Below, piece by piece: positions 1 through 64,000 of a DNA stretch of 64,000 nucleotides; positions within the stretch are counted from its first letter, which is position 1; every line of letters starts with the position of its first letter. The position numbers were made by a program, and so were the translations under genes. The stretch spans positions 65,112 to 129,111 of the forward strand of contig NZ_QUEM01000003.1 in the NCBI RefSeq assembly GCF_003477995.1, written 5' to 3'. The notes beneath the pieces were generated by a model, which ran no database searches, was not told where the DNA came from, and saw only the letters and a list, made by a program, of their open reading frames with translations. Source of the stretch: Bacteroides sp. OF04-15BH. GTDB lineage: Bacteria; Bacteroidota; Bacteroidia; Bacteroidales; Bacteroidaceae.

Positions 1-127
1 CCTTTATGTCACTCCGAACAGTACAAAAGCCAAAAACTCAGAAATAGGAAGCAGCACTTCATTGTGGATTTCCGTAACTTCGACCATGGTATCCGTTGTC
101 AGCTTGCTTTTCAATATCCTAAAATAA
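1..127 (+). CDS. Wza-like polysaccharide export protein (3' end only)
   Basis: Only the last 42 codons are present (frame starting at base 2, TAA at 125-127). The readable tail contains YVTPNS, then a hydrophobic stretch ending in SLLFNILK. That is how Bacteroidales Wza/BexD-type outer-membrane polysaccharide export proteins end: a 'VTP' motif before one C-terminal hydrophobic helix. It lies 26 bases upstream of a Wzc-like kinase, the usual export partner, so the pair probably forms the trans-envelope capsule export machine. The family call rests on a short tail plus context. Confidence 0.7.
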   Translation, partial: LYVTPNSTKAKNSEIGSSTSLWISVTSTMVSVVSLLFNILK

Positions 128-153
128 ACAACTTCTAAATCCCCTGTATTTTT

Positions 154-2628
154 ATGGCAGACGATTTTTTGATTGATGACAACCAGGACAAAAAAGAAGA
201 AAAAGTAAATCTCTATGCCCTGGTATTTAAATATTTAATCTACTGGCCCTGGTTCCTGACCAGTATTATTCTGTTTTTGGTTTTGGGCTATTTATACATT
301 CGTAAATCAACTCCCGTCTATCAGGTTAATGCTTCCGTATTAATCAAGGAAGACAATAAGCGTGGATTTTCTTCACAGAACCCACTGGCTTCCTTAAGCG
401 GTATGGGTATGATTTCCATGACCAACAATTTTGACAACGAAATAGAGATACTCAATTCACGCACCCTCATGAAGAAGGTGGTGATTGCTCAAAACCTCTA
501 TATCAGCTATTTCGAACCACGCACTCTGTCCTATACCCGGGAGCTTTACAAAACAGCCCCGTTCAATATTTATATGACTCCCGAAGAAGCTGACAAACTG
601 TCCGGAGGAATCACACTTAAATTCCAGCAAAAAGAAGCCGGAAAGTGGAAGGCAGACATAAAATATTGGAAAAACGAGGAAGAATGCAAGCAGGAAGCCA
701 CCATCAACAGCTTCCCACAAGTAATCAACACTCCGGTAGGTGTTATCACAGTAACCGAGAACCCCAACCTCAAGGACGCTTCCAAAGAGATGCTGGAGGA
801 AATGCCCACAAGTTTTGTCAGCACCATTCAGTCGCCTACAGCTGTTGCCATCGGCTATCGCAAAAGTATTGCCATTGAAGCGACCTCAAAGACCACAACT
901 ATTGCGCAGCTGACCATGAAATCTACCAGTCGTGCCCGAGCCGTGGACTTCATCAACACTCTGGTAGCCATGTACAACAAGGATGCCAATGACGAAAAGA
1001 ATGAGATTGCGGAAAAAACCGGTGAGTTTATTGACAAGCGCATCCAACTGATTGGCGAAGAGCTGGGCAATACAGAAAACGAGCTGGCTGATTTCAAGCA
1101 ACGTTCCGGCCTGACCAACCTGTCCAGTGACGCTGAACTTGCCTTGAAGGAAAATTCAGAATACAACAAAGCGCGCGTCAACAATTCAACCCAGATCCGT
1201 CTGGTTGAGTTCCTGCGCGACTACATCGACAATCCACAGTTTGGCGAAGATGTCATCCCCAGCAACGTAGGTCTGGAAGACAAGACATTGACCAATGTCA
1301 TCAACACCTATAATGCTCAGATTATTGAAAGAAAGCGACTGTTGCGCACTTCATCTGAAGAAAACCCGACGATTGCCAATCTGGATGTAAGCATCGAAGC
1401 CACCCGACGCAATGTGCGCACCACTGTGGCCAGTGTTCTCGAGGGCTTGATGATTACCAAAAACCAGTTAGACCTTCAGGCACGAAAGTTCGAGAACCGA
1501 ATCAGCGATGCTCCTCAACAGGAAAAAGAACTGATCAGCATTTCGCGCCAACGGGAAATCAAGGCAACGCTTTACACCATTCTGTTACAGAAGCGTGAGG
1601 AAAACGCCATTACTCTGGCTTCTACAGCCAATAACAGCCGTATCGTTGAAGAAGCTCTGGCTGCAAACAGACCGGTCTCTCCCCGAAAAAAGATAATCAT
1701 GCTTATTTCACTGATTGTCGGAATGGGACTTCCATTCGGTGTGATTTATCTGGTAGATTTACTGCAATATAAGATCGAAAACACAGATGACATCCGTAAG
1801 ATTACTGATGTGCCGATCTTGGCAGAACTGCCAATCGGAGAAAAACCTGGCAGTGGTGGTGCTATTGTGGTACATGAAAATGCCAACGGTATTATGGAGG
1901 AAGCATTCCGTTCTCTGAGAACAAATCTGCTGTTCTTGCTCAAAAAAGATCAGAAAGTCATTATGTTCTCTTCTACCCAACCGGGAGAAGGAAAGTCTTT
2001 TGTTGCCGGAAATACAGCTGTCAGTCTGGCTCTCATGGGCAAAAAGGTCATTATTATCGGTATGGACATCCGTAAACCCGGTTTGAACAAGGTGTTCCAC
2101 CTGTCACGCCGTGCTGATGGTATTACTTCTTATCTGAGCAATCCGGAAGAAGTAAACCTGTTCGACATGATCCAGCAATCAGATGTCACCCCAAATCTGG
2201 ACATTCTGCCTGGCGGTCCAATCCCTCCGAACCCTACTGAGCTAGTGTCTGGTAATGTTTTGCCTCAGGCCATTGCCATGCTGAAAGACAAGTATGACTA
2301 TATCATCATGGATACAGCTCCTATCGGCATGGTAACCGATAGTGCTCTAGTCGCTCAAAACGCTGATATCTGCGTCTATGTATGCCGTGCCGATGTTACT
2401 CCTAAAGCAGGATTTGAATTCATCAATACTCTTCGTGACTATGAACAATTCCCTCAGGTAGCCACAGTACTCAACGGTATCGATCTAAACCGTCGTAAGC
2501 ATAGCTACGCCTACGGATACGGAAAGAAGTACGGATATGGATACGGAAAATCCGGATATGGATACGGGTATGGATATGAAGATGTCAATACCTCAAAAAA
2601 GAGAAAAAATCCGTTTAAGAAGAAATAA
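154..2628 (+). CDS. Wzc-like polysaccharide co-polymerase / tyrosine autokinase
   Basis: An inner-membrane chain-length regulator with a cytoplasmic BY-kinase domain (824 aa). A Wzz-type N-terminus has a first membrane helix near residues 30-50. A long coiled periplasmic region follows, and a Pro-containing second helix lies near 505-530. The kinase domain carries Walker A (PGEGKS, about 610-615), Walker A' (GMDIRKPG, D638) and Walker B (IIMDTAPIG, D720). The C-terminus has a striking Tyr/Gly cluster at 785-808 with ten tyrosines, the expected autophosphorylation tail. By family knowledge, cycling of tail phosphorylation controls polymer length and export. Start chosen at the ATG 26 bases after the Wza-like stop. 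A hairpin terminator follows. Confidence 0.95.
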   Translation: MADDFLIDDNQDKKEEKVNLYALVFKYLIYWPWFLTSIILFLVLGYLYIRKSTPVYQVNASVLIKEDNKRGFSSQNPLASLSGMGMISMTNNFDNEIEILNSRTLMKKVVIAQNLYISYFEPRTLSYTRELYKTAPFNIYMTPEEADKLSGGITLKFQQKEAGKWKADIKYWKNEEECKQEATINSFPQVINTPVGVITVTENPNLKDASKEMLEEMPTSFVSTIQSPTAVAIGYRKSIAIEATSKTTTIAQLTMKSTSRARAVDFINTLVAMYNKDANDEKNEIAEKTGEFIDKRIQLIGEELGNTENELADFKQRSGLTNLSSDAELALKENSEYNKARVNNSTQIRLVEFLRDYIDNPQFGEDVIPSNVGLEDKTLTNVINTYNAQIIERKRLLRTSSEENPTIANLDVSIEATRRNVRTTVASVLEGLMITKNQLDLQARKFENRISDAPQQEKELISISRQREIKATLYTILLQKREENAITLASTANNSRIVEEALAANRPVSPRKKIIMLISLIVGMGLPFGVIYLVDLLQYKIENTDDIRKITDVPILAELPIGEKPGSGGAIVVHENANGIMEEAFRSLRTNLLFLLKKDQKVIMFSSTQPGEGKSFVAGNTAVSLALMGKKVIIIGMDIRKPGLNKVFHLSRRADGITSYLSNPEEVNLFDMIQQSDVTPNLDILPGGPIPPNPTELVSGNVLPQAIAMLKDKYDYIIMDTAPIGMVTDSALVAQNADICVYVCRADVTPKAGFEFINTLRDYEQFPQVATVLNGIDLNRRKHSYAYGYGKKYGYGYGKSGYGYGYGYEDVNTSKKRKNPFKKK

Positions 2629-2637
2629 AAACGCTTT

Positions 2638-2670
2638 AATGGGACTGTCTCAGAAAGATGCAGTCCCATT
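2638..2670 (+). terminator. Hairpin terminator after the Wzc-like gene
   Basis: Arms AATGGGACTG (2638-2647) and CAGTCCCATT (2661-2670) are perfect complements around a 13-base loop, directly after the kinase stop. A short T-rich stretch follows. It probably ends the export transcript and separates it from the next module, although Bacteroides capsule operons are often read through by antitermination. Confidence 0.7.
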
Positions 2671-2714
2671 TCTGTTGTATTCAATGAGTTTGCAAGCGGT
2701 GACGGCTCAAAAAA

Positions 2715-2757
2715 TTCATCAGGAACATTTTGCAATTTCATCAGGAACATTTTGCAA
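2715..2757. repeat. Tandem direct repeat, 22-base period, two copies
   Basis: Two identical 21-base units (2715-2735 and 2737-2757) are separated by one base. Each contains CATCAGGAACATTTTGCAA. They lie in non-coding DNA after the kinase terminator. No insertion-sequence structure or flanking gene remnant is visible, so the origin is unknown. Confidence 0.8.
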
Positions 2758-2916
2758 AATCATTGAGAAGATTTTTTCGTCTATTAAAAATATTTCCCCG
2801 AAAGCATCAGCAGAAGATGTTTTTAAGATATTGACTATAGCTAATCATCAATATCGAAGAAGCATCATGAAATCTTAAAAAACGACTAAAAAATTCCATT
2901 TATCCTGATTTATACG

Positions 2917-2924
2917 TATCTTTG
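2917..2924 (+). promoter_or_regulatory. Candidate -7 promoter element for the glycosyltransferase module
   Basis: TATCTTTG matches the Bacteroides sigma-ABfr -7 consensus TAnnTTTG exactly. No clear -33 TTTG is seen at the usual 19-20 base spacing. It would give a transcript with a leader of about 380 bases that includes the structured element at 3023-3167. Confidence 0.5.
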
Positions 2925-3022
2925 TAGTATAATGTTTATACTGAACTAAAATTCAACATTATTTCTATTTAAACAAGCAGCCTCACTTAATTGATTTCAA
3001 AAAAGCTAATAGGAATTTATTG

Positions 3023-3167
3023 CTTATCAATTATTTGAGGTATTTTTATTTATTAGCATTTATCTCATCCTATCTGTCATAAGAACTGTGACAGGTAGCG
3101 GCGAAGCCGTAATAAGATGAATATACCTCACATTCCCAAATTACTCATAATTTAATTGTTAGATAAG
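3023..3167 (+). ncRNA. Probable structured leader RNA (unassigned multi-stem element)
   Basis: Nested inverted repeats fold into a branched structure. The outer stem pairs CTTATCAATTA (3023-3033) with TAATTG plus GATAAG (3153-3167), with a small bulge. The next stem is TGAGGTAT (3036-3043) with ATACCTCA (3123-3130), then TCATC (3065-3069) with GATGA (3116-3120). Inside lie two hairpins: CTATCTGTCA/TGACAGGTAG (3070-3098, one G-T pair) and CGGC-GAA-GCCG (3099-3109). It is read ahead of the pyruvyl transferase-like gene at 3313. It could be a riboswitch-like or antitermination leader or a small RNA; I do not recognise the family. Confidence 0.5.
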
Positions 3168-3312
3168 ACAAGTTTTCATAATATTAAAATGCGCTATATT
3201 CTTGAGTGATAATCAAATCTCAGTCGTATACACAGTGATATACACTATGAAAATAAATAAGAAATTTTCTCAAAAAAATATATGCATTCAATTTTGCTAA
3301 GAAAAATTTAAA

Positions 3313-4179
3313 ATGAAAAAAATCAAACTTTTATATTATAACGGAAAAAACTTTGGCGATGCCCTAAGCCCCTTTATTGTTTCTCAAATCACGCACAACA
3401 AGCATATTATACAAAAAAGCCGAAAGATTATATTCAAAAAGTATTATATCAAACACATCATCATCAATCTATTACAAGGAAATTTTAAATCAATAAAATC
3501 AATTCTTTTACCCAATGAAAAAAATCTAATAGCTATCGGTTCTGTACTTTCGTTAGGAAATAAATACTCAGACATTTGGGGAGCCGGATTCATGAATGAA
3601 AACGAACAATTTCATGGAGGAAATGTATATGCACTAAGAGGTAAATTTTCATACAATAAGATTAAAAAATTTGGTACCTTCCACTGTGAAGCATTTGGAG
3701 ATCCGGGTATGCTTTTACCTCTATATATTAAACCTATCTCTCAAAAAAAATACAAACTAGGGATTATACCACATTTTAAAGAGACACAAGTGTTTCAAAA
3801 AGAATATCCCAATTATAAAATTATTGATCTGAACACGACGAATATAAAAGAAACTGTTGAAGAAATTACGCAATGTCATTACATCCTTTCTACATCACTC
3901 CACGGAATTATTGTAGCACATTCGTATGGAATTCCAGCTCTATGGATTAAAAAGGGAGAAATTGATACAGACGGTTTTAAGTTTAAAGATTATTTTTCAT
4001 CTGTAGATATTGAAACCTATGAGGGAATTAAGGATTTTAATGACTACATAGTTAATGACAAATGGATGGAACTGTTTGAAAGACATAATCTGCAATCACT
4101 CCCGCAAAAAGACATTTCAATAATCCAAAAAGAATTACTAGAATGTTTTCCTAAAAAATATATTCAGAATGAAAAGTAA
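3313..4179 (+). CDS. Polysaccharide pyruvyl transferase family protein
   Basis: A 288-aa cytoplasmic protein of the pyruvyl transferase (WcaK/CsaB-like) superfamily, which adds pyruvate ketals to sugars. The N-terminal motif YYNGKNFGDALSPF and the C-terminal block TSLHGIIVAHSYGIPAL match the family's 'N.GD' and 'S.HG...A...G.P' signatures. It is shorter than many members. It is the first gene of a tightly packed AT-rich operon and overlaps the next gene by 11 bases. Actual substrate unknown; some family members in capsule loci may not be pyruvyl transferases. Confidence 0.8.
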   Translation: MKKIKLLYYNGKNFGDALSPFIVSQITHNKHIIQKSRKIIFKKYYIKHIIINLLQGNFKSIKSILLPNEKNLIAIGSVLSLGNKYSDIWGAGFMNENEQFHGGNVYALRGKFSYNKIKKFGTFHCEAFGDPGMLLPLYIKPISQKKYKLGIIPHFKETQVFQKEYPNYKIIDLNTTNIKETVEEITQCHYILSTSLHGIIVAHSYGIPALWIKKGEIDTDGFKFKDYFSSVDIETYEGIKDFNDYIVNDKWMELFERHNLQSLPQKDISIIQKELLECFPKKYIQNEK

Positions 4180-5149
4180 GTTTTCAATCATTGTACCAAT
4201 ATATAATAGCGAAAAATACTTAGAGAATTGTATCAAAAGTATATTAGTCCAAACTTATAGCAATTTCGAATTACTGCTTATCAATGATGGAAGTACTGAC
4301 AATTCTAAAAAAATCTGTGAGACCTATAAAGAACTGGATTCCAGAATCAAAGTGTTTCATATAAACAATCAGGGCGTTTCTCATGCTAGAAATTATGGCA
4401 TCCAATATGCTAATGGTGAATATATATGCTTTATTGATTCTGATGATACTATAAACAGAAGATGGTTGGAAAATTTCCATCAAGCCCCATCTGCCGATAT
4501 GGTTATTCAAGGATGCAGAATTATTGAAAAAGACGTCTCAAAAAACATTATCTTAGAACCAAGCTACACAATCGGAAATGAAAGATTTGACGTTCTCTGC
4601 AAAATAGGTACATATTTAAACAACCCTTGGAGTAAATGCTACTCAACTGAAATTATAAAGAAAAATACCCTCAGATTTCCTGAGAAATGCAGTTTAAATG
4701 AGGACCTGATTTTCGTTCTTAATTTTCTAGAAAAATCAGAATCCTTATGTACCATAAAAGAATATGACTATAATTATAGAATTGACAACAGCCATCTAAC
4801 CAAAAAATTTTATAATCCAACAGATATATTAGACTGGAAAAAGCAAGTGCAAAACAGTCTACTTAAACTTTGTCAAAATAACAAAGAGTGTGAATTATAC
4901 CGCACTATGACCAGTAACGAATTTGCCATCTTCACATGGTATGTTATTCAATTTTATCATCAAACCCGATATTGCGATAGAAAGGAAATATATTCCTTTT
5001 TAAAAAGTGTATATCAATACATCAACCTTTGCAAATTAGAAAAAAACAGGTTTGTTTTTTTCTTGTTGCCATTTAGTTTTAGAGTTCTAGATATAGCCGT
5101 TTTTATTCTTAATAAATTTTACTTATTAAAAAAGTCATGTCGGAAATAA
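4169..5149 (+). CDS. Family 2 glycosyltransferase
   Basis: A 326-aa GT-A fold transferase with the classic N-terminus FSIIVPIYNSEKYLENCI, LINDGSTDNS (nucleotide binding) and the DXD-type metal site FIDSDDT near residue 90. It should transfer one sugar from a nucleotide donor to the lipid-linked repeat unit on the inner face of the membrane. A basic, hydrophobic C-terminus may attach it to the membrane. It overlaps the genes on both sides, showing translational coupling in the operon. Donor and acceptor cannot be read from sequence. Confidence 0.9.
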   Translation: MKSKFSIIVPIYNSEKYLENCIKSILVQTYSNFELLLINDGSTDNSKKICETYKELDSRIKVFHINNQGVSHARNYGIQYANGEYICFIDSDDTINRRWLENFHQAPSADMVIQGCRIIEKDVSKNIILEPSYTIGNERFDVLCKIGTYLNNPWSKCYSTEIIKKNTLRFPEKCSLNEDLIFVLNFLEKSESLCTIKEYDYNYRIDNSHLTKKFYNPTDILDWKKQVQNSLLKLCQNNKECELYRTMTSNEFAIFTWYVIQFYHQTRYCDRKEIYSFLKSVYQYINLCKLEKNRFVFFLLPFSFRVLDIAVFILNKFYLLKKSCRK

Positions 5150-6318
5150 ATTTAATCTATACAAGTTTAAAACTTCTTGAATTCGCTATATTCCTATTAT
5201 TTGGTTATATAATATCTAAGTCACCCAAACATTACTGGAAATATGCGATTTTTCCTATTGCAGTTTTTGCTATAGTAGAAGGACTACGATTTGGTAGAGA
5301 AATTGATTATAATGAATATTACTTCAGATATATAAATATTGGTCAGAATTTTAATTCTGAAGATTACGAATTTATTTTTAAACTTATCTGTTATACCTGC
5401 TATAATATAGGCATTCCATACTACCTTTTTATTTTTTTCCAATCCGCATTTCTCATATTCTGTACGTTTCTGTTTATAAAACGCTACAAGCAAGCTATAC
5501 AATATGTTTTACCACTGGTTCTTTTTGAATTATATGGTAATAACATGTTTATCCGTTGGTATCTGGCATTCAGCTTCTTTCTTTTGTTTCTCCATTATTA
5601 CCTGGAAAGAAAAACATATAAAAGTCTATTTTTTATTGTAATAACCTGTCTCACTCATATAGGTTTTACTACCCTACTTCCGTTTATTGCATTGCACAAA
5701 CTCCTATCTAAAAAAGGCATCCCGCCCAAAATATCAGTTCCATTATTTTTAGTAACACTATTTGTATCTAATTTATCATATCTAAATTTCATTGTAACCT
5801 TTAGTAATATTCTATTAAAATTAGGTTTAGGAAGTATTGATCCTCGACTCAATTTATATCTAAACTCTACCGAAGACATTATTTCTGGAAACTTTGGAAA
5901 CATTGGTGTTATAAACTTGACAATAAGTAATAGTATCAGACTGGCAATAGCATATATCCCTGCCATGCTCTGGGGATTAAAATGTATGAAAAAATATCAT
6001 GAAGGGATTTTTATTTATAATTTATTTGTGATCGGGGCAATAGTCAGTCCATTATTCCTTAAAGTAGAAATATTAAACCGACTATCAGGAGTATTAGTTT
6101 TCTTCTATTCAATCTGTGGAGGTATTCTATTCTTTCACGCATTCAAAAATATACAAAGATTACGTACTCCGATAAAAGCAATCATGTTAATAAGTTATTT
6201 ATGCGCACTATGGCCAAATGTATCTATTGCTATCAGAGATAATCTACGAGACAATCAAATGCTGTTTATTTGGGATGCTCATGGAAGAAACTATCTGAAC
6301 ACATTTAGAAAAGAATAA
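5137..6318 (+). CDS. EpsG-like / Wzy-type polysaccharide polymerase
   Basis: A 393-aa integral membrane protein with roughly ten hydrophobic segments. The N-terminal pattern GLRFGREIDYNEYY resembles the EpsG family (R-x-G..D...Y near the first periplasmic loop). It probably polymerises repeat units in the periplasm as the Wzy component of the locus. It is the only polytopic membrane protein among these sugar genes, so the matching flippase Wzx is not in this window. Its start overlaps the upstream glycosyltransferase by 13 bases. Confidence 0.8.
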   Translation: MSEINLIYTSLKLLEFAIFLLFGYIISKSPKHYWKYAIFPIAVFAIVEGLRFGREIDYNEYYFRYINIGQNFNSEDYEFIFKLICYTCYNIGIPYYLFIFFQSAFLIFCTFLFIKRYKQAIQYVLPLVLFELYGNNMFIRWYLAFSFFLLFLHYYLERKTYKSLFFIVITCLTHIGFTTLLPFIALHKLLSKKGIPPKISVPLFLVTLFVSNLSYLNFIVTFSNILLKLGLGSIDPRLNLYLNSTEDIISGNFGNIGVINLTISNSIRLAIAYIPAMLWGLKCMKKYHEGIFIYNLFVIGAIVSPLFLKVEILNRLSGVLVFFYSICGGILFFHAFKNIQRLRTPIKAIMLISYLCALWPNVSIAIRDNLRDNQMLFIWDAHGRNYLNTFRKE

Positions 6319-6355
6319 AAATAACTCTTTTACAAAAGATTTGCCTTAATTAAAT

Positions 6356-7432
6356 ATGAAAATATTGCATATAACATATAGCATGGGATACGGTGGTATT
6401 GAAACCATGCTAATCAATATAGTCAATGAACAAATCAAAGAAAATCACGAAATCCATGTATTAACTATTAATGATATTGTTGATACAAAACTCGTAAAAA
6501 GACTCGATCCAAGAGTAAAATTCCACTGTATTAAGAGAAAAGTCAAATCGAAGAATATATTGGACATTCTCAAATTAAATAATTATATCCGAAAATATAA
6601 TCCCGACATAATCCACACACATACTTCTACTATTATAAAATATATATTTCCTCCGTTCAGAAAGAAAGTATGTACCACACAACATGCAATGTGCCGCAAT
6701 ACAGACGCAAAGTATCTGGCAAAATCAACACATGTATTTGCAATCTCCAATGTTGTTAAAGAAAGTATCACTACCCAAATTAATAAACATGTTGATGTCG
6801 TATATAACGGCATACCAATAAATCAAATAGAGAGTAAAAAACACAAAGAGAAACCATCAACATTTAATATAGTACAAGTAAGCAGACTTTTTCATGATGT
6901 AAAAGGACAAGATATTATTATAATGGCAGCCCGGCATCTCAAAGAAAATGGATATACAAACTTTCATATTGATTTTATTGGTGACGGAGATTCAAAAGAG
7001 TATTTAGTTCAACTCGTTGAGAAATACCAATTATCTGACCTTATTAGCTTCCTCGGTTCAAAAAGCCAAGAATTTATTTTCAAAAATCTGTCTCAATACG
7101 ATTTAGCCATACAAGCATCTAGAAGAGAGGGATTTGGCTTAACAGTAGCAGAAGCTATGTCAGCAAGAACTCCTGTACTTGTATCAGAACACCCTAGTTT
7201 GCTAGAAGTTATTGATCAAGGGCGGTATGGCTATTATTTTAAAAACTATGATCCTATCAACTGTGCACAACGCATCGAACATATCATAAACAATCCCAAA
7301 GAACGACTTGATATTGCAGAAGAAGGCTATCAGAGAGTTTGCCAACTATTTAATATTGAAACTACAGCTCAGAAGTATATCGAATACTATAATAAAATCA
7401 TAGAGAAAACAGATGCTTCATATAAAAAATAA
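6356..7432 (+). CDS. Family 4 glycosyltransferase
   Basis: A 358-aa GT-B fold transferase. The glycine-rich N-terminus (HITYSMGYGGIETMLINIV) is typical of the acceptor-binding half. The C-terminal donor site has SRREGFGLTVAEAMSARTP with the E-x7-E signature of retaining GT4 enzymes. It lies 37 bases after the polymerase and overlaps the next gene by 20 bases. Cytoplasmic and probably membrane-associated; sugar specificity unknown. Confidence 0.9.
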   Translation: MKILHITYSMGYGGIETMLINIVNEQIKENHEIHVLTINDIVDTKLVKRLDPRVKFHCIKRKVKSKNILDILKLNNYIRKYNPDIIHTHTSTIIKYIFPPFRKKVCTTQHAMCRNTDAKYLAKSTHVFAISNVVKESITTQINKHVDVVYNGIPINQIESKKHKEKPSTFNIVQVSRLFHDVKGQDIIIMAARHLKENGYTNFHIDFIGDGDSKEYLVQLVEKYQLSDLISFLGSKSQEFIFKNLSQYDLAIQASRREGFGLTVAEAMSARTPVLVSEHPSLLEVIDQGRYGYYFKNYDPINCAQRIEHIINNPKERLDIAEEGYQRVCQLFNIETTAQKYIEYYNKIIEKTDASYKK

Positions 7433-8597
7433 TAGAGTCGTATTTGAATATTCCTATTGCCAACAATGTGGCTTATGCAAAGCAATATGTCCGAAACAAG
7501 CTATTTCTTTTGAGCGGAATAAAGAAGGCCTTAACATTGTTGAGATAAATCAGGATACATGTATAAAATGTAAATTATGCATCCGCCTCTGTCCAGCCAA
7601 TTCTGATTCTGTTTCTCCAAATTATAAGGAAACAATAAAAAACAGAATATTTTATCTTGGATATCATAACAATAAACAAATAAGATATCATAGTTCATCC
7701 GGCGGAGTTACAAGAGCTATAGCTATAGAATGCTTACAAAAAAAACTTGTAGATGGCGTCTATACGTTAAGGAAAACAAGCGAATTCCCCTTTGCAGAAG
7801 GATATCTTTACACTCCTAATAATATACCTGAATACAATGAAATACCAAATTCAATATACCATTCTGTTCCTTTGAATGAAAATATAAAAAAAATTCAAGG
7901 AAAAAAAATACTCATTATTGGAACTAGCTGCCAAATAAAAAGCGCTTACAACTATTTAAAACGTAGAACAAAAGAATTATATTGCATCTGCATATTCTGT
8001 AAACAGCAGAAAACCATTAGATCCACTCAATTCATAGCCAAAATGCTTCGGACCTCTATTAGCATTGACTCTCAATTTTCTTTTCAATACAGAGGAAATG
8101 GATGGCCAGGTTCTGTCTTTATAAATCAAAAAAGTATTAACTATTCTACAGCATCTTCACTACCCTTCGGAAAAAGATTATGGTCTGTACCCGGATGTCA
8201 TATTTGTGGAGACCCGTATGCCATAGACTACGCAGACTTAACATTAATGGATCCATGGAATATTCTCAAAGACGAAAAGGACGGATGTAATTTAATTGTT
8301 TGCCATTCTGAGAAAGGAAAAGAACTTTTAAAAGCAACCAGTTGCATTCATTTAAAAGAACAAACATTTAGCTCTGTAGAAAAAGGATTAAGTTTAAAAG
8401 ATATAGAAAGGAAACAACTATTAATCCCTTTTTACCTCCACAAGCCATGCTCTATGCGAATAAAACTTGCCGGATATTTGGATTTAATGCAAAGATTCCT
8501 ATTTACTTTTCTTCTTGAGAAGCTTCCAAGCATGCCAATTGTCTTTTATAAAATCATAAATAAAATACCAGATATTAGAAACCTAATACTTAAATGA
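7413..8597 (+). CDS. 4Fe-4S ferredoxin / coenzyme F420 hydrogenase-dehydrogenase beta-like protein
   Basis: A 394-aa redox protein. Two N-terminal ferredoxin motifs, CQQCGLCKAICP and CIKCKLCIRLCP, predict two 4Fe-4S clusters. The rest matches the F420 hydrogenase/dehydrogenase beta subunit layout (SSGGVTRAIA, GTSCQIKSAYNYL, PGCHICGDPYAIDYADLTLMDPW). In Bacteroidetes and other anaerobes such proteins often sit next to pyruvyl transferase-like genes in polysaccharide loci, as here (next gene). Bacteroides are not known to make F420, so a flavin-dependent redox step on a sugar or pyruvyl group is an inference. Confidence 0.8.
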   Translation: MLHIKNNRVVFEYSYCQQCGLCKAICPKQAISFERNKEGLNIVEINQDTCIKCKLCIRLCPANSDSVSPNYKETIKNRIFYLGYHNNKQIRYHSSSGGVTRAIAIECLQKKLVDGVYTLRKTSEFPFAEGYLYTPNNIPEYNEIPNSIYHSVPLNENIKKIQGKKILIIGTSCQIKSAYNYLKRRTKELYCICIFCKQQKTIRSTQFIAKMLRTSISIDSQFSFQYRGNGWPGSVFINQKSINYSTASSLPFGKRLWSVPGCHICGDPYAIDYADLTLMDPWNILKDEKDGCNLIVCHSEKGKELLKATSCIHLKEQTFSSVEKGLSLKDIERKQLLIPFYLHKPCSMRIKLAGYLDLMQRFLFTFLLEKLPSMPIVFYKIINKIPDIRNLILK

Positions 8598-8600
8598 TTT

Positions 8601-9731
8601 ATGAAAATATCCATTATAACCCGACATGCACCGTCAAACTATGGCTCCTTATTACAAGCCATTGCTACACAAAAGATTATCCAATCATTAGGGCATAAAG
8701 CCTCTATAATCAATTATATAAGAAAAGATGAATGCGGTCTGAAAGGAGTAACGACTCTATTAAAGTATAAAAAAGAGTGGGAGAATAATATATTCAAAAA
8801 AATACTTTATATACTGTTACGTTACCCAAGCGACAAATATGCAGAGATTAAATTTTCAAGAATGAGAAAAAGAAATCTTGATCTCACTCCCCGATTTTCT
8901 TCACATATAGAACTCAAAGAAGCATCTTTTATAAAAGAAACAGACGTTTTTTTGACGGGAAGCGATCAAGTTTGGGGACCTGTTGCCGATGGCAAGCCAG
9001 ACTCCGCTTATTTTCTCAGTTTTACCCCTCATAATAGCTATAAGGTTTCGTATGCTGGAAGCTTTGGTAAGACCGAATTCAATGAATCAACATTAGCCCT
9101 ATATAAAGAATGGCTAAAAGATTATAATCATATCACGATTCGGGAAGACAGCGCAGTAGATATTCTGAAAAAACTTGAATTACCCTGTTTCGGACAGGTA
9201 TTAGATCCAACTTTACTAATAACAGCTGAAGAGTGGTCTCAGTTTATAACGCAACCAACCACACAAAAACCATATGTATTGGTTTATCAAATCCATAATA
9301 ACCCAATCCTGGATCAATATGCCATAGCCTTTGCGAAAAAAGCAAATCTTCCTTTATACAGGATTTCTCCGTCATTACACCAAATCAAAAGAGGAGGAAA
9401 GTTTATATACTTACCTGAAATAGGAGATTTCATATCATACATCAAAAATGCCACTTATATTATCACCGATTCATTCCACGGAACTGCATTCTCAATAAAT
9501 TTCAATAAAAACTTTATTGAAATACTACCTAATACAAAAACAGGAACGAGAAATCAAAGTATACTCAAGCTAACAAAGTTGGAAAAGCGAATCATCACTA
9601 ATTACAATGATTTTTCTTTAATGAATCAGCCTATTGATTATTCCGAAGTCAATAAAATAATAAAACAAGAACGAGCTAAATCAACCAATATCCTAGAGCG
9701 TATAATCAACAACTATAAAAAAGAACAATGA
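8601..9731 (+). CDS. Polysaccharide pyruvyl transferase family protein
   Basis: A 376-aa member of the same superfamily as the gene at 3313 but full length. It has ITRHAPSNYGSLLQAIATQKI at the N-terminus, FLTGSDQVWGP in the middle and ITDSFHGTAFSINFNK near the C-terminus. The 'NYG..LQA' plus 'GSDQVW' subtype is the one usually paired with F420-dehydrogenase-beta-like proteins, which here lie 3 bases upstream. The two probably act on the same residue. The 3' end overlaps the next start by 4 bases (ATGA). Confidence 0.85.
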   Translation: MKISIITRHAPSNYGSLLQAIATQKIIQSLGHKASIINYIRKDECGLKGVTTLLKYKKEWENNIFKKILYILLRYPSDKYAEIKFSRMRKRNLDLTPRFSSHIELKEASFIKETDVFLTGSDQVWGPVADGKPDSAYFLSFTPHNSYKVSYAGSFGKTEFNESTLALYKEWLKDYNHITIREDSAVDILKKLELPCFGQVLDPTLLITAEEWSQFITQPTTQKPYVLVYQIHNNPILDQYAIAFAKKANLPLYRISPSLHQIKRGGKFIYLPEIGDFISYIKNATYIITDSFHGTAFSINFNKNFIEILPNTKTGTRNQSILKLTKLEKRIITNYNDFSLMNQPIDYSEVNKIIKQERAKSTNILERIINNYKKEQ

Positions 9732-10963
9732 GAATTCTTCTAATTGATGTTTATCATTACAATAAAGGAGGAGCAGAAACCGTCTGCTTTAATACTGGAG
9801 CCATGCTAGAGGAGCAAGGACACCAAGTTGTATATTTTACATTAAAATGGGATAATAATCTTCCATCAAAATATGAAAAATATTTTCCTGAGTCCAAAGA
9901 AACTCGCAAGGGAATTTTTCGTCAATTCATCAATTTAAGAAACTATTTTTATTATCCAGAAGCTGCAAAGAACATAGAAAAGCTAATTCAGGAAACGCAT
10001 CCTGATATAGCACATATTCATTTAATGTGGGGACAAATTTCTCCATCTATATTCCCAGTGCTCAAAAAATATAATATTCCTATTGTTTTTACAATACATG
10101 ATTATAGAATTGTATGTCCTGCATATTGCTTTAAAAATGGTTTTGGCAAGATTTGTGAAGCTTGCAATGGCAAAGATTTCTATAAATGTTTCACTCACAA
10201 ATGTACCAAAGGAAGTTATTTTCTTAGTTTCTTCATGGCTGCAGAACAATATTTTAGAAATAAATTTTTCAATCCGTGCCAATATCTGAATGGCTTAATT
10301 TATGTCAGCCAATTTTCACAAGAAAAACATGAAAAATATATGCCAGGCTTAATGAATATTCCACATATTGTAATGCATAATTTTTCTTTAACACAGACAA
10401 AGAAAGTAGAAAACAAAAAGGAAAAATATCTACTATTCTTAGGAAGGCTGTCAGAAGAAAAAGGAATTATGACTCTCATAAAATCTTTTAAATACGGAAT
10501 TTCTCTTCCAATTAAGATTGCAGGTACTGGTCCGCTGGAAAAAAATATCAAAGAATATATTTCAGAAAACCATATAAACAATATTGAGTTACTAGGCTAC
10601 AAACAAGGAGAAGAATTAACAAAGCTAATCAAAGAGGCCTATTTTATAATCGTACCATCTGAATGTTATGAAAACAATCCTATGTCTATCATAGAAGCTT
10701 ATTCATACGGTATTCCGGTTATTGGCAGTAAAATCGGTGGCATTCCCGAAATTATTAAAGAAAAAGAAACTGGATATACATTCCCAATGGGGAATTCAAA
10801 AGAATTGGCAAAACTTATTAAACAAATAGAAAGTCTATCAGATGAAGAATATCTTCATTTGTGTAAAAATTGTATTGCCTACGCAAAAGAAGATATGAGT
10901 AAAGAAAGTTATTATAAAAGACTTATCTCTTTTTATAAGAGAATCTTATCTCAAAAGAAGTAA
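9728..10963 (+). CDS. Family 4 glycosyltransferase
   Basis: A 411-aa GT-B enzyme. The N-terminus MRILLIDVYHYNKGGAETVCF is the family's Gly-rich acceptor-side loop. An internal cysteine-rich insertion around residues 130-165 (CPAYCFKNG, CEACNG, CFTHKC) is common in this subgroup. The donor half has FLGRLSEEKGIMTL and SECYENNPMSIIEAYSYGIP with the E-x7-E type site. It is coupled to the upstream gene through ATGA and lies 2 bases before the next. Confidence 0.9.
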   Translation: MRILLIDVYHYNKGGAETVCFNTGAMLEEQGHQVVYFTLKWDNNLPSKYEKYFPESKETRKGIFRQFINLRNYFYYPEAAKNIEKLIQETHPDIAHIHLMWGQISPSIFPVLKKYNIPIVFTIHDYRIVCPAYCFKNGFGKICEACNGKDFYKCFTHKCTKGSYFLSFFMAAEQYFRNKFFNPCQYLNGLIYVSQFSQEKHEKYMPGLMNIPHIVMHNFSLTQTKKVENKKEKYLLFLGRLSEEKGIMTLIKSFKYGISLPIKIAGTGPLEKNIKEYISENHINNIELLGYKQGEELTKLIKEAYFIIVPSECYENNPMSIIEAYSYGIPVIGSKIGGIPEIIKEKETGYTFPMGNSKELAKLIKQIESLSDEEYLHLCKNCIAYAKEDMSKESYYKRLISFYKRILSQKK

Positions 10964-10965
10964 GC

Positions 10966-12042
10966 ATGAAAATTTGTGTTATAGGAACAAGAGGGTTTCC
11001 TAATATCCAAGGCGGAGTAGAAAAGCATTGCGAATTATTATACTCTCATATAGCAAAGATATCTACAGAGAATACAATCATTGTATTTAGAAGGAAAGCA
11101 TATATTAATAGTAAGAACAAGACTCTAAATAAAAGAATAACATTTATTGATTTACCATCAACTAAAATAAAGGGCATCGAAGCTGTAATACATTCTTTTC
11201 TTGCAACGATTTATAGTTTATTTCTCAAACCTGAAATTGTTCATATCCATAATATTGGTCCTTCATTATTTGCTCCGATATTAAAAATCAGAAATATAAA
11301 AATAGTATTAACATATCATAGTGCAAACTATGAACACAACAAATGGGGATATCTTGCAAAAGCACTTTTACGCATAAGTGAAAAAATTGCTTTTGCCTGT
11401 GCTGACCATATTATTTTTGTAAATAAGGCACAAATGGAAAAATGTAAAAAACATATTAAACATAAATGTTATTACATACCCAACGGTGTAGTCAAGCCAA
11501 TAAAAACAAATCAAAAAAATATTTTAGAGAGATTTGAGTTAGCAGAAAAAGAATATATTCTTTCTGTTGGAAGAATAACTCCAGAGAAAGGATTTGATAT
11601 TCTTATCAAAGCTTATAAAGCATCAAAGACAAGATTTAAATTAGTCATTGTTGGAGACGTTGAAACCGAACAAGAATACAAAAATGAACTTTTAAAGTTA
11701 GCCCAAGACTCCAGTATCATTTTTACGGGCACAATGCTAAACAATGATTTGGCCCAACTATATCAAAATGCAGGATTTTATGTACTTCCATCCAGAAATG
11801 AAGGTTTTCCAATTGTATTATTAGAAGCAATGAGTTATGGATTAGATTTAATCGTAAGCGATATTCCAGCTACTCGCCAACTCTCATTAGATGAAGATTC
11901 TTATTATCCTACTAATAGTATCAACAAATTAACAGCATTAATTGAAGCAAAATCATTAGCTTGCAAACGAAAGGTATATGATCTAAAACTTTTTGACTGG
12001 CAAAATATTGCAAAACAGATATATCAAATATACAATAAATAA
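10966..12042 (+). CDS. Family 4 glycosyltransferase (DUF1972-type N-terminus)
   Basis: A 358-aa GT4 enzyme. The N-terminus VIGTRGFPNIQGGVEKHCE is the DUF1972/rhamnosyltransferase-like variant of the acceptor domain. The C-terminal donor site is YVLPSRNEGFPIVLLEAMSYG. Homologues add early sugars of the repeat unit, but the sugar is not predictable here. It ends the tightly packed part of the operon; 120 bases with a new promoter-like element follow. Confidence 0.9.
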   Translation: MKICVIGTRGFPNIQGGVEKHCELLYSHIAKISTENTIIVFRRKAYINSKNKTLNKRITFIDLPSTKIKGIEAVIHSFLATIYSLFLKPEIVHIHNIGPSLFAPILKIRNIKIVLTYHSANYEHNKWGYLAKALLRISEKIAFACADHIIFVNKAQMEKCKKHIKHKCYYIPNGVVKPIKTNQKNILERFELAEKEYILSVGRITPEKGFDILIKAYKASKTRFKLVIVGDVETEQEYKNELLKLAQDSSIIFTGTMLNNDLAQLYQNAGFYVLPSRNEGFPIVLLEAMSYGLDLIVSDIPATRQLSLDEDSYYPTNSINKLTALIEAKSLACKRKVYDLKLFDWQNIAKQIYQIYNK

Positions 12043-12133
12043 AAATCAGACTATTGCAATAAACGACAAAGTATCCCTTTTTTAAAGAACAACCATCGGA
12101 GAATTATTGTCACATAACAAACGATTTATATTC

Positions 12134-12141
12134 TAAATTTG
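12134..12141 (+). promoter_or_regulatory. Candidate -7 promoter element before the nucleotidyltransferase-like gene
   Basis: TAAATTTG matches TAnnTTTG, 22 bases before the ATG at 12163. An alternative TTG start at 12139 would lie inside this element, which supports the ATG. It would allow this gene and wzi to be expressed apart from the glycosyltransferases. Confidence 0.45.
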
Positions 12142-12162
12142 TCAAAAATATATTACTCTATT

Positions 12163-13248
12163 ATGAAAGAAAACTATTTTCTAGAACTTCTAAGATGTTC
12201 TGTAACTAATGAAGAATTTGCCTTTGTTCTTTCAACAGAAGAATGGAGTAAAATATATGATCTTGCAAAGCAACAAACACTCACTGGCATACTTCTGGAA
12301 GGTATAAAAAAATGTCCTAAAGAAAAATGTCCTCCTAAAACCATATTATTACAATGGTTTACCAAAGTTGAAAAGATAAAAAAAAGAAATCAGGAATTAA
12401 ATCAGCTGGCATCTAAAATAACTATAAAGTTCCGCAATGACGGATTCAATACTGTAATACTCAAAGGACAAGGAAATGCATTATTCTATCCTAATCCATT
12501 ATTACGTACTCCGGGAGACATTGATATCTGGCTTGATAAAAGTAGAAATGAAATTACGCAATATGTACGCAAATATTGTCCTAATGAAGAAATAGTTTAC
12601 CACCATGCAGAATTCCCAGTAATGAAAGCATGTAATATTGAAGTACACTTCACTCCTTCATGGATGAACAATTATTTCAAAAACAAGAAACTTCAAAAAC
12701 TTTTTCAAGAGTTTAAAGAAAAACAGTTCACACACGAAGTTTCTTTGCCTGATAGCAAAGAAAAAATCTGCATACCAACTATTGAATTCAACAGAATATA
12801 TATACTTTTGCACATCTACAGGCATCTTTTTGACGAAGGGATTGGGCTCAGACAAATTTTGGATTATTACTATATCCTAAAACAAGAATGTTCAGAAGAA
12901 GAGAAAAAAAACAGTTATAAGTGGATCCAGAAACTTGGAATGCAACGTTTTTGCAGCGCCGTTATGTATATTATGCAGGAGGTATTCGGATTAGAAAACA
13001 AATATCTAATATGTCCCCCTTCGGTCAAAGAAGGTAAATTTCTGTTAGATGAAATCATGAGAGCTGGAAATTTTGGCAAATACGACGAACGAATTGTCCG
13101 AAAACAAAACGAATCTCATCTGCATAAATACATCAGAAAAATAAAACGTAATTTGAGATTTATAAAAAGCTATCCGGATGAAGTTCTTTGGAATCCCATG
13201 TTTCGTTTATGGCAATACTGCTGGAGAAAGAAAAACGGATATATGTAA
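12163..13248 (+). CDS. Nucleotidyltransferase-like protein (NTP_transf_5 type)
   Basis: A 361-aa protein of the uncharacterised nucleotidyltransferase family seen in polysaccharide and peptide loci. The core reads NTVILKGQGNALFYPNPLLR then TPGDIDIWLDK, the 'G-D-x-D-x-W' site of the pol-beta-like fold. Later H/R-rich helices include LHIYRHLFDEGIGLRQILDYY. The start was moved from an upstream TTG to the ATG at 12163. Role in the locus unknown; it might modify a sugar, an acceptor protein or a regulatory target. The downstream wzi gene starts 28 bases after its stop. Confidence 0.75.
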   Translation: MKENYFLELLRCSVTNEEFAFVLSTEEWSKIYDLAKQQTLTGILLEGIKKCPKEKCPPKTILLQWFTKVEKIKKRNQELNQLASKITIKFRNDGFNTVILKGQGNALFYPNPLLRTPGDIDIWLDKSRNEITQYVRKYCPNEEIVYHHAEFPVMKACNIEVHFTPSWMNNYFKNKKLQKLFQEFKEKQFTHEVSLPDSKEKICIPTIEFNRIYILLHIYRHLFDEGIGLRQILDYYYILKQECSEEEKKNSYKWIQKLGMQRFCSAVMYIMQEVFGLENKYLICPPSVKEGKFLLDEIMRAGNFGKYDERIVRKQNESHLHKYIRKIKRNLRFIKSYPDEVLWNPMFRLWQYCWRKKNGYM

Positions 13249-13276
13249 CGCAATTATCTTTACACTCTATTATTAT

Positions 13277-14761
13277 ATGAGATTTATAAAACTAATTCTA
13301 TTAAGTTGCTGTATTGCGCAAGGTGTTACAGCAGAAACCCGCGACTCCCTCTCCTATCACATAGAGGCCACGGCCACAGCGGGAGGAGGTGATTATGCTC
13401 CCCTATGGTTCACAGCCAACCGCTATGGACTCTCCAGTGTAAACCCAAACAGTGCATGGTTGAGAGCCGGAGTGGAATATAATAAAAAGATGAACCACCA
13501 CTGGAAAATGAAAGCAGGAGCCGATCTCGCCGGAGGATATAACCTGACTCAGAATATCATCGTACAGCAGGCTTATGTGGATATAGCCTGGAGATGCCTG
13601 CAACTGAGCATGGGAAGCAAGGAACGTAATCCGCTCGGCAAAGATCTCTACCTGAGCAGTGGTGCCATGGTGGAAGAAGGAAATGCACGTCCCGTCCCTC
13701 AGGTGCGGGCCGAAATAGAGGATTATGTTCCGGTTCCGGGTACAAAAAAATGGCTATCCTTCAAAGGACACTTTGCATACGGTGCCTTTACTGATGGCAA
13801 TTGGCAGGAAGACTTTGCCCGCCCCCACTATAAGACTTACGTTAAGAACACATTGTATCACACCAAGTCGGCCATGTTCCGCATCGGAAATACAGAAAAA
13901 CGCCCCTGGGAATTTGAAATCGGTCTGCTGGTTTCTTCTCAGTTCGGAGCAGACCAATATAAATGGAATAAGAAGACCAACAGTTGGGATATCTTCGACA
14001 TGCCGGATGGTTTTAAGGACTACATCAACATGATCATCCCTACAGAAGGAGGAGAAAACACTCCGGGAGGAGATCAGGTGAATGTGGCGGGCAATTTTAT
14101 CGGAAGCTGGAACACAGCCTTTACCTATTATTGGAAAGATTGGAAATTCAGAGTCTACTACGAACACATGTTCGAAGATGAATCGCAGATGTTCATGCAA
14201 TACGGCCGCTGGAAGGACGGACATTTGGGACTGGAAGTGACTCTGCCTAAAAATCCTTGGGTCAGCAAGGTGCTTTGGGAAGGACTCGCAACCAAAGACC
14301 AAAGCGGTCCCATTCTTTACGATGGTTTCCTTGGGTCATTCGACTATCAGATCAGTGCAGCCGACAAATACTACAACAACTATTTTTATCAGGGATGGCA
14401 ACATTGGGGTATGGGAATGGGTAATCCGCTGCTGCCAGGACCAATCTATAATAAGGATGGAAGCCTGATGTTCCGAAGTAACAGAACCAAAGCCAATCAT
14501 CTGGCTTTCTGTGGTAACCCAACTGAAGAATGGAGTTATCGTGTAAAATTGTCGTATGCCAAGCATTGGGGCACCTATGAAAATCCGCTGGATGAGATAA
14601 AAAAACAGTTTTCGTCATATTATGAAGTGGGCTACCGCCCCAAACAGTTGAAAGGCTGGAATTTTAGCGCTACACTAGGCTGGGATCAAGGAGATTATCT
14701 GGGCAACAGTGTCGGTGGAATGATTACTATCAGAAAAGAAGGAGTATTATGGAAAAGATAA
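13277..14761 (+). CDS. Capsule assembly protein, Wzi family
   Basis: A 494-aa outer-membrane beta-barrel protein. The signal peptide is MRFIKLILLSCCIAQGVTAE, followed by the family's HIEATATAGGGDYAPLWFTANRYG. The barrel is rich in aromatic alternation (WKDWKFRVYYEHMF, YYNNYFYQGWQHWG). Wzi acts as a lectin anchoring capsule to the cell surface. The long open frame extends 99 bases upstream into the previous gene, but the ATG at 13277 gives the signal peptide. It overlaps the downstream lipoprotein gene by 13 bases. Base composition is nearer the chromosome than the AT-rich transferases. Confidence 0.9.
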   Translation: MRFIKLILLSCCIAQGVTAETRDSLSYHIEATATAGGGDYAPLWFTANRYGLSSVNPNSAWLRAGVEYNKKMNHHWKMKAGADLAGGYNLTQNIIVQQAYVDIAWRCLQLSMGSKERNPLGKDLYLSSGAMVEEGNARPVPQVRAEIEDYVPVPGTKKWLSFKGHFAYGAFTDGNWQEDFARPHYKTYVKNTLYHTKSAMFRIGNTEKRPWEFEIGLLVSSQFGADQYKWNKKTNSWDIFDMPDGFKDYINMIIPTEGGENTPGGDQVNVAGNFIGSWNTAFTYYWKDWKFRVYYEHMFEDESQMFMQYGRWKDGHLGLEVTLPKNPWVSKVLWEGLATKDQSGPILYDGFLGSFDYQISAADKYYNNYFYQGWQHWGMGMGNPLLPGPIYNKDGSLMFRSNRTKANHLAFCGNPTEEWSYRVKLSYAKHWGTYENPLDEIKKQFSSYYEVGYRPKQLKGWNFSATLGWDQGDYLGNSVGGMITIRKEGVLWKR

Positions 14762-15204
14762 CCAAGAAACTGGCAGCATGGAGCCTGCTGTTGGTCATGG
14801 TATGCATGACCTGGGGATGTGACAAAAAATGGCCGATAAACGGTAATCTGGATGGTTACTGGCAGTTGATGACCGTAGAAACCAAAGCTAACGGTACGAA
14901 AACTGATTGCCATAGAATGTATATGGGTATCCAGTTACACATGGTAGAACTAACGGACTTAGGAGGAAATGGATACAAGAGTTTCTTTGGAGAGTTCAGC
15001 TACGATGAGGATCAGGATATCGTCATAATCAAAAATCTAAAAGGAAAGAATGCGACGTCTGATGACGGACAATTGGCAGCAATCCCAGATCTGAATCCCT
15101 ATGGCATTAATGCTCAGGAAACAGTATTTAAAGTGGTCAAAGCAGATGGTAAAGCATTGATCTTAGAATCAGATTATGCCCGACTAACTTTAAGAAGTTT
15201 TTAA
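14749..15204 (+). CDS. Lipocalin-like lipoprotein
   Basis: A 151-aa lipoprotein. A basic N-terminus and hydrophobic helix end in MTWGC (C24), a plausible lipobox. The mature part begins with LDGYWQLMTVET, typical of the small lipocalin-like beta-barrel lipoproteins of Bacteroides. It is coupled to wzi by a 13-base overlap and ends the capsule region, followed by a strong hairpin. It is probably an accessory factor of capsule attachment, inferred from position only. Confidence 0.7.
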   Translation: MEKITKKLAAWSLLLVMVCMTWGCDKKWPINGNLDGYWQLMTVETKANGTKTDCHRMYMGIQLHMVELTDLGGNGYKSFFGEFSYDEDQDIVIIKNLKGKNATSDDGQLAAIPDLNPYGINAQETVFKVVKADGKALILESDYARLTLRSF

Positions 15205-15237
15205 TCGGTAAAATCGTATAGAAAAACAGAAAAAACT

Positions 15238-15285
15238 AGTCCCGATTCGGTACGATTCGTTCAGATTCGTCTCCGAGTCGGGACT
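15238..15285. terminator. Hairpin terminator between convergent genes
   Basis: AGTCCCGATTCGG (15238-15250) pairs with the CTCCGAGTCGGGACT region (15271-15285) with a few mismatches. The loop repeats the hexamer GATTCG. It sits between the capsule lipoprotein (plus) and the transporter (minus), so it probably works in both directions. Confidence 0.75.
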
Positions 15286-15336
15286 TATAGTATCTTGTTT
15301 AGCTTTTTTTCAACTAATCTAATTCCGCAGCAGGAA

Positions 15337-17031
15337 TCACCCTGCCGAACAAAGTAACAAGATAATTACCTGCGCCGTAAGAATACGTAAAAACATAACC
15401 AGCGGATATACCGTAGAATAACCTACGGAAGGAGCATCACTGCTGGATGACTGGCTGGCAAAGGCCAAGGCTGGAGGGTCGGTAGTACTACCGGCAATCA
15501 GTCCCATTAAGATGAAATAGTTGATGTGATATTTATAACGGGCTATCAAACCGATCACCAAAATAGGAATTACCGTGATCAGGAAACCCATCCACACGTA
15601 CATCAGGCCGTCACCTTCGACTACGGTATGCACAAAATTGGCACCGGCCTTAATACCCACACTGGCCAGGAACAATACCAATCCAACCTCACGCAGCATC
15701 AAACTGGCACTGTTGGTCACATAAGTAACCAGACGCAGCTTGTAACCGAACTTACCGATCAGAATAGCCACGATAAGCGGACCACCGGCCAGACCTAACT
15801 TAACCGGTGTCGGAATGCCGGGAACGGCAAAAGGAAGGCTTCCGAGAATGATACCCAAAAGAATACCTACGAAAATCGTGGCCATATTCGGATGATCCAG
15901 ACGCTTGATAGAGTTACCCATCACATTGGCCACACGATCAACGGCATCTTCCGGACCTACTGCCACAATCTTGTCACCCACCTGAATACGCAGGTTTCGG
16001 TCGGCAAACAGATTCATACCAAAACGGGAAATACGGGTCACATTGACTCCGTAAACCGAACTGAAGTGCATCTCGCCAAATGTCTTTCCGTTCATGGAAG
16101 GCTGGGTAACCAGAATGCTCTTGGATACCATCGGCTTGTCCTGCATGTTCCAGTCTATATCCGTTACCTGAGGACCGATAAATGCCGAAATAGCCTCAGC
16201 ATCGTCTTCGGCACATACCACATGGATGGAGTCTCCCAGATGGAGAACCGTTTTTCGGGTAGGAATGCTCACATGCCCTTCATGCAGCGCACGTGAACAC
16301 ACGAATTCCCGGCCCAGGAACTCGCGCACCTGTTTCAGATTCTTCTCGGCCAAAGCCGCATTGGTCACACGCAGAGTCATCTTGTGCGGCTTGACATGAG
16401 GATTTTCGGCGCGCTCGGCTTCAATGCGGGCTTCCTCCTTCTCCAAAGAAACTTTACACAAATAGCGCAAAGCGATTGTAGCTCCGATAATACCGATAAC
16501 ACCCAAAGGATAAGCACAGGCATATCCCGAAGCAATCTGAGGTATGGCATTTTCCGGAAAAATCTGATTCAAAGCCTCGGTAGCAGCACCCAATCCCGGA
16601 GTATTGGTCACCGCTCCACACAGCACACCCACCATCATAGGCAAGGAATGCGGATCGTTTGTGTCGCAGAACAGATAATAAAGCAGCAGCATGGTCACAA
16701 TATTCAATGCCACAATGCCCACTGCCAGACAATTGAGTACGATTCCTCCTTTCTTGAAAGCTTCAAAGAATCCGGGGCCGACCTGTAAACCAATAAAATA
16801 GACAAACAGAATCAGACCGAAGTCCTGCATAAAGTTAAGAACGGAAAGATTTCCCGTAAAACCGAAATGCCCGGCCACAATGCCGGCAAACAGCACAAAG
16901 GTAACTCCCAAGGAGATACCGAAAACCTTGATTTTTCCCAAAAAGATTCCCGCAGCAATCACCACAGAATAGAGCAAAACGATGTGTGCTATGGAATCGG
17001 GATCGAATAATAAATTTTCAAACCAATTCAT
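15337..17031 (-). CDS. AspT/YidE-type putative transporter with two TrkA-C domains
   Basis: A 564-aa membrane protein. Two blocks of hydrophobic helices (about residues 1-195 and 380-564) flank two soluble RCK_C/TrkA-C domains (about 205-370; motifs [16 protein letters not shown] and [16 protein letters not shown]). This is the aspartate:alanine antiporter duplication architecture. The second block contains [18 protein letters not shown], the repeat of [16 protein letters not shown] in the first. Substrate unknown; Bacteroides members are annotated only as putative transporters. It is a single gene, divergent from topB. Confidence 0.85.
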
Positions 17032-17076
17032 GATATTATTTTCTTGTTAAGTTCTGATTTGTGTCTTGTCAGTAAG

Positions 17077-17084
17077 CAAATGTA
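17077..17084 (-). promoter_or_regulatory. Candidate -7 element for the AspT/YidE-type transporter
   Basis: The minus strand reads TACATTTG, matching TAnnTTTG, 45 bases upstream of the transporter ATG. No good -33 element was found, so support is partial. Confidence 0.45.
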
Positions 17085-17220
17085 ATCAAAAATAAAGAAT
17101 AAGAAACATTTTTACGTATCTTTTTTTGCCTAAGCCGACTTTTTGCCCGAATGGTCAAATCCGGAAAGCTTTTTTTCGAGGATAAAAACTTTGTCCGGCA
17201 AGAGAATGACAAAAAAATAC

Positions 17221-17228
17221 TATCTTTG
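17221..17228 (+). promoter_or_regulatory. Candidate -7 element for topB
   Basis: TATCTTTG matches TAnnTTTG exactly, 34 bases before the topB ATG. A TTTG at 17190-17193 is too far upstream (27 bases) to be an ideal -33. The 17032-17262 divergent gap holds nothing else I can assign. Confidence 0.55.
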
Positions 17229-17262
17229 CTACATTATTATATAATTAAAGAGAGATTCTGAA

Positions 17263-19353
17263 ATGATTGTATGCATCGCAGAGAAACCCAGTGTGGCCAA
17301 AGACATAGCGCATGTGCTGGGAGCCAACAAGACCTGTAACGGATATATGGAAGGGAACGGATATCAGGTAACCTGGACGTTCGGTCATCTGTGCGAGCTG
17401 AAAGAGCCGCATGAATATTCTCCCCTGTGGAAGGCCTGGAGCCTTTCTGCCCTACCCATGATTCCGCCACGATTCGGTATCAAGCTGAAGGCTGACTCCG
17501 GTATTGAAAAACAGTTCAAAGTGATTGAGGAGCTCATGCAGCACGCTGACGAAATCATCAACTGTGGTGATGCCGGACAGGAAGGAGAACTGATTCAGCG
17601 CTGGGTGATGCAGAAGGCCGGAGCGCGCTGCCCCGTAAAAAGACTCTGGATTTCTTCACTGACCGAAGAGGCCATCAAGGAAGGATTCAGCCAACTGAAA
17701 GACCAGAAAGAATACCAGTCGCTCTACGAAGCGGGACTGAGTCGCGCCATCGGTGACTGGACCCTGGGTATGAATGCCACACGACTGTATACCCTGAAAT
17801 ACGGACAAGGGAAACAGGTGCTGAGCATCGGACGCGTACAGACTCCCACACTGGCCCTGATTGTCAAGCGGCAGCAGGAAATAGAAAACTTCACTCCCGA
17901 ACCTTACTGGGTGCTGACCACGGTATATCGCGACACCACATTCACCGCTCTCATGGGACAGGATGAGGACGGAGAAGAGGAAGAGGAGAAGAAAAGCAAA
18001 GAAAACGACAAGAAGGATGCCGACATCAGCCGAAAGGGCTTTACCTCGCAGGAAGAAGGACGCGAAGCGTTGGAGAAAATCAAAGATGCTCCTTTTACCA
18101 TCACGGCAGTAAACAAGAAAAACGGCACCGAGGCTCCTCCCCGTCTGTTTGACCTGACTTCCCTGCAGGTGGAGTGCAACAAAAAGTTTGCTTTCTCAGC
18201 CGACACCACTCTGCAAACCATACAGTCGCTTTACGAAAAGAAAATCACGACTTACCCGCGTGTAGATACCACCTTTCTGAGCGATGACATCTATCCGAAA
18301 TGTAAGAACATTCTGAATGGAATAGCCGAACGCTATGGCGAACTGCTACAGCCCTTGCGGGGAGCGCAGCTGAAGAAAAGCAAAAAGGTGTTCGACTCCT
18401 CAAAGGTTACCGACCACCATGCCATCATCCCGACAGGAGTGAAACCCCAGAATCTTACTCCTGATGAAGAAAAGGTATTCGACCTCATAGCACGCCGCTT
18501 CATTGCCGCTTTCTATCCTGACTGTAAGTTCTCAACGACGACCGTGTTGGGCGAAACGGCCGGTATTCCGTTTAAGGCTACCGGAAAACTGATTGTGGTT
18601 TCGGGCTGGCGAGATGTCTATGCCGCCGAAAAGAAAAGCATGACCGGCAAGAACGAAGAAGAGCAGACCCTGCCTGACTTCCGGAAAGGGGAAAGCGGAA
18701 CTCACATCCCGGATCTGGCCGAGAAATGGACACAGGCTCCCAAGCCCTATACCGAAGCGACCTTGCTGCGGGCCATGGAAACGGCCGGAAGACTGGTCGA
18801 GGACGAAAGTCTGCGCGATGCCCTGAAGGAAAACGGAATCGGTCGCCCGTCAACCCGCGCGGCCATCATAGAAACTCTGTTCAAGCGGCGCTACATCCGG
18901 AAGGAAAGGAAAAACCTGTATGCCACCCCCACCGGAGTGGAGCTGATCGGCCTCATCCATGAGGAACTGCTGAAAAGTGCCGAACTGACCGGTATCTGGG
19001 AGCGCAAGTTGCGCCAGATAGAAAAGAAGGAATATGAAGCCAAGACTTTTCTGGACGAACTGAAGCAAATGGTGTGTGACATTGTATATGCCGTGCTGGC
19101 GGACAACTCAAACCGACGGGTGGCTCTGACTCTGGAGGAAAAGAAAAAACCGGCAGAAAAGAAAACTGCCGAGAAAACCACCAGAAAGAAGGCTGCTTCC
19201 AAAAGCAAGAAGAAGGAAGCCGCTCCGCCCGCAACCGTGAAAGAAGGCGATATCTGTCCGCTGTGCGGAAAAGGCCATATCATCAAAGGCAAAACCGCCT
19301 TCGGATGTTCGGAATGGAAAAACGGATGCACCTTCAGACAATCATTTGAATAG
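17263..19353 (+). CDS. topB: DNA topoisomerase III
   Basis: A 696-aa type IA topoisomerase that decatenates DNA by single-strand passage. The TOPRIM domain is at the N-terminus (IVCIAEKPSVAKDIA; ECGDAGQEGELI-like block near 100). The catalytic tyrosine lies in KKITTYPRVDT. A C-terminal zinc ribbon (CPLCGKGHIIKG...GCSEWKNGC) follows a Lys/Ala-rich linker. An acidic, Lys-rich insertion near residues 230-250 (EDGEEEEEKKSKENDKK) is unusual but in frame. It lies 26 bases before the next gene. Confidence 0.95.
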   Translation: MIVCIAEKPSVAKDIAHVLGANKTCNGYMEGNGYQVTWTFGHLCELKEPHEYSPLWKAWSLSALPMIPPRFGIKLKADSGIEKQFKVIEELMQHADEIINCGDAGQEGELIQRWVMQKAGARCPVKRLWISSLTEEAIKEGFSQLKDQKEYQSLYEAGLSRAIGDWTLGMNATRLYTLKYGQGKQVLSIGRVQTPTLALIVKRQQEIENFTPEPYWVLTTVYRDTTFTALMGQDEDGEEEEEKKSKENDKKDADISRKGFTSQEEGREALEKIKDAPFTITAVNKKNGTEAPPRLFDLTSLQVECNKKFAFSADTTLQTIQSLYEKKITTYPRVDTTFLSDDIYPKCKNILNGIAERYGELLQPLRGAQLKKSKKVFDSSKVTDHHAIIPTGVKPQNLTPDEEKVFDLIARRFIAAFYPDCKFSTTTVLGETAGIPFKATGKLIVVSGWRDVYAAEKKSMTGKNEEEQTLPDFRKGESGTHIPDLAEKWTQAPKPYTEATLLRAMETAGRLVEDESLRDALKENGIGRPSTRAAIIETLFKRRYIRKERKNLYATPTGVELIGLIHEELLKSAELTGIWERKLRQIEKKEYEAKTFLDELKQMVCDIVYAVLADNSNRRVALTLEEKKKPAEKKTAEKTTRKKAASKSKKKEAAPPATVKEGDICPLCGKGHIIKGKTAFGCSEWKNGCTFRQSFE

Positions 19354-19379
19354 GGTTTTCTGAAACACGAAAAACAATT

Positions 19380-21422
19380 ATGAAAAAAATATTATGGACG
19401 GGAGCCGTTGCCCTGCTGCTCATCACCAGCGGATGCGGAGCCGACAAATTCGTCAAGAAAGGAGACCAGCATCTGGCCATCGGCGAATATTTCGAAGCTG
19501 CCGCACAATACCGCAAGGCATATATGCACACTCCTATCAAGGAAAGGGATAAAAGAGGAGAACGGGCCTTCAAGGCTGCCGAATGCTACCGCAAAATAAA
19601 CTATACGGCCCGTGCCATCGGTTCGTATATGAATGCCGTGCGCTATCATTATCCAGACTCTACCACTTACCTGTATCTGGCACAGATGCAGCAGAAAAAC
19701 GGAGATTACAAGAAAGCGACCGAAAACTATAAACTGTATCTGGAAAAAGACCCGGACAATGTTCTGGCCCGAAACGGACTGGAAGGATGCGTCATGGCTC
19801 CACGCTGGAAGGAGATTCCCACGGATTATTCCGTAAAGAAAGAACCGGTGCTCAACGGCAGACGCACGGACTATTCGCCTGTGCTGTATGGCGATGAGTG
19901 GGATCAGTTGTATATCACCACCACCCGGCCGCAAACCAAAGGTGATGAACTGAGCGGCATCACTGGCATCAAGAACAGCGACCTCTTTCTGGCAGAAAAG
20001 GACGAAAAGGGAAAATGGCTGCAACCCAAGGAATTCGAATCGGAAGTGAACAGCAATTACGATGAAGGCGCCTGCTGCTTTTCTCCCGACGGGAAGACCA
20101 TGTATTTCACGCGCTGTACCTCCGATCCGGAATATCCGCGCTATGCACAAATATTCACGGCCAGCCGCAGTGATGCCACCTGGAGCAGTCCCCAGCCTTT
20201 GGAAATCACCAAAGACACCCTGTCTTCGTATGCTCATCCGGCTGTTTCTCCCGATGGAAACTGGCTGTACTTCGTATCCGACATGCCGGGCGGACTGGGT
20301 GGACTGGACTTGTGGCGCATCCGAATCACCAGCGACGGACTGGGAGGTGCCGAGAATCTGGGCGAACCCATCAATAGCCCGGGCGACGAAATGTTTCCGA
20401 CTTTCCGCCCGAACGGCGAACTTTACTTTTCTTCAAACGGACACCCGGGCATGGGCGGTCTGGATCTGTTCTGTGCCAAACAGGACAGCACGGGAAAATG
20501 GAATGTGGAGAACCTGAAATATCCCATGAATTCGGCCGGAGACGATTTCGGCATGACTTTTGAGGGACTGCACAACCGGGGTTTCTTCAGCACCAACCGT
20601 AATGATGCCCGCGGATGGGACCACATCATGAGTTTCGAGAAACCCGACGTGATTCTGTCGGTCAAAGGATGGGTGTATGAAAAAGACGGTTACGAACTGC
20701 CGGACGGAATTGTCTATATGGTAGGAAACGACGGCACGAACCTGAAACTGAGCGTGCGGAGCGACGGTTCCTTCGTTCAGGAAATCAAGCCTCATGTGAA
20801 ATACATCTTCTTGGGAACCTGCAACGGTTTCCTGAATCATAAGGAAGAACTGCAGGTGGATACCAGCAGGGTCAGCAAGGAATATGTGCTGCAATTTGCC
20901 CTGGCTTCCATAACGGCTCCGGTACTGGTGGAAAACGTGTTCTACGAATTCGACAAGGCCGACCTGACTCCGGAATCAACCGAATCACTGGACCGTCTGG
21001 TAAAACTGCTGGAAGAGAATCCGAATGTGACTATCGAGTTGAGTTCGCACTGTGACTACCGGGGCAATGACCAATATAACATGGGACTGTCACAACGCAG
21101 AGCGGAATCGGTAGTCAATTATCTGATTGCACACGGTATTGCCAAAGACCGTCTGTCGCCGGTGGGCTACGGCGAAAGCAAACCCAAGGTGATCAAAAAG
21201 AAACTTACGGAGAAATATCCGTTCCTGCATGAAAATGACACGCTGACCGAAAGCTTTATTCTGAAACTTCCGGAAGACCAGCAGGAAATCTGCAATGCCT
21301 TGAACCGACGGACCGAATTCAAGGTGCTCCGCACCACATACGGCCTGTTTGACGAAATGGGCAACCTGCTGAAGGAAGCTCTTACGGGAAAAGAGACGGA
21401 AAACCAACCCACAGAAGAATAG
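19380..21422 (+). CDS. OmpA-family lipoprotein with TPR and PD40 repeats (PorE-like)
   Basis: A 680-aa outer-membrane-associated lipoprotein. The lipobox ends at C19 (LITSGC). TPR-like helices cover about residues 25-140. PD40/WD40-like beta-propeller repeats follow (FSPDGKTMYFTR, VSPDGNWLYFVSD, FRPNGELYFSS). A small carboxypeptidase-regulatory-like segment precedes the C-terminal OmpA domain (NVFYEFDKADLTPES...LSQRRAESVVNYL). This order matches PorE/PG1058-type proteins of Bacteroidetes, which link outer-membrane machinery to peptidoglycan. Whether this one serves type IX secretion is unproven. A strong terminator follows. Confidence 0.85.
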   Translation: MKKILWTGAVALLLITSGCGADKFVKKGDQHLAIGEYFEAAAQYRKAYMHTPIKERDKRGERAFKAAECYRKINYTARAIGSYMNAVRYHYPDSTTYLYLAQMQQKNGDYKKATENYKLYLEKDPDNVLARNGLEGCVMAPRWKEIPTDYSVKKEPVLNGRRTDYSPVLYGDEWDQLYITTTRPQTKGDELSGITGIKNSDLFLAEKDEKGKWLQPKEFESEVNSNYDEGACCFSPDGKTMYFTRCTSDPEYPRYAQIFTASRSDATWSSPQPLEITKDTLSSYAHPAVSPDGNWLYFVSDMPGGLGGLDLWRIRITSDGLGGAENLGEPINSPGDEMFPTFRPNGELYFSSNGHPGMGGLDLFCAKQDSTGKWNVENLKYPMNSAGDDFGMTFEGLHNRGFFSTNRNDARGWDHIMSFEKPDVILSVKGWVYEKDGYELPDGIVYMVGNDGTNLKLSVRSDGSFVQEIKPHVKYIFLGTCNGFLNHKEELQVDTSRVSKEYVLQFALASITAPVLVENVFYEFDKADLTPESTESLDRLVKLLEENPNVTIELSSHCDYRGNDQYNMGLSQRRAESVVNYLIAHGIAKDRLSPVGYGESKPKVIKKKLTEKYPFLHENDTLTESFILKLPEDQQEICNALNRRTEFKVLRTTYGLFDEMGNLLKEALTGKETENQPTEE

Positions 21423-21436
21423 TACTCCAAATCATA

Positions 21437-21476
21437 AACGGGGGCTGCTTGGATCGTTCCAAGCAGCCCCCGTTTA
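21437..21476. terminator. Strong hairpin terminator between OmpA-like gene and manA
   Basis: Perfect 18-base arms (21437-21454 and 21459-21476) surround a 4-base loop (TCGT), with A-rich and T-rich flanks. It sits between convergent genes and should stop transcription in both directions. Confidence 0.85.
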
Positions 21477-21646
21477 CGATAAAATTGTCCTGAAAATTCT
21501 TATTCTAAAACCGTCTTCCAGACTTCGATTACAAGACCTCCGAAAATCATGCTGATGAAATCAGAAAATCATTTTGATGAATTGAAAAAAACATCAGATA
21601 CAAAATAAGGCCATGCCTTGAGCACAGCCTTAATCCCTCGTACAGG

Positions 21647-22612
21647 TTATACAAAACATTCTATAAGTTTCACTTCACCGTCAACCGGCTCTATCGTCAG
21701 ACCGGGACAAGCCGCAGCGACCAGAATCGTGTGTCCTTCCTTCAAAAGCACCTCTTCATGCTCCGAACGGATCTTACAGTTTCCGTTCAGACAGATCAGA
21801 ATCACAAACGAATCCAGCTCGGAATAGTCGCATACAATAGGCTCATTCAAATCATACAGGCTGGTACTGAAATAAACCGTATTCAGAAGCTCCATCGGTT
21901 CGTTCAGATGCACGTTAGGAGTAAAGGCATCCGTGCGGGCCGAATAATCAATGGCCTCACGCGCCTCGGCCAGATGCAACTGACGCGTATTTCCATTCTG
22001 GTCCTTCCGTCCATAATCATAGATGCGATAAGTGATATCGCTACTCTGCTGTATTTCACAGATAAAGCAACCGGCTCCAATGCTATGCACCCGACCGGCC
22101 GGCTGATAAAAGACATCCCCCTCATGCACATGATAACACTGCAACACTTCGGGCAGCGTACACTCTTCTACCCTCCGTTCATATTCTTCGGGAGTAAGCG
22201 GAAAAGAAAAACCGGAATACAGACGTGCTTCGGGAGTGGCTTTCACCACATACCACATTTCGCTCTTTCCGGAACAATGATGACGGGCCGCCGCCAAAGC
22301 ATCACCAGGGTGCACCTGAACCGAAAGATCATCGCAGGCATCGATAAACTTGACCAACAAAGGAAAACGGCCTTCAAAACGAGTATAGTTTTCCTTACCC
22401 AACAAATCAGCCTTCAACACATCTACCAAGGCAGGTAAAGTATAACCGGTATATGGTCCCTGATCGACAACGCTTTCCGATCCGGGAATGGCAGACAACT
22501 CCCAACTCTCGCCGATACGGCGATTGTCGGCAGGCATCTGCTTATATCTTAATATGTCATATCCGCCCCAAATAGTGGGCTTCATAATCGGACTGAACGT
22601 AAATAAATGCAT
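21647..22612 (-). CDS. manA: Mannose-6-phosphate isomerase, class I
   Basis: A 321-aa zinc cupin enzyme interconverting fructose-6-phosphate and mannose-6-phosphate, feeding GDP-mannose/GDP-fucose synthesis for surface glycans. Visible motifs are PTIWGGYDI at the N-terminus, LSVQVHPGD and GKSEMWYVV (zinc ligands) and YQPAGRVHSIGAGCFICEIQQSSDITYRIYDYGR (active site). It is the short bacterial form. A TAATTTTG element (minus strand, 22636-22643) lies 24 bases upstream. It is a single minus-strand gene beside the polyprenyl-phosphate sugar transferase. Confidence 0.95.
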   Translation of the reverse strand: MHLFTFSPIMKPTIWGGYDILRYKQMPADNRRIGESWELSAIPGSESVVDQGPYTGYTLPALVDVLKADLLGKENYTRFEGRFPLLVKFIDACDDLSVQVHPGDALAAARHHCSGKSEMWYVVKATPEARLYSGFSFPLTPEEYERRVEECTLPEVLQCYHVHEGDVFYQPAGRVHSIGAGCFICEIQQSSDITYRIYDYGRKDQNGNTRQLHLAEAREAIDYSARTDAFTPNVHLNEPMELLNTVYFSTSLYDLNEPIVCDYSELDSFVILICLNGNCKIRSEHEEVLLKEGHTILVAAACPGLTIEPVDGEVKLIECFV

Positions 22613-22635
22613 TTATTTTTTGATTGGTGAGGCTG

Positions 22636-22643
22636 CAAAATTA
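22636..22643 (-). promoter_or_regulatory. Candidate -7 element for manA
   Basis: The minus strand reads TAATTTTG, matching TAnnTTTG, 24 bases before the manA ATG. No clear -33 partner was found. Confidence 0.45.
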
Positions 22644-22759
22644 ATAAAAAACAATAAAAGGTAAAGTAGAATATCCTTTTTTTCTGTTTTTATTTTGTAA
22701 AAAAAAAAATTATCAAGAGAAAATAGGACTTTTTACAAGGAGTTTTAAAGTCTTTTTCG

Positions 22760-22790
22760 TTGGGGTATATTATATTTTTCTCTACTTTTG
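22760..22790 (+). promoter_or_regulatory. Candidate promoter of the sugar transferase/rfbA pair
   Basis: TACTTTTG (22783-22790) matches the -7 consensus, and TTGG at 22760-22763 lies 19 bases upstream as a near -33 TTTG. The ATG at 22835 follows 45 bases downstream. Confidence 0.5.
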
Positions 22791-22834
22791 TATTTTGTAT
22801 AGATATTGAATGAAAGAAGATAAACGTTGTTATA

Positions 22835-24247
22835 ATGAAGAATACAAATACATCAGAAACTCCCGCAGTCAATTTACTGATAGGAGCAATAGATATTTTA
22901 GTTGTATCACTAGCCATCTATACGACCTATTATCTGATAAAGGTCATTGACCCTTTATATGTTTTTTATTTCAAGCAGAAAACACTCATTGTTTTAGGAG
23001 TATTGTCTTATATTCCGGCATTTTTATATTTTCCTCCGCTACTCTACCAAAGAATCGTTCATGTAGACCGAATCGTAGAAAGAACATTTCATTTGATTTT
23101 ACTTTACATCGTTCTATATGCTGCGGTACTTACCATTTTGAAAGGAGATCGTGTCCCCTACGGTTTTATCGGTTCACTGGCTTTGATCAGCTGGTTTCTG
23201 CTGTCCGTAGAACGACTGGGCTTGAGAAGCTTTATCAAAAGAACACGTAAAAAAGGAAAAAACCAGAAACAGATCATCTTTGTGGGATTACCCTGTCATT
23301 TTCAGAATTTCTATCAAGAGATTTCTGACCCCAATTATGGTTTCAAGATAAAAGGAATTTTCTACAACAATCCGGAAAGTCAGGAACTTACCATTCCGAT
23401 TCCTTATCTGGGAACAACCGATCAGGTGACCGAATATCTGCAAAAAAAGCCCAATATCAAGGCGGTATACTGTGCCATACAGGAAGGAGACCAGAGTGAT
23501 ACGAAAAATATTCTGCGCTACTGTGAAAACAGCGTGGTCCGTTTCTATGCACTTCCGGTGTACATCAACCAGTTAAAGAAGAGTATGATTACCATACAGC
23601 AAGGCAGCAATATGTTGTTGACCTCGCGCAAAGAGCCGCTGAACAACATCAACAACGCATTGCTGAAGCGCGCCTTTGACCTGATCTGCTCCAGCCTGTT
23701 TCTGTTCACTCTGTTTCCGGTAATCTATGTCATTGTGGCCATCATCATCAAAAGACAAAGTCCGGGACCGGTAATCTTCAAACAGGAACGTAGCGGACTG
23801 AACGGAAAGGTTTTTACCTGCTATAAATTCCGGTCGATGCACGTAAACAAAGACGCAGACCTGGTGCAGGCCACCCTAAACGACCCGAGAAAATTCAAAT
23901 TCGGCGACTTCATGAGAAAAACCAATATTGATGAGTTACCGCAGTTTATCAATGTATGGCTGGGAGACATGAGCATGGTAGGTCCCCGTCCGCACATGCT
24001 GAAACACACCGAACAATACTCACAACTCATCAAGGAATACATGGTGCGCCATTGGGTAAAACCCGGAATCACAGGCTGGGCACAGATTATGGGATTGCGC
24101 GGCGAAACCAAAGAACTGAAACAAATGGAAGATCGTGTGAAGGCAGACATCTGGTATGTGGAGAACTGGAATTTCTGGCTCGACGTGAAAATTATCTGGA
24201 AAACAGTCTGGAACATGATTACCCGCAATGAAAAAAACGCTTACTAA
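22835..24247 (+). CDS. Undecaprenyl-phosphate sugar phosphotransferase (WcaJ-type)
   Basis: A 470-aa polyprenyl glycosylphosphotransferase that starts a glycan repeat unit by moving a sugar-1-phosphate onto undecaprenyl phosphate. Four N-terminal membrane helices (about 12-125) precede a Rossmann-like middle (QIIFVGLPCHFQNFYQEI). The bacterial sugar transferase domain follows (LKRAFDLICSSLFLFTLFPVIYVI, SPGPVIFKQERSGLNGKVFTCYKFRSM, RKTNIDELPQFINVWLGDMSMVGPRP). It is encoded away from the capsule transferases and 16 bases upstream of rfbA, so it may serve several glycans. Confidence 0.9.
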   Translation: MKNTNTSETPAVNLLIGAIDILVVSLAIYTTYYLIKVIDPLYVFYFKQKTLIVLGVLSYIPAFLYFPPLLYQRIVHVDRIVERTFHLILLYIVLYAAVLTILKGDRVPYGFIGSLALISWFLLSVERLGLRSFIKRTRKKGKNQKQIIFVGLPCHFQNFYQEISDPNYGFKIKGIFYNNPESQELTIPIPYLGTTDQVTEYLQKKPNIKAVYCAIQEGDQSDTKNILRYCENSVVRFYALPVYINQLKKSMITIQQGSNMLLTSRKEPLNNINNALLKRAFDLICSSLFLFTLFPVIYVIVAIIIKRQSPGPVIFKQERSGLNGKVFTCYKFRSMHVNKDADLVQATLNDPRKFKFGDFMRKTNIDELPQFINVWLGDMSMVGPRPHMLKHTEQYSQLIKEYMVRHWVKPGITGWAQIMGLRGETKELKQMEDRVKADIWYVENWNFWLDVKIIWKTVWNMITRNEKNAY

Positions 24248-24263
24248 ACAAAAATAAACGCCT

Positions 24264-25148
24264 ATGAAAGGAATCGTATTGGCTGGAGGCTCCGGCACCA
24301 GATTATACCCTATTACCAAGGGAGTCAGCAAACAGCTGCTTCCTGTGTTCGACAAACCGATGATCTATTACCCTATTTCCGTACTGATGCTGGCCGGCAT
24401 CCGGGAAATTCTGATTATTTCTACTCCCAACGATCTGCCGGGATTCAAACGCCTGCTGGGCGACGGCAGTGACTACGGAGTTCACTTTGAATATGCAGAG
24501 CAGCCTTCACCCGACGGTCTGGCACAGGCTTTTCTGATAGGCGAAGACTTTATCGGCAACGATGATGTGTGTCTGGTACTAGGAGACAATCTGTTCCACG
24601 GAGCCGGTTTTACAGGACTGCTGAAGGAAGCGGTACGCAATGTGGTAGAAGACCGCAAAGCCACCGTATTCGGTTATCGGGTCAACGATCCGGAACGCTA
24701 CGGAGTGGCCGAATTTGATCAGGACGGAAACTGTCTGAGCATCGAGGAAAAACCTCAGAAACCGAAAAGCAACTATGCTGTTGTGGGACTGTATTTCTAT
24801 CCGAACAAGGTGGTGGAGATTGCCAAAAACATCAAACCATCAGAGCGCGGCGAGTTGGAAATCACCTCTGTAAATCAGGAGTTTCTGAATCAGAAAGAGC
24901 TCAAGGTGCAGACTTTGGGACGTGGATTTGCCTGGCTGGATACCGGAACCCACGACAGCCTCAGCGAGGCCAGCACCTTTATCGAAGTTATCGAAAAGCG
25001 ACAGGGCGTGAAAATAGCCTGCCTGGAAGGCATCGCTTATATAAACAACTGGATCAGCAAAGAACAGCTGATTCGTGTGGCCCAGCCCATGCTGAAAAAC
25101 CAGTATGGCCAATATCTGATCAAACTGGCTGAAGAATATAACAAATAG
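24264..25148 (+). CDS. rfbA: Glucose-1-phosphate thymidylyltransferase
   Basis: A 294-aa nucleotidyltransferase making dTDP-glucose from dTTP and glucose-1-phosphate, the first step of dTDP-rhamnose synthesis. Motifs are [21 protein letters not shown] (nucleotide binding), [19 protein letters not shown] (metal-binding D), [12 protein letters not shown] and [10 protein letters not shown]. Length is typical. rfbB, rfbC and rfbD are not adjacent. A bulged hairpin terminator follows its stop. Confidence 0.95.
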
Positions 25149-25172
25149 AAAATACACCTTGAAGGTATTTTC
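25148..25172 (+). terminator. Hairpin terminator after rfbA
   Basis: GAAAATAC (25148-25155) pairs with GTATTTTC (25165-25172), extended by ACCTT/AAGGT inside with a small bulge. It follows the rfbA stop directly. Confidence 0.65.
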
Positions 25173-25196
25173 TTTGAATTAAAGATTCACGATTAG

Positions 25197-25228
25197 TGCA
25201 AAGATTAAAAAAAAATCATATCTTTGCA
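25197..25228 (+). promoter_or_regulatory. Promoter element embedded in an inverted repeat
   Basis: TATCTTTG (25219-25226) is an exact -7 element, 31 bases before the ATG at 25257. It lies in the right arm of a perfect 9-base inverted repeat, TGCAAAGAT (25197-25205) and ATCTTTGCA (25220-25228). The arms could pair in DNA or mark a dimeric regulator site. Confidence 0.55.
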
Positions 25229-25256
25229 CTAATTTGTTTTATTAGAATCATCTGAA

Positions 25257-25886
25257 ATGGGAATATTATCAAACTTATTTGGAAAAAAGAAGAACGACGA
25301 TGAACAGGTACGTGTAGGCGGCATGGAGGATTTCATGACGCTGATCCGTGTGTATTACCAGGCAGTCATTGCCATGAATCTGGGTATTACCAACCTGGCA
25401 TTCCTGCCGGACCTGCGTATTTTCAAACAGACACTGCATGTGCCGACCGTAAACAACAAACTGGGTATCGGCGAAAAGAACAAGTGCAAAAAGATGCTGA
25501 TGGACATGTACGACATGAGCGACACTTTCTTCAAGGAGATTGACGCCAGCATCAAAAAGAACTGCCGCAACCAGAATGATATCAAAAACTATCTCATCAT
25601 GTTCCAGGGATTCAGCCAGGACCTGATGATGCTTATCGGCAATCTGATGCAATGGAAATTCAGAATGCCTTCCATGTTTCACAAGGCCTTGAGAAACATG
25701 ACGGCCAAAACCATTAACCAGATTCTGACCCGCAATGACTGGAAAGATGACGCTGTGAGAAGAACTTGCGTAAACATCCGCAAGTACGCAGCCACCTTGG
25801 GATATTCTGAAGCATGGATGACGGAATACGTATTCCGCATTGTCATGCTGGCCAAAAAAGAACCTAAAACAGCAAGCAACGACTAA
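25257..25886 (+). CDS. Conserved hypothetical protein (helical, 209 aa)
   Basis: I do not recognise a named domain. The protein is mainly alpha-helical and soluble, starting with an amphipathic MGILSNLFGKKK stretch that could touch the membrane. It is basic overall, with motifs NLGITNLAFLPDLRIFKQTLHVP and GYSEAWMTEYVFRIVMLAKKEP. Codon use matches neighbouring housekeeping genes. It precedes a coiled-coil gene and zapA, which suggests a cell-envelope or division context, but this is positional only. Confidence 0.6.
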   Translation: MGILSNLFGKKKNDDEQVRVGGMEDFMTLIRVYYQAVIAMNLGITNLAFLPDLRIFKQTLHVPTVNNKLGIGEKNKCKKMLMDMYDMSDTFFKEIDASIKKNCRNQNDIKNYLIMFQGFSQDLMMLIGNLMQWKFRMPSMFHKALRNMTAKTINQILTRNDWKDDAVRRTCVNIRKYAATLGYSEAWMTEYVFRIVMLAKKEPKTASND

Positions 25887-25922
25887 AAAGCCACATTATT
25901 TCTGTAATATTATCACTTTTTT

Positions 25923-26195
25923 ATGACTCCAGAAGAGGAAACCATCCTGAAAAGATTCGAAACCAGAACCCGGCAGCTCATCCTGCAATATCAGGAACTG
26001 AAACAGGAAAATGAGTTGCTGCGCCAACGGGTGGATACTCTGAACCGGGAGTTGGAAAATACAAAAAGAGATTACAGCAACCTGAAAGTGGCCCGAATGA
26101 TCGATATCAGCGATCAGGACATGAAAGACGCCAAGGGACGATTGTCTAAACTGATCCGGGAAATAGACAAGTGCATTGCTCTACTCAAAATTTAA
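25923..26195 (+). CDS. Small coiled-coil protein upstream of zapA
   Basis: A 90-aa protein, almost all predicted coiled coil (QELKQENELLRQRVDTLNRE, then LENTKRDYSNLKVARM). Its size and composition resemble ZapB-like or FtsB-like helpers of division, and its gene lies 5 bases before zapA. In many Bacteroidales such a small coiled-coil gene precedes zapA. The function is inferred from position and structure only. Confidence 0.65.
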   Translation: MTPEEETILKRFETRTRQLILQYQELKQENELLRQRVDTLNRELENTKRDYSNLKVARMIDISDQDMKDAKGRLSKLIREIDKCIALLKI

Positions 26196-26200
26196 GGAAC

Positions 26201-26500
26201 ATGGAGAGCGAAAATCTTAAAATTACCATCAGATTGGGAAAAATGCTGTTTCCGATTACCGTAAAAAGACGGGAAGAGGAAATCTATAGAGCCGCCGAAA
26301 AACTGATTAACGAGCGGTTGAATTTCTATGCAGGTAAATACCAGCATCAGGGGGATGAAACTTATATGGCCATGGCTATACTGGACATCGCAGTGGCCCT
26401 GAAAAAGGATGAACAGAAGAAAGATGCATCTCCTTTAATGGAAAAGGTTACTACCCTGCTTCAGGAAATAGAAAGCAGTGGTCTGATTGACAAGAAGTAA
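26201..26500 (+). CDS. zapA: Cell division protein ZapA
   Basis: A 99-aa protein that crosslinks FtsZ filaments at mid-cell. The N-terminal beta part (KITIRLGKMLFPITVKRREE) and the helical tail (EEIYRAAEKLINERLNFY, then YMAMAILDIAVALKK) match the ZapA family. An upstream in-frame ATG (26171) would overlap the previous gene; the ATG at 26201 fits family length. Confidence 0.85.
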   Translation: MESENLKITIRLGKMLFPITVKRREEEIYRAAEKLINERLNFYAGKYQHQGDETYMAMAILDIAVALKKDEQKKDASPLMEKVTTLLQEIESSGLIDKK

Positions 26501-26584
26501 AAACAGTCAGACGTGTCTCAGAGGTTGTCTTTTGCTCAAAAACAAGACACTACTATTATTATATTATATAAACTAAAAAAAATT

Positions 26585-28120
26585 ATGGTAACAGCAATTA
26601 TAGTATCATTAGCATGTCTCATTATAGGATGTGTGGGCGGGTATGCCATATTCCGCTACATTCTTACCGGAAATTATAAGGAGATGATCAATGAAGCGAA
26701 AAAAGAGGCTGAAGTGATCAAACAAAAGAAAATGCTGGAAGTAAAGGAGAAGTTCCTGAACAAAAAGGCTGAACTGGAGAAGGAAGTGCAGCAAAGAAAC
26801 CAGCAGATCCAACAAAGCGAAAACAGACTGAAGCAAAGAGAAATCAGTCTGAACCAGCGACAGGATGACCTGAACCGCAAAAAGAATGAACTGGAAAATG
26901 AACGCAAAAGAATAGAAAGCCAGCAGCAGAAACTTATCCATAAGGAAGAAGAGCTGGAGCAGTTGCAGGAACAGGAGCGCATCAAACTGGAATCACTGAG
27001 CGGACTGAGCGCAGAAGAAGCCAAGGAAAGACTGGTGGAATCACTGAAAGAGGAAGCCAAGACTGATGCGGCAAGCTACATCAACGAGATTATGGACGAG
27101 GCCAAACTCACAGCCAACAAGGAGGCCAAACGTATCGTAATCCAGACCATACAGCGTGTGGCCACAGAAACAGCTATCGAAAACAGTGTAACCGTATTCC
27201 ATATCGACAATGACGAGGTAAAGGGACGCATCATCGGACGCGAAGGTAGAAATATCCGCGCTCTGGAAGCTGCAACAGGAGTGGAAATCGTTGTGGACGA
27301 TACTCCGGAAGCAATCGTTATCTCTGCATTTGATCCGGTGAGAAGAGAAATCTGCCGTCTGGCCTTGCATCAGCTGGTTGCTGACGGACGTATCCATCCG
27401 GCACGTATTGAAGAGGTTGTAGCCAAAGTAACCAAACAGGTGGAAGAGGAAATTATCGAGACCGGAAAACGTACGACCATCGACCTGGGAGTACACGGCT
27501 TGCATCCGGAACTGATCCGTATCATCGGTAAGATGAAATACCGTTCAAGCTATGGTCAGAACCTGTTGCAGCATGCACGCGAAACAGCTAACCTCTGTGC
27601 AGTGATGGCTGCCGAACTGGGACTGAATCCTAAAAAGGCAAAACGCGCCGGACTGTTGCACGATATCGGTAAGGTGCCTGATGAGGAACCGGAATTGCCA
27701 CACGCTCTTTACGGTGCCAAACTGGCTGAAAAATATAAAGAGAAAGCAGATATCTGCAATGCCATCGGTGCCCACCATGATGAAATGGAGATGACTTCTC
27801 TGCTGGCTCCAATCGTACAGGTTTGTGATGCCATCAGCGGTGCCCGTCCGGGAGCACGCCGTGAAATCGTGGAAGCCTACATCAAACGTCTGAACGACCT
27901 GGAGAACATTGCCATGAGTTATCCGGGCGTAACCAAGACCTATGCCATTCAGGCCGGTAGAGAGTTGCGCGTAATTGTAGGTGCAGACAAGATTGACGAC
28001 AAGCAGACCGAAAACCTGAGCACGGAAATCGCCAAGAAGATTCAAGATGAGATGACTTATCCGGGACAGGTAAAAATCACGGTTATCCGCGAAACACGCG
28101 CGGTCAGCTACGCAAAATAA
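26585..28120 (+). CDS. rny: Ribonuclease Y
   Basis: A 511-aa membrane-tethered endoribonuclease starting bulk mRNA decay. One N-terminal membrane helix ([20 protein letters not shown]) leads into a long coiled coil rich in Gln/Lys/Glu (about 35-170). A KH domain ([19 protein letters not shown]) and an HD phosphohydrolase domain ([18 protein letters not shown]...LLHDIGK, then IGAHHDE) follow. The start was chosen at the ATG giving the membrane helix; a GTG 72 bases upstream would add an unlikely leader. A hairpin terminator with a T run follows. Confidence 0.95.
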
Positions 28121-28131
28121 AGAGTTTTTCA

Positions 28132-28162
28132 ATGTCCCTGAATGCCTGGCATTTAGGGACAT
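28132..28162 (+). terminator. Intrinsic terminator of rny
   Basis: A nearly perfect hairpin (ATGTCCCTGAATGCC pairing with GGCATTTAGGGACAT) is followed at once by a run of six T. It overlaps an upstream in-frame ATG of the next gene, which argues for the later start at 28206. Confidence 0.85.
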
Positions 28163-28205
28163 GTTTTTTATAAAGTTTCGTATCAAACAAATAACAGTCC
28201 AAAAC

Positions 28206-29324
28206 ATGCGCATCGGAATTGTCACACTACCATTATATACCAACTACGGGGGACTTTTGCAAGCTTATGCCCTACAGACCGTATTAAAAGAGATGGGACA
28301 TACTCCTGTCACATTTACACAAGCCCCTCATCTTCCTGCCAATAAGTTTTTACTTCCGCTCAAATGGATCAAACGGGGAATATATAACTGCATTCAAAGT
28401 AAAAAGACCCCAATATTTTTGGAAATGGTCTTTCGAAAGACTTACCCGATTGTCAGTCAACATACCCAAAAATTCATTGACCGGAATATAACGACTCAAC
28501 GCATCTCATCGTTCAAGGAGCTAAAAGAACAGGATTTTGATGCCCTTGTGGTGGGAAGTGACCAAATATGGCGTCCAATGTATTTCCACCATATTGAAGC
28601 CGCATTTCTCGATTTTGCATCTGGATGGAACATAAAAAAACTGTCGTATGCCGCTTCTTTCGGTACTGATACCTGGGAATACACGAAAAAACAAGAAACA
28701 ACATGCAAGGAGCTGATCCGACAATTCAACCGGGTGTCCGTGCGGGAAACCTCCGGAATTACTCTGTGCAAAGAGTATTTGAATAAAGAAGCTACTTGTG
28801 TATTGGATCCAACATTATTGCTCACGCCACAGCAATATATATCCTTGTTCCAGAATCAGTCGGTACCACAAAGTCCGGGTAATCTGCTGGTCTACATTCT
28901 TGATGAATCGGAAGACAAAAAGAAAGTAATCAATCTATGCCAGCAAAACCAATACATTCCTTTCTATGTCAATTCAAAGGTTGATGATTTAAGTTGTTCG
29001 ATTGAAGAGCGAATCCAACCTCCAGTAGAAGCCTGGCTACGCGGTTTCTTTGATGCCCAGATGGTCATTACAGACTCTTTTCATGCTTGTGTATTTGCCA
29101 TCCTGTTCAACAAACCTTTCTTGGTTTATGGTAATAAAGGAAGAGGTATGAGCCGCTTTCACTCAATTCTGAGTCTCTTTGATCTGGAAGAACGACTAAT
29201 TTCATCGCCAGATGAAGCAGAAAGCAGACTCTTCAAGGAAATTGACTGGAATCACGTAAATAGCAAATTAGAAGGATTGAGGAAAAACTCATTGGATTTC
29301 TTAAAAGAATGTTTAGCTGTATAA
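28206..29324 (+). CDS. Polysaccharide pyruvyl transferase family protein
   Basis: A 372-aa protein of the same superfamily as those at 3313 and 8601. Motifs are IGIVTLPLYTNYGGLLQAYALQ at the N-terminus, LVVGSDQIWRPMYF, LSYAASFGTD and ITDSFHACVFAILFNKPF. The start at 28206 matches the family's N-terminus; an in-frame ATG at 28161 lies in the rny terminator. It lies 19 bases before a GT2 gene, forming a two-gene glycan island. This island is separate from the capsule locus and ends next to the prophage. Confidence 0.85.
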   Translation: MRIGIVTLPLYTNYGGLLQAYALQTVLKEMGHTPVTFTQAPHLPANKFLLPLKWIKRGIYNCIQSKKTPIFLEMVFRKTYPIVSQHTQKFIDRNITTQRISSFKELKEQDFDALVVGSDQIWRPMYFHHIEAAFLDFASGWNIKKLSYAASFGTDTWEYTKKQETTCKELIRQFNRVSVRETSGITLCKEYLNKEATCVLDPTLLLTPQQYISLFQNQSVPQSPGNLLVYILDESEDKKKVINLCQQNQYIPFYVNSKVDDLSCSIEERIQPPVEAWLRGFFDAQMVITDSFHACVFAILFNKPFLVYGNKGRGMSRFHSILSLFDLEERLISSPDEAESRLFKEIDWNHVNSKLEGLRKNSLDFLKECLAV

Positions 29325-29343
29325 CCTATTCTAAAAAGACACT

Positions 29344-30258
29344 ATGCTTATATCTGTAGTTATCCCCCTATACAATAAAAAGAAAAGTATACTCCGTACT
29401 GTATCTTGCGTGCTGCAACAAACATACAAGGATTTCGAGATCATCCTGGTGGACGATGGTTCTACGGACGGCAGTTTGGAGTGTCTGGAGTCTATAACTG
29501 ACCCAAGACTGAAACGGTACAGAAAAAAGAATACAGGAGTATCTGATACCAGAAACAAAGGAATGGAATGGGCATCAGGAGAAGTCATCGCTTTTCTGGA
29601 CGGCGATGATCTTTGGGATCCGTTCTATCTGGAAAGATTACATGATATGGTGGCTTCCTATCCCGACTGCGGTCTGTATATGCAGGACAGCATGGACATA
29701 CCCGCACAGGAGGCCAATCAGGCAAAAGGAACTGAAGAACATAAGGAAATCAAGAAATTCAATAATTGGGAACACTATTTCTATTATCGCAATTTCAAGA
29801 CATCTGCCCTGGCCGTAAATAAAGCTAAAGCCATAGAATTGCAAGGCTTTGACCAGTCTCTTACGATTGGAGAAGATTTGGATTTCTGGTTCCGGCTTAT
29901 CCTGTCTTATCCGGTTTGCTTCCTGGATGAGATTCATGTCTTTATCCTAAAATATGAAGAGGAATATCACAGCAGGTTTGTTCCTAAAGACTTCAGCAAA
30001 CACTTTTCTTACAAACTGGTCTTTAAAAAGGATTTATACTTAAATTTAAAGGACAACAAGGATGTTCACTTTATCATGAACAAAATCATCTTCTATGCCT
30101 TGCTTGGATTTGATAAAGATAAAAACACGGAAGCAGTAAGAATTCTTTCAAAGAATTTATCTTTTGGGCGTTTGAACTGGAAAGATAAAATCAAATATAT
30201 CTTGCATCAATGTACGGTGCACAGAACGAAATGTTCCATAGCTAAACGTGTTGCTTAA
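29344..30258 (+). CDS. Family 2 glycosyltransferase
   Basis: A 304-aa GT-A enzyme. Motifs are LISVVIPLYNKKKSILRTV, ILVDDGSTDGSLE, NKGMEWASGEVIAFLDGDDLWDP (DXD-type) and IGEDLDFWFRLILSYP (catalytic ED). It pairs with the upstream pyruvyl transferase-like gene. It is the last host gene before the prophage, so its 3' end could be native or altered at the insertion point; the frame closes cleanly at 30256-30258. Confidence 0.9.
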   Translation: MLISVVIPLYNKKKSILRTVSCVLQQTYKDFEIILVDDGSTDGSLECLESITDPRLKRYRKKNTGVSDTRNKGMEWASGEVIAFLDGDDLWDPFYLERLHDMVASYPDCGLYMQDSMDIPAQEANQAKGTEEHKEIKKFNNWEHYFYYRNFKTSALAVNKAKAIELQGFDQSLTIGEDLDFWFRLILSYPVCFLDEIHVFILKYEEEYHSRFVPKDFSKHFSYKLVFKKDLYLNLKDNKDVHFIMNKIIFYALLGFDKDKNTEAVRILSKNLSFGRLNWKDKIKYILHQCTVHRTKCSIAKRVA

Positions 30259-30415
30259 CGATGTAAGGTGCTGAAACATAGAGCTATGCCCTTGAAATAT
30301 GTGGCGCATTGGCACAAAAACAAAATGTTACATCAGACGACATTGATACTACATAATAAAGGCTTTATACGTGCATTTACATGGCTTGATGTTACATATT
30401 AAGCAAAAGACCCTG

Positions 30416-30461
30416 AAAACGGCTTAGAATCGCTTAAAATAAGGCATTCTAAGCCGTTTTT
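30416..30461 (+). terminator. Hairpin terminator after the GT2 gene / at the prophage left end
   Basis: AAAACGGCTTAGAAT (30416-30430) pairs perfectly with ATTCTAAGCCGTTTT (30446-30460) around a 15-base loop, followed by TATT. It could end the host glycan island or shield the prophage from outside transcription. Confidence 0.75.
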
Positions 30462-30546
30462 ATTATCCAATTAAAGGCCGTTTAAATATCCTTTATCGCC
30501 TTTGATTCCGTAAGGTTGAAGTGTTAAAAAATAAAAGGAAAATACA

Positions 30547-30625
30547 ACACCCATGAGGAATACCCATGCAACACCCATTCGCCGTTAAAAACAAATTGTT
30601 CCTAACACCCATGCAACACCCATTC
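30547..30625. repeat. Direct repeats near the prophage left end
   Basis: An identical 19-base unit, ACCCATGCAACACCCATTC, occurs at 30562-30580 and 30607-30625 (45-base period). A shorter related unit ACACCCATG lies at 30547-30555. The units themselves contain two CACCCAT-like halves. They might be transposase or regulator binding sites; no function can be assigned. Confidence 0.8.
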
Positions 30626-30782
30626 AATTTGCGTTTATTTTTGCTTTGAGTTATGGCGTATAAGGTATAAAATATAGGCTTAAATAATGGTTTTGCGGTT
30701 GAGTTCTGGGGTATAATACACCTCGTTTTCATTGAGATTTATATTATATAGTTGATTATTAGGAGATTATGGTTGTTTTATG

Positions 30783-30790
30783 TATCTTTG
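30783..30790 (+). promoter_or_regulatory. Candidate -7 element for the tRNA-like gene
   Basis: TATCTTTG matches TAnnTTTG exactly, 22 bases before the first base of the tRNA-like fold. TTAG at 30759-30762 is a weak -33 with 20-base spacing. It suggests transcription of the tRNA-like RNA, and possibly the downstream 167-aa gene, in the lysogen. Confidence 0.55.
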
Positions 30791-30812
30791 TGAAGATTCA
30801 CAGCCAAAAGGT

Positions 30813-30893
30813 GGCGATATAGCACAGTTGGTAGTGCAAACAGTATGGAAGACAACATCTGTTGTGTCTCTGGTTCGAGTCCAGATATCGCCC
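30813..30893 (+). ncRNA. tRNA-like RNA with enlarged anticodon loop
   Basis: The cloverleaf is nearly canonical. The 7-bp acceptor is GGCGATA/TATCGCC, and the D arm is GCAC/GTGC with loop AGTTGGTA. The anticodon stem is AACAG/CTGTT, the variable loop is 5 nt (GTGTC), and the T arm is TCTGG/CCAGA with loop TTCGAGT. The anticodon loop, however, has 15 nt instead of 7 and no U33-anticodon-purine pattern. Part of it (ATG/CAT) can extend the stem, leaving an 8-nt loop. The 3' tail reads CCAA, with no proper CCA after the discriminator. It should not decode and is better called tRNA-like. Alternatives are a degraded tRNA gene or a decoy/regulatory RNA. Confidence 0.7.
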
Positions 30894-30936
30894 CAATCCT
30901 TTACTTGTTTTTATAGGTATTAGCTTCGTTATGAAC

Positions 30937-30959
30937 GCTCCCGGTGAGAGTCCGGGAGC
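30937..30959 (+). terminator. Hairpin between the tRNA-like gene and the downstream ORF
   Basis: GCTCCCGG (30937-30944) pairs perfectly with CCGGGAGC (30952-30959) around a 7-base loop, followed by an AT-rich but not T-only tract. It could end the tRNA-like transcript or regulate the ORF that starts 17 bases later. Confidence 0.55.
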
Positions 30960-30976
30960 TTAATTTAAATTACTCT

Positions 30977-31480
30977 ATGGGAATTATTCGTACTATTTTG
31001 AACAATTATAGGGATATCTACATATATGAACGAGCAATGCGCGAAATAGTGCTTGCTTTGGAAGGTTTTCCTATAAGCACAATTAAATTCGGTATAGAAA
31101 ATTATGATGAAGCTCTTCGACTTGCAACCACATTAAGTAGAAAGGTTGTAGAACTTGAAAAAGAACTGGAGGAATTGCGCAAGGGAAATATTACTGATAC
31201 GAAAAAGAGCACCCCCAATTATAAGGGCCCAAGTACTCCTGTTGCTGACTATATAAATTTTGCTACTTTAATCGCCAATAAAGAAGAAGAGAGAGCAAAC
31301 CATATCAACCATATCAGTAAGCTGGTACGTGAGTTTGGCCAAGAAGCCGTTGCAGATAAAATCTCCTGGATGATGTCGGATATTTTGCGGGCATACCCTA
31401 AGTCAAAGAATATAGATACGGCTGTTGAGCTCTTAGGAGCTATAAGGCTTGAAATCATTAATGGAGTTTATTCAAAATAG
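30977..31480 (+). CDS. Prophage accessory protein of unknown function
   Basis: A 167-aa soluble, helical protein with no family I recognise. A coiled-coil segment (TLSRKVVELEKELEELRKGN) lies near residues 50-72, then a polar linker, then a helical C-terminus (KLVREFGQEAVADKISWMM). The start was moved to the ATG at 30977; the longer frame begins inside a hairpin. It lies next to the repressor in the opposite orientation and outside the lytic operons, a typical place for a gene expressed in the lysogen such as exclusion or defence. That role is inference. Confidence 0.6.
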   Translation: MGIIRTILNNYRDIYIYERAMREIVLALEGFPISTIKFGIENYDEALRLATTLSRKVVELEKELEELRKGNITDTKKSTPNYKGPSTPVADYINFATLIANKEEERANHINHISKLVREFGQEAVADKISWMMSDILRAYPKSKNIDTAVELLGAIRLEIINGVYSK

Positions 31481-31510
31481 GAGGATCGTTTCAAACGACC
31501 CTCCTATTTT
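31474..31510. terminator. Bidirectional terminator between accessory gene and repressor
   Basis: AAAATAGGAGG and CCTCCTATTTT form perfect 11-base arms around the loop, with an inner TCGTTT/AAACGA pairing. It sits between converging genes. Confidence 0.85.
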
Positions 31511-31540
31511 AGTTTTTACTTATATAGTATTATTTTATTG

Positions 31541-32203
31541 TTATTCCAACCGTATTACTCCAATAACCAAAGCCACATGATAAATCCTGTTTATTGGTAA
31601 TTCAAATGGCTCGTAGTGTTCATTATCCGATACGATAAGGACGTGTTCTTTGTCGGAGCCGGGTTTTACCCGTTTGATAAGCGGGCCCTGATCCGTATCC
31701 AATACATATACTTTATTCCATTGAAAAAAGAGATCGTCCATAGGCAAACGCTTGCAGGCCACAATGTCACCGCTGTTGTATCTGGGATACATGCTGCTGC
31801 CTTTAACGCTGATCAGGAATTCGGCTCCTTTGAATGTAGGAACGACAAAGCGCTCACATTCGGATTCCAGTACCGTTTGTTCGCCCGTGAAAGATCCAGC
31901 CATAGCACTGATGGGAATCAAAGGAATGCCCTCTGTGGGTGAATCTGAAGGATGAGCAACCGGTAAATTTTCCTGTTCAGTTTCTGTATGGAGCATGTTG
32001 CCTTTACCGGTTAAAAGCCAATTAATATTTAAGTCTTTATATTTTGCTAATATCTTAGCAATAATAACATCTGTAATCGTCGCTTTAAGTTTATCTGAAT
32101 CCAAAAGCCCTCTTTTAATTTCTAAATCGCTATAAAACTGCGGTTTAGAAATGTTTTTGTATTCGATATATTGTAAAAGTCTTTCTTTTGTTGTCATTGT
32201 CAT
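31541..32203 (-). CDS. Prophage repressor, HTH plus S24 (LexA/CI-like) peptidase
   Basis: A 220-aa repressor. An N-terminal HTH region (about 1-68; ISKPQFYSDLEIKRGLLDSD, INWLLTGKGNML) precedes an S24 domain. The self-cleavage site is A102-G103 (ISAMAGSF), the nucleophile S137 (KGSSMYPRYNSGDIVACK) and the general base K177 (PLIKRVKPG). By family knowledge, RecA filaments trigger cleavage, so the lysogen should be inducible by DNA damage, unlike Mu with its non-cleaved repressor. It diverges from the early operon and shares paired operator sites with it. Confidence 0.9.
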   Translation of the reverse strand: MTMTTKERLLQYIEYKNISKPQFYSDLEIKRGLLDSDKLKATITDVIIAKILAKYKDLNINWLLTGKGNMLHTETEQENLPVAHPSDSPTEGIPLIPISAMAGSFTGEQTVLESECERFVVPTFKGAEFLISVKGSSMYPRYNSGDIVACKRLPMDDLFFQWNKVYVLDTDQGPLIKRVKPGSDKEHVLIVSDNEHYEPFELPINRIYHVALVIGVIRLE

Positions 32204-32225
32204 ACCCGAAAAGTTTTAGATTTTA

Positions 32226-32237
32226 CTAAAAAATTAG
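32226..32237. promoter_or_regulatory. Repressor operator site 1
   Basis: A palindrome CTAA-N4-TTAG with AAAA spacer lies between the repressor start and the early promoter. An identical half-site pair occurs 32 bases away, about three helical turns, which favours cooperative repressor binding. Confidence 0.6.
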
Positions 32238-32246
32238 ATTTTTATT

Positions 32247-32277
32247 TTTGATTGTTACTAAGATTTTAGTAGATTTG
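32247..32277 (+). promoter_or_regulatory. Early rightward promoter with overlapping operator site 2
   Basis: TAGATTTG (32270-32277) matches the -7 consensus and TTTG (32247-32250) matches -33 at 19-base spacing. The second operator palindrome, CTAA-GATT-TTAG (32258-32269), fills the spacer, so bound repressor would block RNA polymerase. The first early gene starts 63 bases downstream. Confidence 0.7.
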
Positions 32278-32340
32278 CAACATCTTTCTAAACCGAAAGA
32301 TGCCAACGAAGATAAATAATAATCCTTAAAAACGCAAATT

Positions 32341-32673
32341 ATGGGAAAAACCAATAAAAAAAGCCTTGAAAGGTCCCCCCTCCAAGGCAGTCAAGTAGTC
32401 ATGATTCCACACGGAACGAAAAAGATTCAACTCCTGAATCAAATAATTGAAGAATACCGGCTTCGGCTTCTATCAACTTACCCAGATAAAAAACGGCCTC
32501 TGCCTGATGAATGCAAACATCTACGGTGTACACTAGGAACAGAGAAGCTGATTTTGTATTTCGGTGCGGATGCTCGAAATAATGGGTATAAGGCAACAGG
32601 AAGCGTTCAAGTGTTGCCTCAAAAGCAGGCGACAATGCCGGCAGAACTTCTTTCTCGCTATTGGCAAGTTTGA
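32341..32673 (+). CDS. Early prophage protein of unknown function
   Basis: A 110-aa basic protein and the first gene of the early operon. No recognised domain. It has a helical segment IQLLNQIIEEYRLRLLSTYPDKK and a later beta-like part (CTLGTEKLILYFGADARNNG). Position right after the repressor-controlled promoter suggests an early regulator or host-takeover factor, but nothing in the sequence proves it. Confidence 0.55.
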   Translation: MGKTNKKSLERSPLQGSQVVMIPHGTKKIQLLNQIIEEYRLRLLSTYPDKKRPLPDECKHLRCTLGTEKLILYFGADARNNGYKATGSVQVLPQKQATMPAELLSRYWQV

Positions 32674-32817
32674 AGGTCACAATAAATTTTACACTTTGAC
32701 TCATAATCTCAAAATAAAGTTTGTTTAGCATCGCTACAAATGTAGCAAAACCATTCCGGTTCGCGATGAATAGGAATGGAATTTTAACCGAGTAATAATG
32801 ATAAAAACAATAATAAA

Positions 32818-33036
32818 ATGGCAGAAATATTAATGGTGTACGGCGAACGCCGAAAGTTGGCCGAGAAATTCAACGTAAGCGAGGTAACAGTCCGTGACGC
32901 TTTGAAGTTCAAGACACGCAGCAACAAGGCCAACATGATCCGTAAAGCCGCCCTTGAAATGGGAGGTGTGTTGCAGGGAGCAAAGTCTTTGCGTGAAGGG
33001 TTGGGTAAAGAGAACAATGAACCAAAAGATGAATGA
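32818..33036 (+). CDS. Small HTH protein (Ner-like position)
   Basis: A 72-aa protein with a clear helix-turn-helix (RRKLAEKFNVSEVTVRDALK, residues about 11-30) and a basic tail. It occupies the place of Mu Ner, the small early regulator between repressor and transposase, though sequence identity with Ner is not evident. It may turn down early transcription. The next small gene starts 2 bases after its stop. Confidence 0.7.
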   Translation: MAEILMVYGERRKLAEKFNVSEVTVRDALKFKTRSNKANMIRKAALEMGGVLQGAKSLREGLGKENNEPKDE

Positions 33037-33037
33037 T

Positions 33038-33256
33038 ATGAAACGAATAAGTCCTGCGGTCCGCAAACTGCTGTTTCTTTTTGCGATACTCATTATCAGC
33101 TGCTTTCTGGAAGGTATGGCCAACTTTATTGTACTCATATTGCTTTGTCTGGCGTTGATTCCTGTGTCATGCAGTCTGGATAAAGAAGAACGGGAATACA
33201 ATGAATGGATGGACGACATGATCCGGAAACAGGACGAAAGAAAGAATAAAGAATGA
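33038..33256 (+). CDS. Small membrane protein in the early operon
   Basis: A 72-aa protein. A basic N-terminus (MKRISPAVRKL) leads to two hydrophobic segments (LLFLFAILIISC and FIVLILLCLALIPVSC), then a charged tail (DKEEREYNEWMDDMIRKQDE). The start at 33038 follows the HTH gene stop by 2 bases; an upstream in-frame ATG overlaps it. Function unknown; superinfection exclusion proteins often look like this, but this is a guess. Confidence 0.55.
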   Translation: MKRISPAVRKLLFLFAILIISCFLEGMANFIVLILLCLALIPVSCSLDKEEREYNEWMDDMIRKQDERKNKE

Positions 33257-33306
33257 CCGGTACACGGCCCAGAGCCGTGAGTGTGAAACGATAAAACATA
33301 TTTATT

Positions 33307-35460
33307 ATGGCTGTAATCTATAACAATCAGGTTTGTGTCTTCGCAAATGAATTGATTGCCTATAACAAAAAGAGCGGAGTTGGTACAGACAGCGGTTTTC
33401 TTCCGGAAGGAACGTACTATTCCAAGGTTACACGTGGTCTTATCATGATAGCCCGCCGAAGTACTCCCAAATCTTCTGCTCTTGTTTATTTCGATACAAT
33501 GGAAGAATACATCAAACAGCAATACATCAAGATTTACGGTGATCCTCACGAAGCTTTTGACGCGCTCCCCAAACAAAGTCTGTTGGAACGCGAACTGGAG
33601 TATAACGAAGAAGCCTATTCCTTTTTTACGGAATATACCGACTGTGGAGGCAAGAAACTGAAACCCGAAAAGGCTTCGCTCTACACGCTTCAGGCCCGCA
33701 TTCTGGAGGCGGTGCTTCGGCTTTGGCATGAAAACCGTATCCGTATAGGCTCCGGTCAGATGCGCGTCAATGTGTGGGATACACTGAGCCGTATGGTGAA
33801 TGATCTGCTTGAGGTGCGGAACAGTCGCGGCGAGCAACGCTATCCGCACAAACTGCCCTCTACGGGAAAGACTCTCCAACGCAAGGCACTGCAATATGAA
33901 CGTGAGGGGTATGAATCTCTGGTCAATAAGAATCATGGCAATATCTCGACGCGTAAACTGAAGGATGAGGAGTGTGAGGCTGTCATGCACAAGCTGCTAA
34001 GTCAGCATATGAATCTGAATAATGTTCAGATTATGGAGCAATACAACATGATCATAACTGAGATAAACCGATGCAATGCAGTAGATGGAAGCAAGAAGCC
34101 GTTGCCTCTGATCAAAAGTCCTGCTACGGTGGAGGCTTACCGCAAAGCAATGGAGTCTACGACACTGGGACACCGAAGAGGCGGAAACGCATGGAAAAAC
34201 AAGTATGAAATGCAGATGAAACGCACCGCCCCGGAAACGGCCATGACCTATTGGACACTGGACGGATGGGATGTGGAACTGGTATACGAAAAGAAGGTTA
34301 CGCGTGAAAAGGTTGTTGACGGGGAGATAAAACGCACGGTCAACACCACCTATTCCAACCGCAAATGTATGGTTGTGGTGCTCGACGCATGCTGCAAGTA
34401 TCCGGTGGGCTATGCCATTGGCGACCATGAAAGCCCTGCGCTGATACGCCTGGCTTTACGGAATGCCGTAAAGCACGCCGCAGATCTGTTCGGAGCCCGA
34501 TATAAGCCGATGCAGTTGCAAAGCGACAATTACCAGCGCAAAATCATGGTGCCTTTTTACGAAGGAATGACGCATGTGTATACACCCGCCGCTTTGGGAA
34601 ATGCCAAGTCCAAAATCATAGAGCCTTATTTCAATCACATCAACAAGACTTATTGCCAGATGCTTCCCAACTGGAGCGGAGTGAATATCAACGCCAAACG
34701 CGACTCGCAACCGAACATTGAGATTCTGAACAAGAACCGCCGTCTGATTCCGTCTGAGGATGTTGTGCTACAACAGATACACAGTATTATGGCCAAAGAA
34801 CGGGATTTGAAACGTGACGCTTATCTGAAAGCCTGGGCCAATACACCGGGAGATAGGAGGCTGCCGTTCGGGGATGAGGAATACCTGTATCTGATGGGAG
34901 ATACGACCGGACGCACCAACCGTCTTACAGGGCAAGGATTGCTGATGGAACTGATGGGACAGCGGCTTAATTTCGAGTCCTTCAACCCGGATCTGCGCAA
35001 TCACTATAATGAGGACTGGGTGGTGCACTACGATCCGGAAGATTTGTCACAAGTGCTTATCTGCAACGCGGAAGCTACAACCGGCCACCGGGTGAAAAAG
35101 GAAATCGGAACTCTGCGGTTCTGCATGCACCGTGACACCAGCGTGCCGATGGCACTTATAGATCAGGAAGACGAACATTTTGAGCACCGCCGGAAAGTCC
35201 GGGAGTTCAACCAATCGTTGGAACAACATTATATCGAGCGACAGAGTCAGGTAGACGAAACCTTGCAGAGTATGGTATCACGTTATCCTCAACTGAAAAG
35301 CAACACGCTGCTCGACCGTGCGCTGATTACCGATATTCACGGGCAGCATAAAGACCGACGTTCCGAAGCAAGGGACGATATTCAGGACGCGGTTGTCGTG
35401 GAAGAGGTTTCTGATGATGATTATGAATGGAACCCCACAGACATGAGATTTTCAAGATAG
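33307..35460 (+). CDS. MuA-like DDE transposase
   Basis: A 717-aa transposase that cuts and joins phage ends for integration and replicative transposition. The catalytic core follows the MuA pattern. First Asp D319 is in LDGWDVEL, the strand motif is VVLDACCKYPVGYAIG, second Asp D407 is in QLQSDNYQ, and the Glu E439 is in KSKIIEPYFNHI. The N-terminal half is helical DNA-binding sequence, and a charged C-terminal tail (DDIQDAVVVEEVSDDDYEW) probably contacts the MuB-like partner encoded 29 bases downstream. It is the strongest marker of the element type. Confidence 0.95.
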   Translation: MAVIYNNQVCVFANELIAYNKKSGVGTDSGFLPEGTYYSKVTRGLIMIARRSTPKSSALVYFDTMEEYIKQQYIKIYGDPHEAFDALPKQSLLERELEYNEEAYSFFTEYTDCGGKKLKPEKASLYTLQARILEAVLRLWHENRIRIGSGQMRVNVWDTLSRMVNDLLEVRNSRGEQRYPHKLPSTGKTLQRKALQYEREGYESLVNKNHGNISTRKLKDEECEAVMHKLLSQHMNLNNVQIMEQYNMIITEINRCNAVDGSKKPLPLIKSPATVEAYRKAMESTTLGHRRGGNAWKNKYEMQMKRTAPETAMTYWTLDGWDVELVYEKKVTREKVVDGEIKRTVNTTYSNRKCMVVVLDACCKYPVGYAIGDHESPALIRLALRNAVKHAADLFGARYKPMQLQSDNYQRKIMVPFYEGMTHVYTPAALGNAKSKIIEPYFNHINKTYCQMLPNWSGVNINAKRDSQPNIEILNKNRRLIPSEDVVLQQIHSIMAKERDLKRDAYLKAWANTPGDRRLPFGDEEYLYLMGDTTGRTNRLTGQGLLMELMGQRLNFESFNPDLRNHYNEDWVVHYDPEDLSQVLICNAEATTGHRVKKEIGTLRFCMHRDTSVPMALIDQEDEHFEHRRKVREFNQSLEQHYIERQSQVDETLQSMVSRYPQLKSNTLLDRALITDIHGQHKDRRSEARDDIQDAVVVEEVSDDDYEWNPTDMRFSR

Positions 35461-35481
35461 TTTAAACAACCTTTAAAACAC
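35460..35481 (+). repeat. Two 11-nt leader repeats before the MuB-like gene
   Basis: GTTTAAACAAC and CTTTAAAACAC match the 11-nt leader pattern between the transposase stop and the MuB-like ATG at 35490. Confidence 0.5.
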
Positions 35482-35489
35482 ATATAAAT

Positions 35490-36413
35490 ATGGATAAACA
35501 AGCTCTCAAACAGTATATCGAAAATTTGATCCTTCGTGGCAGTTCTGCCGCAGAACTGGCCCGCCGCTGTGGTATATCCGTGGCTTCCATGAGCCAGTTC
35601 CGTACTGGTAAATACGCCGCCAGTGATGATGTCATGGCCGAAAAAATTGCCACAGGCCTTTATTTCTTTGAGAATTCCCGTAATGTGGTAGACACGGTAA
35701 CCAGTTACCGACAGGTAAAGACTGCCTTTGTAGCGGCCCGTAGCAAAAACAAATGGTATTGCATCAGCAGTCGTTCCGGAAGTGGCAAGACCCAAAGTCT
35801 GATTGACTTGTATAATGTATGTGGAGACAGTTCGGTGGTTTATCTGAAGTGCCGGAAATGGTCCAGCCACAAATTCCTGCTCAAACTGGCTACGGCCATG
35901 GGTGAGAATGTGAACCGGTATATGGATAATGACACTTTGCTCGATATATGTGCCGCTCACATGAACCTCATGGCAGACCGTCATCCGATTCTGCTTATTG
36001 ATGATGCCGGAAAGCTGACTCATTCGGCCATGAACTGCCTGATACCGCTTTATGATGATACTTTAGGTCGTATGGGATGTCTGGTGGCCGGAACCGAAAC
36101 CTTGGAGAGAAACATCAAACGCTATGTGGGTCGTATTGAAGGTTACGATGAGATAGACGGACGGTTCGGACGAAATTATATCACGTTGTTAGGAGCCACA
36201 AAGAAAGATGTCATATCCATTTGCATGGCGAACGGCATCACGGACAAAGAAACGGCAGAAGCAATCTGGGGCAAGCTTCCAAAAATAAAGAAGCAGCCTA
36301 ATCCCGATGATCCCCGCTCTGTGTGGTTCTCTGATGATCTGCGCGAACTGGCAAGTATGATTGATGATGTGGTGATTCGTCAGGAACTCAGTAAAGGAGA
36401 GATGAAGGTATGA
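35490..36413 (+). CDS. MuB-like AAA ATPase (transposition activator)
   Basis: A 307-aa ATP-dependent DNA-binding protein that selects targets and activates the transposase. The N-terminal HTH (SSAAELARRCGISVASMSQF, about 18-37) is as in MuB. The AAA core has Walker A SRSGSGKTQS (K100), Walker B PILLIDDAGK (D171) and a downstream sensor region (GCLVAGTETLERN). The start codon is embedded in 11-nt repeat-like leader sequence. It overlaps the next gene by 4 bases. Confidence 0.9.
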   Translation: MDKQALKQYIENLILRGSSAAELARRCGISVASMSQFRTGKYAASDDVMAEKIATGLYFFENSRNVVDTVTSYRQVKTAFVAARSKNKWYCISSRSGSGKTQSLIDLYNVCGDSSVVYLKCRKWSSHKFLLKLATAMGENVNRYMDNDTLLDICAAHMNLMADRHPILLIDDAGKLTHSAMNCLIPLYDDTLGRMGCLVAGTETLERNIKRYVGRIEGYDEIDGRFGRNYITLLGATKKDVISICMANGITDKETAEAIWGKLPKIKKQPNPDDPRSVWFSDDLRELASMIDDVVIRQELSKGEMKV

Positions 36414-37099
36414 GGGCTTTAAGCATTGCCAATATCGAAGAGAGGAAATATAGCTTCATTCCTTTCTCCGCCCCGTTTCGGGAAGCCTTCGGAAACAAGG
36501 AAAAAGGCGGCAACTGGATTGTTTACGGCAAGTCCGGACATGGCAAGACACGTTTTGTGCTGCAATTGGCCAAGGAGTTTGACCGCATGGGATACCGGGT
36601 TCTGGTCGCATCGTTGGAAATGGGCTTCAGTGCAGAGTTCCAGAACGATCTGAAAGAAGCTGGTATCCGTTCGAAAATCCAGAAGATAATCTTTACGGAC
36701 GCTCTGACTGTTCCGGATCTGAACGAACTTATGGAGAAGCAACGCAGTCCTGATGTCGTTATCGTGGATTCTTTGCAGTACTTCGTCAATCAGTACGATG
36801 CCACTGCTGAAGGCATTATCGCCTTGCGCAAGAAGTTCCGCAGCAAGATTTTCATTTATGTAAGCCATGTGGAAGGCAAGGAAGTGGAGGGAAAAACAGC
36901 CTATATCGTCAAACGTGATTGTTTTGTACGTATTCAGGTACAAGGCTTTCGCGCAATTTATATCGGCCGTGGAAAAGGCGGCCCTAAAGGATACTATACG
37001 ATATGGGACAAAGGGGCCGAACGAATGTGGCTGGATACAGAAAAAACAAATAATCAGGATGAATATGAACAGGAAATTGACACTCCCGGCCACGAATGA
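36410..37099 (+). CDS. RecA/DnaB-like P-loop ATPase
   Basis: A 229-aa protein with Walker A YGKSGHGKTRF (K46), Walker B DVVIVDSLQYF (D120) and LVASLEMGFSAEFQ between them. This is the RecA/KaiC/DnaB-like ATPase arrangement, without a helicase N-terminal domain. It is coupled to the MuB-like gene by ATGA. Mu has no such second ATPase at this place, so it may help phage replication restart, recombination or helicase loading; exact role unknown. Confidence 0.75.
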   Translation: MRALSIANIEERKYSFIPFSAPFREAFGNKEKGGNWIVYGKSGHGKTRFVLQLAKEFDRMGYRVLVASLEMGFSAEFQNDLKEAGIRSKIQKIIFTDALTVPDLNELMEKQRSPDVVIVDSLQYFVNQYDATAEGIIALRKKFRSKIFIYVSHVEGKEVEGKTAYIVKRDCFVRIQVQGFRAIYIGRGKGGPKGYYTIWDKGAERMWLDTEKTNNQDEYEQEIDTPGHE

Positions 37100-37508
37100 G
37101 CAAAAGAAGCTTATTCACCGCCTTAAACGCCAGCTTTGTCTGGATGAAGATACGTATCGTAATCTGATCAGTCAGTATAGTGGCGGACGTACCGATACAT
37201 CGGCCCTATTAAATAAAGATGAAGCAAGAAGACTTATCAGCAATCTGATTGATCCGGAAGGCAAGCATGTAAAAGACGAAAAGAGGAAATACAATTTAGT
37301 ATGCCGTATTTACCGTACATCATGTGAAATTTCCGGATTGAACGCACCATACGATGTAGACGATCCGATTGAACGGCAAATGAATATCGCCAAACTGAAT
37401 CGATGGTTACGCCAATATGGACGCTGCAAGAAGCCAATATCCCAACAGAGTTATGAAGAATTAAAGCAGACATACCGTCAGATTGTTGCAAGAGCTAACA
37501 AAGAGTAA
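37065..37508 (+). CDS. GemA-like regulatory protein (DUF1018)
   Basis: A 147-aa protein starting MNRKLTLPATNEQKKLIHRL, with the family's LCLDEDTYRNLISQYSGGRTDTSALLNKDEARRLI block, typical of the Mu GemA/DUF1018 group that modulates host gene expression. The start at 37065 (37059 also possible) overlaps the ATPase gene by 35 bases. The longer open frame upstream is shadow sequence. Confidence 0.8.
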   Translation: MNRKLTLPATNEQKKLIHRLKRQLCLDEDTYRNLISQYSGGRTDTSALLNKDEARRLISNLIDPEGKHVKDEKRKYNLVCRIYRTSCEISGLNAPYDVDDPIERQMNIAKLNRWLRQYGRCKKPISQQSYEELKQTYRQIVARANKE

Positions 37509-37535
37509 AATAATAACCTATAAAAACATACCGAT

Positions 37536-37718
37536 ATGGAAGAAATCATTGAGAATCTGAAAAGCGTGCTGCTCGATGAGACACGCTATTGCTCGCACGA
37601 GGACCGGGCCTATATCATGGCCGAGCTCGCACAGTTTGCCGAAGGGGAAGCACAGCACGAACGTGCCATGGCGACCTTCGGCGAAAATGAAGACGAAGAG
37701 GAAGGAGGCGAAGCATGA
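37536..37718 (+). CDS. Small acidic phage protein
   Basis: A 60-aa, strongly acidic protein (MEEIIENLKSVLLDETRY... ending GENEDEEEGGEA). No family recognised. It overlaps the next start by 4 bases (ATGA) within the middle operon. Small acidic proteins are common in phage middle regions and may mimic DNA or inhibit host proteins, but there is no direct sign of that here. Confidence 0.6.
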   Translation: MEEIIENLKSVLLDETRYCSHEDRAYIMAELAQFAEGEAQHERAMATFGENEDEEEGGEA

Positions 37719-37945
37719 AGCACTACATCCACAAAGTCACCATACACTACGGCGGCAAGGCTGCCAGTGCAAGCATCACCCCGAACAGGATCGTGAACAG
37801 CGACGAAGAGCTGGAGAAGCTGCGGAAGGAATACCAGCAGACTTATCATGCTCACAGCATCACCTTCACCGCCTCCCACTTTGACGGGAATTTAAACGAA
37901 GAACAAATTCAAGAACTTAAAAACATATTGAAAGATGACAAATAA
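37715..37945 (+). CDS. Small phage protein of unknown function
   Basis: A 76-aa protein (MKHYIHKVTIHYGGKAASASI), with alternating beta-like N-terminus and a charged helical C-terminus (NEEQIQELKNILKDDK). It overlaps both neighbours by a few bases, so it is translated as part of the operon. No family recognised. Confidence 0.6.
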   Translation: MKHYIHKVTIHYGGKAASASITPNRIVNSDEELEKLRKEYQQTYHAHSITFTASHFDGNLNEEQIQELKNILKDDK

Positions 37946-38222
37946 GGAAGACAAGACGTATGTAGGCATCATCACCGTGACATGCACCGCTCCACAAGGT
38001 TACCGCCCACGAAAACACAGTTACAAAGTGGGATATGTGACCACTACAAATACCAAAAAGTCAAGGGAAGAAGCTGTAGCCTTGCAAGTGAATCAGTTTA
38101 AGGAAATGTTCGCCAAAGAAATGCCGGAAGTACCTCTGACTATCACAGGAAAAATCGAGATACAGGAAGTGGCCTATTTGTATGTGGCCAAACCAACAAT
38201 AGGAAAAGTTTTAGATAAATAA
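37935..38222 (+). CDS. Small phage protein of unknown function
   Basis: A 95-aa protein with a beta-rich start (TYVGIITVTCTAPQGYRPRK) and basic composition. It overlaps the previous gene by 11 bases. No domain recognised; it may be structurally related to the preceding protein, as both begin with a short beta hairpin and carry a late helix, but identity is not convincing. Confidence 0.55.
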   Translation: MTNKEDKTYVGIITVTCTAPQGYRPRKHSYKVGYVTTTNTKKSREEAVALQVNQFKEMFAKEMPEVPLTITGKIEIQEVAYLYVAKPTIGKVLDK

Positions 38223-38240
38223 CCATTAAACATCAGAATT

Positions 38241-38900
38241 ATGAAACCAAACGAAATCAATTTAGACAACCTGACACCGGAACAGATGGCACAACTTAAA
38301 CAACGGATTGATGCTAAAGAAAAAGCAAACAAAGCGCGTATCCAGGCGGATCGTGAGGCCTACAGTGAACTGGTCGATGAAACGGTAAGAAGCATGGTCG
38401 AACGCCTGCAAAAACTCAGCAAAGAAATGGCAGCTGTCAAAGCCGGAGTGTTTGCCGCTTTTGACTCCATTATCCAAACCAAAGAGGAACTGTTTAAGGT
38501 TAAAATCAACCGCAAGAGCGACACCTTCAGCACTCGTGACGGACAGATGACCATCAGCCTCGGCTATAGAACTCTTGATGCCTATGACAATACGGTAGAT
38601 GCCGGTATTGCCAAGGTAAAGGAATATCTGGCAACCCTTGCCAAAGATGACAACAGTGCCGCACTTGTTGAAACCGTCATGAGCCTGCTTGTTAAAAACC
38701 GCAAAGGCGAGCTCAAGGCAAGCCGTGTACTCGAGCTTCAGAAGTTGGCCGAAAAATCCGGTGATCCTGATTTTATGGAAGGTATCAGTATTATTAAAGA
38801 TGCATACAAACCAGCGAAGAGTGGCCAGTTCATCACGGTAACCATTAAAAATGATGAAGGCAAGGACGAAAACCTGCCTCTGTCAATAGGTGCCATGTAA
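38241..38900 (+). CDS. DUF3164 family phage protein
   Basis: A 219-aa protein matching the DUF3164 family of Mu-like phages. It has a charged N-terminal coiled coil (MAQLKQRIDAKEKANKARIQ), then SMVERLQKLSKEMAAVKAG, GYRTLDAYDNTVDAGIAKVK and LQKLAEKSGDPDFMEGISII. In Mu-like genomes it sits in the middle region after B and GemA; its biochemical role is not known. It is single in its frame with its own spacing (18 bases from the previous gene). Confidence 0.8.
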   Translation: MKPNEINLDNLTPEQMAQLKQRIDAKEKANKARIQADREAYSELVDETVRSMVERLQKLSKEMAAVKAGVFAAFDSIIQTKEELFKVKINRKSDTFSTRDGQMTISLGYRTLDAYDNTVDAGIAKVKEYLATLAKDDNSAALVETVMSLLVKNRKGELKASRVLELQKLAEKSGDPDFMEGISIIKDAYKPAKSGQFITVTIKNDEGKDENLPLSIGAM

Positions 38901-38960
38901 TAGTAACCTGATCGGGTGGCTGACTGGATCAACTGCCCGATCAATTAACACTAATGATTT

Positions 38961-39545
38961 ATGATAAAAGACGAAAAAAAACAGGCTGCGCAAGAATATG
39001 AAGATAGTCTGATATACTCTACAGTATCAGAACAGTGTGATGTCCAAAAGGCTTTTATTGCCGGAGCAAAATGGGAAAAAAACAGAGCATGGCATTACAC
39101 TACAGATGAATTGCCGGAAATAAACAAGCATGTAGTAAATGGAGATTGGTTTGATTTTGTTGCTAAAGATGAAAATGATTTGAAACGTATAATGAAACAA
39201 TACCCATTTAGCAGATGGGCGTATGTAGAGGATCTATTACCTGACGAGGAGGACAAAACTATGGGATATTATATCAAGAAGATCTATCACAAGCGCCCCG
39301 TTCCGGCCTACATCCTGAATTTTGTGATACCGTTTGGGGAATTTACCAAAAACATGAGCAAAACCGATGCGCAGATGTTGCTCCGAACTATCAAATATGA
39401 AATGTATGATTACCAATACAAGAGGCGAAACAAGATGGAACTGCTGAGCGTAACGCATAGCATCCAGATGACTGAAACAGAACTTACGGTTTACACCATC
39501 CACGGAACACCGGTTATAACCTTTAGAATTGAGAAATCAGAGTAA
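38961..39545 (+). CDS. Hypothetical phage protein, possibly two-part
   Basis: A 194-aa protein. The N-terminal part (QEYEDSLIYSTVSEQCDVQK then AFIAGAKWE) looks like small proteins common in Bacteroides phages. The C-terminal part from about residue 100 (MGYYIKKIYHKRPVPAYILN, FGEFTKNMSKTDAQMLLRTI) looks like a second unit. A fusion of two small ORFs is possible. Function unknown. Confidence 0.6.
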   Translation: MIKDEKKQAAQEYEDSLIYSTVSEQCDVQKAFIAGAKWEKNRAWHYTTDELPEINKHVVNGDWFDFVAKDENDLKRIMKQYPFSRWAYVEDLLPDEEDKTMGYYIKKIYHKRPVPAYILNFVIPFGEFTKNMSKTDAQMLLRTIKYEMYDYQYKRRNKMELLSVTHSIQMTETELTVYTIHGTPVITFRIEKSE

Positions 39546-39546
39546 T

Positions 39547-39756
39547 ATGGCAGAAGAAATAGAAGGAACAGAAGAAAATCCGATTGTTGAAATAAATGCA
39601 ACACTGGAGTACAGAGATGGTGTAGTCTATATTAAAAAGATAAATACCAACGAGATGCCCGCAAAACTCTTGTTTAAGATCATTGAAGCAATGACTACAA
39701 ATATCAGAGAACATTATAGATGGAATTTTAAGATAGGAAAAAATAAGGAGGACTAA
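39547..39756 (+). CDS. Small phage protein of unknown function
   Basis: A 69-aa acidic protein (MAEEIEGTEENPIVEINATL). The start was chosen at the ATG right after the previous stop; an upstream in-frame ATG at 39529 overlaps it. No family recognised. Three bases separate it from the DUF4494 gene. Confidence 0.55.
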   Translation: MAEEIEGTEENPIVEINATLEYRDGVVYIKKINTNEMPAKLLFKIIEAMTTNIREHYRWNFKIGKNKED

Positions 39757-39759
39757 ATC

Positions 39760-40221
39760 ATGAAAGAATATTTTGAGTGTGTAGTGAAGTTTGAAAAGAC
39801 TATGGAAAACGGAATGGTCAAGAAAGTGAGTGAGCCTTACATCGTCGATGCGTTGAGCTTTACCGAAGCAGAGAAACGCTTCCTGGAATACATCGAGCCG
39901 TTTATGTCTGGTGAGTATGAAGTCAAGGCCGTAAAACGAGCCAATTACAGCGAGATTGTGAGCGCAACGGATGAGGATGCCGATAAGTGGTTCAAGGCAA
40001 AGGTCGCCTTTATCACTTTAGATGAGAAAACAGGTGTCGAGAAGAAAAGCAGCCAGAACATGCTGGTGCAAGCCTCGGATCTGCGCGATGCCGTGAAACG
40101 ATTTGATAAGCACATGGAAGGCACGCTCGCCGATTATGAGATTTCCGCAGTCGCGGAAACCGCCATCATGGATGTCTACCTTTATAAGGCTGAAGAAAAA
40201 CAGGAATTTAAGGAGGAATAA
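39760..40221 (+). CDS. DUF4494 family phage protein
   Basis: A 153-aa protein of a family common in Bacteroides phages and mobile elements. It contains two similar halves: YFECVVKFEKTMENGMVKKV...VDALSFTEAEKRFLEYIEPF and WFKAKVAFITLDEKTGVEKK...VQASDLRDAVKRFDKHME. The internal duplication is clear. Function unknown. Confidence 0.75.
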   Translation: MKEYFECVVKFEKTMENGMVKKVSEPYIVDALSFTEAEKRFLEYIEPFMSGEYEVKAVKRANYSEIVSATDEDADKWFKAKVAFITLDEKTGVEKKSSQNMLVQASDLRDAVKRFDKHMEGTLADYEISAVAETAIMDVYLYKAEEKQEFKEE

Positions 40222-40222
40222 C

Positions 40223-40441
40223 ATGGACCGCCCCATCGGATCAGAATTTGATATCGGTAATTATCGCTATCGTGTGGAAGCTGCCGGCGAACGTAAATGC
40301 CTTGACTGCGACCTCTATCATATCTGCCGTGACGGTATCGAGGGGCTGAACATAGCCGACAAATATGCCGGTAGTTGCAATGCCGATTATCGAAAGGATA
40401 AAAAAAATGTTGTATTTAAAGGAGTTTTAAAATGGATTTAA
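40223..40441 (+). CDS. Small cysteine-containing phage protein
   Basis: A 72-aa protein, MDRPIGSEFDIGNYRYRVEA, with a CLDCDLYHIC cluster and a later SCNADYRK. The three or four cysteines could bind a metal. The start at 40223 immediately follows the previous stop; the longer upstream frame is shadow. It overlaps the next gene by 10 bases. The next protein has a similar N-terminus with CDYCSLRAKC, so the two may share a zinc-binding fold. Confidence 0.65.
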   Translation: MDRPIGSEFDIGNYRYRVEAAGERKCLDCDLYHICRDGIEGLNIADKYAGSCNADYRKDKKNVVFKGVLKWI

Positions 40442-40902
40442 ACAGAGATAAAATAGTCATTGACGGCACAACATATCTTGCCGTGCCTGATGATAAGGAT
40501 AATACATGTGATTATTGCAGCTTGCGTGCCAAATGTTACAACAGAGACGGAATCCCTTGTGGACTGTATGCCGGAGGAGTGCATTTCGTCCGACAGCTGG
40601 ATAAAAAGGTTTATCTTAGTCTGCCGATCAGCGGTAAAGATACCTATGAGATACGCCGTACACTGCGCAAAGGGTATGATTATCTGCGTGCCCAGGGATA
40701 CCAGATTATCACCCCATACGATGCGTCACCCAACGCAAATGCCAGTTATGCCGAGCACATGGGCAAGGACATACAGGCACTACTGGAGTGCGATGTGGTG
40801 CTGATGATGCCCGGATGGGAGGATAGCAGAGGATGTCAGTGCGAAAAGGCAACGGCGGAGATCTACGGGAAAGAGATTGTCTATTATGCCGATACCGAGT
40901 AG
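40432..40902 (+). CDS. DUF4406 (nucleoside deoxyribosyltransferase-like) protein
   Basis: A 156-aa protein. The N-terminus carries a Cys cluster (CDYCSLRAKCYNRDGIPC) like the upstream protein. The C-terminal two thirds form the DUF4406/nucleoside 2-deoxyribosyltransferase-like fold (KVYLSLPISGKDTYEIRR; YAEHMGKDIQALLECDVVLM; GWEDSRGCQCEKATAEIYGK). It could act on nucleotides or ADP-ribose-like molecules. Family members are frequent in phages; substrate unproven. Confidence 0.75.
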   Translation: MDLNRDKIVIDGTTYLAVPDDKDNTCDYCSLRAKCYNRDGIPCGLYAGGVHFVRQLDKKVYLSLPISGKDTYEIRRTLRKGYDYLRAQGYQIITPYDASPNANASYAEHMGKDIQALLECDVVLMMPGWEDSRGCQCEKATAEIYGKEIVYYADTE

Positions 40903-41122
40903 CCCCATCTTTGGCCGTTATGCCATCCAGGCGAGTGACAGCTATGCGTACCAAATCCTGGAGCATTGGTGTGATCACGACAAGCCTTGTGAGCTGCATT
41001 TTCGCAAGCCCAACGGCAAAGGGATTACGGCTGTGATTGTAGATGTTAAGACAACAGCACAGGCTGACTGGCTGGAGAGTCTGATAAAACAATACAAGTT
41101 TAAACTTTTTAAATTACAATAG
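40886..41122 (+). CDS. Small phage protein of unknown function
   Basis: A 78-aa protein starting MPIPSSPIFGRYAIQASDSY. The ATG at 40886 is used; another at 40877 is in frame. It overlaps the DUF4406 gene by 17 bases. It has a beta/alpha pattern (ELHFRKPNGKGITAVIVDVK, ADWLESLIKQYKFKLFKL). No family recognised. Confidence 0.55.
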   Translation: MPIPSSPIFGRYAIQASDSYAYQILEHWCDHDKPCELHFRKPNGKGITAVIVDVKTTAQADWLESLIKQYKFKLFKLQ

Positions 41123-41123
41123 T

Positions 41124-41330
41124 ATGAATGCAAGAGATCAAAAGAAAGTATGCGATTCGGGATTTATAGTTATCCGGGCAGAAGAGCGCAACGGAAAATC
41201 AATTATCAAGTGTAAAAATCTGGATCATCCGGATTCATGGGTAACATTACGGAGCGACTTTAAGTCAAAGGCGGAAAGGGACCGATATATGAAGGAACTG
41301 CTTGAACAGGACTTTTATTTGGAAGATTGA
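41124..41330 (+). CDS. Small phage protein of unknown function
   Basis: A 68-aa basic protein (MNARDQKKVCDSGFIVIRAE) ending with the charged helix ERDRYMKELLEQDFYLED. It is the last gene of the plus-strand middle operon, directly before a bidirectional terminator. No family recognised. Confidence 0.55.
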   Translation: MNARDQKKVCDSGFIVIRAEERNGKSIIKCKNLDHPDSWVTLRSDFKSKAERDRYMKELLEQDFYLED

Positions 41331-41347
41331 CAAGCTACGGAATAAAC

Positions 41348-41382
41348 AAAAAGAGGCAGCTCGCCGTGAGCCGCCTCTTTTT
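41348..41382. terminator. Bidirectional terminator between middle operon and minus-strand block
   Basis: AAAAAGAGGC (41348-41357) pairs with GCCTCTTTTT (41373-41382), and an inner GCTC/GAGC extends the stem. A and T runs on both sides allow termination in both directions, where the two transcription units converge. Confidence 0.85.
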
Positions 41383-41400
41383 GTGTGTTATGGTGTCCGG

Positions 41401-41604
41401 TTATGGTTCTCCAAGAAATTCCGTGATTGCCTGATGCTGTAGGGGTGTCAGTGCCCGCTGGCCTTTCTGATAATGCAATTTTTCGAGCCGCTTTTGCAGT
41501 TCCGGGTTGAGTTTTACCCATCGCCGAAGCTGCGTAACGGCGCTTCTTTGCGTGGAACGAGGGAAATAAAGTTGTGCAAGGTCTGTGAGATAGATTGCGT
41601 TCAT
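41401..41604 (-). CDS. DUF4248 family protein
   Basis: A 67-aa protein of a Bacteroidales phage/mobile element family. Motifs are YLTDLAQLYFPRSTQRSAVT, LRRWVKLNPELQKRLEKLHY and GQRALTPLQHQAITEFLGEP. The fold looks like a small HTH-type DNA-binding domain, so a regulator role is plausible. It lies downstream of the HU-like gene on the same strand, separated by two hairpins. Confidence 0.75.
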   Translation of the reverse strand: MNAIYLTDLAQLYFPRSTQRSAVTQLRRWVKLNPELQKRLEKLHYQKGQRALTPLQHQAITEFLGEP

Positions 41605-41674
41605 AGTCGTAAAAGTTGTTTGATTGGTTGGTAAATGCTGTTTGATGGTCCTGTTCCGGGGCCAAAAGGATAAA

Positions 41675-41720
41675 AAAGAAGCACCACGGCGGTCAGTTGA
41701 GACAACCGTGGTGCTTCTTT
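41675..41720. terminator. Hairpin between the HU-like gene and the DUF4248 gene
   Basis: AAAGAAGCACCACGG pairs perfectly with CCGTGGTGCTTCTTT across a 16-base loop. It follows a second hairpin on the HU side and shares the CCACGG/CCGTGG core with it. Confidence 0.75.
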
Positions 41721-41724
41721 CGGA

Positions 41725-41758
41725 CTACCGTGGTAAACGGATTGAGGTACCACGGTAG
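41725..41758. terminator. Second hairpin after the HU-like gene
   Basis: CTACCGTGGTA (41725-41735) pairs perfectly with TACCACGGTAG (41748-41758), ending 3 bases from the HU-like stop. Tandem hairpins with the same core (CCGTGG) suggest either a double terminator or a protein-binding RNA structure. Confidence 0.7.
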
Positions 41759-41761
41759 TTT

Positions 41762-42187
41762 TTAAGGCAGTTCATCTTCTTCTGGCTGGGCTCCCGCCTC
41801 AATGTTTCGGAATTTCAGGTTGCGCAGGTCGAGCGCGTTTTTCAATCCTGTGCCCGGGCAAAATCGTAGATTTACTTTTTTGATATCCGCGGCTTTTACT
41901 TCTTCGGGAGTTGCCTGTCCAAGAGCGTGGAAGGTCACGCGGAAAGATCCAAATTTACCTAGTGCCACTATGCGGCCAGATGCGATATGCTGCTGCATCT
42001 GCTTGATGAGTGCCTTGATGACTCCCTCCACCTCTACATCGGTCAGTGTGGTACTGTAACTGATTTCGTTGGCAAGTTCTTCGATTTCGACACGTTGTGC
42101 TGCTGCCGGACGGGGATAATACTTTGTGGTTTCCGGATTCTGAGAACCCGGTTTTTGGATGCCTAATACTTTATAGTCGATAGCCAT
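41762..42187 (-). CDS. HU-family DNA-binding protein (HU-HIG type)
   Basis: A 141-aa histone-like protein. The Bacteroidetes HU-HIG layout shows a beta-hairpin N-terminus (MAIDYKVLGIQKPGSQNPET), an HU core (LTDVEVEGVIKALIKQMQQH...GRIVALGKFGSFRVTF) and an acidic C-terminal tail (EAGAQPEEDELP). In Mu the host supplies IHF/HU to bend the ends for transposition. A phage-encoded HU on this strand could serve transposition or packaging. It diverges from the small gene at 42359 across two palindromes. Confidence 0.85.
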   Translation of the reverse strand: MAIDYKVLGIQKPGSQNPETTKYYPRPAAAQRVEIEELANEISYSTTLTDVEVEGVIKALIKQMQQHIASGRIVALGKFGSFRVTFHALGQATPEEVKAADIKKVNLRFCPGTGLKNALDLRNLKFRNIEAGAQPEEDELP

Positions 42188-42221
42188 AGTTGCTGTTTTA
42201 AGGGTTTGTACTCTGTATGTT

Positions 42222-42246
42222 TGTCGCGACAGGTGTAAAATTACAC
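42222..42246. promoter_or_regulatory. Adjacent palindromes between divergent HU-like gene and small ORF
   Basis: TGTCGCGACA (42222-42231) and GTGTAAAATTACAC (42233-42246) are both perfect palindromes, separated by one base. The second has the TGTAA/TTACA half-sites seen in the three late-operon repeats (49035-49089), but with a 2-base instead of 3-base spacer. They lie 35 bases upstream of the HU-like ATG. Confidence 0.55.
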
Positions 42247-42285
42247 TTAAATCAGCTCAGACAGTCGTTTTTAATCGCATAACGG

Positions 42286-42316
42286 TTGCTTTTCAATCGT
42301 AAATGTACTATTTTTG
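42286..42316 (+). promoter_or_regulatory. Candidate promoter of the small ORF at 42359
   Basis: TATTTTTG (42309-42316) matches the -7 consensus, and TTGC (42286-42289) is a near -33 at 19-base spacing. The ATG lies 42 bases downstream. Confidence 0.5.
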
Positions 42317-42358
42317 TGCATATTAACCAACTGAATTTCTTGTTTTTTATTCTAACCT

Positions 42359-42580
42359 ATGCAGAAAAGCGGCAACATTAAAGGCAATAGCTACGCACAC
42401 CGTGTAGCTGATATTCTCCGGATCTACGATGAGCATGCCCGCAGCGGGCTGTCCAATCGGGAGATTCTGCGCCGTTATATCCGCCCTTTGTATCCCATCT
42501 GCGAAAAGACTTTCTACAACATCATCAACGCCTCGGCCCGCCTTACTCCTCCGGCCCGCCGTCTGTCAGAAGACAGGTAA
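42359..42580 (+). CDS. Small HTH-like phage protein
   Basis: A 73-aa basic protein with a possible HTH (RVADILRIYDEHARSGLSNR, then EILRRYIRPLYPICEKTFYN). It lies alone on the plus strand between the HU-like gene and the converging tail-completion gene, which it overlaps by 38 bases. Its own promoter and DNA-binding look make it a candidate late regulator (the role of Mor or C in Mu), but sequence similarity to Mor/C is not visible. Confidence 0.6.
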   Translation: MQKSGNIKGNSYAHRVADILRIYDEHARSGLSNREILRRYIRPLYPICEKTFYNIINASARLTPPARRLSEDR

Positions 42581-43010
42581 AGTCGCTCACATCCTCCACC
42601 AGTTCCTCATGGTTGTGGTTGGTAGTGCTGCCCGTGCGCTGCATCATACTGACTGAACAGCGTCCGCTCACGGCACTGTAGCCTGCCAGATGCGCGTCGA
42701 TGCGGTCCAGCAGATCGAAGCGCTGAAGGGATTCTTCCAGGAACACACTGCCCACAGTGGCGCTGCCATGCCAGGTGGTGACGATGTGCAGACGGATGTT
42801 CTGGTTGGACTGCTGCACCCCACCGCCCAAAGTGGTCCAGCTTGTGGGGCGCAGTTCGATAAACACGGCCGGAGTGTCGAAGGGAGTTTCCTGTTCGATA
42901 AACTCCACCTGTTCGTTCCACAGGTCAATGTGCCGCACCACAGACTCTCCGCTCTCGTCTTTGAGTTCAAGCAAATGGTTCATCAGTCCCAGATATAACA
43001 TTTTTCTCAT
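42543..43010 (-). CDS. Probable tail terminator/completion protein (gp37-like)
   Basis: A 155-aa protein at the 3' end of the minus-strand head block. It has a helical N-terminus (MLYLGLMNHLLELKDESGES) and a beta-rich core (PAVFIELRPTSWTTLGGGVQ, IRLHIVTTWHG, RFDLLDRIDAHLAGY), which fits small tail-terminator proteins of Mu-like phages. The gene order after the gpG-like morphogenesis protein supports this. Assignment by layout, not by clear homology. Its leader is built of six 11-nt repeats. Confidence 0.6.
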   Translation of the reverse strand: MRKMLYLGLMNHLLELKDESGESVVRHIDLWNEQVEFIEQETPFDTPAVFIELRPTSWTTLGGGVQQSNQNIRLHIVTTWHGSATVGSVFLEESLQRFDLLDRIDAHLAGYSAVSGRCSVSMMQRTGSTTNHNHEELVEDVSDFTCLLTDGGPEE

Positions 43011-43020
43011 AATCGTTTCC

Positions 43021-43086
43021 TTCTTTTAAGTTTGTTTTAATAGTATTTGAATAGTGTTTGAATGCTGTATGAATACTGTTTAAACG
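43021..43086 (-). repeat. Six tandem 11-nt degenerate repeats (leader of the 43010 gene)
   Basis: Read on the minus strand from 43086: CGTTTAAACAG, TATTCATACAG, CATTCAAACAC, TATTCAAATAC, TATTAAAACAA, ACTTAAAAGAA. The consensus is TATTYAAACAN with an exact 11-base period, ending 10 bases before the gene's ATG. Similar arrays precede genes at 35490, 50149, 52574, 58074 and 61171. Confidence 0.75.
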
Positions 43087-43706
43087 GAGTCCGGACCGCT
43101 TGCGATATCGGCCACGTTGCTCTCGAAGATGGCACGCAGGGCCTTTTCCAGTTCGGGGTGCATGCCGATGAACTGGCGGCGGGGGATGATAATCTTGCTC
43201 CCCACGAGTTTCAAGGCCATGGCCAGATAAAAGGCGGCTTCTTCATTCAATGCCTGATTGCGTTTGTTATTACGTGGCGCTCCGTTCTTTTTCCGTTGAA
43301 GCCGGTTGCTCAGTCCGTCGGCGGCCTTTCCTCCGGTCACCGTCTGATAGCGCCACCAGAAGTAGCTTTTCATCTTGCGGGTCACGGTAATGGTGCCTCC
43401 CTCATTGTGTATGCGGGCATAGGGCACAGTGCTTTCGATCACCACACTCTGACGGTCGGTAACCTTGCCGGAAATACTTTGGCGTAGGGCACCGCTTCCG
43501 GCCAGCAGTCCGCGGCTTGTGTCATCGTTATGTTTTCGCCGGGCCCATTTCTGGTTAAAGAAGGCCTCCCGCTCAAAGTTCCGGTCAAACTGCTCGAGGG
43601 CTTCCACCTTGAAGTCCGACAGTGTAAGGCGGATCATCTTGTTGATACGTCTACGCAGTTCCTTTCTTACCTTGATATGTTCTTCCTGCTGCTTTTGTTT
43701 TTCCAT
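43080..43706 (-). CDS. Phage virion morphogenesis protein (Mu gpG-like)
   Basis: A 208-aa protein of the phage virion morphogenesis family, needed for tail or head completion. The core is FEREAFFNQKWARRKHNDDT, GLLAGSGALRQSISGKVTDR and VPYARIHNEGGTITVTRKMK, with conserved W-x-x-R and HNEGG features. The start was moved to the ATG at 43706, since the longer frame adds a low-complexity Asn-rich leader. It lies 120 bases downstream of the MuF-like gene. Confidence 0.85.
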   Translation of the reverse strand: MEKQKQQEEHIKVRKELRRRINKMIRLTLSDFKVEALEQFDRNFEREAFFNQKWARRKHNDDTSRGLLAGSGALRQSISGKVTDRQSVVIESTVPYARIHNEGGTITVTRKMKSYFWWRYQTVTGGKAADGLSNRLQRKKNGAPRNNKRNQALNEEAAFYLAMALKLVGSKIIIPRRQFIGMHPELEKALRAIFESNVADIASGPDSV

Positions 43707-43826
43707 TGTTTTTTTCTGTTTTTTCGGCAGATTGTTTGCATTGTAGTTTTTATTGTTTATATTTGTGGTGCGTAGCAATACGAAGGGACAGGGCCGAAAG
43801 ACCGTGTACCGCCCCGAGGCTGGTTT

Positions 43827-45242
43827 TTACTGGCCTCTTTCTTTTAGTACCTCTCTTAATGACCTATCTCTGGCAATGTAAAAAAAGATACGCCCATTGC
43901 ATTTTCTTCTGGCTTCTGTAATGGCTTCATAGAATTTGACATCTTGTGTCGGTAATTCAAAAACCACAGCTTCACCTCCTTGCTTTGACAGTGCCTTTTT
44001 CGCATATTTGACGATGTTTCCAGCACCACCTTCAATACATTTCAGATCAGTTTTAATTCCGTCTATAGTAATGTCGTAAGTTTGACCGGCAGGCCTGTTT
44101 ACTCCTTGCAGGTATTCCACTTCATGCCCATTGTCGGCAATAACCTTGCACATGCGCATTTCCTTTTCAAACTTCTGTATTTCCTGCTTGCTTGCCTGTG
44201 CCTCTTTGATACGTTCTTTTTGGGTCACTACAAATCCATGATTGTCTGCTGAGATATATGTTCTTTCCCAATCTTCTTCCGAATATCTTTTTATTCTTTC
44301 AGAAGCATTTTCAATCATCCCTTTCATCACCTGGCATGCCCGGCACAACTCATTATCTGGAATGTTAGCGGCCAGCTCCATGTTTCCCGGTCGCTGGCGG
44401 CAAGTGGCGCAAGCCTTGCGTGTATAGGCATTGTAAGCCGGAAAACAGGTCATGCTCTTGCCGGGATTGAACAGGAACATTTCACGGTACTTGCCCGCCG
44501 TGGCCTCCATACCCAGTTTCATGGCTTCCTGTTCGTTGGATTCGGGGTATTTCCCTTTTCGCACCTGTACCACGGTACAGCGACAGTTCCAGTTATTCGG
44601 CGGGAAATATTCGTTCCAGAACTTGCTGGTGATGGGCAGTGTAATGCCATGCAGCATGCGGTGACTGCGGCGTACACGCTTGTCGCCTACAGTGCGGTAC
44701 TGCAACAGGTAGCGGTCGCCGTCCTGCTCGAACTGCTTCCAGCGGGCTGCCATCAGGGAGGAAGCCTGTGCCAGATTGTACTCCGTGCGCAGATAGTTCA
44801 CATTATAGGACTGGTGAATCCTTTGAACCTCGTTTAAGAACTGGTTAAACGGCTTGATCCGTCCGTCATCACCCACAAGCGACGGCAGGGCCTCGTTCAG
44901 TTCGTGAAAGGTCTTGATGCCGCTGAACACATAGTTCGAGTCTTTAAGACGCCGCACGCTGACTTCGTCCAGCGGCACTTCACGCAGCGAAACGTCTACG
45001 GCATGATCCAGCACATCGGCATGTTTGCGGATGAACTGCTGCACTTCTTCCTGTTTCAGATCCTCGGGTTGGAGGTCCTTCTGCCGCCACAGCCAGGCCA
45101 TGAGCAAGGGAAAGGCCGATGCCAGATTCTCCATCAGGCGGTCCTTCTCCTCATCTTCCTCTTCCAGTCCATCTCCGTCGTCAGCCAGTTTCAGTGTTTC
45201 TGCATATCTTCGGTGTAGCCCCTTATAGGCATCGGGGCTCAG
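43827..45242 (-). CDS. MuF-type minor head protein fused to a CdiA-like nuclease domain
   Basis: A 471-aa protein if started at the CTG at 45242, whose A-overlap CTGA contains the portal stop; the strong GGAGG upstream fits. A longer frame to 45473 reads shadow sequence. Residues about 95-230 form the MuF/head-morphogenesis core (LRTEYNLAQASSLMAARWKQ, RSHRMLHGITLP, FPPNNWNCRCTVV). A CxxC-x18-CxxC zinc-like cluster follows (C278, C281, C300, C303). Residues about 365-471 look like a CdiA C-terminal nuclease: VIADNGHEVEYLQG, then D390...D399-L-K401 and the strand GGEAVVFEL, a PD-(D/E)xK-like pattern. MuF proteins with C-terminal toxins are known as phage polymorphic toxins. No immunity gene is obvious. 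Confidence 0.8.
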   Translation of the reverse strand: MSPDAYKGLHRRYAETLKLADDGDGLEEEDEEKDRLMENLASAFPLLMAWLWRQKDLQPEDLKQEEVQQFIRKHADVLDHAVDVSLREVPLDEVSVRRLKDSNYVFSGIKTFHELNEALPSLVGDDGRIKPFNQFLNEVQRIHQSYNVNYLRTEYNLAQASSLMAARWKQFEQDGDRYLLQYRTVGDKRVRRSHRMLHGITLPITSKFWNEYFPPNNWNCRCTVVQVRKGKYPESNEQEAMKLGMEATAGKYREMFLFNPGKSMTCFPAYNAYTRKACATCRQRPGNMELAANIPDNELCRACQVMKGMIENASERIKRYSEEDWERTYISADNHGFVVTQKERIKEAQASKQEIQKFEKEMRMCKVIADNGHEVEYLQGVNRPAGQTYDITIDGIKTDLKCIEGGAGNIVKYAKKALSKQGGEAVVFELPTQDVKFYEAITEARRKCNGRIFFYIARDRSLREVLKERGQ

Positions 45243-46522
45243 TCGAAAAAACCGCTTTCCTCCGGACGGGCCAGCCGTTGGCTTGCTTTGCCTTCCTTTT
45301 TCTCTGGCTTCGGTGCAGGAACCGGTGATACGGCTTGCCGGTCGGATTTCCGCCTGATGAGTGGCACATTGTATTTGTCGATAAAATATTGCGTGTCCAC
45401 TTCGTAATGCTCGAGTATCAGACGTTCGTAGGCCACCTGCTGTTCGGGCGTGTAGTCCACGGATTCGTCCCACTCAAAATGATAGCCGGCCACAGGAAAC
45501 CCGTGGCGCACCATACGGGGGATGAGCTGCCAGTTCACCAGATCACGCACCATGTCGGAATCCTTCTGGATCAGGTTCTCGAGCATCTTGCGGTGCACCT
45601 CGCTCTGACTCAGACTGGCGCCGTCTTCCATGGTCATCGTCACCGTAAGGATGCCTTTGGAAATTTCCGAGTTGCAGCGGTCAATGCGCTTGTCATACAC
45701 ATTGAAGGCATCCGCACGGCTGCTTTCTTTCAGATCCACCGTGGTGCCTTCGGGGAACAGGCCGTAAGAGGCGGCTCCCATGCCCCGAAGCATATTCTCG
45801 ATGCGGTCGAACTCCTTGGGGTCGCGGCTGGTGGTTGTGGCCACACGAAGCGGCATGCCGAACACCTCGCCGAACATGTCCCAGAACGAACACATGTTCT
45901 TTTTCGGGATAGTCTGTTGGGCACATTTCAGATAAAGGCCCAGATCGTGTGTCCCTCCGGCCTCGATGCACCAGTCGGCCATCTCGCTGTTCCGGTAATC
46001 ATAACCGGTCTGCCAGGTTTCGTTTTCATAAGTGGTGATGACTCCAAACTCAGGGATAACGTGCGTACGGGGCACCAGTTTTACATCTTTATAGGCCGGA
46101 CGGCCGTTCACCTCTATCACGTCGCCCAGCTCTATGAGCGAATGACCATAATAGGTGCTTTCCAATACCAGGCGCATCAGTTCCTTGAACCAGGGAGATT
46201 CGAAAAGCTCCGTAATCTGACGGTTCTCCGCCCCCTGCGCATCGCACAGCTTGAAACTCTTGTTCAGCACAAAGCCCATGCGCTGCTGCACGCAGCCCGT
46301 AAGATGCAGATCGACTTCCACATCGGTGTAGAGATGCAGCAGACGGGTGCGGTTGGGACAATCCACATTGATGGCCATTTGCCATGCCCGTCGCCAGTCG
46401 GCCAGATCACGGCGGGTCAGGGCTTCGGTATATAACTGGAGCTTTATACTCATATCGCGCAGGCGACGCTGCTGGGCAGGACGCATGCGGTTGTAATATT
46501 CTATTTTCGGTCTTTTCTTCAT
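45239..46522 (-). CDS. Phage portal protein (DUF935, Mu gp29-like)
   Basis: A 427-aa portal through which DNA enters the capsid. Family features are SIKLQLYTEALTRRDLADWR, DVEVDLHLTGCVQQRMGFVL, YYGHSLIELGDVIEVNGRP, LVPRTHVIPEFGVITTYENE and the C-terminal GASLSQSEVHRKMLENLI. It lies between gp36-like and MuF-like genes, the expected order for a Mu head operon read on the minus strand. The stop overlaps the probable CTG start of the MuF-like gene. Confidence 0.9.
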   Translation of the reverse strand: MKKRPKIEYYNRMRPAQQRRLRDMSIKLQLYTEALTRRDLADWRRAWQMAINVDCPNRTRLLHLYTDVEVDLHLTGCVQQRMGFVLNKSFKLCDAQGAENRQITELFESPWFKELMRLVLESTYYGHSLIELGDVIEVNGRPAYKDVKLVPRTHVIPEFGVITTYENETWQTGYDYRNSEMADWCIEAGGTHDLGLYLKCAQQTIPKKNMCSFWDMFGEVFGMPLRVATTTSRDPKEFDRIENMLRGMGAASYGLFPEGTTVDLKESSRADAFNVYDKRIDRCNSEISKGILTVTMTMEDGASLSQSEVHRKMLENLIQKDSDMVRDLVNWQLIPRMVRHGFPVAGYHFEWDESVDYTPEQQVAYERLILEHYEVDTQYFIDKYNVPLIRRKSDRQAVSPVPAPKPEKKEGKASQRLARPEESGFFD

Positions 46523-46529
46523 AGCCTTT

Positions 46530-46955
46530 TTACCATATATAGTTGTTGGGGCGGTCGCTTCCGTAACGGATCATGTCGCCGGTGTTGTCTTCTTCACTCT
46601 CACTGTGCGCAGGCAGATTCATCACGACCTTGCCGCTCTGCACTTCCTTCAGATAGGCCACAGCCTTTTCGTATTGCTCCTTGCGCACTTCATAGCCCAT
46701 CTTCTGGGGCAGGCTGAGCACCATGAAATACAGGGCCAGATCGGCCATCAGTCCCACCAGATCGTCATTGCGGGATTCGCCTTCGGCGGCAAAGGCCTGC
46801 TCCATGTCGTAACGGCCGCCCAGATAAGAGGTGATGCGTTCGGTGGCCCGCCGCTCGGCTCGCAACCGGTTGGCCTCGTTGGCCTGCTGGATGATCTTCA
46901 GCGCGTCGCTGCTCACCTGTATGTAGTCTTCTTCGGTTATAAACATAGTTACCAT
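46530..46955 (-). CDS. DUF1320 family protein (Mu gp36-like)
   Basis: A 141-aa protein matching the DUF1320/gp36 family, small head-tail connector-like proteins. The fold is helical (EEDYIQVSSDALKIIQQANE, RRATERITSYLGGRYDMEQA, LADLALYFMVLSLPQK-type block) with a C-terminal SDRPNNYIW close to the family's end. It overlaps the terminase gene by 7 bases and precedes the portal gene by 7 bases. Confidence 0.85.
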   Translation of the reverse strand: MVTMFITEEDYIQVSSDALKIIQQANEANRLRAERRATERITSYLGGRYDMEQAFAAEGESRNDDLVGLMADLALYFMVLSLPQKMGYEVRKEQYEKAVAYLKEVQSGKVVMNLPAHSESEEDNTGDMIRYGSDRPNNYIW

Positions 46956-48481
46956 GAGTTTTTAGGAGGCCGGCGCACACCCAGACGGGGAGCAAACGAA
47001 GCCTCACGGGTTTGTTTCTGCAATTTATAGATAGCGCCTTCGCAGGCATCGGGAAAATCGTCGTGCGCACGGCTTCCCTGCTCGAAGGCCAGAGTCTGGT
47101 CGATGCCGGCGGTCAGGTCCGGGTCGTTTTTCAATTTCACGTTGTACCAGAAGAAGCTCCGCTCCCACAGTGGGCTGACAGCTTCCACACGGGCAAACTT
47201 GTCGGGTTTCTTCCGTTTGTCGGGCATGATGGGCAGCTGATATCCCCGTTCGTCGCCTTCACGCTGAAACTCGTCGAGAATGGTGTCCTGCATGAAATTG
47301 GCCTCCATGTAGATGCTTACGGCGACATCCTCGGGTAGCTGCTCATAGATATCATACAGCCAGCGTACCATCTCGCCCACACTGCACTGGCGGCAGAAGG
47401 CCCGCAGCAGATGCAGTTCCCGGTGGGAGGCGGTTTTCAGTCCGCGCCTGGGTCGGCCTATCATGGCTGCCGCCTTATAGTCGTTCTTTCCGGATGATTT
47501 CCAGGAAGGGTCGATATAAAGCACAATCTGTTCGTAATATTTCAGCTTCAGCATCCGTCGCCAGCGGATCCACCGTTGCTGAAAAACGGCTCCTTCGGTG
47601 ATGGGGTTGTTCATGTATTCTTTCTGAAAGGAACGGTAGCCCATGAACTCTTCCTTGCTTCGCAGCTTTTCAATGGTATAGAGTTCCGGCCATGCCGGGC
47701 GTCCGTCTGCCGTGATGGCATTCACGCTGATGGTCTTCACGGTGCGCGTGTCGATGATCTGCTGCAACACGGAGTTGCGGCTGATGAGGTTGCCCACCAT
47801 GATGAACCGCCCGTCCTTGCCGCCGAAACATCCGAACAGGGCTTCCTTCACCCATTTGGTCATTTCACGCACACGGGCCTCACTGCGGCACATCTCGTCG
47901 TCATCGAGGTCGTCCACCACAATGTAGTCGGGACGCATTTCCCGGAAACGGAGTCCACGGGGAGACTGGCCGCGGCCCCGGCTGAAAAAGGCGCATTGAT
48001 CTTTGGTCACAAACTCACCTTCCTGCCACATGCCGCTGTTGTACTGTTCGCCGAAATCACGGATGATATGCCGGTTGTACTGAAGCTCTGCCTGAAGGTC
48101 GCCCAGCAGACCGTCGGCACTGTCCTCACTCTTGCCCACCAGTACCATCACATGCAGCTCGCCACGGAATTTGAGCCAAAGCGGAATGCCGATGTCCAGA
48201 TGCACGGATTTGGCATGTCCGCGAGGCCATTTACACACCAGGCGCAGTTCCTTGTGCGCGGCAATGTATCGGGCCGCTTCACCATGAAACGGCGCATTGG
48301 GACATTCGCAGTAATGTTTCAGATAGCGCCCGCAGAAATAGTCATAGTCCCGAAGGGCACGGGCGATGTTGCGGTTCCGCTCGGCCGGAGTTTCCTCATG
48401 TTCCTTGGATGTGAGCTGCTCGAGGCGTTTGCAGTGTTCTTCCCACTGCCGCCAGGCTTCTTTCTTTTCCTGGGCGTTCAT
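46949..48481 (-). CDS. Terminase large subunit (Mu gp28-like)
   Basis: A 510-aa packaging motor. The ATPase half has the Walker A variant CKWPRGHAKS (K91) and Walker B DYIVVDDLDDDE (D190/D191). The nuclease half has YIDPSWKSSGKNDYKAAAMI as the first acidic cluster and DDFPDACEGAIY as the last. Mu-like terminases package host-flanked DNA by the headful. It overlaps the small subunit by 4 bases. Confidence 0.9.
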   Translation of the reverse strand: MNAQEKKEAWRQWEEHCKRLEQLTSKEHEETPAERNRNIARALRDYDYFCGRYLKHYCECPNAPFHGEAARYIAAHKELRLVCKWPRGHAKSVHLDIGIPLWLKFRGELHVMVLVGKSEDSADGLLGDLQAELQYNRHIIRDFGEQYNSGMWQEGEFVTKDQCAFFSRGRGQSPRGLRFREMRPDYIVVDDLDDDEMCRSEARVREMTKWVKEALFGCFGGKDGRFIMVGNLISRNSVLQQIIDTRTVKTISVNAITADGRPAWPELYTIEKLRSKEEFMGYRSFQKEYMNNPITEGAVFQQRWIRWRRMLKLKYYEQIVLYIDPSWKSSGKNDYKAAAMIGRPRRGLKTASHRELHLLRAFCRQCSVGEMVRWLYDIYEQLPEDVAVSIYMEANFMQDTILDEFQREGDERGYQLPIMPDKRKKPDKFARVEAVSPLWERSFFWYNVKLKNDPDLTAGIDQTLAFEQGSRAHDDFPDACEGAIYKLQKQTREASFAPRLGVRRPPKNSW

Positions 48482-48957
48482 TGGCCGCCTCCTTCCTGAA
48501 ACTGGTGGCTGATGTAGTCGCCATGAATGCGGTTGAACAGTCGCAGCGTTTCATTGGTCAGTTCGGGATATCTGTCCCGGTTGTTTACGGTGAATTGCTC
48601 CAGTTCGATCACGGTTTCCACCTTTACCACCGGGTTGTCCCGTTTGCCCAGCTTTTCCACGGCTGTGGCTGTCTTGATCAGCCGGTCGCAGAATCCGCTG
48701 TCCATCTCGGCCCCGTCGTCACGGGTCGCCTTGTCGAGCAGCGTGCCTAAAGCCGTCAGGGCTTTGTTGACCAGCTGCGGACGGGTGATGGTGCGGGCGG
48801 TACGCTCTTCTTTCCATCCGCCCTGATTGATCCAGCGCGACAGGGTCTGGCGGCAAACGTCCACTTTCTCCAGAATCTGCTCCTGAGTCTGTCCGCTCAG
48901 ATAGAGTACCCGGGCCAGTTCCCGGTTCTTGCTCTGGTCTTTTCTTTCTTTTGCCAT
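48478..48957 (-). CDS. Terminase small subunit (DUF1804, Mu gp27-like)
   Basis: A 159-aa DNA-binding protein recognising the packaging start. An HTH at the N-terminus (YLSGQTQEQILEKVDVCRQT then LSRWINQGGWKEERTA) resembles Mu gp27/DUF1804, followed by helices for oligomerisation. It is the first gene of the minus-strand head operon. The promoter element TAGCTTTG (48997-49004, minus) lies 40 bases upstream. Confidence 0.85.
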   Translation of the reverse strand: MAKERKDQSKNRELARVLYLSGQTQEQILEKVDVCRQTLSRWINQGGWKEERTARTITRPQLVNKALTALGTLLDKATRDDGAEMDSGFCDRLIKTATAVEKLGKRDNPVVKVETVIELEQFTVNNRDRYPELTNETLRLFNRIHGDYISHQFQEGGGQ

Positions 48958-48996
48958 TTTTTGTCGTATTTATCAGTTATGTGTGTGTTTCTGCGA

Positions 48997-49004
48997 CAAA
49001 GCTA
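48997..49004 (-). promoter_or_regulatory. -7 element for the minus-strand head operon
   Basis: The minus strand reads TAGCTTTG, an exact TAnnTTTG match, 40 bases before the terminase small subunit ATG. The -33 side is T-rich without a clean TTTG, which could mean activator dependence through the repeats upstream. Confidence 0.6.
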
Positions 49005-49034
49005 ATCGCAGCCCGGCGCATCCGGAAAAAAGTG

Positions 49035-49089
49035 TGTAATGGTTACATACTTTTGTGTAACGGTTACACACTTCTATGTAATGGTTACA
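49035..49089. promoter_or_regulatory. Three 13-bp palindromes at exact 21-bp spacing between divergent late operons
   Basis: TGTAATGGTTACA (49035-49047), TGTAACGGTTACA (49056-49068) and TGTAATGGTTACA (49077-49089) share the form TGTAA-YGG-TTACA. Starts are 21 bases apart, two helical turns, so all face the same side of the DNA. They lie between the divergent -7 elements of the head operon and the protease/capsid operon, just upstream of the plus-strand -33. A late activator or repressor site is the likely reading. Confidence 0.75.
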
Positions 49090-49095
49090 CACTTT

Positions 49096-49127
49096 TTTGC
49101 AGCAGGAATCCGCGTGTTGTATGTTTG
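49096..49127 (+). promoter_or_regulatory. Promoter of the protease/capsid/tail operon
   Basis: TTTG (49096-49099) and TATGTTTG (49120-49127) match -33 and -7 consensus at 20-base spacing. The ATG follows at 49145. The third palindrome ends 6 bases upstream of the -33. Confidence 0.65.
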
Positions 49128-49144
49128 CGGCAAAAAGATGCGAT

Positions 49145-50110
49145 ATGGCAACAAGCAAACGAATCAGAATAACCAACGAAACTCTGAACTGTTACGGTAC
49201 CTGGATACGCACGGCCGGGGTGGAGCTGAAACAGTTTGAACGCAACCCGGTGCTGCTGTGGATGCACCAGCGCGGAACGGTCATCGGAATGATCCGGGAC
49301 ATACGGGTGGAAGGTGATGAAATCACCGGAGAACCATACTTTGACGAGGTGCGCGAGGAGAGCCGTCTGGCCAAACAGCAATGGGACAAAGGCACGCTGC
49401 GCATGGGGTCGCCCAACTTCGAGATTATCGAAACATCCGAAGATCCGGCCCTGATGAAACCGGGACAGACCCGGCCCACAGTGACGCGATGCCGTCTGGT
49501 GGAGTACAGCATGGTGGACATCGGCGGCAACGACGACAATATCCGTCTGAGCTTTGGCGGCAAGGAACTGTCGCACGGATCCGAAAACAGTATCCCCTTA
49601 TTGAACAGGAAAACCAACCAACATCATACGAATATGAATGAACAACTGAAAACTGTGGCCCTGATGCTGGGGCTGGCGGAAAGCGCCACGCTGCATGATG
49701 TGCAGCAGAAAATCAATGTCGTGCTGGAGTATCAGAACGCTAACGAGAAGCTGAAGAAAGAGCGTGATGACCTGAAGAAGGAACTGGAAACCATGAAGCT
49801 GTCGGGTATTACCGCTCTGGTGGAAGATGCGGTGAAGACGGGCAAGATTGATGCCTCACGCAAGGATCATTTTATCACTTTGGGCAAATCCGTCGGCACG
49901 GAAAGCCTGCGCCTTACCTTCGATGCCATGCACGGATCGGTGAAACCGACCCAAATGCTGAACCGGCCGACCGGCCAGACTAACGGCAGCTGGACAAAAC
50001 TGAGTGAGGTTCCGACCGACGAACTGAAGCTGATGCGCAAGGAAGACCCGCAGCAGTACCGCCGACTCTATAAGGCGGAATACGGCATCGACTGCCCCGA
50101 ACTGAAGTAG
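49145..50110 (+). CDS. Prohead protease / scaffold protein
   Basis: A 321-aa protein. The N-terminal half fits a phage protease (AGVELKQFERNPVLLWMHQR, DEITGEPYFDE, LRMGSPNFEII, CRLVEYSMVDIGGNDDNIRL). The second half is a helical, charged scaffold (NEKLKKERDDLKKELETMK). In Mu the scaffold is also made from an internal start; the ATG at 49634 (MNEQLKTVALMLG) is a candidate here. The start at 49145 was chosen because an upstream in-frame ATG lies inside the promoter spacer. The major capsid gene follows. Confidence 0.75.
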   Translation: MATSKRIRITNETLNCYGTWIRTAGVELKQFERNPVLLWMHQRGTVIGMIRDIRVEGDEITGEPYFDEVREESRLAKQQWDKGTLRMGSPNFEIIETSEDPALMKPGQTRPTVTRCRLVEYSMVDIGGNDDNIRLSFGGKELSHGSENSIPLLNRKTNQHHTNMNEQLKTVALMLGLAESATLHDVQQKINVVLEYQNANEKLKKERDDLKKELETMKLSGITALVEDAVKTGKIDASRKDHFITLGKSVGTESLRLTFDAMHGSVKPTQMLNRPTGQTNGSWTKLSEVPTDELKLMRKEDPQQYRRLYKAEYGIDCPELK

Positions 50111-50125
50111 GAGGCATACAACAAG

Positions 50126-50147
50126 TATTTAAACAACATTTAAACAC
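50126..50147 (+). repeat. Two 11-nt leader repeats before the major capsid gene
   Basis: TATTTAAACAA and CATTTAAACAC follow the TATTYAAACAN 11-nt pattern and end one base before the capsid ATG. Confidence 0.65.
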
Positions 50148-50148
50148 A

Positions 50149-51366
50149 ATGAAAACGATGAAAAAAGGACTTTTGAAATTGGTGAGCGGTACGCTCTTTA
50201 ATGTGGTGATGAGTGTGGTCATCCTGTCAGCTTTGGGCGTGCCGGATGCCGGCCTGTGGGGGCTGGCCTGCGGCGTGGTCATCCCGATGCTGCTGGGCGC
50301 GTTCCAGCCCAAGGGCGCCGCTCTGGAAGGTGTCTATACGGAAGTATGGACCGGCGAGCTGGTTAAAAAGCTGCGCGGAGGTATGGATGACACCTGGCTC
50401 AACGGAGTGTCGGACTATTCGTCGGCCGTACAGAACGAGGTGGTACACCTGGTAGATGTGGGCGGTGATCCGGATGTGCTGATCAACAACACCACTTATC
50501 CGATCCAGGCCCAGGAACTGGAGGACGGCGATATCGCGCTCGGACTGGACAAATTCCAGACCAAAAAGACAACCGTGAGTGATGACGAACTTTTTGCCAT
50601 CTCCTACGACAAGATGGGTAGCGTGATCGAGCGTCACGGCGATGCCATCACCATCGGTAAGTTCAAGAAAGCCGCTCATGCGCTGGCTCCGAACAGCAAC
50701 ACCGCGAAAACTCCGGTCATCCCTACTTCGGGTGAAATGGATAATGGCCGCAAGAAATGTACCCGACAGGACATCATTGCCCTGAAACGCGCTTTGGACA
50801 AAATGCAGGTTCCGGCTGTGGGACGACGCCTGGTGCTCTGCTCGGATCACGTGAACGACCTGCTGGGGGATGACCAGAAATTCCGTGACCAGTACTACAA
50901 CTACACTACCGGAAAGATTGCCAATATGTACGGCTTTGAGGTGTATGAGTTCGAGAACTGTCCGTTCTTCACCAAAGAGGGCGTGAAGGTGGCCTTCAAG
51001 ACCACTCCGTCGGAAACGGACCATCAGGTCTCATTCTGTTTCTATCCGAAGCGTGTGTTCCGCGCCCAGGGCAGCACGAAGATGTATTACCGCGATGCGG
51101 CCACCAACCCGGACACACAGGCCAACGAGGTGAACTTCCGTCACTACTACGTGGTGCTGCCTAAGAAAATGGAGGCACTCGGCGCAATTTACAGTTACGA
51201 CGGCAGCACCGCACAGACATCGGATGCCGAGGTGACTCCGGAAAAGAACTGGGCGGATACCCGCAAGGAGGCTGCTAAAGCAAAAGCCATGACCTTGGAA
51301 GCCGGTACAAGTGAAGATCCGGAAGGACAGGATGATGTTCCGGGTGGTGAAGAATTGGAAGTTTAA
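50149..51366 (+). CDS. Major capsid protein with hydrophobic N-terminal extension
   Basis: A 405-aa protein. From about residue 60 it reads like a Mu-type major head subunit (VYTEVWTGELVKKLRGGMDD; TYPIQAQELEDGDIALGLDK; RRLVLCSDHVNDLLGDDQKF; FRHYYVVLPKKMEALGAIYS). Residues about 8-55 add two hydrophobic segments (LVSGTLFNVVMSVVILSALG and GLWGLACGVVIPMLLGAF), unusual for a soluble shell protein. The extension could be removed by the upstream protease or be a fused small membrane protein. The C-terminus is acidic (GTSEDPEGQDDVPGGEELEV). Confidence 0.8.
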   Translation: MKTMKKGLLKLVSGTLFNVVMSVVILSALGVPDAGLWGLACGVVIPMLLGAFQPKGAALEGVYTEVWTGELVKKLRGGMDDTWLNGVSDYSSAVQNEVVHLVDVGGDPDVLINNTTYPIQAQELEDGDIALGLDKFQTKKTTVSDDELFAISYDKMGSVIERHGDAITIGKFKKAAHALAPNSNTAKTPVIPTSGEMDNGRKKCTRQDIIALKRALDKMQVPAVGRRLVLCSDHVNDLLGDDQKFRDQYYNYTTGKIANMYGFEVYEFENCPFFTKEGVKVAFKTTPSETDHQVSFCFYPKRVFRAQGSTKMYYRDAATNPDTQANEVNFRHYYVVLPKKMEALGAIYSYDGSTAQTSDAEVTPEKNWADTRKEAAKAKAMTLEAGTSEDPEGQDDVPGGEELEV

Positions 51367-51387
51367 CCCAAATAAGGAGGAAACACC

Positions 51388-51810
51388 ATGAGTAATGAAC
51401 TGCCGCGCGGACTGCGCAACAACAATCCCGGAAATATCCGGGTCGTGAAAGGGCAGGTATGGCAGGGCGAGATCACCGGAAGCCGCAAGAAAGACAAATC
51501 CTTTTGTGAGTTTGTCACGATTGCCCACGGCTACCGTGCCCTGATCAAGCTCCTGCAGAACTACCGCCGCAAGAACGGACTGAACACCCTGCGCCAGATG
51601 ATCCAGCGCTGGGCACCTCCCCACGAAAACAACACCACGGCCTATCTGCGCTTTGTGACGGGCAAAATGGGAGTTCCGGCAGACTGCGTGCCGGATGTGG
51701 GCAACCGGGACACCATGTGTGCCATGGCCGCCGCCATCAGCGAAATGGAAAACGGAATCCCGGCCCAGATGCCTGACGTGCTGGCCGGATGGGAAATGCT
51801 GAACGAATAA
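51388..51810 (+). CDS. Endolysin-like protein (P5-type peptidoglycan hydrolase)
   Basis: A 140-aa protein with LPRGLRNNNPGNIRVVKGQV at the N-terminus, typical of phage lysis or virion proteins annotated as structural protein P5-like in Bacteroides. The rest (SFCEFVTIAHGYRALIKLLQ; LNTLRQMIQRWAPPHENNTT) resembles the glucosaminidase/lysozyme-like group. It lies directly upstream of a spanin-like pair, so it is probably the endolysin. No signal peptide is seen. Confidence 0.7.
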   Translation: MSNELPRGLRNNNPGNIRVVKGQVWQGEITGSRKKDKSFCEFVTIAHGYRALIKLLQNYRRKNGLNTLRQMIQRWAPPHENNTTAYLRFVTGKMGVPADCVPDVGNRDTMCAMAAAISEMENGIPAQMPDVLAGWEMLNE

Positions 51811-51814
51811 GCCT

Positions 51815-52261
51815 ATGACGAGCGTAATGGATGTGTTGCAATGGCTGCTCCCCGCCGGTGTGCTATCCAATGTGGTGGTCTGGCTCATCAGCCGCAGCAC
51901 ATACCGCGCACGCAACCGAAAGGAACGGGAGGATATCTACAAACAGCTGTATGAGAATGTGAGCGGCACGCTCCTGGACATACAGCAGCAGTATGAACAA
52001 CTACAACGAAAACATGAACAAAGCAACAAGAACCAGACCCGCATGGCGGGCATGCTGTCGCTACTGGTGGCGAGGGCTCGGTATTGCCGCTCTTGGCCTC
52101 AGTGCCCTTTGCGCAGCGAGCTGCAAAAGTACCACCAGGATGGTTACATCGACTCAAGTCCGCAAGGACAGCGTGACCATACAGGTCGTGGAGAGCGACA
52201 GCTTCGTGACGGTCCCGACCCGGACGACGAGTCTGGCAGTGGATGCCGCTCTCCTTCGTGA
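51815..52261 (+). CDS. Membrane protein with coiled coil (i-spanin or holin-like)
   Basis: A 148-aa protein with one N-terminal membrane segment (VLQWLLPAGVLSNVVVWLIS), a charged turn, then a coiled coil (LLDIQQQYEQLQRKHEQSNK). The last part is encoded in DNA shared with the next gene in another frame. Location between the endolysin and a lipoprotein-TM gene suggests an inner-membrane lysis factor. Whether it is a holin or an i-spanin cannot be settled. Confidence 0.65.
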   Translation: MTSVMDVLQWLLPAGVLSNVVVWLISRSTYRARNRKEREDIYKQLYENVSGTLLDIQQQYEQLQRKHEQSNKNQTRMAGMLSLLVARARYCRSWPQCPLRSELQKYHQDGYIDSSPQGQRDHTGRGERQLRDGPDPDDESGSGCRSPS

Positions 52262-52565
52262 GCTGACCGGACTGCCCGAGGGCTTTGCCCTGACGGCAGA
52301 CAGCGGCAGCCTGCACCTGCGGGTGGAAGCCGACGGCCGTGGCGGACTGAACGTCCGGGCCCGTGCGGACAGCATCCCGCAGCAGGTGGTGCGACGAAGG
52401 GAAACTCAGACCACAGTCAGCGGTGACTCCGTGCGCCAGCTCGACGAGGTAACCATACGGGCCCCAGCACGCACCGCCTGGCATGCAGGATGGAGCCTGG
52501 CGGCTCTGGCCCTGCCTTTAGCCCTCATTTATCTATTATACAAACGATTCTCAAACACTAAATAA
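51993..52565 (+). CDS. Spanin-like lipoprotein with C-terminal membrane segment (u-spanin type)
   Basis: A 190-aa protein (or 183 aa from the ATG at 52014). The N-terminus has a basic/hydrophobic signal ending in a lipobox-like SALCAASC (C44). A Thr/Val/Arg-rich periplasmic middle follows (about 48-160), then a C-terminal membrane segment (WSLAALALPLALIYLLYKRF). An outer-membrane lipid anchor plus an inner-membrane helix is the architecture of unimolecular spanins such as T1 gp11. The first 269 bases are nested in the upstream gene in a different frame, as in Rz/Rz1 pairs. Confidence 0.6.
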   Translation: MNNYNENMNKATRTRPAWRACCRYWWRGLGIAALGLSALCAASCKSTTRMVTSTQVRKDSVTIQVVESDSFVTVPTRTTSLAVDAALLRELTGLPEGFALTADSGSLHLRVEADGRGGLNVRARADSIPQQVVRRRETQTTVSGDSVRQLDEVTIRAPARTAWHAGWSLAALALPLALIYLLYKRFSNTK

Positions 52566-52569
52566 ACAC
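52548..52569 (+). repeat. Two 11-nt leader repeats before the tail tube gene
   Basis: TTCTCAAACAC and TAAATAAACAC follow the 11-nt pattern and end 4 bases before the ATG at 52574. The first unit overlaps the end of the u-spanin-like gene. Confidence 0.5.
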
Positions 52570-52573
52570 AACT

Positions 52574-53068
52574 ATGGCAGATACAAGCAATGGACTGATT
52601 TACGGTGTCGGTGAGGTGAAATTCGGCACACAATCTATCGGCTGGATTGACCAGAACGGTTTGCAGCCCGCCGGTAGTGAACCACAATATATGGAAGTCT
52701 ATGCGGCACAGGTGCAGGACGGTCCGGTGGACAGCATCATGACCAATCCGGGCAGCGAGGCCTTTACCTTCAACCTGATCAAACTCAATGCCGAGGCACT
52801 GGTAGCCATTATCGGTGGAGAGAAAGGTTCTAAGGACGAATGGACACCACCGGCTGTGGTTTCCAAGGTGGACAAAATGGACATCAAGACCGTATCCGGA
52901 CAGACCATCCGCATCCCTAAGGCTCGCCTGACCAAGGCGAACATGCAGAACGGCCTGAACATGAGCAACGTGCTGGCGTTCAAGTTCCGTGTGGACTTCA
53001 TGAAGCCGGACGGTGATGGCGACCGCTACACGATTTATCCTCCGGGAGTAGATCCGGACTCTCCCTGA
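52574..53068 (+). CDS. Probable tail tube (major tail) protein
   Basis: A 164-aa protein, MADTSNGLIYGVGEVKFGTQ, with beta-rich composition and FTFNLIKLNAEALVAIIGGE, typical of tail tube proteins of long-tailed phages. Position before the tail chaperones and tape measure supports the call. The -1 frame after its stop is open for 119 bases and encodes an acidic Pro/Thr-rich peptide, so a longer frameshift product is possible (separate entry). Two 11-nt leader repeats precede it. Confidence 0.7.
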   Translation: MADTSNGLIYGVGEVKFGTQSIGWIDQNGLQPAGSEPQYMEVYAAQVQDGPVDSIMTNPGSEAFTFNLIKLNAEALVAIIGGEKGSKDEWTPPAVVSKVDKMDIKTVSGQTIRIPKARLTKANMQNGLNMSNVLAFKFRVDFMKPDGDGDRYTIYPPGVDPDSP

Positions 53069-53187
53069 CCCCCGCCAGGGGGACAGTAGCAGAAACAGAT
53101 TCGGAACCTGAACCGGAGGCGGTAACGGCAGATCCGCCGGAACCGACACCGGACGAAACAGACCTAACCCATGAAACAGGAACTTGA
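53069..53187 (+). other. Possible frameshifted C-terminal extension of the tail tube protein
   Basis: The -1 frame running across the tail tube stop encodes a coding-looking tail: TPARGTVAETDSEPEPEA, then VTADPPEPTPDETDLTHE, stopping at 53185-53187 inside the next gene. It has no ATG, GTG or TTG start of its own. The stop context is TCTCCCTGA (CCC-TGA) followed by a perfect 5-bp hairpin CCCCC-GCCA-GGGGG (53069-53082). Shifty stops CCC-TGA are known in phage PSA tail and capsid genes, but there in the +1 direction; here +1 gives only 14 residues. Confidence 0.45.
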
Positions 53188-53605
53188 AAAAATGGCCGCT
53201 GATGTGCTGCTCGGAGCAGGCATCAGTGTGCCGGTTAAAAGCATTTTTGGCTGGAAACGGCAGATCACCGTGCATGCTCCTACTTATGGGGATATGATTT
53301 ATATCTCCCGAATGTACCGGGAAATGAATGTAACCCATGAGCAACTGTGCCGGATGACATTTGAAGAAAAGGCTGACCTGATCGCCCGACAGGGCAAGGC
53401 TGTAAGCCGGATGGTGGCCACCGGCATCGTCCGGCTTCCGTGTTTTCGGAGAGTGGCAGCGTGGTGGCTGCGCCATTTTGTCCATCCGGTAGCCCTCGAA
53501 GAAATCTGGATGGTGATGCTGAGCCTGATCCGTACCAGCCCTTTCGAGATTATTATTCCCTCGGCCGGAGCGATGAATCTCTTGGCCCCGACGGGAAGCC
53601 AATAA
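53171..53605 (+). CDS. Tail assembly chaperone, short product
   Basis: A 144-aa protein, MKQELEKMAADVLLGAGISV, helical with VTHEQLCRMTFEEKADLIAR. Placed between the tail tube and the tape measure gene, where G/GT-type chaperones lie. It overlaps a -1 frame that continues to 53883; the heptamer C-CCT-TTC at 53539-53545 fits -1 frameshifting (separate entry). Family similarity to lambda G is not visible; position and frame overlap drive the call. Confidence 0.65.
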   Translation: MKQELEKMAADVLLGAGISVPVKSIFGWKRQITVHAPTYGDMIYISRMYREMNVTHEQLCRMTFEEKADLIARQGKAVSRMVATGIVRLPCFRRVAAWWLRHFVHPVALEEIWMVMLSLIRTSPFEIIIPSAGAMNLLAPTGSQ

Positions 53606-53883
53606 AGGAACGGGAGTTAAAGGGCGGCTATTACGAGCCCCCGCATAGCCCGTTCGGACTGATCGGACAGATAGCCCGGGACACGGGCTGGAGCGTCCGC
53701 CGCATCCTGCGCACGCCTTATCTCACCCTGATGCTGATGATGGCCGACACTCCGGAATACATCGACGAAAAGGAAGCCAAGCGCCGCTATATGCAACGGC
53801 TGATGACGGGCGGGCAAAACGGAAAAGAACAAAAAGGTGTGGACCCGCTCACCTTTTTTACCAAGATGGCACGCAAAGACTGA
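53539..53883 (+). CDS. Frameshift continuation of the tail assembly chaperone (GT-like)
   Basis: The -1 frame continues from the slippery heptamer CCCTTTC (53539-53545) to the stop at 53883, adding 112 residues (PFRDYYSLGRSDESLGPDGK; GGYYEPPHSPFGLIGQIARD; TLMLMMADTPEYIDEKEAKR). The region carries no ATG, GTG or TTG before the conserved-looking part, so independent starting is unlikely. The predicted fusion is about 237 aa. This is the arrangement of tail chaperone pairs in many long-tailed phages. Confidence 0.6.
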   Translation, partial: PFRDYYSLGRSDESLGPDGKPIKERELKGGYYEPPHSPFGLIGQIARDTGWSVRRILRTPYLTLMLMMADTPEYIDEKEAKRRYMQRLMTGGQNGKEQKGVDPLTFFTKMARKD

Positions 53884-53922
53884 CGCACACAACAACACAA
53901 ACACGATTATCTATAAATCAAT

Positions 53923-56900
53923 ATGGAACCAATCAGACTGGAGATTTTTTTGGATGACAAGACCGCCGCCGGCATCGGCTCGGCCAGCAAGGGGCTGAAG
54001 GGTATGGAGCAGGTGGGCAATCTGGCCCTGCAATCGCTCCAGGCTCAAACGGATACCTTACGGGCCAAAATAGAGCAACTGAATGCCCAGGGTATAGATA
54101 CCACAGCCGAACGTGCCCAGCTGGAGGAACTGAAGAAGTCTTCGGCCGCACTGACCGCCGAACTGGAGAAGCTGCGCAAGGCAAAGGTGCAGAACAACGA
54201 AACACCTACGGTAAAAGATGATCCGGCACCGAAACTCAACAACCTGCGCATGAGCTTCACGCAAATTGCCCGTGAATTGCCTTCGCTTACTATGGGACCA
54301 CAGATGTTTTTTCTGGCGATTTCCAACAATATCCCCATGGTGCAGGATGCGTTGGCGCAGGCCCGCAAGGAGCATGACGCGCTCGTCGAATCCGGCAAAA
54401 AGGCTACACCGGTATGGCGTCAGGTGGTCAGCTCGCTGGTGTCCTGGCAGACAGCACTGGCTGTGGGTATCACGTTGCTGGTGATGTATGGCAAAGATAT
54501 ATGGGACTTTACCAAAAGCCTTTTTGGTGTCAAGGAAGCAGCTGTGGAAGCCATGCGTTCCAGTGACGAGTTCCGGGATTCAGTAGCAAACAGTTCGTCG
54601 GATGTCATTGCCAAGCTGATGGAACTGAGTGCGGAATATACCGCTTTAGGGCAAAATATTGATGCGCAGAACCAGTTTATAGCCAACAATCAGAGCCGTT
54701 TTGAAGAGCTGGGCCTGAGTATCTCCAATGTGCAGGAAGCTGAGAATGCCCTGATCGGCAATACGGACAAAGTGATTCAGGCCATGCTGGCACGGGCGCA
54801 GGCAGCTGCTACATCGGAAACGATGCAGGAAGAACTGAAGAAGGCTATGGAACTGCGACAGGAGTGGGAAGAAACGGATGCCAAAATGACCTACACAACC
54901 TATACCGGCATACCTTTTTTAGGCGGAAAATGGGAAACCATTACTACGGATAATCCCGAAAAAGACAAAGCCCGTAAGGCTTACGATGACCAGATAGCCC
55001 GTATCAAGGATTTAGTCAAATTCCAGCAAAGTCAGAAAAAACTGGCTGATGGAATACTGGAAAGTATCGGACTCGGAGGATCAGGTAAAAACGACCCGGA
55101 GGCGGGAAGCATTGCCGGGCTGGACGCGGAAATCCGTCTGAAAAAGAAGTTGCAGCAAGCCACCAAGACCAAAGAGGAGTATCAGAAAATACAGAAAGAA
55201 ATTGATGCTCTGGAAGAAAAAAAGATTTCCATTACCGGAAGCTCACAGAAAAAGAAGACAATAAAACAACAGACAGAATATGATCCGACCGAAGACCGCC
55301 TGAAACTGATGCGTGAGAATCAGCAGAAGGTAATAGACCTGATGGCTGAGGGCAATGAAAAGAAACGGGCACAGCTGGCTCTGGATTACCAGAAACAGCT
55401 GGACGACATCAAAGAACTGGAAAAGAAACTTTCGGAGGCCTCGGGCGGCAAACTGAATGACAATGATCTGGAACAGATCCGTAAAGCCTATGGAATGGCC
55501 GACAACGAGTATTTGCAGGGCATGGCTGCCATCGACCAGGAAGAACAGGACGAAAAGCAGAAGCATCTGGATGAACTGCTGAAAAAGTATCAGGACTATG
55601 AAGCCAAGCGCAAAGCCTTGCAGGAACAGACGGATAAAGACATACGCGATTTACAGGAAAAGCGGAACGCGGACAATGCGAACGCCATAGACGCAGCCAT
55701 AGAAGAAGCCCGTAAACAATTACGCGAAGGTCTGGAAGCCATCAACAGCGAAGAAGCCTCGCAGGCCAGCAAAGACTCTCCTTTTTTGCGTAACCTGTTC
55801 GGCGATTACTCCGAAATGGCCTATCAGGATCTGAAAAAACTCATCGACCAGGCCCGACACTTGCAGGACTATCTCAACGGAACCGGAAGCAAAGAAGGCA
55901 TCACGTTTATTGCGCCTGACCAGCTGGCCGCCATCGAGCAAAGCCCCGATGATCTGGACCGCCTGCGCAAGGCCCTGAAACAACTGTTGCAGGAAGGCGA
56001 AAAGGGCGACAAGTGGACCCAACTGCTCCAGCGTTTTAAGAAAGGACTCGAGGATCTGAATGGGGCCAAGGATTACAAGAGCTATGCCGCCGGTATCAGC
56101 GAAATCTCTGCCGTGGCCGGAGAAGCCGCCGGATCACTAGCCGAAATGGCCGAAAATATGGGTGCCGCCGGAGCTGCACAGGCTTTAGGTAACCTGCAAA
56201 CCGCCATGAGCTCCATATCCGCCATCGGTGAGGGCTTTGCCAAAGGTGGTATCCTGGGCGGCGTGATGGCCACCATCGGCGAAACGGCCAAACTCTTTGC
56301 CAAGGGTGCCGCCGAAGAACGCAAGCATCAGGAAGCCCTCGAGGCTCTTATGGAACAGCGACTGGCCCAGCAACGGGCTTATAACCTGCTGCTCATGGAG
56401 CAGAATCTGGAATACGAAAAAGCGGATACGGTGTTCGGCTCAGATCCTTATGGTAAGGCCGTGAACTCGCTAAAGGTCTATAAACAGGCAATATCTGATT
56501 TTAAGAAGGAATTGCAGGGTGACGGAAAGTCGGACAGTGTAAGCTGGTGGGAGCGAATTCTGGCACCGTATTACTCCGGGCTGCGCGAACAGATTGCCTA
56601 TAAGGACCAGTATGCCGGACTGGCCGATGTGCAGATCAAGACAGGCAGCTATACCACCGGAAAATGGTTTTGGAAAAAGCAGCACGATAAATATGGCAGT
56701 GTGCTGGATGAATATCCGGAACTGCTGGATGCCCAGGGGAACTTTAACAAGGAGCTGGCACAGACTATCCTGGACACCCGGGAAATGAGCGACGAAAGCC
56801 GGGCGGCCCTGGAGAACTTTATCAATCTGGCGGAAAAACAGGAAGAAGCCCTGTCTGTGATGAAGGACTACCTGACGGACATTTTCGGCGAACTGGGCGG

Positions 56901-57501
56901 CAACCTGTCGGATGCCCTGACGGATGCTTTTCGAAATGGCTCTGACGCGGCACAGGAGTTTGAAAAGTCGGTAGTGTCCATGCTGGAGGGGCTGGCACAA
57001 CAGATGGCCTATTCCGTGACACTGGCACCGCTCTTTGAGCAGGCATCGGAAAAAATGCTCGAGGTGATGAAGACGGAAGGCCTCACTCCGGAAGAGCAGT
57101 TTAAGCAATACACGGATATCATTGCCGACACTATGGATAAAGGACTGGCTGCCCAGAATGACTTTAACCGTCTGCTCGAAGCGGCCAAAAAGGCAGCTGC
57201 CGAAAAAGGTTTGGATCTGTTTTTGCCTGATCAGGATAGCAGCGGAAGCAGTCAGACGGCATCCGTCGGCGGATATGCCGCACTGACGCAGGAACAAGGA
57301 ACAAAGCTGGAAGGCTTGTTTACCGGAGTGTACGACCGCATGGTGAGCATCCACAGCCTGATGGTGTCCCTGCAAAAGGATCGGCAGGCAGACAGTCGGC
57401 TGCTGGCACAGATCGCCGAAAACACGGCCTACTGCCGCTACCTGCTGAGCATCTACGAAATGATGGAGCGTATGGATCGCGAAGGCATTACCGTGCGCTA
57501 A
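53923..57501 (+). CDS. Tail tape measure protein
   Basis: A 1192-aa protein, the longest in the window, that sets tail length and enters the host envelope. N-terminal coiled coils are rich in Gln/Glu/Leu (DTLRAKIEQLNAQGIDTTAE). Hydrophobic segments lie near 180-200 (ALAVGITLLVMYGKDIWD) and at about 720-790 (Ala/Gly-rich GNLQTAMSSISAIGEGFAKG, GGVMATIGETAKLFAKGAA). Long charged helices lie between. The mass predicts a moderately long tail. It follows the chaperone genes. Confidence 0.9.
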   Translation: MEPIRLEIFLDDKTAAGIGSASKGLKGMEQVGNLALQSLQAQTDTLRAKIEQLNAQGIDTTAERAQLEELKKSSAALTAELEKLRKAKVQNNETPTVKDDPAPKLNNLRMSFTQIARELPSLTMGPQMFFLAISNNIPMVQDALAQARKEHDALVESGKKATPVWRQVVSSLVSWQTALAVGITLLVMYGKDIWDFTKSLFGVKEAAVEAMRSSDEFRDSVANSSSDVIAKLMELSAEYTALGQNIDAQNQFIANNQSRFEELGLSISNVQEAENALIGNTDKVIQAMLARAQAAATSETMQEELKKAMELRQEWEETDAKMTYTTYTGIPFLGGKWETITTDNPEKDKARKAYDDQIARIKDLVKFQQSQKKLADGILESIGLGGSGKNDPEAGSIAGLDAEIRLKKKLQQATKTKEEYQKIQKEIDALEEKKISITGSSQKKKTIKQQTEYDPTEDRLKLMRENQQKVIDLMAEGNEKKRAQLALDYQKQLDDIKELEKKLSEASGGKLNDNDLEQIRKAYGMADNEYLQGMAAIDQEEQDEKQKHLDELLKKYQDYEAKRKALQEQTDKDIRDLQEKRNADNANAIDAAIEEARKQLREGLEAINSEEASQASKDSPFLRNLFGDYSEMAYQDLKKLIDQARHLQDYLNGTGSKEGITFIAPDQLAAIEQSPDDLDRLRKALKQLLQEGEKGDKWTQLLQRFKKGLEDLNGAKDYKSYAAGISEISAVAGEAAGSLAEMAENMGAAGAAQALGNLQTAMSSISAIGEGFAKGGILGGVMATIGETAKLFAKGAAEERKHQEALEALMEQRLAQQRAYNLLLMEQNLEYEKADTVFGSDPYGKAVNSLKVYKQAISDFKKELQGDGKSDSVSWWERILAPYYSGLREQIAYKDQYAGLADVQIKTGSYTTGKWFWKKQHDKYGSVLDEYPELLDAQGNFNKELAQTILDTREMSDESRAALENFINLAEKQEEALSVMKDYLTDIFGELGGNLSDALTDAFRNGSDAAQEFEKSVVSMLEGLAQQMAYSVTLAPLFEQASEKMLEVMKTEGLTPEEQFKQYTDIIADTMDKGLAAQNDFNRLLEAAKKAAAEKGLDLFLPDQDSSGSSQTASVGGYAALTQEQGTKLEGLFTGVYDRMVSIHSLMVSLQKDRQADSRLLAQIAENTAYCRYLLSIYEMMERMDREGITVR

Positions 57502-57525
57502 GTTAACAACAATTCTGAAAAGATT

Positions 57526-57969
57526 ATGAGCATGGATCTGACCGGACTGTGCAGCATAGGAGGCACAGATATTTACACGAATTACGGGGCTTTTCTGGCC
57601 GAGACATCGGCCGAGGCCCATACCAACATGGATGCCCTGCTGGCCATGCCGGCAGTAAAGGAATACACGGCTGTGGATTTCCGAGAACGCACGGGCGAGG
57701 ATCTGCCGGACACGCTCGACGTGCAGCTGCAGGCCATTGACCGCACCTTGCAGTTCTGCATCCTGGCCGATACGGACAGCACGTTACTGACCCGTTACCG
57801 GGACTTCCTGAGCCGCCTGGTGTCCGGTTGGCTGGACTTCAGCATCAAGGATCTGCGGACTTATCGCATGTACTACAAAAGCGCGGATGCTCCGGAGTGG
57901 TACCGGGGTGACCCACGGATCAAAGGTGTTATCCTCAAAGTGACCTTTCGGGAACCAAAACCGCAATAA
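57526..57969 (+). CDS. Probable distal tail / baseplate protein
   Basis: A 147-aa protein (MSMDLTGLCSIGGTDIYTNY) placed between the tape measure and tail hub genes, the usual site of a distal tail protein. It is beta-rich and ends with RIKGVILKVTFREPKPQ. It resembles small Bacteroides phage proteins of unknown function; the call is positional. Confidence 0.55.
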   Translation: MSMDLTGLCSIGGTDIYTNYGAFLAETSAEAHTNMDALLAMPAVKEYTAVDFRERTGEDLPDTLDVQLQAIDRTLQFCILADTDSTLLTRYRDFLSRLVSGWLDFSIKDLRTYRMYYKSADAPEWYRGDPRIKGVILKVTFREPKPQ

Positions 57970-58011
57970 TACCCGGTAGCCTTTTCGCATTGGCGTCCGG
58001 AAACCAAACAG

Positions 58012-58060
58012 GATTTAAACAGTATTCAGACGGTATTCAAACGCCGTTTTAAACAACATC
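58012..58060 (+). repeat. 11-nt leader repeats before the tail hub gene
   Basis: GATTTAAACAG, TATTCAGACGG and TATTCAAACGC (58012-58044) follow at exact 11-base period, with a further TTTAAACAAC variant. They end about 14 bases before the ATG at 58074. Confidence 0.7.
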
Positions 58061-58073
58061 AAAAAAGCAATTT

Positions 58074-61000
58074 ATGGAACTGAACATATACAGCAAGGAC
58101 GGATCTTTGAAACTGACGGTAAGCCCGTCGGACTCCTCAACCGTGACCGAAGAGGTGGGCGGAGAATGCAGTGTAAGCCTGAGCTTTGACACCTTTGAGT
58201 TCCGACCCATTGAGGTAAACGACTATATCGAAGTGGCGGGCGTCCGCTACAAAGCCCGCAGTACCTATCGGCCAAAAATGAAGAACAGACAGTCATACAG
58301 TTATTCCTTGCGTTTTTATGCTCCAATCCATGATGCACAGCAGGCTCTGATGAAAACAGAAACGGATGGCGGGCTGATCAGTGAGTTTTCGCTGTGGGGT
58401 GGTCCTCGAGAGCACTTGCAGAAGTGGGTGGACAACATGAACCGTCTGGCTGGATCGGAACTGTGGACTATCGGCTCGGTCATCACCGGCGAAAACAAGA
58501 ATATAGACTACCGGAATGTGAACTGCTGGGATGCCGCTTTCGGCAGTAACGGTATTGCGAGCACTTACGAAACGGAAATGTGGGCGGACGGCTATGTCAT
58601 CAACCTGTGCAAATGTGAGCGCGGCGAACGGGTCACTTTAGGTTATGGCAATGGGCTTACCAGTCTGACACCGGAAGACAACAGCGACAAGGTGCGCTTC
58701 TTCACCCGTTTGTTCTCGCTCGGTTCAACGCGTAACATCAACGTATCCACTTACGGATCATCACGTCTGCAACTGCCCTCACGGGCCACATTCGTAGACC
58801 ACAACACGGACCGTTACGGTGTGTTTGAGGATAGTGAGGAAGATGCTTTCGCAGGCATCTTTCCGCAGTATATCGGCACGGTGACGGCCGTGCGCTCCGA
58901 ATCCAAAACAGACGAAAACGGAAAGAAATTTACCGTGTACTACATCAAGGACAGCGGTATGACCTGGGAACCGCAGGCTCTGCCGGAACAGACCTTCATG
59001 CTCTCGTTTCAGACAGGAGATCTGCAAGGATATGGCGACGACACCAACAAGAGCTTCCAGGCGGAGTGGCACAAGGATACCAAAGAGTGGGAAATAATCA
59101 ACATCTGGCTCGACGAAAATACACAGGTTCCGGGCGGCAATATCGTGCCAATCGTGGGCAACCAGTATTTTCCCTGGAACATGATCATGCCTCAGGAATA
59201 CATTACCGAGGCAGAAAAACGCTATGAGACCGCTGTAAATGACTTTGTAGCCAACTATTCCGGCGAGCCGGTGGCTTACAGCGGTAGCACAGACTATATC
59301 CACTGCGCCAAACAGGCCATGCCGTTGCGCATCGGCCAGACCGTGCGACTGGAGTCGGATCTGTATTTTGAGGATGGTTTTCAGAACACCCGTATCACCA
59401 AGGTCGTACGCAAGCTTTGCCGTCTGACCGATGCAACCGTGACCTTTGCCGAACAGATCGGCACCGGCTGGAAAAAAAGCGTGGACAATCAGCTGTCATC
59501 CCTACACTACGAACTGCAACGCCAGGCGGAACAGGCCAGCATCGACGTGATCAAGACCACAGACACCAAAACACCGAGCGACAACAATGTCTTTTCCGCC
59601 CTGCGTTCATTGGCAACTTTTTTGCGTAAAGATAAGGCCGACAGCACCAGTCATCTGCTTACCTTGTTGGACGGAGCTGTGTTTGGTGCCAACAAGGCCG
59701 AGATAACAGCCGAAGGTGTGGCGCAAGTCGTATCATTGCTGGTTGGTAGCAAAGCAGAGATTACCGCCGAAGGCAAGGCCATCCTACAAAACCTGCTTGT
59801 CAAGGTGCAGGCTGAAATCAACAGGCTGCTGGTAACCGGAGGAGCGGAAGTGCAAAACGGACTGCTGGCCGATCTGATTACCGTGCAGGATGGACTGCTG
59901 AAAACCATAATCACGCCGACGGAAATACGTACAGCCACAGCCATCGCAACCAACGTGCAGACCGAAACCATCAACAACGACGGTGACAGTGCCGTGCTAC
60001 ATGGCAATAAGGCTGATTTCAAAGGCCCGGTCGGCAGTAAATCCTATGTCCCCGGACTGACCGGTTTTGGCTGGAATGTGGATGCCAAGGGAAATGCCTG
60101 GTTTAACGGAATAAATCTCCGCGAGTTTTTGGAAACGCCGGAACTGCGCTACAACCGGGTTACAGTCATCACCGACGAGCAATGGAGTGCGCCGGGCGGC
60201 GGTATCATCGAATCGGCCGATACAGAAGCCTTAATTCTGACCCTTAAACTGGAAGAAGGCGAAGCCGCTGCCCTTGAAGTGGATGACATCTGCAAAGGCA
60301 TCTTCCATTCAGGAACCGGCTTCAGCACCTGTTTTTTCCGCATTACGGAGGTATTGGGCGAAAGCACCTTCCGCTACACACTGAGGCCGGGATATGAAAT
60401 GCACCCGCTCACGGCCATGCACTTTGTGGCCTACGGAAACTTTACGAACCCGGACCGCCAGAAATCGGCCTACACCACCCGGGAATACACCCGATATCTG
60501 AAAGATGTAAACGACTGGGACATCACCGAACGCAACATCGTGATGATGATGGGTAATCTGGATGGCATGCGCCTGAACGGAATGGACATGAGCGGATACA
60601 GTGCCTTCCTGAGAAACATCTACATGACCGGCACCATCCGGCAGATCAGCGGCGACGGGGTGACGGAAACCCCTGTACCGGCATGGAAGGGGGAATGGAA
60701 AGCCGGAACATATTACAAGAACGATGAAGTGACGCACAACGGGTCCACATGGCTCTGTATTTCGGACGAACCGACCACCCAGGAACCGTCCATCGCGGCC
60801 ACCGACTGGCTCCAGACGGTGAGCGAAGGCAAGGATGCCGTGGTAGTAAGCGTCTACAGCACCAACGGACTGTTTTTCCAAAACGGACAGGGCGAAACCG
60901 AACTGTATGCCGTGGTACGCCAGGGCGATGCAGACATCACGTCCTCTTTGCCAGCCGGTCGCTTCAGCTGGCAACGGACCAGCCGGAATACAGAAGCAGA

Positions 61001-61103
61001 TGCCATCTGGAACAAAACGCACCAAGGAGTAGGATCGCGCATCCGGATCATTCCGGATGATGTGGAAGGACGGTCAAACTTTGACTGTATCGTAACAATC
61101 TGA
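58074..61103 (+). CDS. Tail hub / minor tail protein with carbohydrate-binding C-terminus
   Basis: A 1009-aa tail-tip protein. The N-terminus (LNIYSKDGSLKLTVSPSDSS; RYKARSTYRPKMKNRQSYSY) is the hub-like domain of prophage endopeptidase-tail proteins. A middle region has repeated EITAEG units (KAEITAEGVAQVVSLLVGS, KAEITAEGKAILQNLLVKV), probably beta-helical or coiled. Near residue 880-930 a chitinase-type carbohydrate-binding module is seen (WKAGTYYKNDEVTHNGSTWL). It should contact the Bacteroides surface glycan. Confidence 0.75.
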   Translation: MELNIYSKDGSLKLTVSPSDSSTVTEEVGGECSVSLSFDTFEFRPIEVNDYIEVAGVRYKARSTYRPKMKNRQSYSYSLRFYAPIHDAQQALMKTETDGGLISEFSLWGGPREHLQKWVDNMNRLAGSELWTIGSVITGENKNIDYRNVNCWDAAFGSNGIASTYETEMWADGYVINLCKCERGERVTLGYGNGLTSLTPEDNSDKVRFFTRLFSLGSTRNINVSTYGSSRLQLPSRATFVDHNTDRYGVFEDSEEDAFAGIFPQYIGTVTAVRSESKTDENGKKFTVYYIKDSGMTWEPQALPEQTFMLSFQTGDLQGYGDDTNKSFQAEWHKDTKEWEIINIWLDENTQVPGGNIVPIVGNQYFPWNMIMPQEYITEAEKRYETAVNDFVANYSGEPVAYSGSTDYIHCAKQAMPLRIGQTVRLESDLYFEDGFQNTRITKVVRKLCRLTDATVTFAEQIGTGWKKSVDNQLSSLHYELQRQAEQASIDVIKTTDTKTPSDNNVFSALRSLATFLRKDKADSTSHLLTLLDGAVFGANKAEITAEGVAQVVSLLVGSKAEITAEGKAILQNLLVKVQAEINRLLVTGGAEVQNGLLADLITVQDGLLKTIITPTEIRTATAIATNVQTETINNDGDSAVLHGNKADFKGPVGSKSYVPGLTGFGWNVDAKGNAWFNGINLREFLETPELRYNRVTVITDEQWSAPGGGIIESADTEALILTLKLEEGEAAALEVDDICKGIFHSGTGFSTCFFRITEVLGESTFRYTLRPGYEMHPLTAMHFVAYGNFTNPDRQKSAYTTREYTRYLKDVNDWDITERNIVMMMGNLDGMRLNGMDMSGYSAFLRNIYMTGTIRQISGDGVTETPVPAWKGEWKAGTYYKNDEVTHNGSTWLCISDEPTTQEPSIAATDWLQTVSEGKDAVVVSVYSTNGLFFQNGQGETELYAVVRQGDADITSSLPAGRFSWQRTSRNTEADAIWNKTHQGVGSRIRIIPDDVEGRSNFDCIVTI

Positions 61104-61118
61104 CCCAATATTAAAAGC

Positions 61119-61162
61119 TATTTAAACAGTATTCAGAAACTATTTATACACAATCTAAACAA
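61119..61162 (+). repeat. Four tandem 11-nt leader repeats before the Ig-like gene
   Basis: TATTTAAACAG, TATTCAGAAAC, TATTTATACAC and AATCTAAACAA run without gaps, each 11 bases, ending 8 bases before the ATG at 61171. It is the cleanest array after the one at 43021-43086. Confidence 0.75.
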
Positions 61163-61170
61163 TTAACAAA

Positions 61171-62238
61171 ATGGCAACAATTGCAAGAGGACAAATTACC
61201 ATCGTCGATTTGAACGATGCGGTAGCGATTAACAGTATGCTGACCACTAACGTCGGCTTAACTCAGCTTTATAACAAAGACACTAAAGTGTACGCTCCGG
61301 ATTGGAGTACCGGATCATTCCTGGTCATCACTCCGGAAGTGTTTGTGGCAGGAACCACCAGCAGCGTGATCAGTCGTGTTACCAGCCCAAAGTGGACGGT
61401 GAACGGAAAACCGGTATCAGAAGTGGGCGGAACCGCAGCTGCATCTGCTCCATACGCTTTGACCATCAAGCAGAACATGACGGCAGCCACCAGTTACAAT
61501 GTGCAGTTCGAAGGAACTTACACCGATCCGGAAAGCGGACTGACCACACCAGTAAAAGCGGTTATCACTCTGAACAAGGTAGAAACCGGTACCGCATCCC
61601 CAGTTCTGACCGTGCAGCAGCCACAGGGTATGGACTTTATCAACGATACTCCGGAATCTTTACAAGCTGTGGCTTATTTCTTGCGCGGCGGCCAGGAGGA
61701 TACGACGAATGTCACTTATAAATGGGAAAAACAGGAATCCAGTGGTTCATGGACGACGATCACGAATGCCGGCGGTTTCTCCGGGGCAACAACCAAGACC
61801 TTGACACTGACCAAAGATGCGGTCCTGAACTTCCTGAATGTGCGCGTAACTATTACTGACACTGATTCTGGTAGCGCTACACATAATAAAACATTCACTG
61901 CATATGCTTCCTTCCGTGATGCGTCAGATCCTATACAGGTGCATATTTCCAGTAGTACCGGAGACAAGATTGTCAATGGACAGGGCAACACCGAACTGAC
62001 CGCAGAACTGTGGCGTGCAGGTGTTGAAATCGACAAGGAAGGCACCGGATATACCTATACCTGGTACAAACATGACAAGACTGGAACCGCAGATGAAGAC
62101 TGGAACACCACCGGCAGCAAGACAGGCAAGAAGCTCACTGTTCCGGCAACAGACATCGACCAGAAGGCAACTTTTGTTTGTGATGTAAGCAAGGGTACTG
62201 CCGCAGCTGCCAGCACCATGAAATCAAGCGAAAAATAA
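61171..62238 (+). CDS. Ig-like domain structural protein (tail-associated)
   Basis: A 355-aa protein. It starts MATIARGQITIVDLNDA, then beta-sandwich repeats: PVLTVQQPQGMDFINDTPES, VTYKWEKQESSGSWTTITN, LTAELWRAGVEIDKEGTGYT. At least two Ig-like domains are likely. The N-terminal motif IARGQITI is shared with the next gene's product, so both may dock to the same virion part. Ig-like domains in phage structural proteins bind glycans weakly. Confidence 0.75.
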   Translation: MATIARGQITIVDLNDAVAINSMLTTNVGLTQLYNKDTKVYAPDWSTGSFLVITPEVFVAGTTSSVISRVTSPKWTVNGKPVSEVGGTAAASAPYALTIKQNMTAATSYNVQFEGTYTDPESGLTTPVKAVITLNKVETGTASPVLTVQQPQGMDFINDTPESLQAVAYFLRGGQEDTTNVTYKWEKQESSGSWTTITNAGGFSGATTKTLTLTKDAVLNFLNVRVTITDTDSGSATHNKTFTAYASFRDASDPIQVHISSSTGDKIVNGQGNTELTAELWRAGVEIDKEGTGYTYTWYKHDKTGTADEDWNTTGSKTGKKLTVPATDIDQKATFVCDVSKGTAAAASTMKSSEK

Positions 62239-62244
62239 AAGAAT

Positions 62245-64000
62245 ATGGAAATTATAGCGAGAGGACAAATCACAATCTGGAACTACAAGGATGGGGACGA
62301 CGCTTACAGCGTTATCCTCAACCACGACACACATGCGGTTGCTTGCGATCCGTCCGGCAATGCCCTGGGCGGTGAGCTGGGTCCTTCGGGGAAGGCTGTG
62401 TTTGCCCTCTCCGCTTACCGTGGGGCAACAAAGCTCACCATGCGCTATTCCAGCGCCGCATCAACGGCCGGTATATGTGCCTGGAAGTTCGGCACGATAT
62501 CCGGGTGTACCGCCGCCCAGATGTCAGGAAGCAATGAGAAGTTCTATATCAATACCATGAGCGCCGACAGCGCGTATGTGGAGATTGTTTGCTCTGTGGA
62601 TGGCAAGGCTTCCATTACCAAAAGAGTGGCGGTTGTCAAACAGAAAAAAGGCGATACCGGAGATCCGGGCAAACCAGGCGACGACGGAAAGCAAGGCTGT
62701 ATGCTCCGTCCGCGCGGAACATGGACCGCCCAGACGCAGTATGTCTACAACGATCAGTATCGGGACGTTGTTATTTATAACAGTTCGGTATATATCGTAA
62801 AGGCCACACATACCTCGGCCGTATCTTTTGAATCTTCCAAATGGGAGCCGTTCAATGAGTTCATCAATGTGGCCACCTCGGTTCTGCTGGCCAACAAGGG
62901 CTATATCGACGTACTGGGAGCCGCCCGCCTGTTTGTAGGCGACACAAACAAATCTACCGGCTGGGAAATGACCAACGGCTATATTAAGCATACCAAAAGC
63001 GGGCTTACGCTGACGGCTGACGGTAAACTCTATGATCCGGATGGTCTGCACCTGTCTGTAGGGGGAAAGACCGTACAGGCTATTGTAGACGGTGCGGTGG
63101 ATGGTATTCAGGTGAGTGGCAGAAACATTGTGAAAAACTCCGACTTTTCCCAAGGGACTACCGGTTGGAATCTGAACCAAACGACTGCACAAGTCAAAAC
63201 AGACTCAGTTTACGGCACGTATCTTGAATTCAAACATGCGGGCGTTGGAGATATTGCAGGCAATCGAATTAGCCAAGCCCCTTTTTATACTGGGCTATGG
63301 CATGAGGTGGGCAAGAAATATTCCTTGTCCTTTTACGCTAAAGCAGCTAAAGCGGTAACCATCAAAGCCGGAGAAGCGTATAATTTGAACAGTTTCGCGG
63401 TGACAACGGCGTGGAAGCGATATACGGTGACATACGTGGCGAAGAATGCCGGTAGCCTGACCATTAACATCGCCGAAGCCAACGTGCTGCTAAGCCTGAC
63501 CCAGATCAAACTGGAAGAGAGTACAAAGGCCACCGATTGGTCGCCATCACCTGAAGATGTCAAAGCCAAAATTGAGAAGAATTCCTCAGATATAGCGCAA
63601 TTGCCCGATCAGATCACCTTAACGGTCAGGAAAGAAATATCCGGCGGCGGGCTAAACTACATCACCAATACCCAAAGTGCCATTGTAGTGACCGGGGAAA
63701 ACAAAGCAAACCAGGTGATTCTTAATGACTGGATCATTAACCGTGCCTTGTCGGGGAAAAAATACGGAGCAGCCTTTAAAGTAAAGTTCGATGGATGTGT
63801 ATTCACTTCCTCGTCCAGAATATGCTTGCAGACGTCCAATGTTGGTGGGTGGGCGTACAATGGCCTTACCGCTTCCACAGTTGTCTCGGCAAATAAGGAA
63901 TATGTGATCTACCGGAACACCAATACAGCTCCGACACTTACTGGTGATGGGCCGGCGCAAATCCGTATAGATTATGTGTCGGGAGGCAAAATCACCATAT
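62245..64000 (+). CDS. Tail fibre-like protein (3' truncated by the window edge)
   Basis: An open frame of 585 codons running off the right edge, starting MEIIARGQITIWNYKDGDDA. A collagen-like stretch KKGDTGDPGKPGDDGKQG (about residue 140) leads to a chitin-binding-like module (GTWTAQTQYVYNDQYRDVVI). A carbohydrate-binding beta-sandwich follows (GRNIVKNSDFSQGTTGWNLN; LTQIKLEESTKATDWSPSPE), then a similar unit in progress. It is the probable receptor-binding fibre. The C-terminus, where a variable region would sit in retroelement-diversified fibres, is not in the window. Confidence 0.8.
   Translation, partial: MEIIARGQITIWNYKDGDDAYSVILNHDTHAVACDPSGNALGGELGPSGKAVFALSAYRGATKLTMRYSSAASTAGICAWKFGTISGCTAAQMSGSNEKFYINTMSADSAYVEIVCSVDGKASITKRVAVVKQKKGDTGDPGKPGDDGKQGCMLRPRGTWTAQTQYVYNDQYRDVVIYNSSVYIVKATHTSAVSFESSKWEPFNEFINVATSVLLANKGYIDVLGAARLFVGDTNKSTGWEMTNGYIKHTKSGLTLTADGKLYDPDGLHLSVGGKTVQAIVDGAVDGIQVSGRNIVKNSDFSQGTTGWNLNQTTAQVKTDSVYGTYLEFKHAGVGDIAGNRISQAPFYTGLWHEVGKKYSLSFYAKAAKAVTIKAGEAYNLNSFAVTTAWKRYTVTYVAKNAGSLTINIAEANVLLSLTQIKLEESTKATDWSPSPEDVKAKIEKNSSDIAQLPDQITLTVRKEISGGGLNYITNTQSAIVVTGENKANQVILNDWIINRALSGKKYGAAFKVKFDGCVFTSSSRICLQTSNVGGWAYNGLTASTVVSANKEYVIYRNTNTAPTLTGDGPAQIRIDYVSGGKITI

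Follow-up and report, generated by a model that had tools for sequence, protein, structure and literature searches.

The window, that is, the whole 64-kb stretch of DNA that was analysed, contains at positions 30813 to 30893 (+ strand) an element that is certainly tRNA-like. It is part of a Mu-like transposable phage in a Bacteroidales host and is located close to the conserved left end of this phage. We give roughly even odds (a probability of about 0.5) to the reading that this element represents a recurring type from the left/early region of Bacteroidota Mu-like transposable phages, namely a phage-encoded, non-decoding tRNA-like RNA that is recognised by host tRNA-processing enzymes and acts as a cleavage module where it lies in operons and as a free small RNA in the window. 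A functional non-coding component is more likely than a defunct tRNA gene.

Structure and genomic setting of the element

The element was found by direct reading, with the Rfam model RF00005, with ARAGORN in intron mode, by folding, with a scanner in which the acceptor, D and T arms are fixed and the anticodon segment is free, and with a model of other elements (R2, see below). It comprises an acceptor stem (30813-30819/30886-30892), a D arm (30822-30837), a modified anticodon arm (30839-30863) with a 15-nt loop (30844-30858), a variable loop (30864-30868) and a T arm (30869-30885), all on the + strand. Its letters are GGCGATA TA GCAC AGTTGGTA GTGC A AACAG up to the loop and CTGTT GTGTC TCTGG TTCGAGT CCAGA TATCGCC C after it. 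The intact cloverleaf stems that had been proposed from the letters were recovered by the scanner (7/7 acceptor, 4/4 D and 5/5 T pairs formed), with a 5-bp anticodon stem on direct reading, and RF00005, applied to this stretch by itself, scored 49.2 bits, exceeding its gathering score of 29. Standard tools miss such RNAs: neither a gathering-threshold Rfam scan nor default ARAGORN, each applied to the whole 64-kb window, found the element. The predicted fold was a cloverleaf (-27.2 kcal/mol, z -3.2) and none of 200 shuffles was as stable; with four more flanking bases the z-score was -2.6 and 1 of 200 shuffles was as stable. The element has the cloverleaf with acceptor, D and T arms of a decoding tRNA, but neither a 7-nt anticodon loop with U33 nor an anticodon. 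The sequence-only reading had described the 15-nt loop as abnormal and without U33, which direct reading bore out, and had suggested an RNA that does not decode, which agrees both with the missing U33/anticodon layout and with the unusual anticodon arms of relatives. It had also expected ATG and CAT within the loop to lengthen the stem; the predicted arm indeed consists of 5 bp, a bulged U, these 3 bp and an 8-nt loop. The acceptor strand is followed by C and then by CAA, so that no CCA is encoded at the normal place.

The phage was recognised as Mu-like by the flanking genes, which encode a CI-like repressor with an S24 peptidase domain (31541..32203, - strand; PF00717, phrog_4), a MuA-like transposase (33307..35460, + strand; phrog_310, 4.9e-35) and a MuB-like DNA transposition protein (35490..36413, + strand; phrog_296). 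Its conserved left end, identified by alignment with two related sequences (L054 and L008), is marked by five ACCCAT direct repeats (30546..30623, + strand), which are perhaps MuA-binding end sites. The last four copies have the same 11-34-11 spacing in L053 and L054, and the ACCCAT array at 30549-30618 aligns with the left end of MT835523. As the element lies about 190 bp to the right of this array, it belongs to the phage and not to the host, whose genes to the left of the phage include rny, 77% identical to the copy in a Bacteroidales genome. The right end of the phage was not found within the window. A search of GTDB with the glycosyltransferase for an empty insertion site returned only 29 distant relatives (27-45% identity), so that the insertion site could not be compared. 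Within the phage, the element is located 2.4 kb upstream of MuA and to the left of the repressor gene, neither directly before MuA nor in the early operon, unlike the operonic place of its counterparts in other phages. Between the element and the repressor gene, an open reading frame of 167-178 aa (30977..31480, + strand; listed from a GTG at 30944) matched no Pfam or PHROG family, and a search of IMG/VR for close relatives of the 178-aa product gave no confirmed relative.

Direct reading placed TATCTTTG, which we take to be a possible Bacteroidota -7 element, at 30783..30790 (+ strand), 22 nt upstream of the element. The position given for it in the sequence-only reading was therefore correct, but its value as promoter evidence was not upheld: TANNTTTG occurs 48 times in the window versus 48.6 expected, so that the motif alone is no evidence of a promoter. 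Downstream, an 8-bp G+C-rich hairpin with a T/A-rich tail (30937..30959, + strand) is a possible terminator of the tRNA-like RNA; terminator-like sites in 30250-31600 numbered 4, compared with 0.9 expected from shuffling. On direct reading, the armless relative described next (L055) likewise has a hairpin after its element.

Occurrence in related phages and conservation of the stems

The scanner found tRNA-like elements upstream of MuA in many related phages, and its chance rate was low (3 poor matches in 5.8 Mb of block-shuffled sequence). L055, whose MuA is 59% identical, has an element without any anticodon arm, in which the D and T stems are 8 nt apart and the acceptor stem is perfect. Its T arm ends 2454 nt upstream of MuA, compared with 2421 nt in the window; no repressor gene is annotated there. 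ARAGORN (default and intron modes) and Rfam in 'evalue' mode, run on L095 from the same contig, missed this armless element. All six Hankyphage-type records examined carry an element (L047, L049, L237, L243, L244, L246), which in the five annotated records sits between two early genes that are 118-119 nt apart. Likewise, the element is present in all seven P. gingivalis Mu-like phages examined, drawn from 10 Porphyromonas records, and in each of them a distance of 15-17 nt separates its end from the MuA ATG. In none of the annotated stretches examined from Hankyphage and P. gingivalis phages does the annotation list a tRNA at this place. In two of the latter, L238 (BK068089) and L247 (BK068094), the annotated transposase start falls inside the tRNA-like element, probably through misannotation of the start codon. 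In another, L241 (BK068093; 3407-3526), the D-to-T-stem segment measures 70 nt, versus 21 nt in the others, and reads by eye as a 7-bp base stem with further hairpins.

In IMG/VR, 80 Hankyphage-type MuA loci were kept of 265 found; 76 of them offer more than 300 nt of upstream sequence, and 14 of these 76 have a strict element 419-1562 nt before MuA, in all 14 cases non-canonical and on the MuA strand. A model that included the window element (R1) additionally matched L297, L268, L269 and L319 at 416-426 nt before MuA (28.7-29.6 bits) and, more weakly, L267, L298, L265 and L270 (11.0-16.6 bits, E 0.03-2.9); it gave weak partial matches about 24-27 nt before MuA in L057, L204 and L235 (13-15 bits). 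A perfect T arm 21-26 nt before MuA was seen in L046, L292, L293, L294, L315, L324 and the P. gingivalis phage L048. Among Bacteroidales genomes, two convincing elements (L215, L217) were found in 37 stretches upstream of MuA, which were examined out of 45 MuA places and some of which are shortened by contig ends. Taken over all 91 MuA loci for which 250 nt or more of upstream sequence was available, a count that includes near-identical phages, a perfect T arm occurs on the MuA strand within 3 kb upstream in 36, the window included, and on the opposite strand in none; shuffling predicts 0.1. As early genes lie mostly on the MuA strand, orientation alone is a weak point. A weak match in L231 was judged spurious, its acceptor having only two Watson-Crick pairs. 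Counted separately from the elements were an ordinary tRNA in L281 and canonical CAT tRNAs in two Bacteroidales genomes (L200, 1115-1186(-); L211, 2472-2543(-)); the latter two lie upstream of MuA on its strand and resemble initiator tRNAs, with a 1-72 mismatch.

The presence of the element among Mu-like phages is patchy. The strict upstream T arm is missing in 55 of the 91 loci, and a relaxed scan of these 55 recovered none, while R1 gave weak matches in a few of them (e.g. L298, L309, L291). No element was found in the stretch covered of L050/L051, the nearest MuA relatives examined (64%), nor by the scanner in the first 4 kb of Winogradskyella phage Peternella, in Elizabethkingia phage TCUEAP3 or in MT835523, nor in the first 4 kb of phage Mu or the first 6 kb of D3112. 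A DNA search with the element returned none of 393 Bacteroidales genomes, an empty answer which in this search proves nothing. In element-free relatives, the gap at the matching early gene is 2-16 nt in several and long in others; at the early-operon junction, element-free loci range from overlap to more than 1 kb, partly through crude ORF calling.

To follow base-pair changes, 13 elements including that of the window were aligned, leaving out L055 and L215, which MAFFT misplaced in a wider alignment, and the P. gingivalis elements, whose arms differ in length. Pairing in the acceptor, D and T stems was complete (100% of cells), with changes on both sides in 11 of their 16 pairs. The whole structure was 95.1% paired, compared with 80% in shuffles and 30-51% in slid controls; the three arm pairs tested were paired in only 69% of cells. 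Four of five covariation measures were reached by none of 500 shuffles, and the fifth, further pair types, by 19 of 500. The tertiary (Levitt) pair 15-48, which the scanner does not demand, was complementary in all 22 deduplicated elements (14 G-C, 8 A-U), compared with 75 of 87 canonical tRNAs; P. gingivalis phages account for seven of the eight A-U pairs, so that these are not independent events. U8, A14, GG and TTC[AG]A were demanded by the scanner and thus prove nothing. In the same 22 elements, the segment from D to T stem varies from 8 to 70 nt, versus 22-24 nt in most canonical tRNAs. The window element itself combines intact acceptor, D and T stems, the 15-48 pair and a non-canonical anticodon segment with a place in the left/early region of a Mu-like phage, on the MuA strand. 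Sequence comparison shows that compensatory changes preserve the acceptor stem, the T arm and the D-loop/T-loop elbow, and that the anticodon arm is freely replaced or deleted; in the shortest forms the D stem is apparently free as well. The earlier argument that the kept stems speak against simple decay gained from related phages, which have conserved, covarying stems together with unusual anticodon arms, as the sequence-only reading had proposed to check; the long loop as such, however, is not a conserved feature.

Single-sequence folding gave a cloverleaf for the window element, L237 and L271, and acceptor, D and T stems for L055; for L240 the top prediction has no proper D arm, and L248 does not fold into a cloverleaf. 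The z-scores ranged from -4.1 (L237) to -0.8 (L046), with L055, L240, L271 and L046 only 0.8-2.0 sd below shuffles, and folding alone is not decisive. In a control with a D-arm/T-arm pattern, at least 115 of at least 121 matches in 120 viral stretches had the normal 26-nt gap; among the six longer-gap matches listed, three were on MuA-locus contigs (L248, L249, L290) and one (L468) was a Hankyphage-type sequence.

The model R1 scored the window element at 75 bits, which is circular because that element was part of it. R2, made as a test from 12 other elements without the window, ranked it first among 42 matches from 15 sources, at 54.4 bits; ordinary tRNAs reached up to 52.6 bits, which indicates kinship with tRNAs rather than a separate family. 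Shared descent with the Hankyphage elements is instead suggested by place, arm type and the positional match with L055.

Proposed processing by host enzymes and competing explanations

In the reading that we favour, the RNA would be transcribed with the left-end or early transcript, would fold as a tRNA elbow plus acceptor helix, and would then be recognised by host tRNA-maturation enzymes, with RNase P acting at the 5' end and RNase Z or exonucleases at the 3' end. The elbow and the acceptor helix are the main parts that these enzymes require. Passages of PMC11143913 describe that bacterial RNase P, which pairs with R73-C74-C75, cleaves model substrates built from an acceptor stem plus the T stem and T loop. 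Among the 22 elements, C74 is present in 22, a purine at 73 in 20 and C75 in none. A trailing N-C-A also occurs in host tRNA genes (2 of 3 in L021), so that the ends of the elements simply resemble host tRNA gene ends. Where an element lies between early genes or immediately in front of MuA, cleavage would separate the mRNAs and define the 5' end of the transposase mRNA; the filling of the 118-119-nt early-gene gap by the Hankyphage element, together with the kept acceptor, T arm and elbow, favours such a processing module. In the window and in L055, where the elements lie 2.4 kb before MuA, cutting next to the transposase gene cannot be the role. With a terminator-like hairpin after the element and MuA not adjoining, the product in the window would be a stable tRNA-shaped small RNA.

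The main rival to the processing module is a trans-acting decoy, in which the free RNA, unfit for use in translation, binds and occupies a tRNA-binding host or defence factor, possibly a toxin, nuclease or nucleotidyltransferase that acts on the acceptor or elbow. We regard it as unlikely, though well worth weighing: the non-decoding arm, the apparently standalone layout in the window and L055, and the varied early-region positions and patchy presence, as expected of an accessory counter-defence gene, all fit it, but the fixed place of the P. gingivalis elements just before the MuA ATG suggests a role in cis there. Moreover, anticodon nucleases would find nothing to attack in the relative that has lost the whole anticodon arm, which weakens the specific proposal of an anticodon-nuclease decoy made in the sequence-only reading. 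Overall, that reading stood as far as a non-decoding, non-decaying RNA with conserved relatives is concerned; the functions that it proposed, an anticodon-nuclease decoy, a lysogeny-state regulatory RNA or a priming RNA, are candidates.

An RNase P-processed immunity or antisense RNA, whose replaced arm would pair with a target mRNA as in the C4 RNA of phage P1, is improbable. The element adjoins the repressor gene and direct reading shows an exposed loop, but none of the 7 matches (up to 3 mismatches) placed the complement of the loop on the + (sense) strand of the window, the longest complementary run in 30500-64000 was 13 with G-U allowed, and the armless L055 has no loop to pair. The loop as antisense to the phage sense strand was thus rejected, as the search of the window found no target. 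In the sense orientation, the loop (30844-30858) resembles other window sequences, with 7 matches at up to 3 mismatches, itself included, versus 2.3 expected; this number was reached by 1 of 100 shuffles and probably reflects codon usage (e.g. a start ATGGAAGA near 37535).

Decay of a tRNA gene captured by the phage is very unlikely: the missing decoding arm and the many relatives without an element would agree with a pseudogene, but the perfect stems, their covariation and the recurrence in the same region of elements with non-canonical arms (14 of 76 loci, all 14 on the MuA strand) do not. Even less credible is an ordinary tRNA whose anticodon loop contains an intron or a sequencing error. 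ARAGORN with introns did fit a tRNA-Pro(tgg) with an 8-nt 'intron', its single match in 64 kb at default score, but position 33 of this forced anticodon loop is A and not U, no removal of 8 contiguous nt from the loop yields U33 on direct reading, L248 has the same segment length (31 nt), and L055 has no arm at all. Many prophages integrate at tRNA genes; a remnant of an attachment site in a host tRNA gene can nevertheless be practically discounted here, as the phage encodes the transposition proteins MuA and MuB, and relatives repeatedly carry whole cloverleaves at internal positions.

Relation to known tRNA-like RNAs and similar elements in other phages

The element shares with phage tRNA genes (RF00005) the cloverleaf, the 7-bp acceptor, the D and T arms, the tertiary elbow pair and an Rfam score above gathering. 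In contrast to them, it lacks a usable anticodon arm, which is replaced or deleted, and it lies beside MuA or the repressor gene rather than in a tRNA cluster. The C4 immunity RNA of phages P1/P7 is a small phage RNA near immunity functions that is thought to be cut by RNase P. Unlike C4 RNA, the element has a true tRNA elbow, and no C4-type complementarity of its loop and arm region to phage mRNA was found in the window, outside of which the right end of the phage lies. Bacterial Y RNAs (YrlA) contain a tRNA-like module as a case of non-decoding tRNA mimicry; the window element differs in being closed by a plain acceptor stem, and Rfam searches of the window and of the element gave no match to the Y-RNA family. 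Nematode and mite mitochondrial tRNAs with missing arms are described in parts of PMC7609411 as still bound by tRNA enzymes; these have lost the D or T arm and kept the anticodon, whereas the phage elements have lost the anticodon arm and kept the T arm. No description of RNAs of the present kind was found in the open-access literature, judged by titles and abstract openings. In sections of PMC10367356, tRNA is mentioned only as an insertion site, with examples of P. gingivalis prophages that use tRNA genes in this way.

More tentatively, and at somewhat less than even odds, Bacteroidota transposable phages, and perhaps many temperate phages, may use a widespread, undescribed class of RNA, an anticodon-stripped module of elbow plus acceptor that is placed at an early-operon junction or expressed alone and that would tie transposase expression or defence evasion to host tRNA processing. 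If the elements work, phages of common gut and oral bacteria re-use the tRNA body beyond translation. When IMG/VR was searched for tRNA-like patterns in which the anticodon segment is shortened, 106 stretches matched. Of the 107 matches obtained with L055 included, 81 have a core of 40-45 nt and none a core below 40 nt, though the pattern allowed 28; by our count, ordinary tRNAs of that layout would have about 55. Near-identical copies of an element of Lactococcus P335-group phages account for 21 of the 107. The armless elements of this group and of Polaribacter phage Danklef resemble that of the window in keeping the acceptor, D and T arms, with the anticodon arm missing or tiny; in contrast to the window phage, these phages are not known as Mu-like, and we note the resemblance without claiming homology.

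Several further observations concern these other phages. Many viral contigs from IMG/VR (L062-L167) contain tRNA-like elements in which the anticodon arm is cut out and the acceptor, D and T stems are intact, with a linker often ending in GGGTC. Two related viral tRNA-like elements (L443, 386-503(-); L449, 6065-6183(-)) have a D-to-T-stem segment of 69-70 nt. In Danklef, the element is annotated as tRNA-OTHER with an undetermined anticodon and lies 13 nt before the next gene. The P335-group element measures 61 nt with almost no anticodon arm (L065, 2960-3020; L198, L199 and Lactococcus records) and is located near the genome end in bIL286 and ahead of a cro/cI-like gene in P335, and a 77-nt relative of it in phage D6890 is annotated as tRNA-Met.
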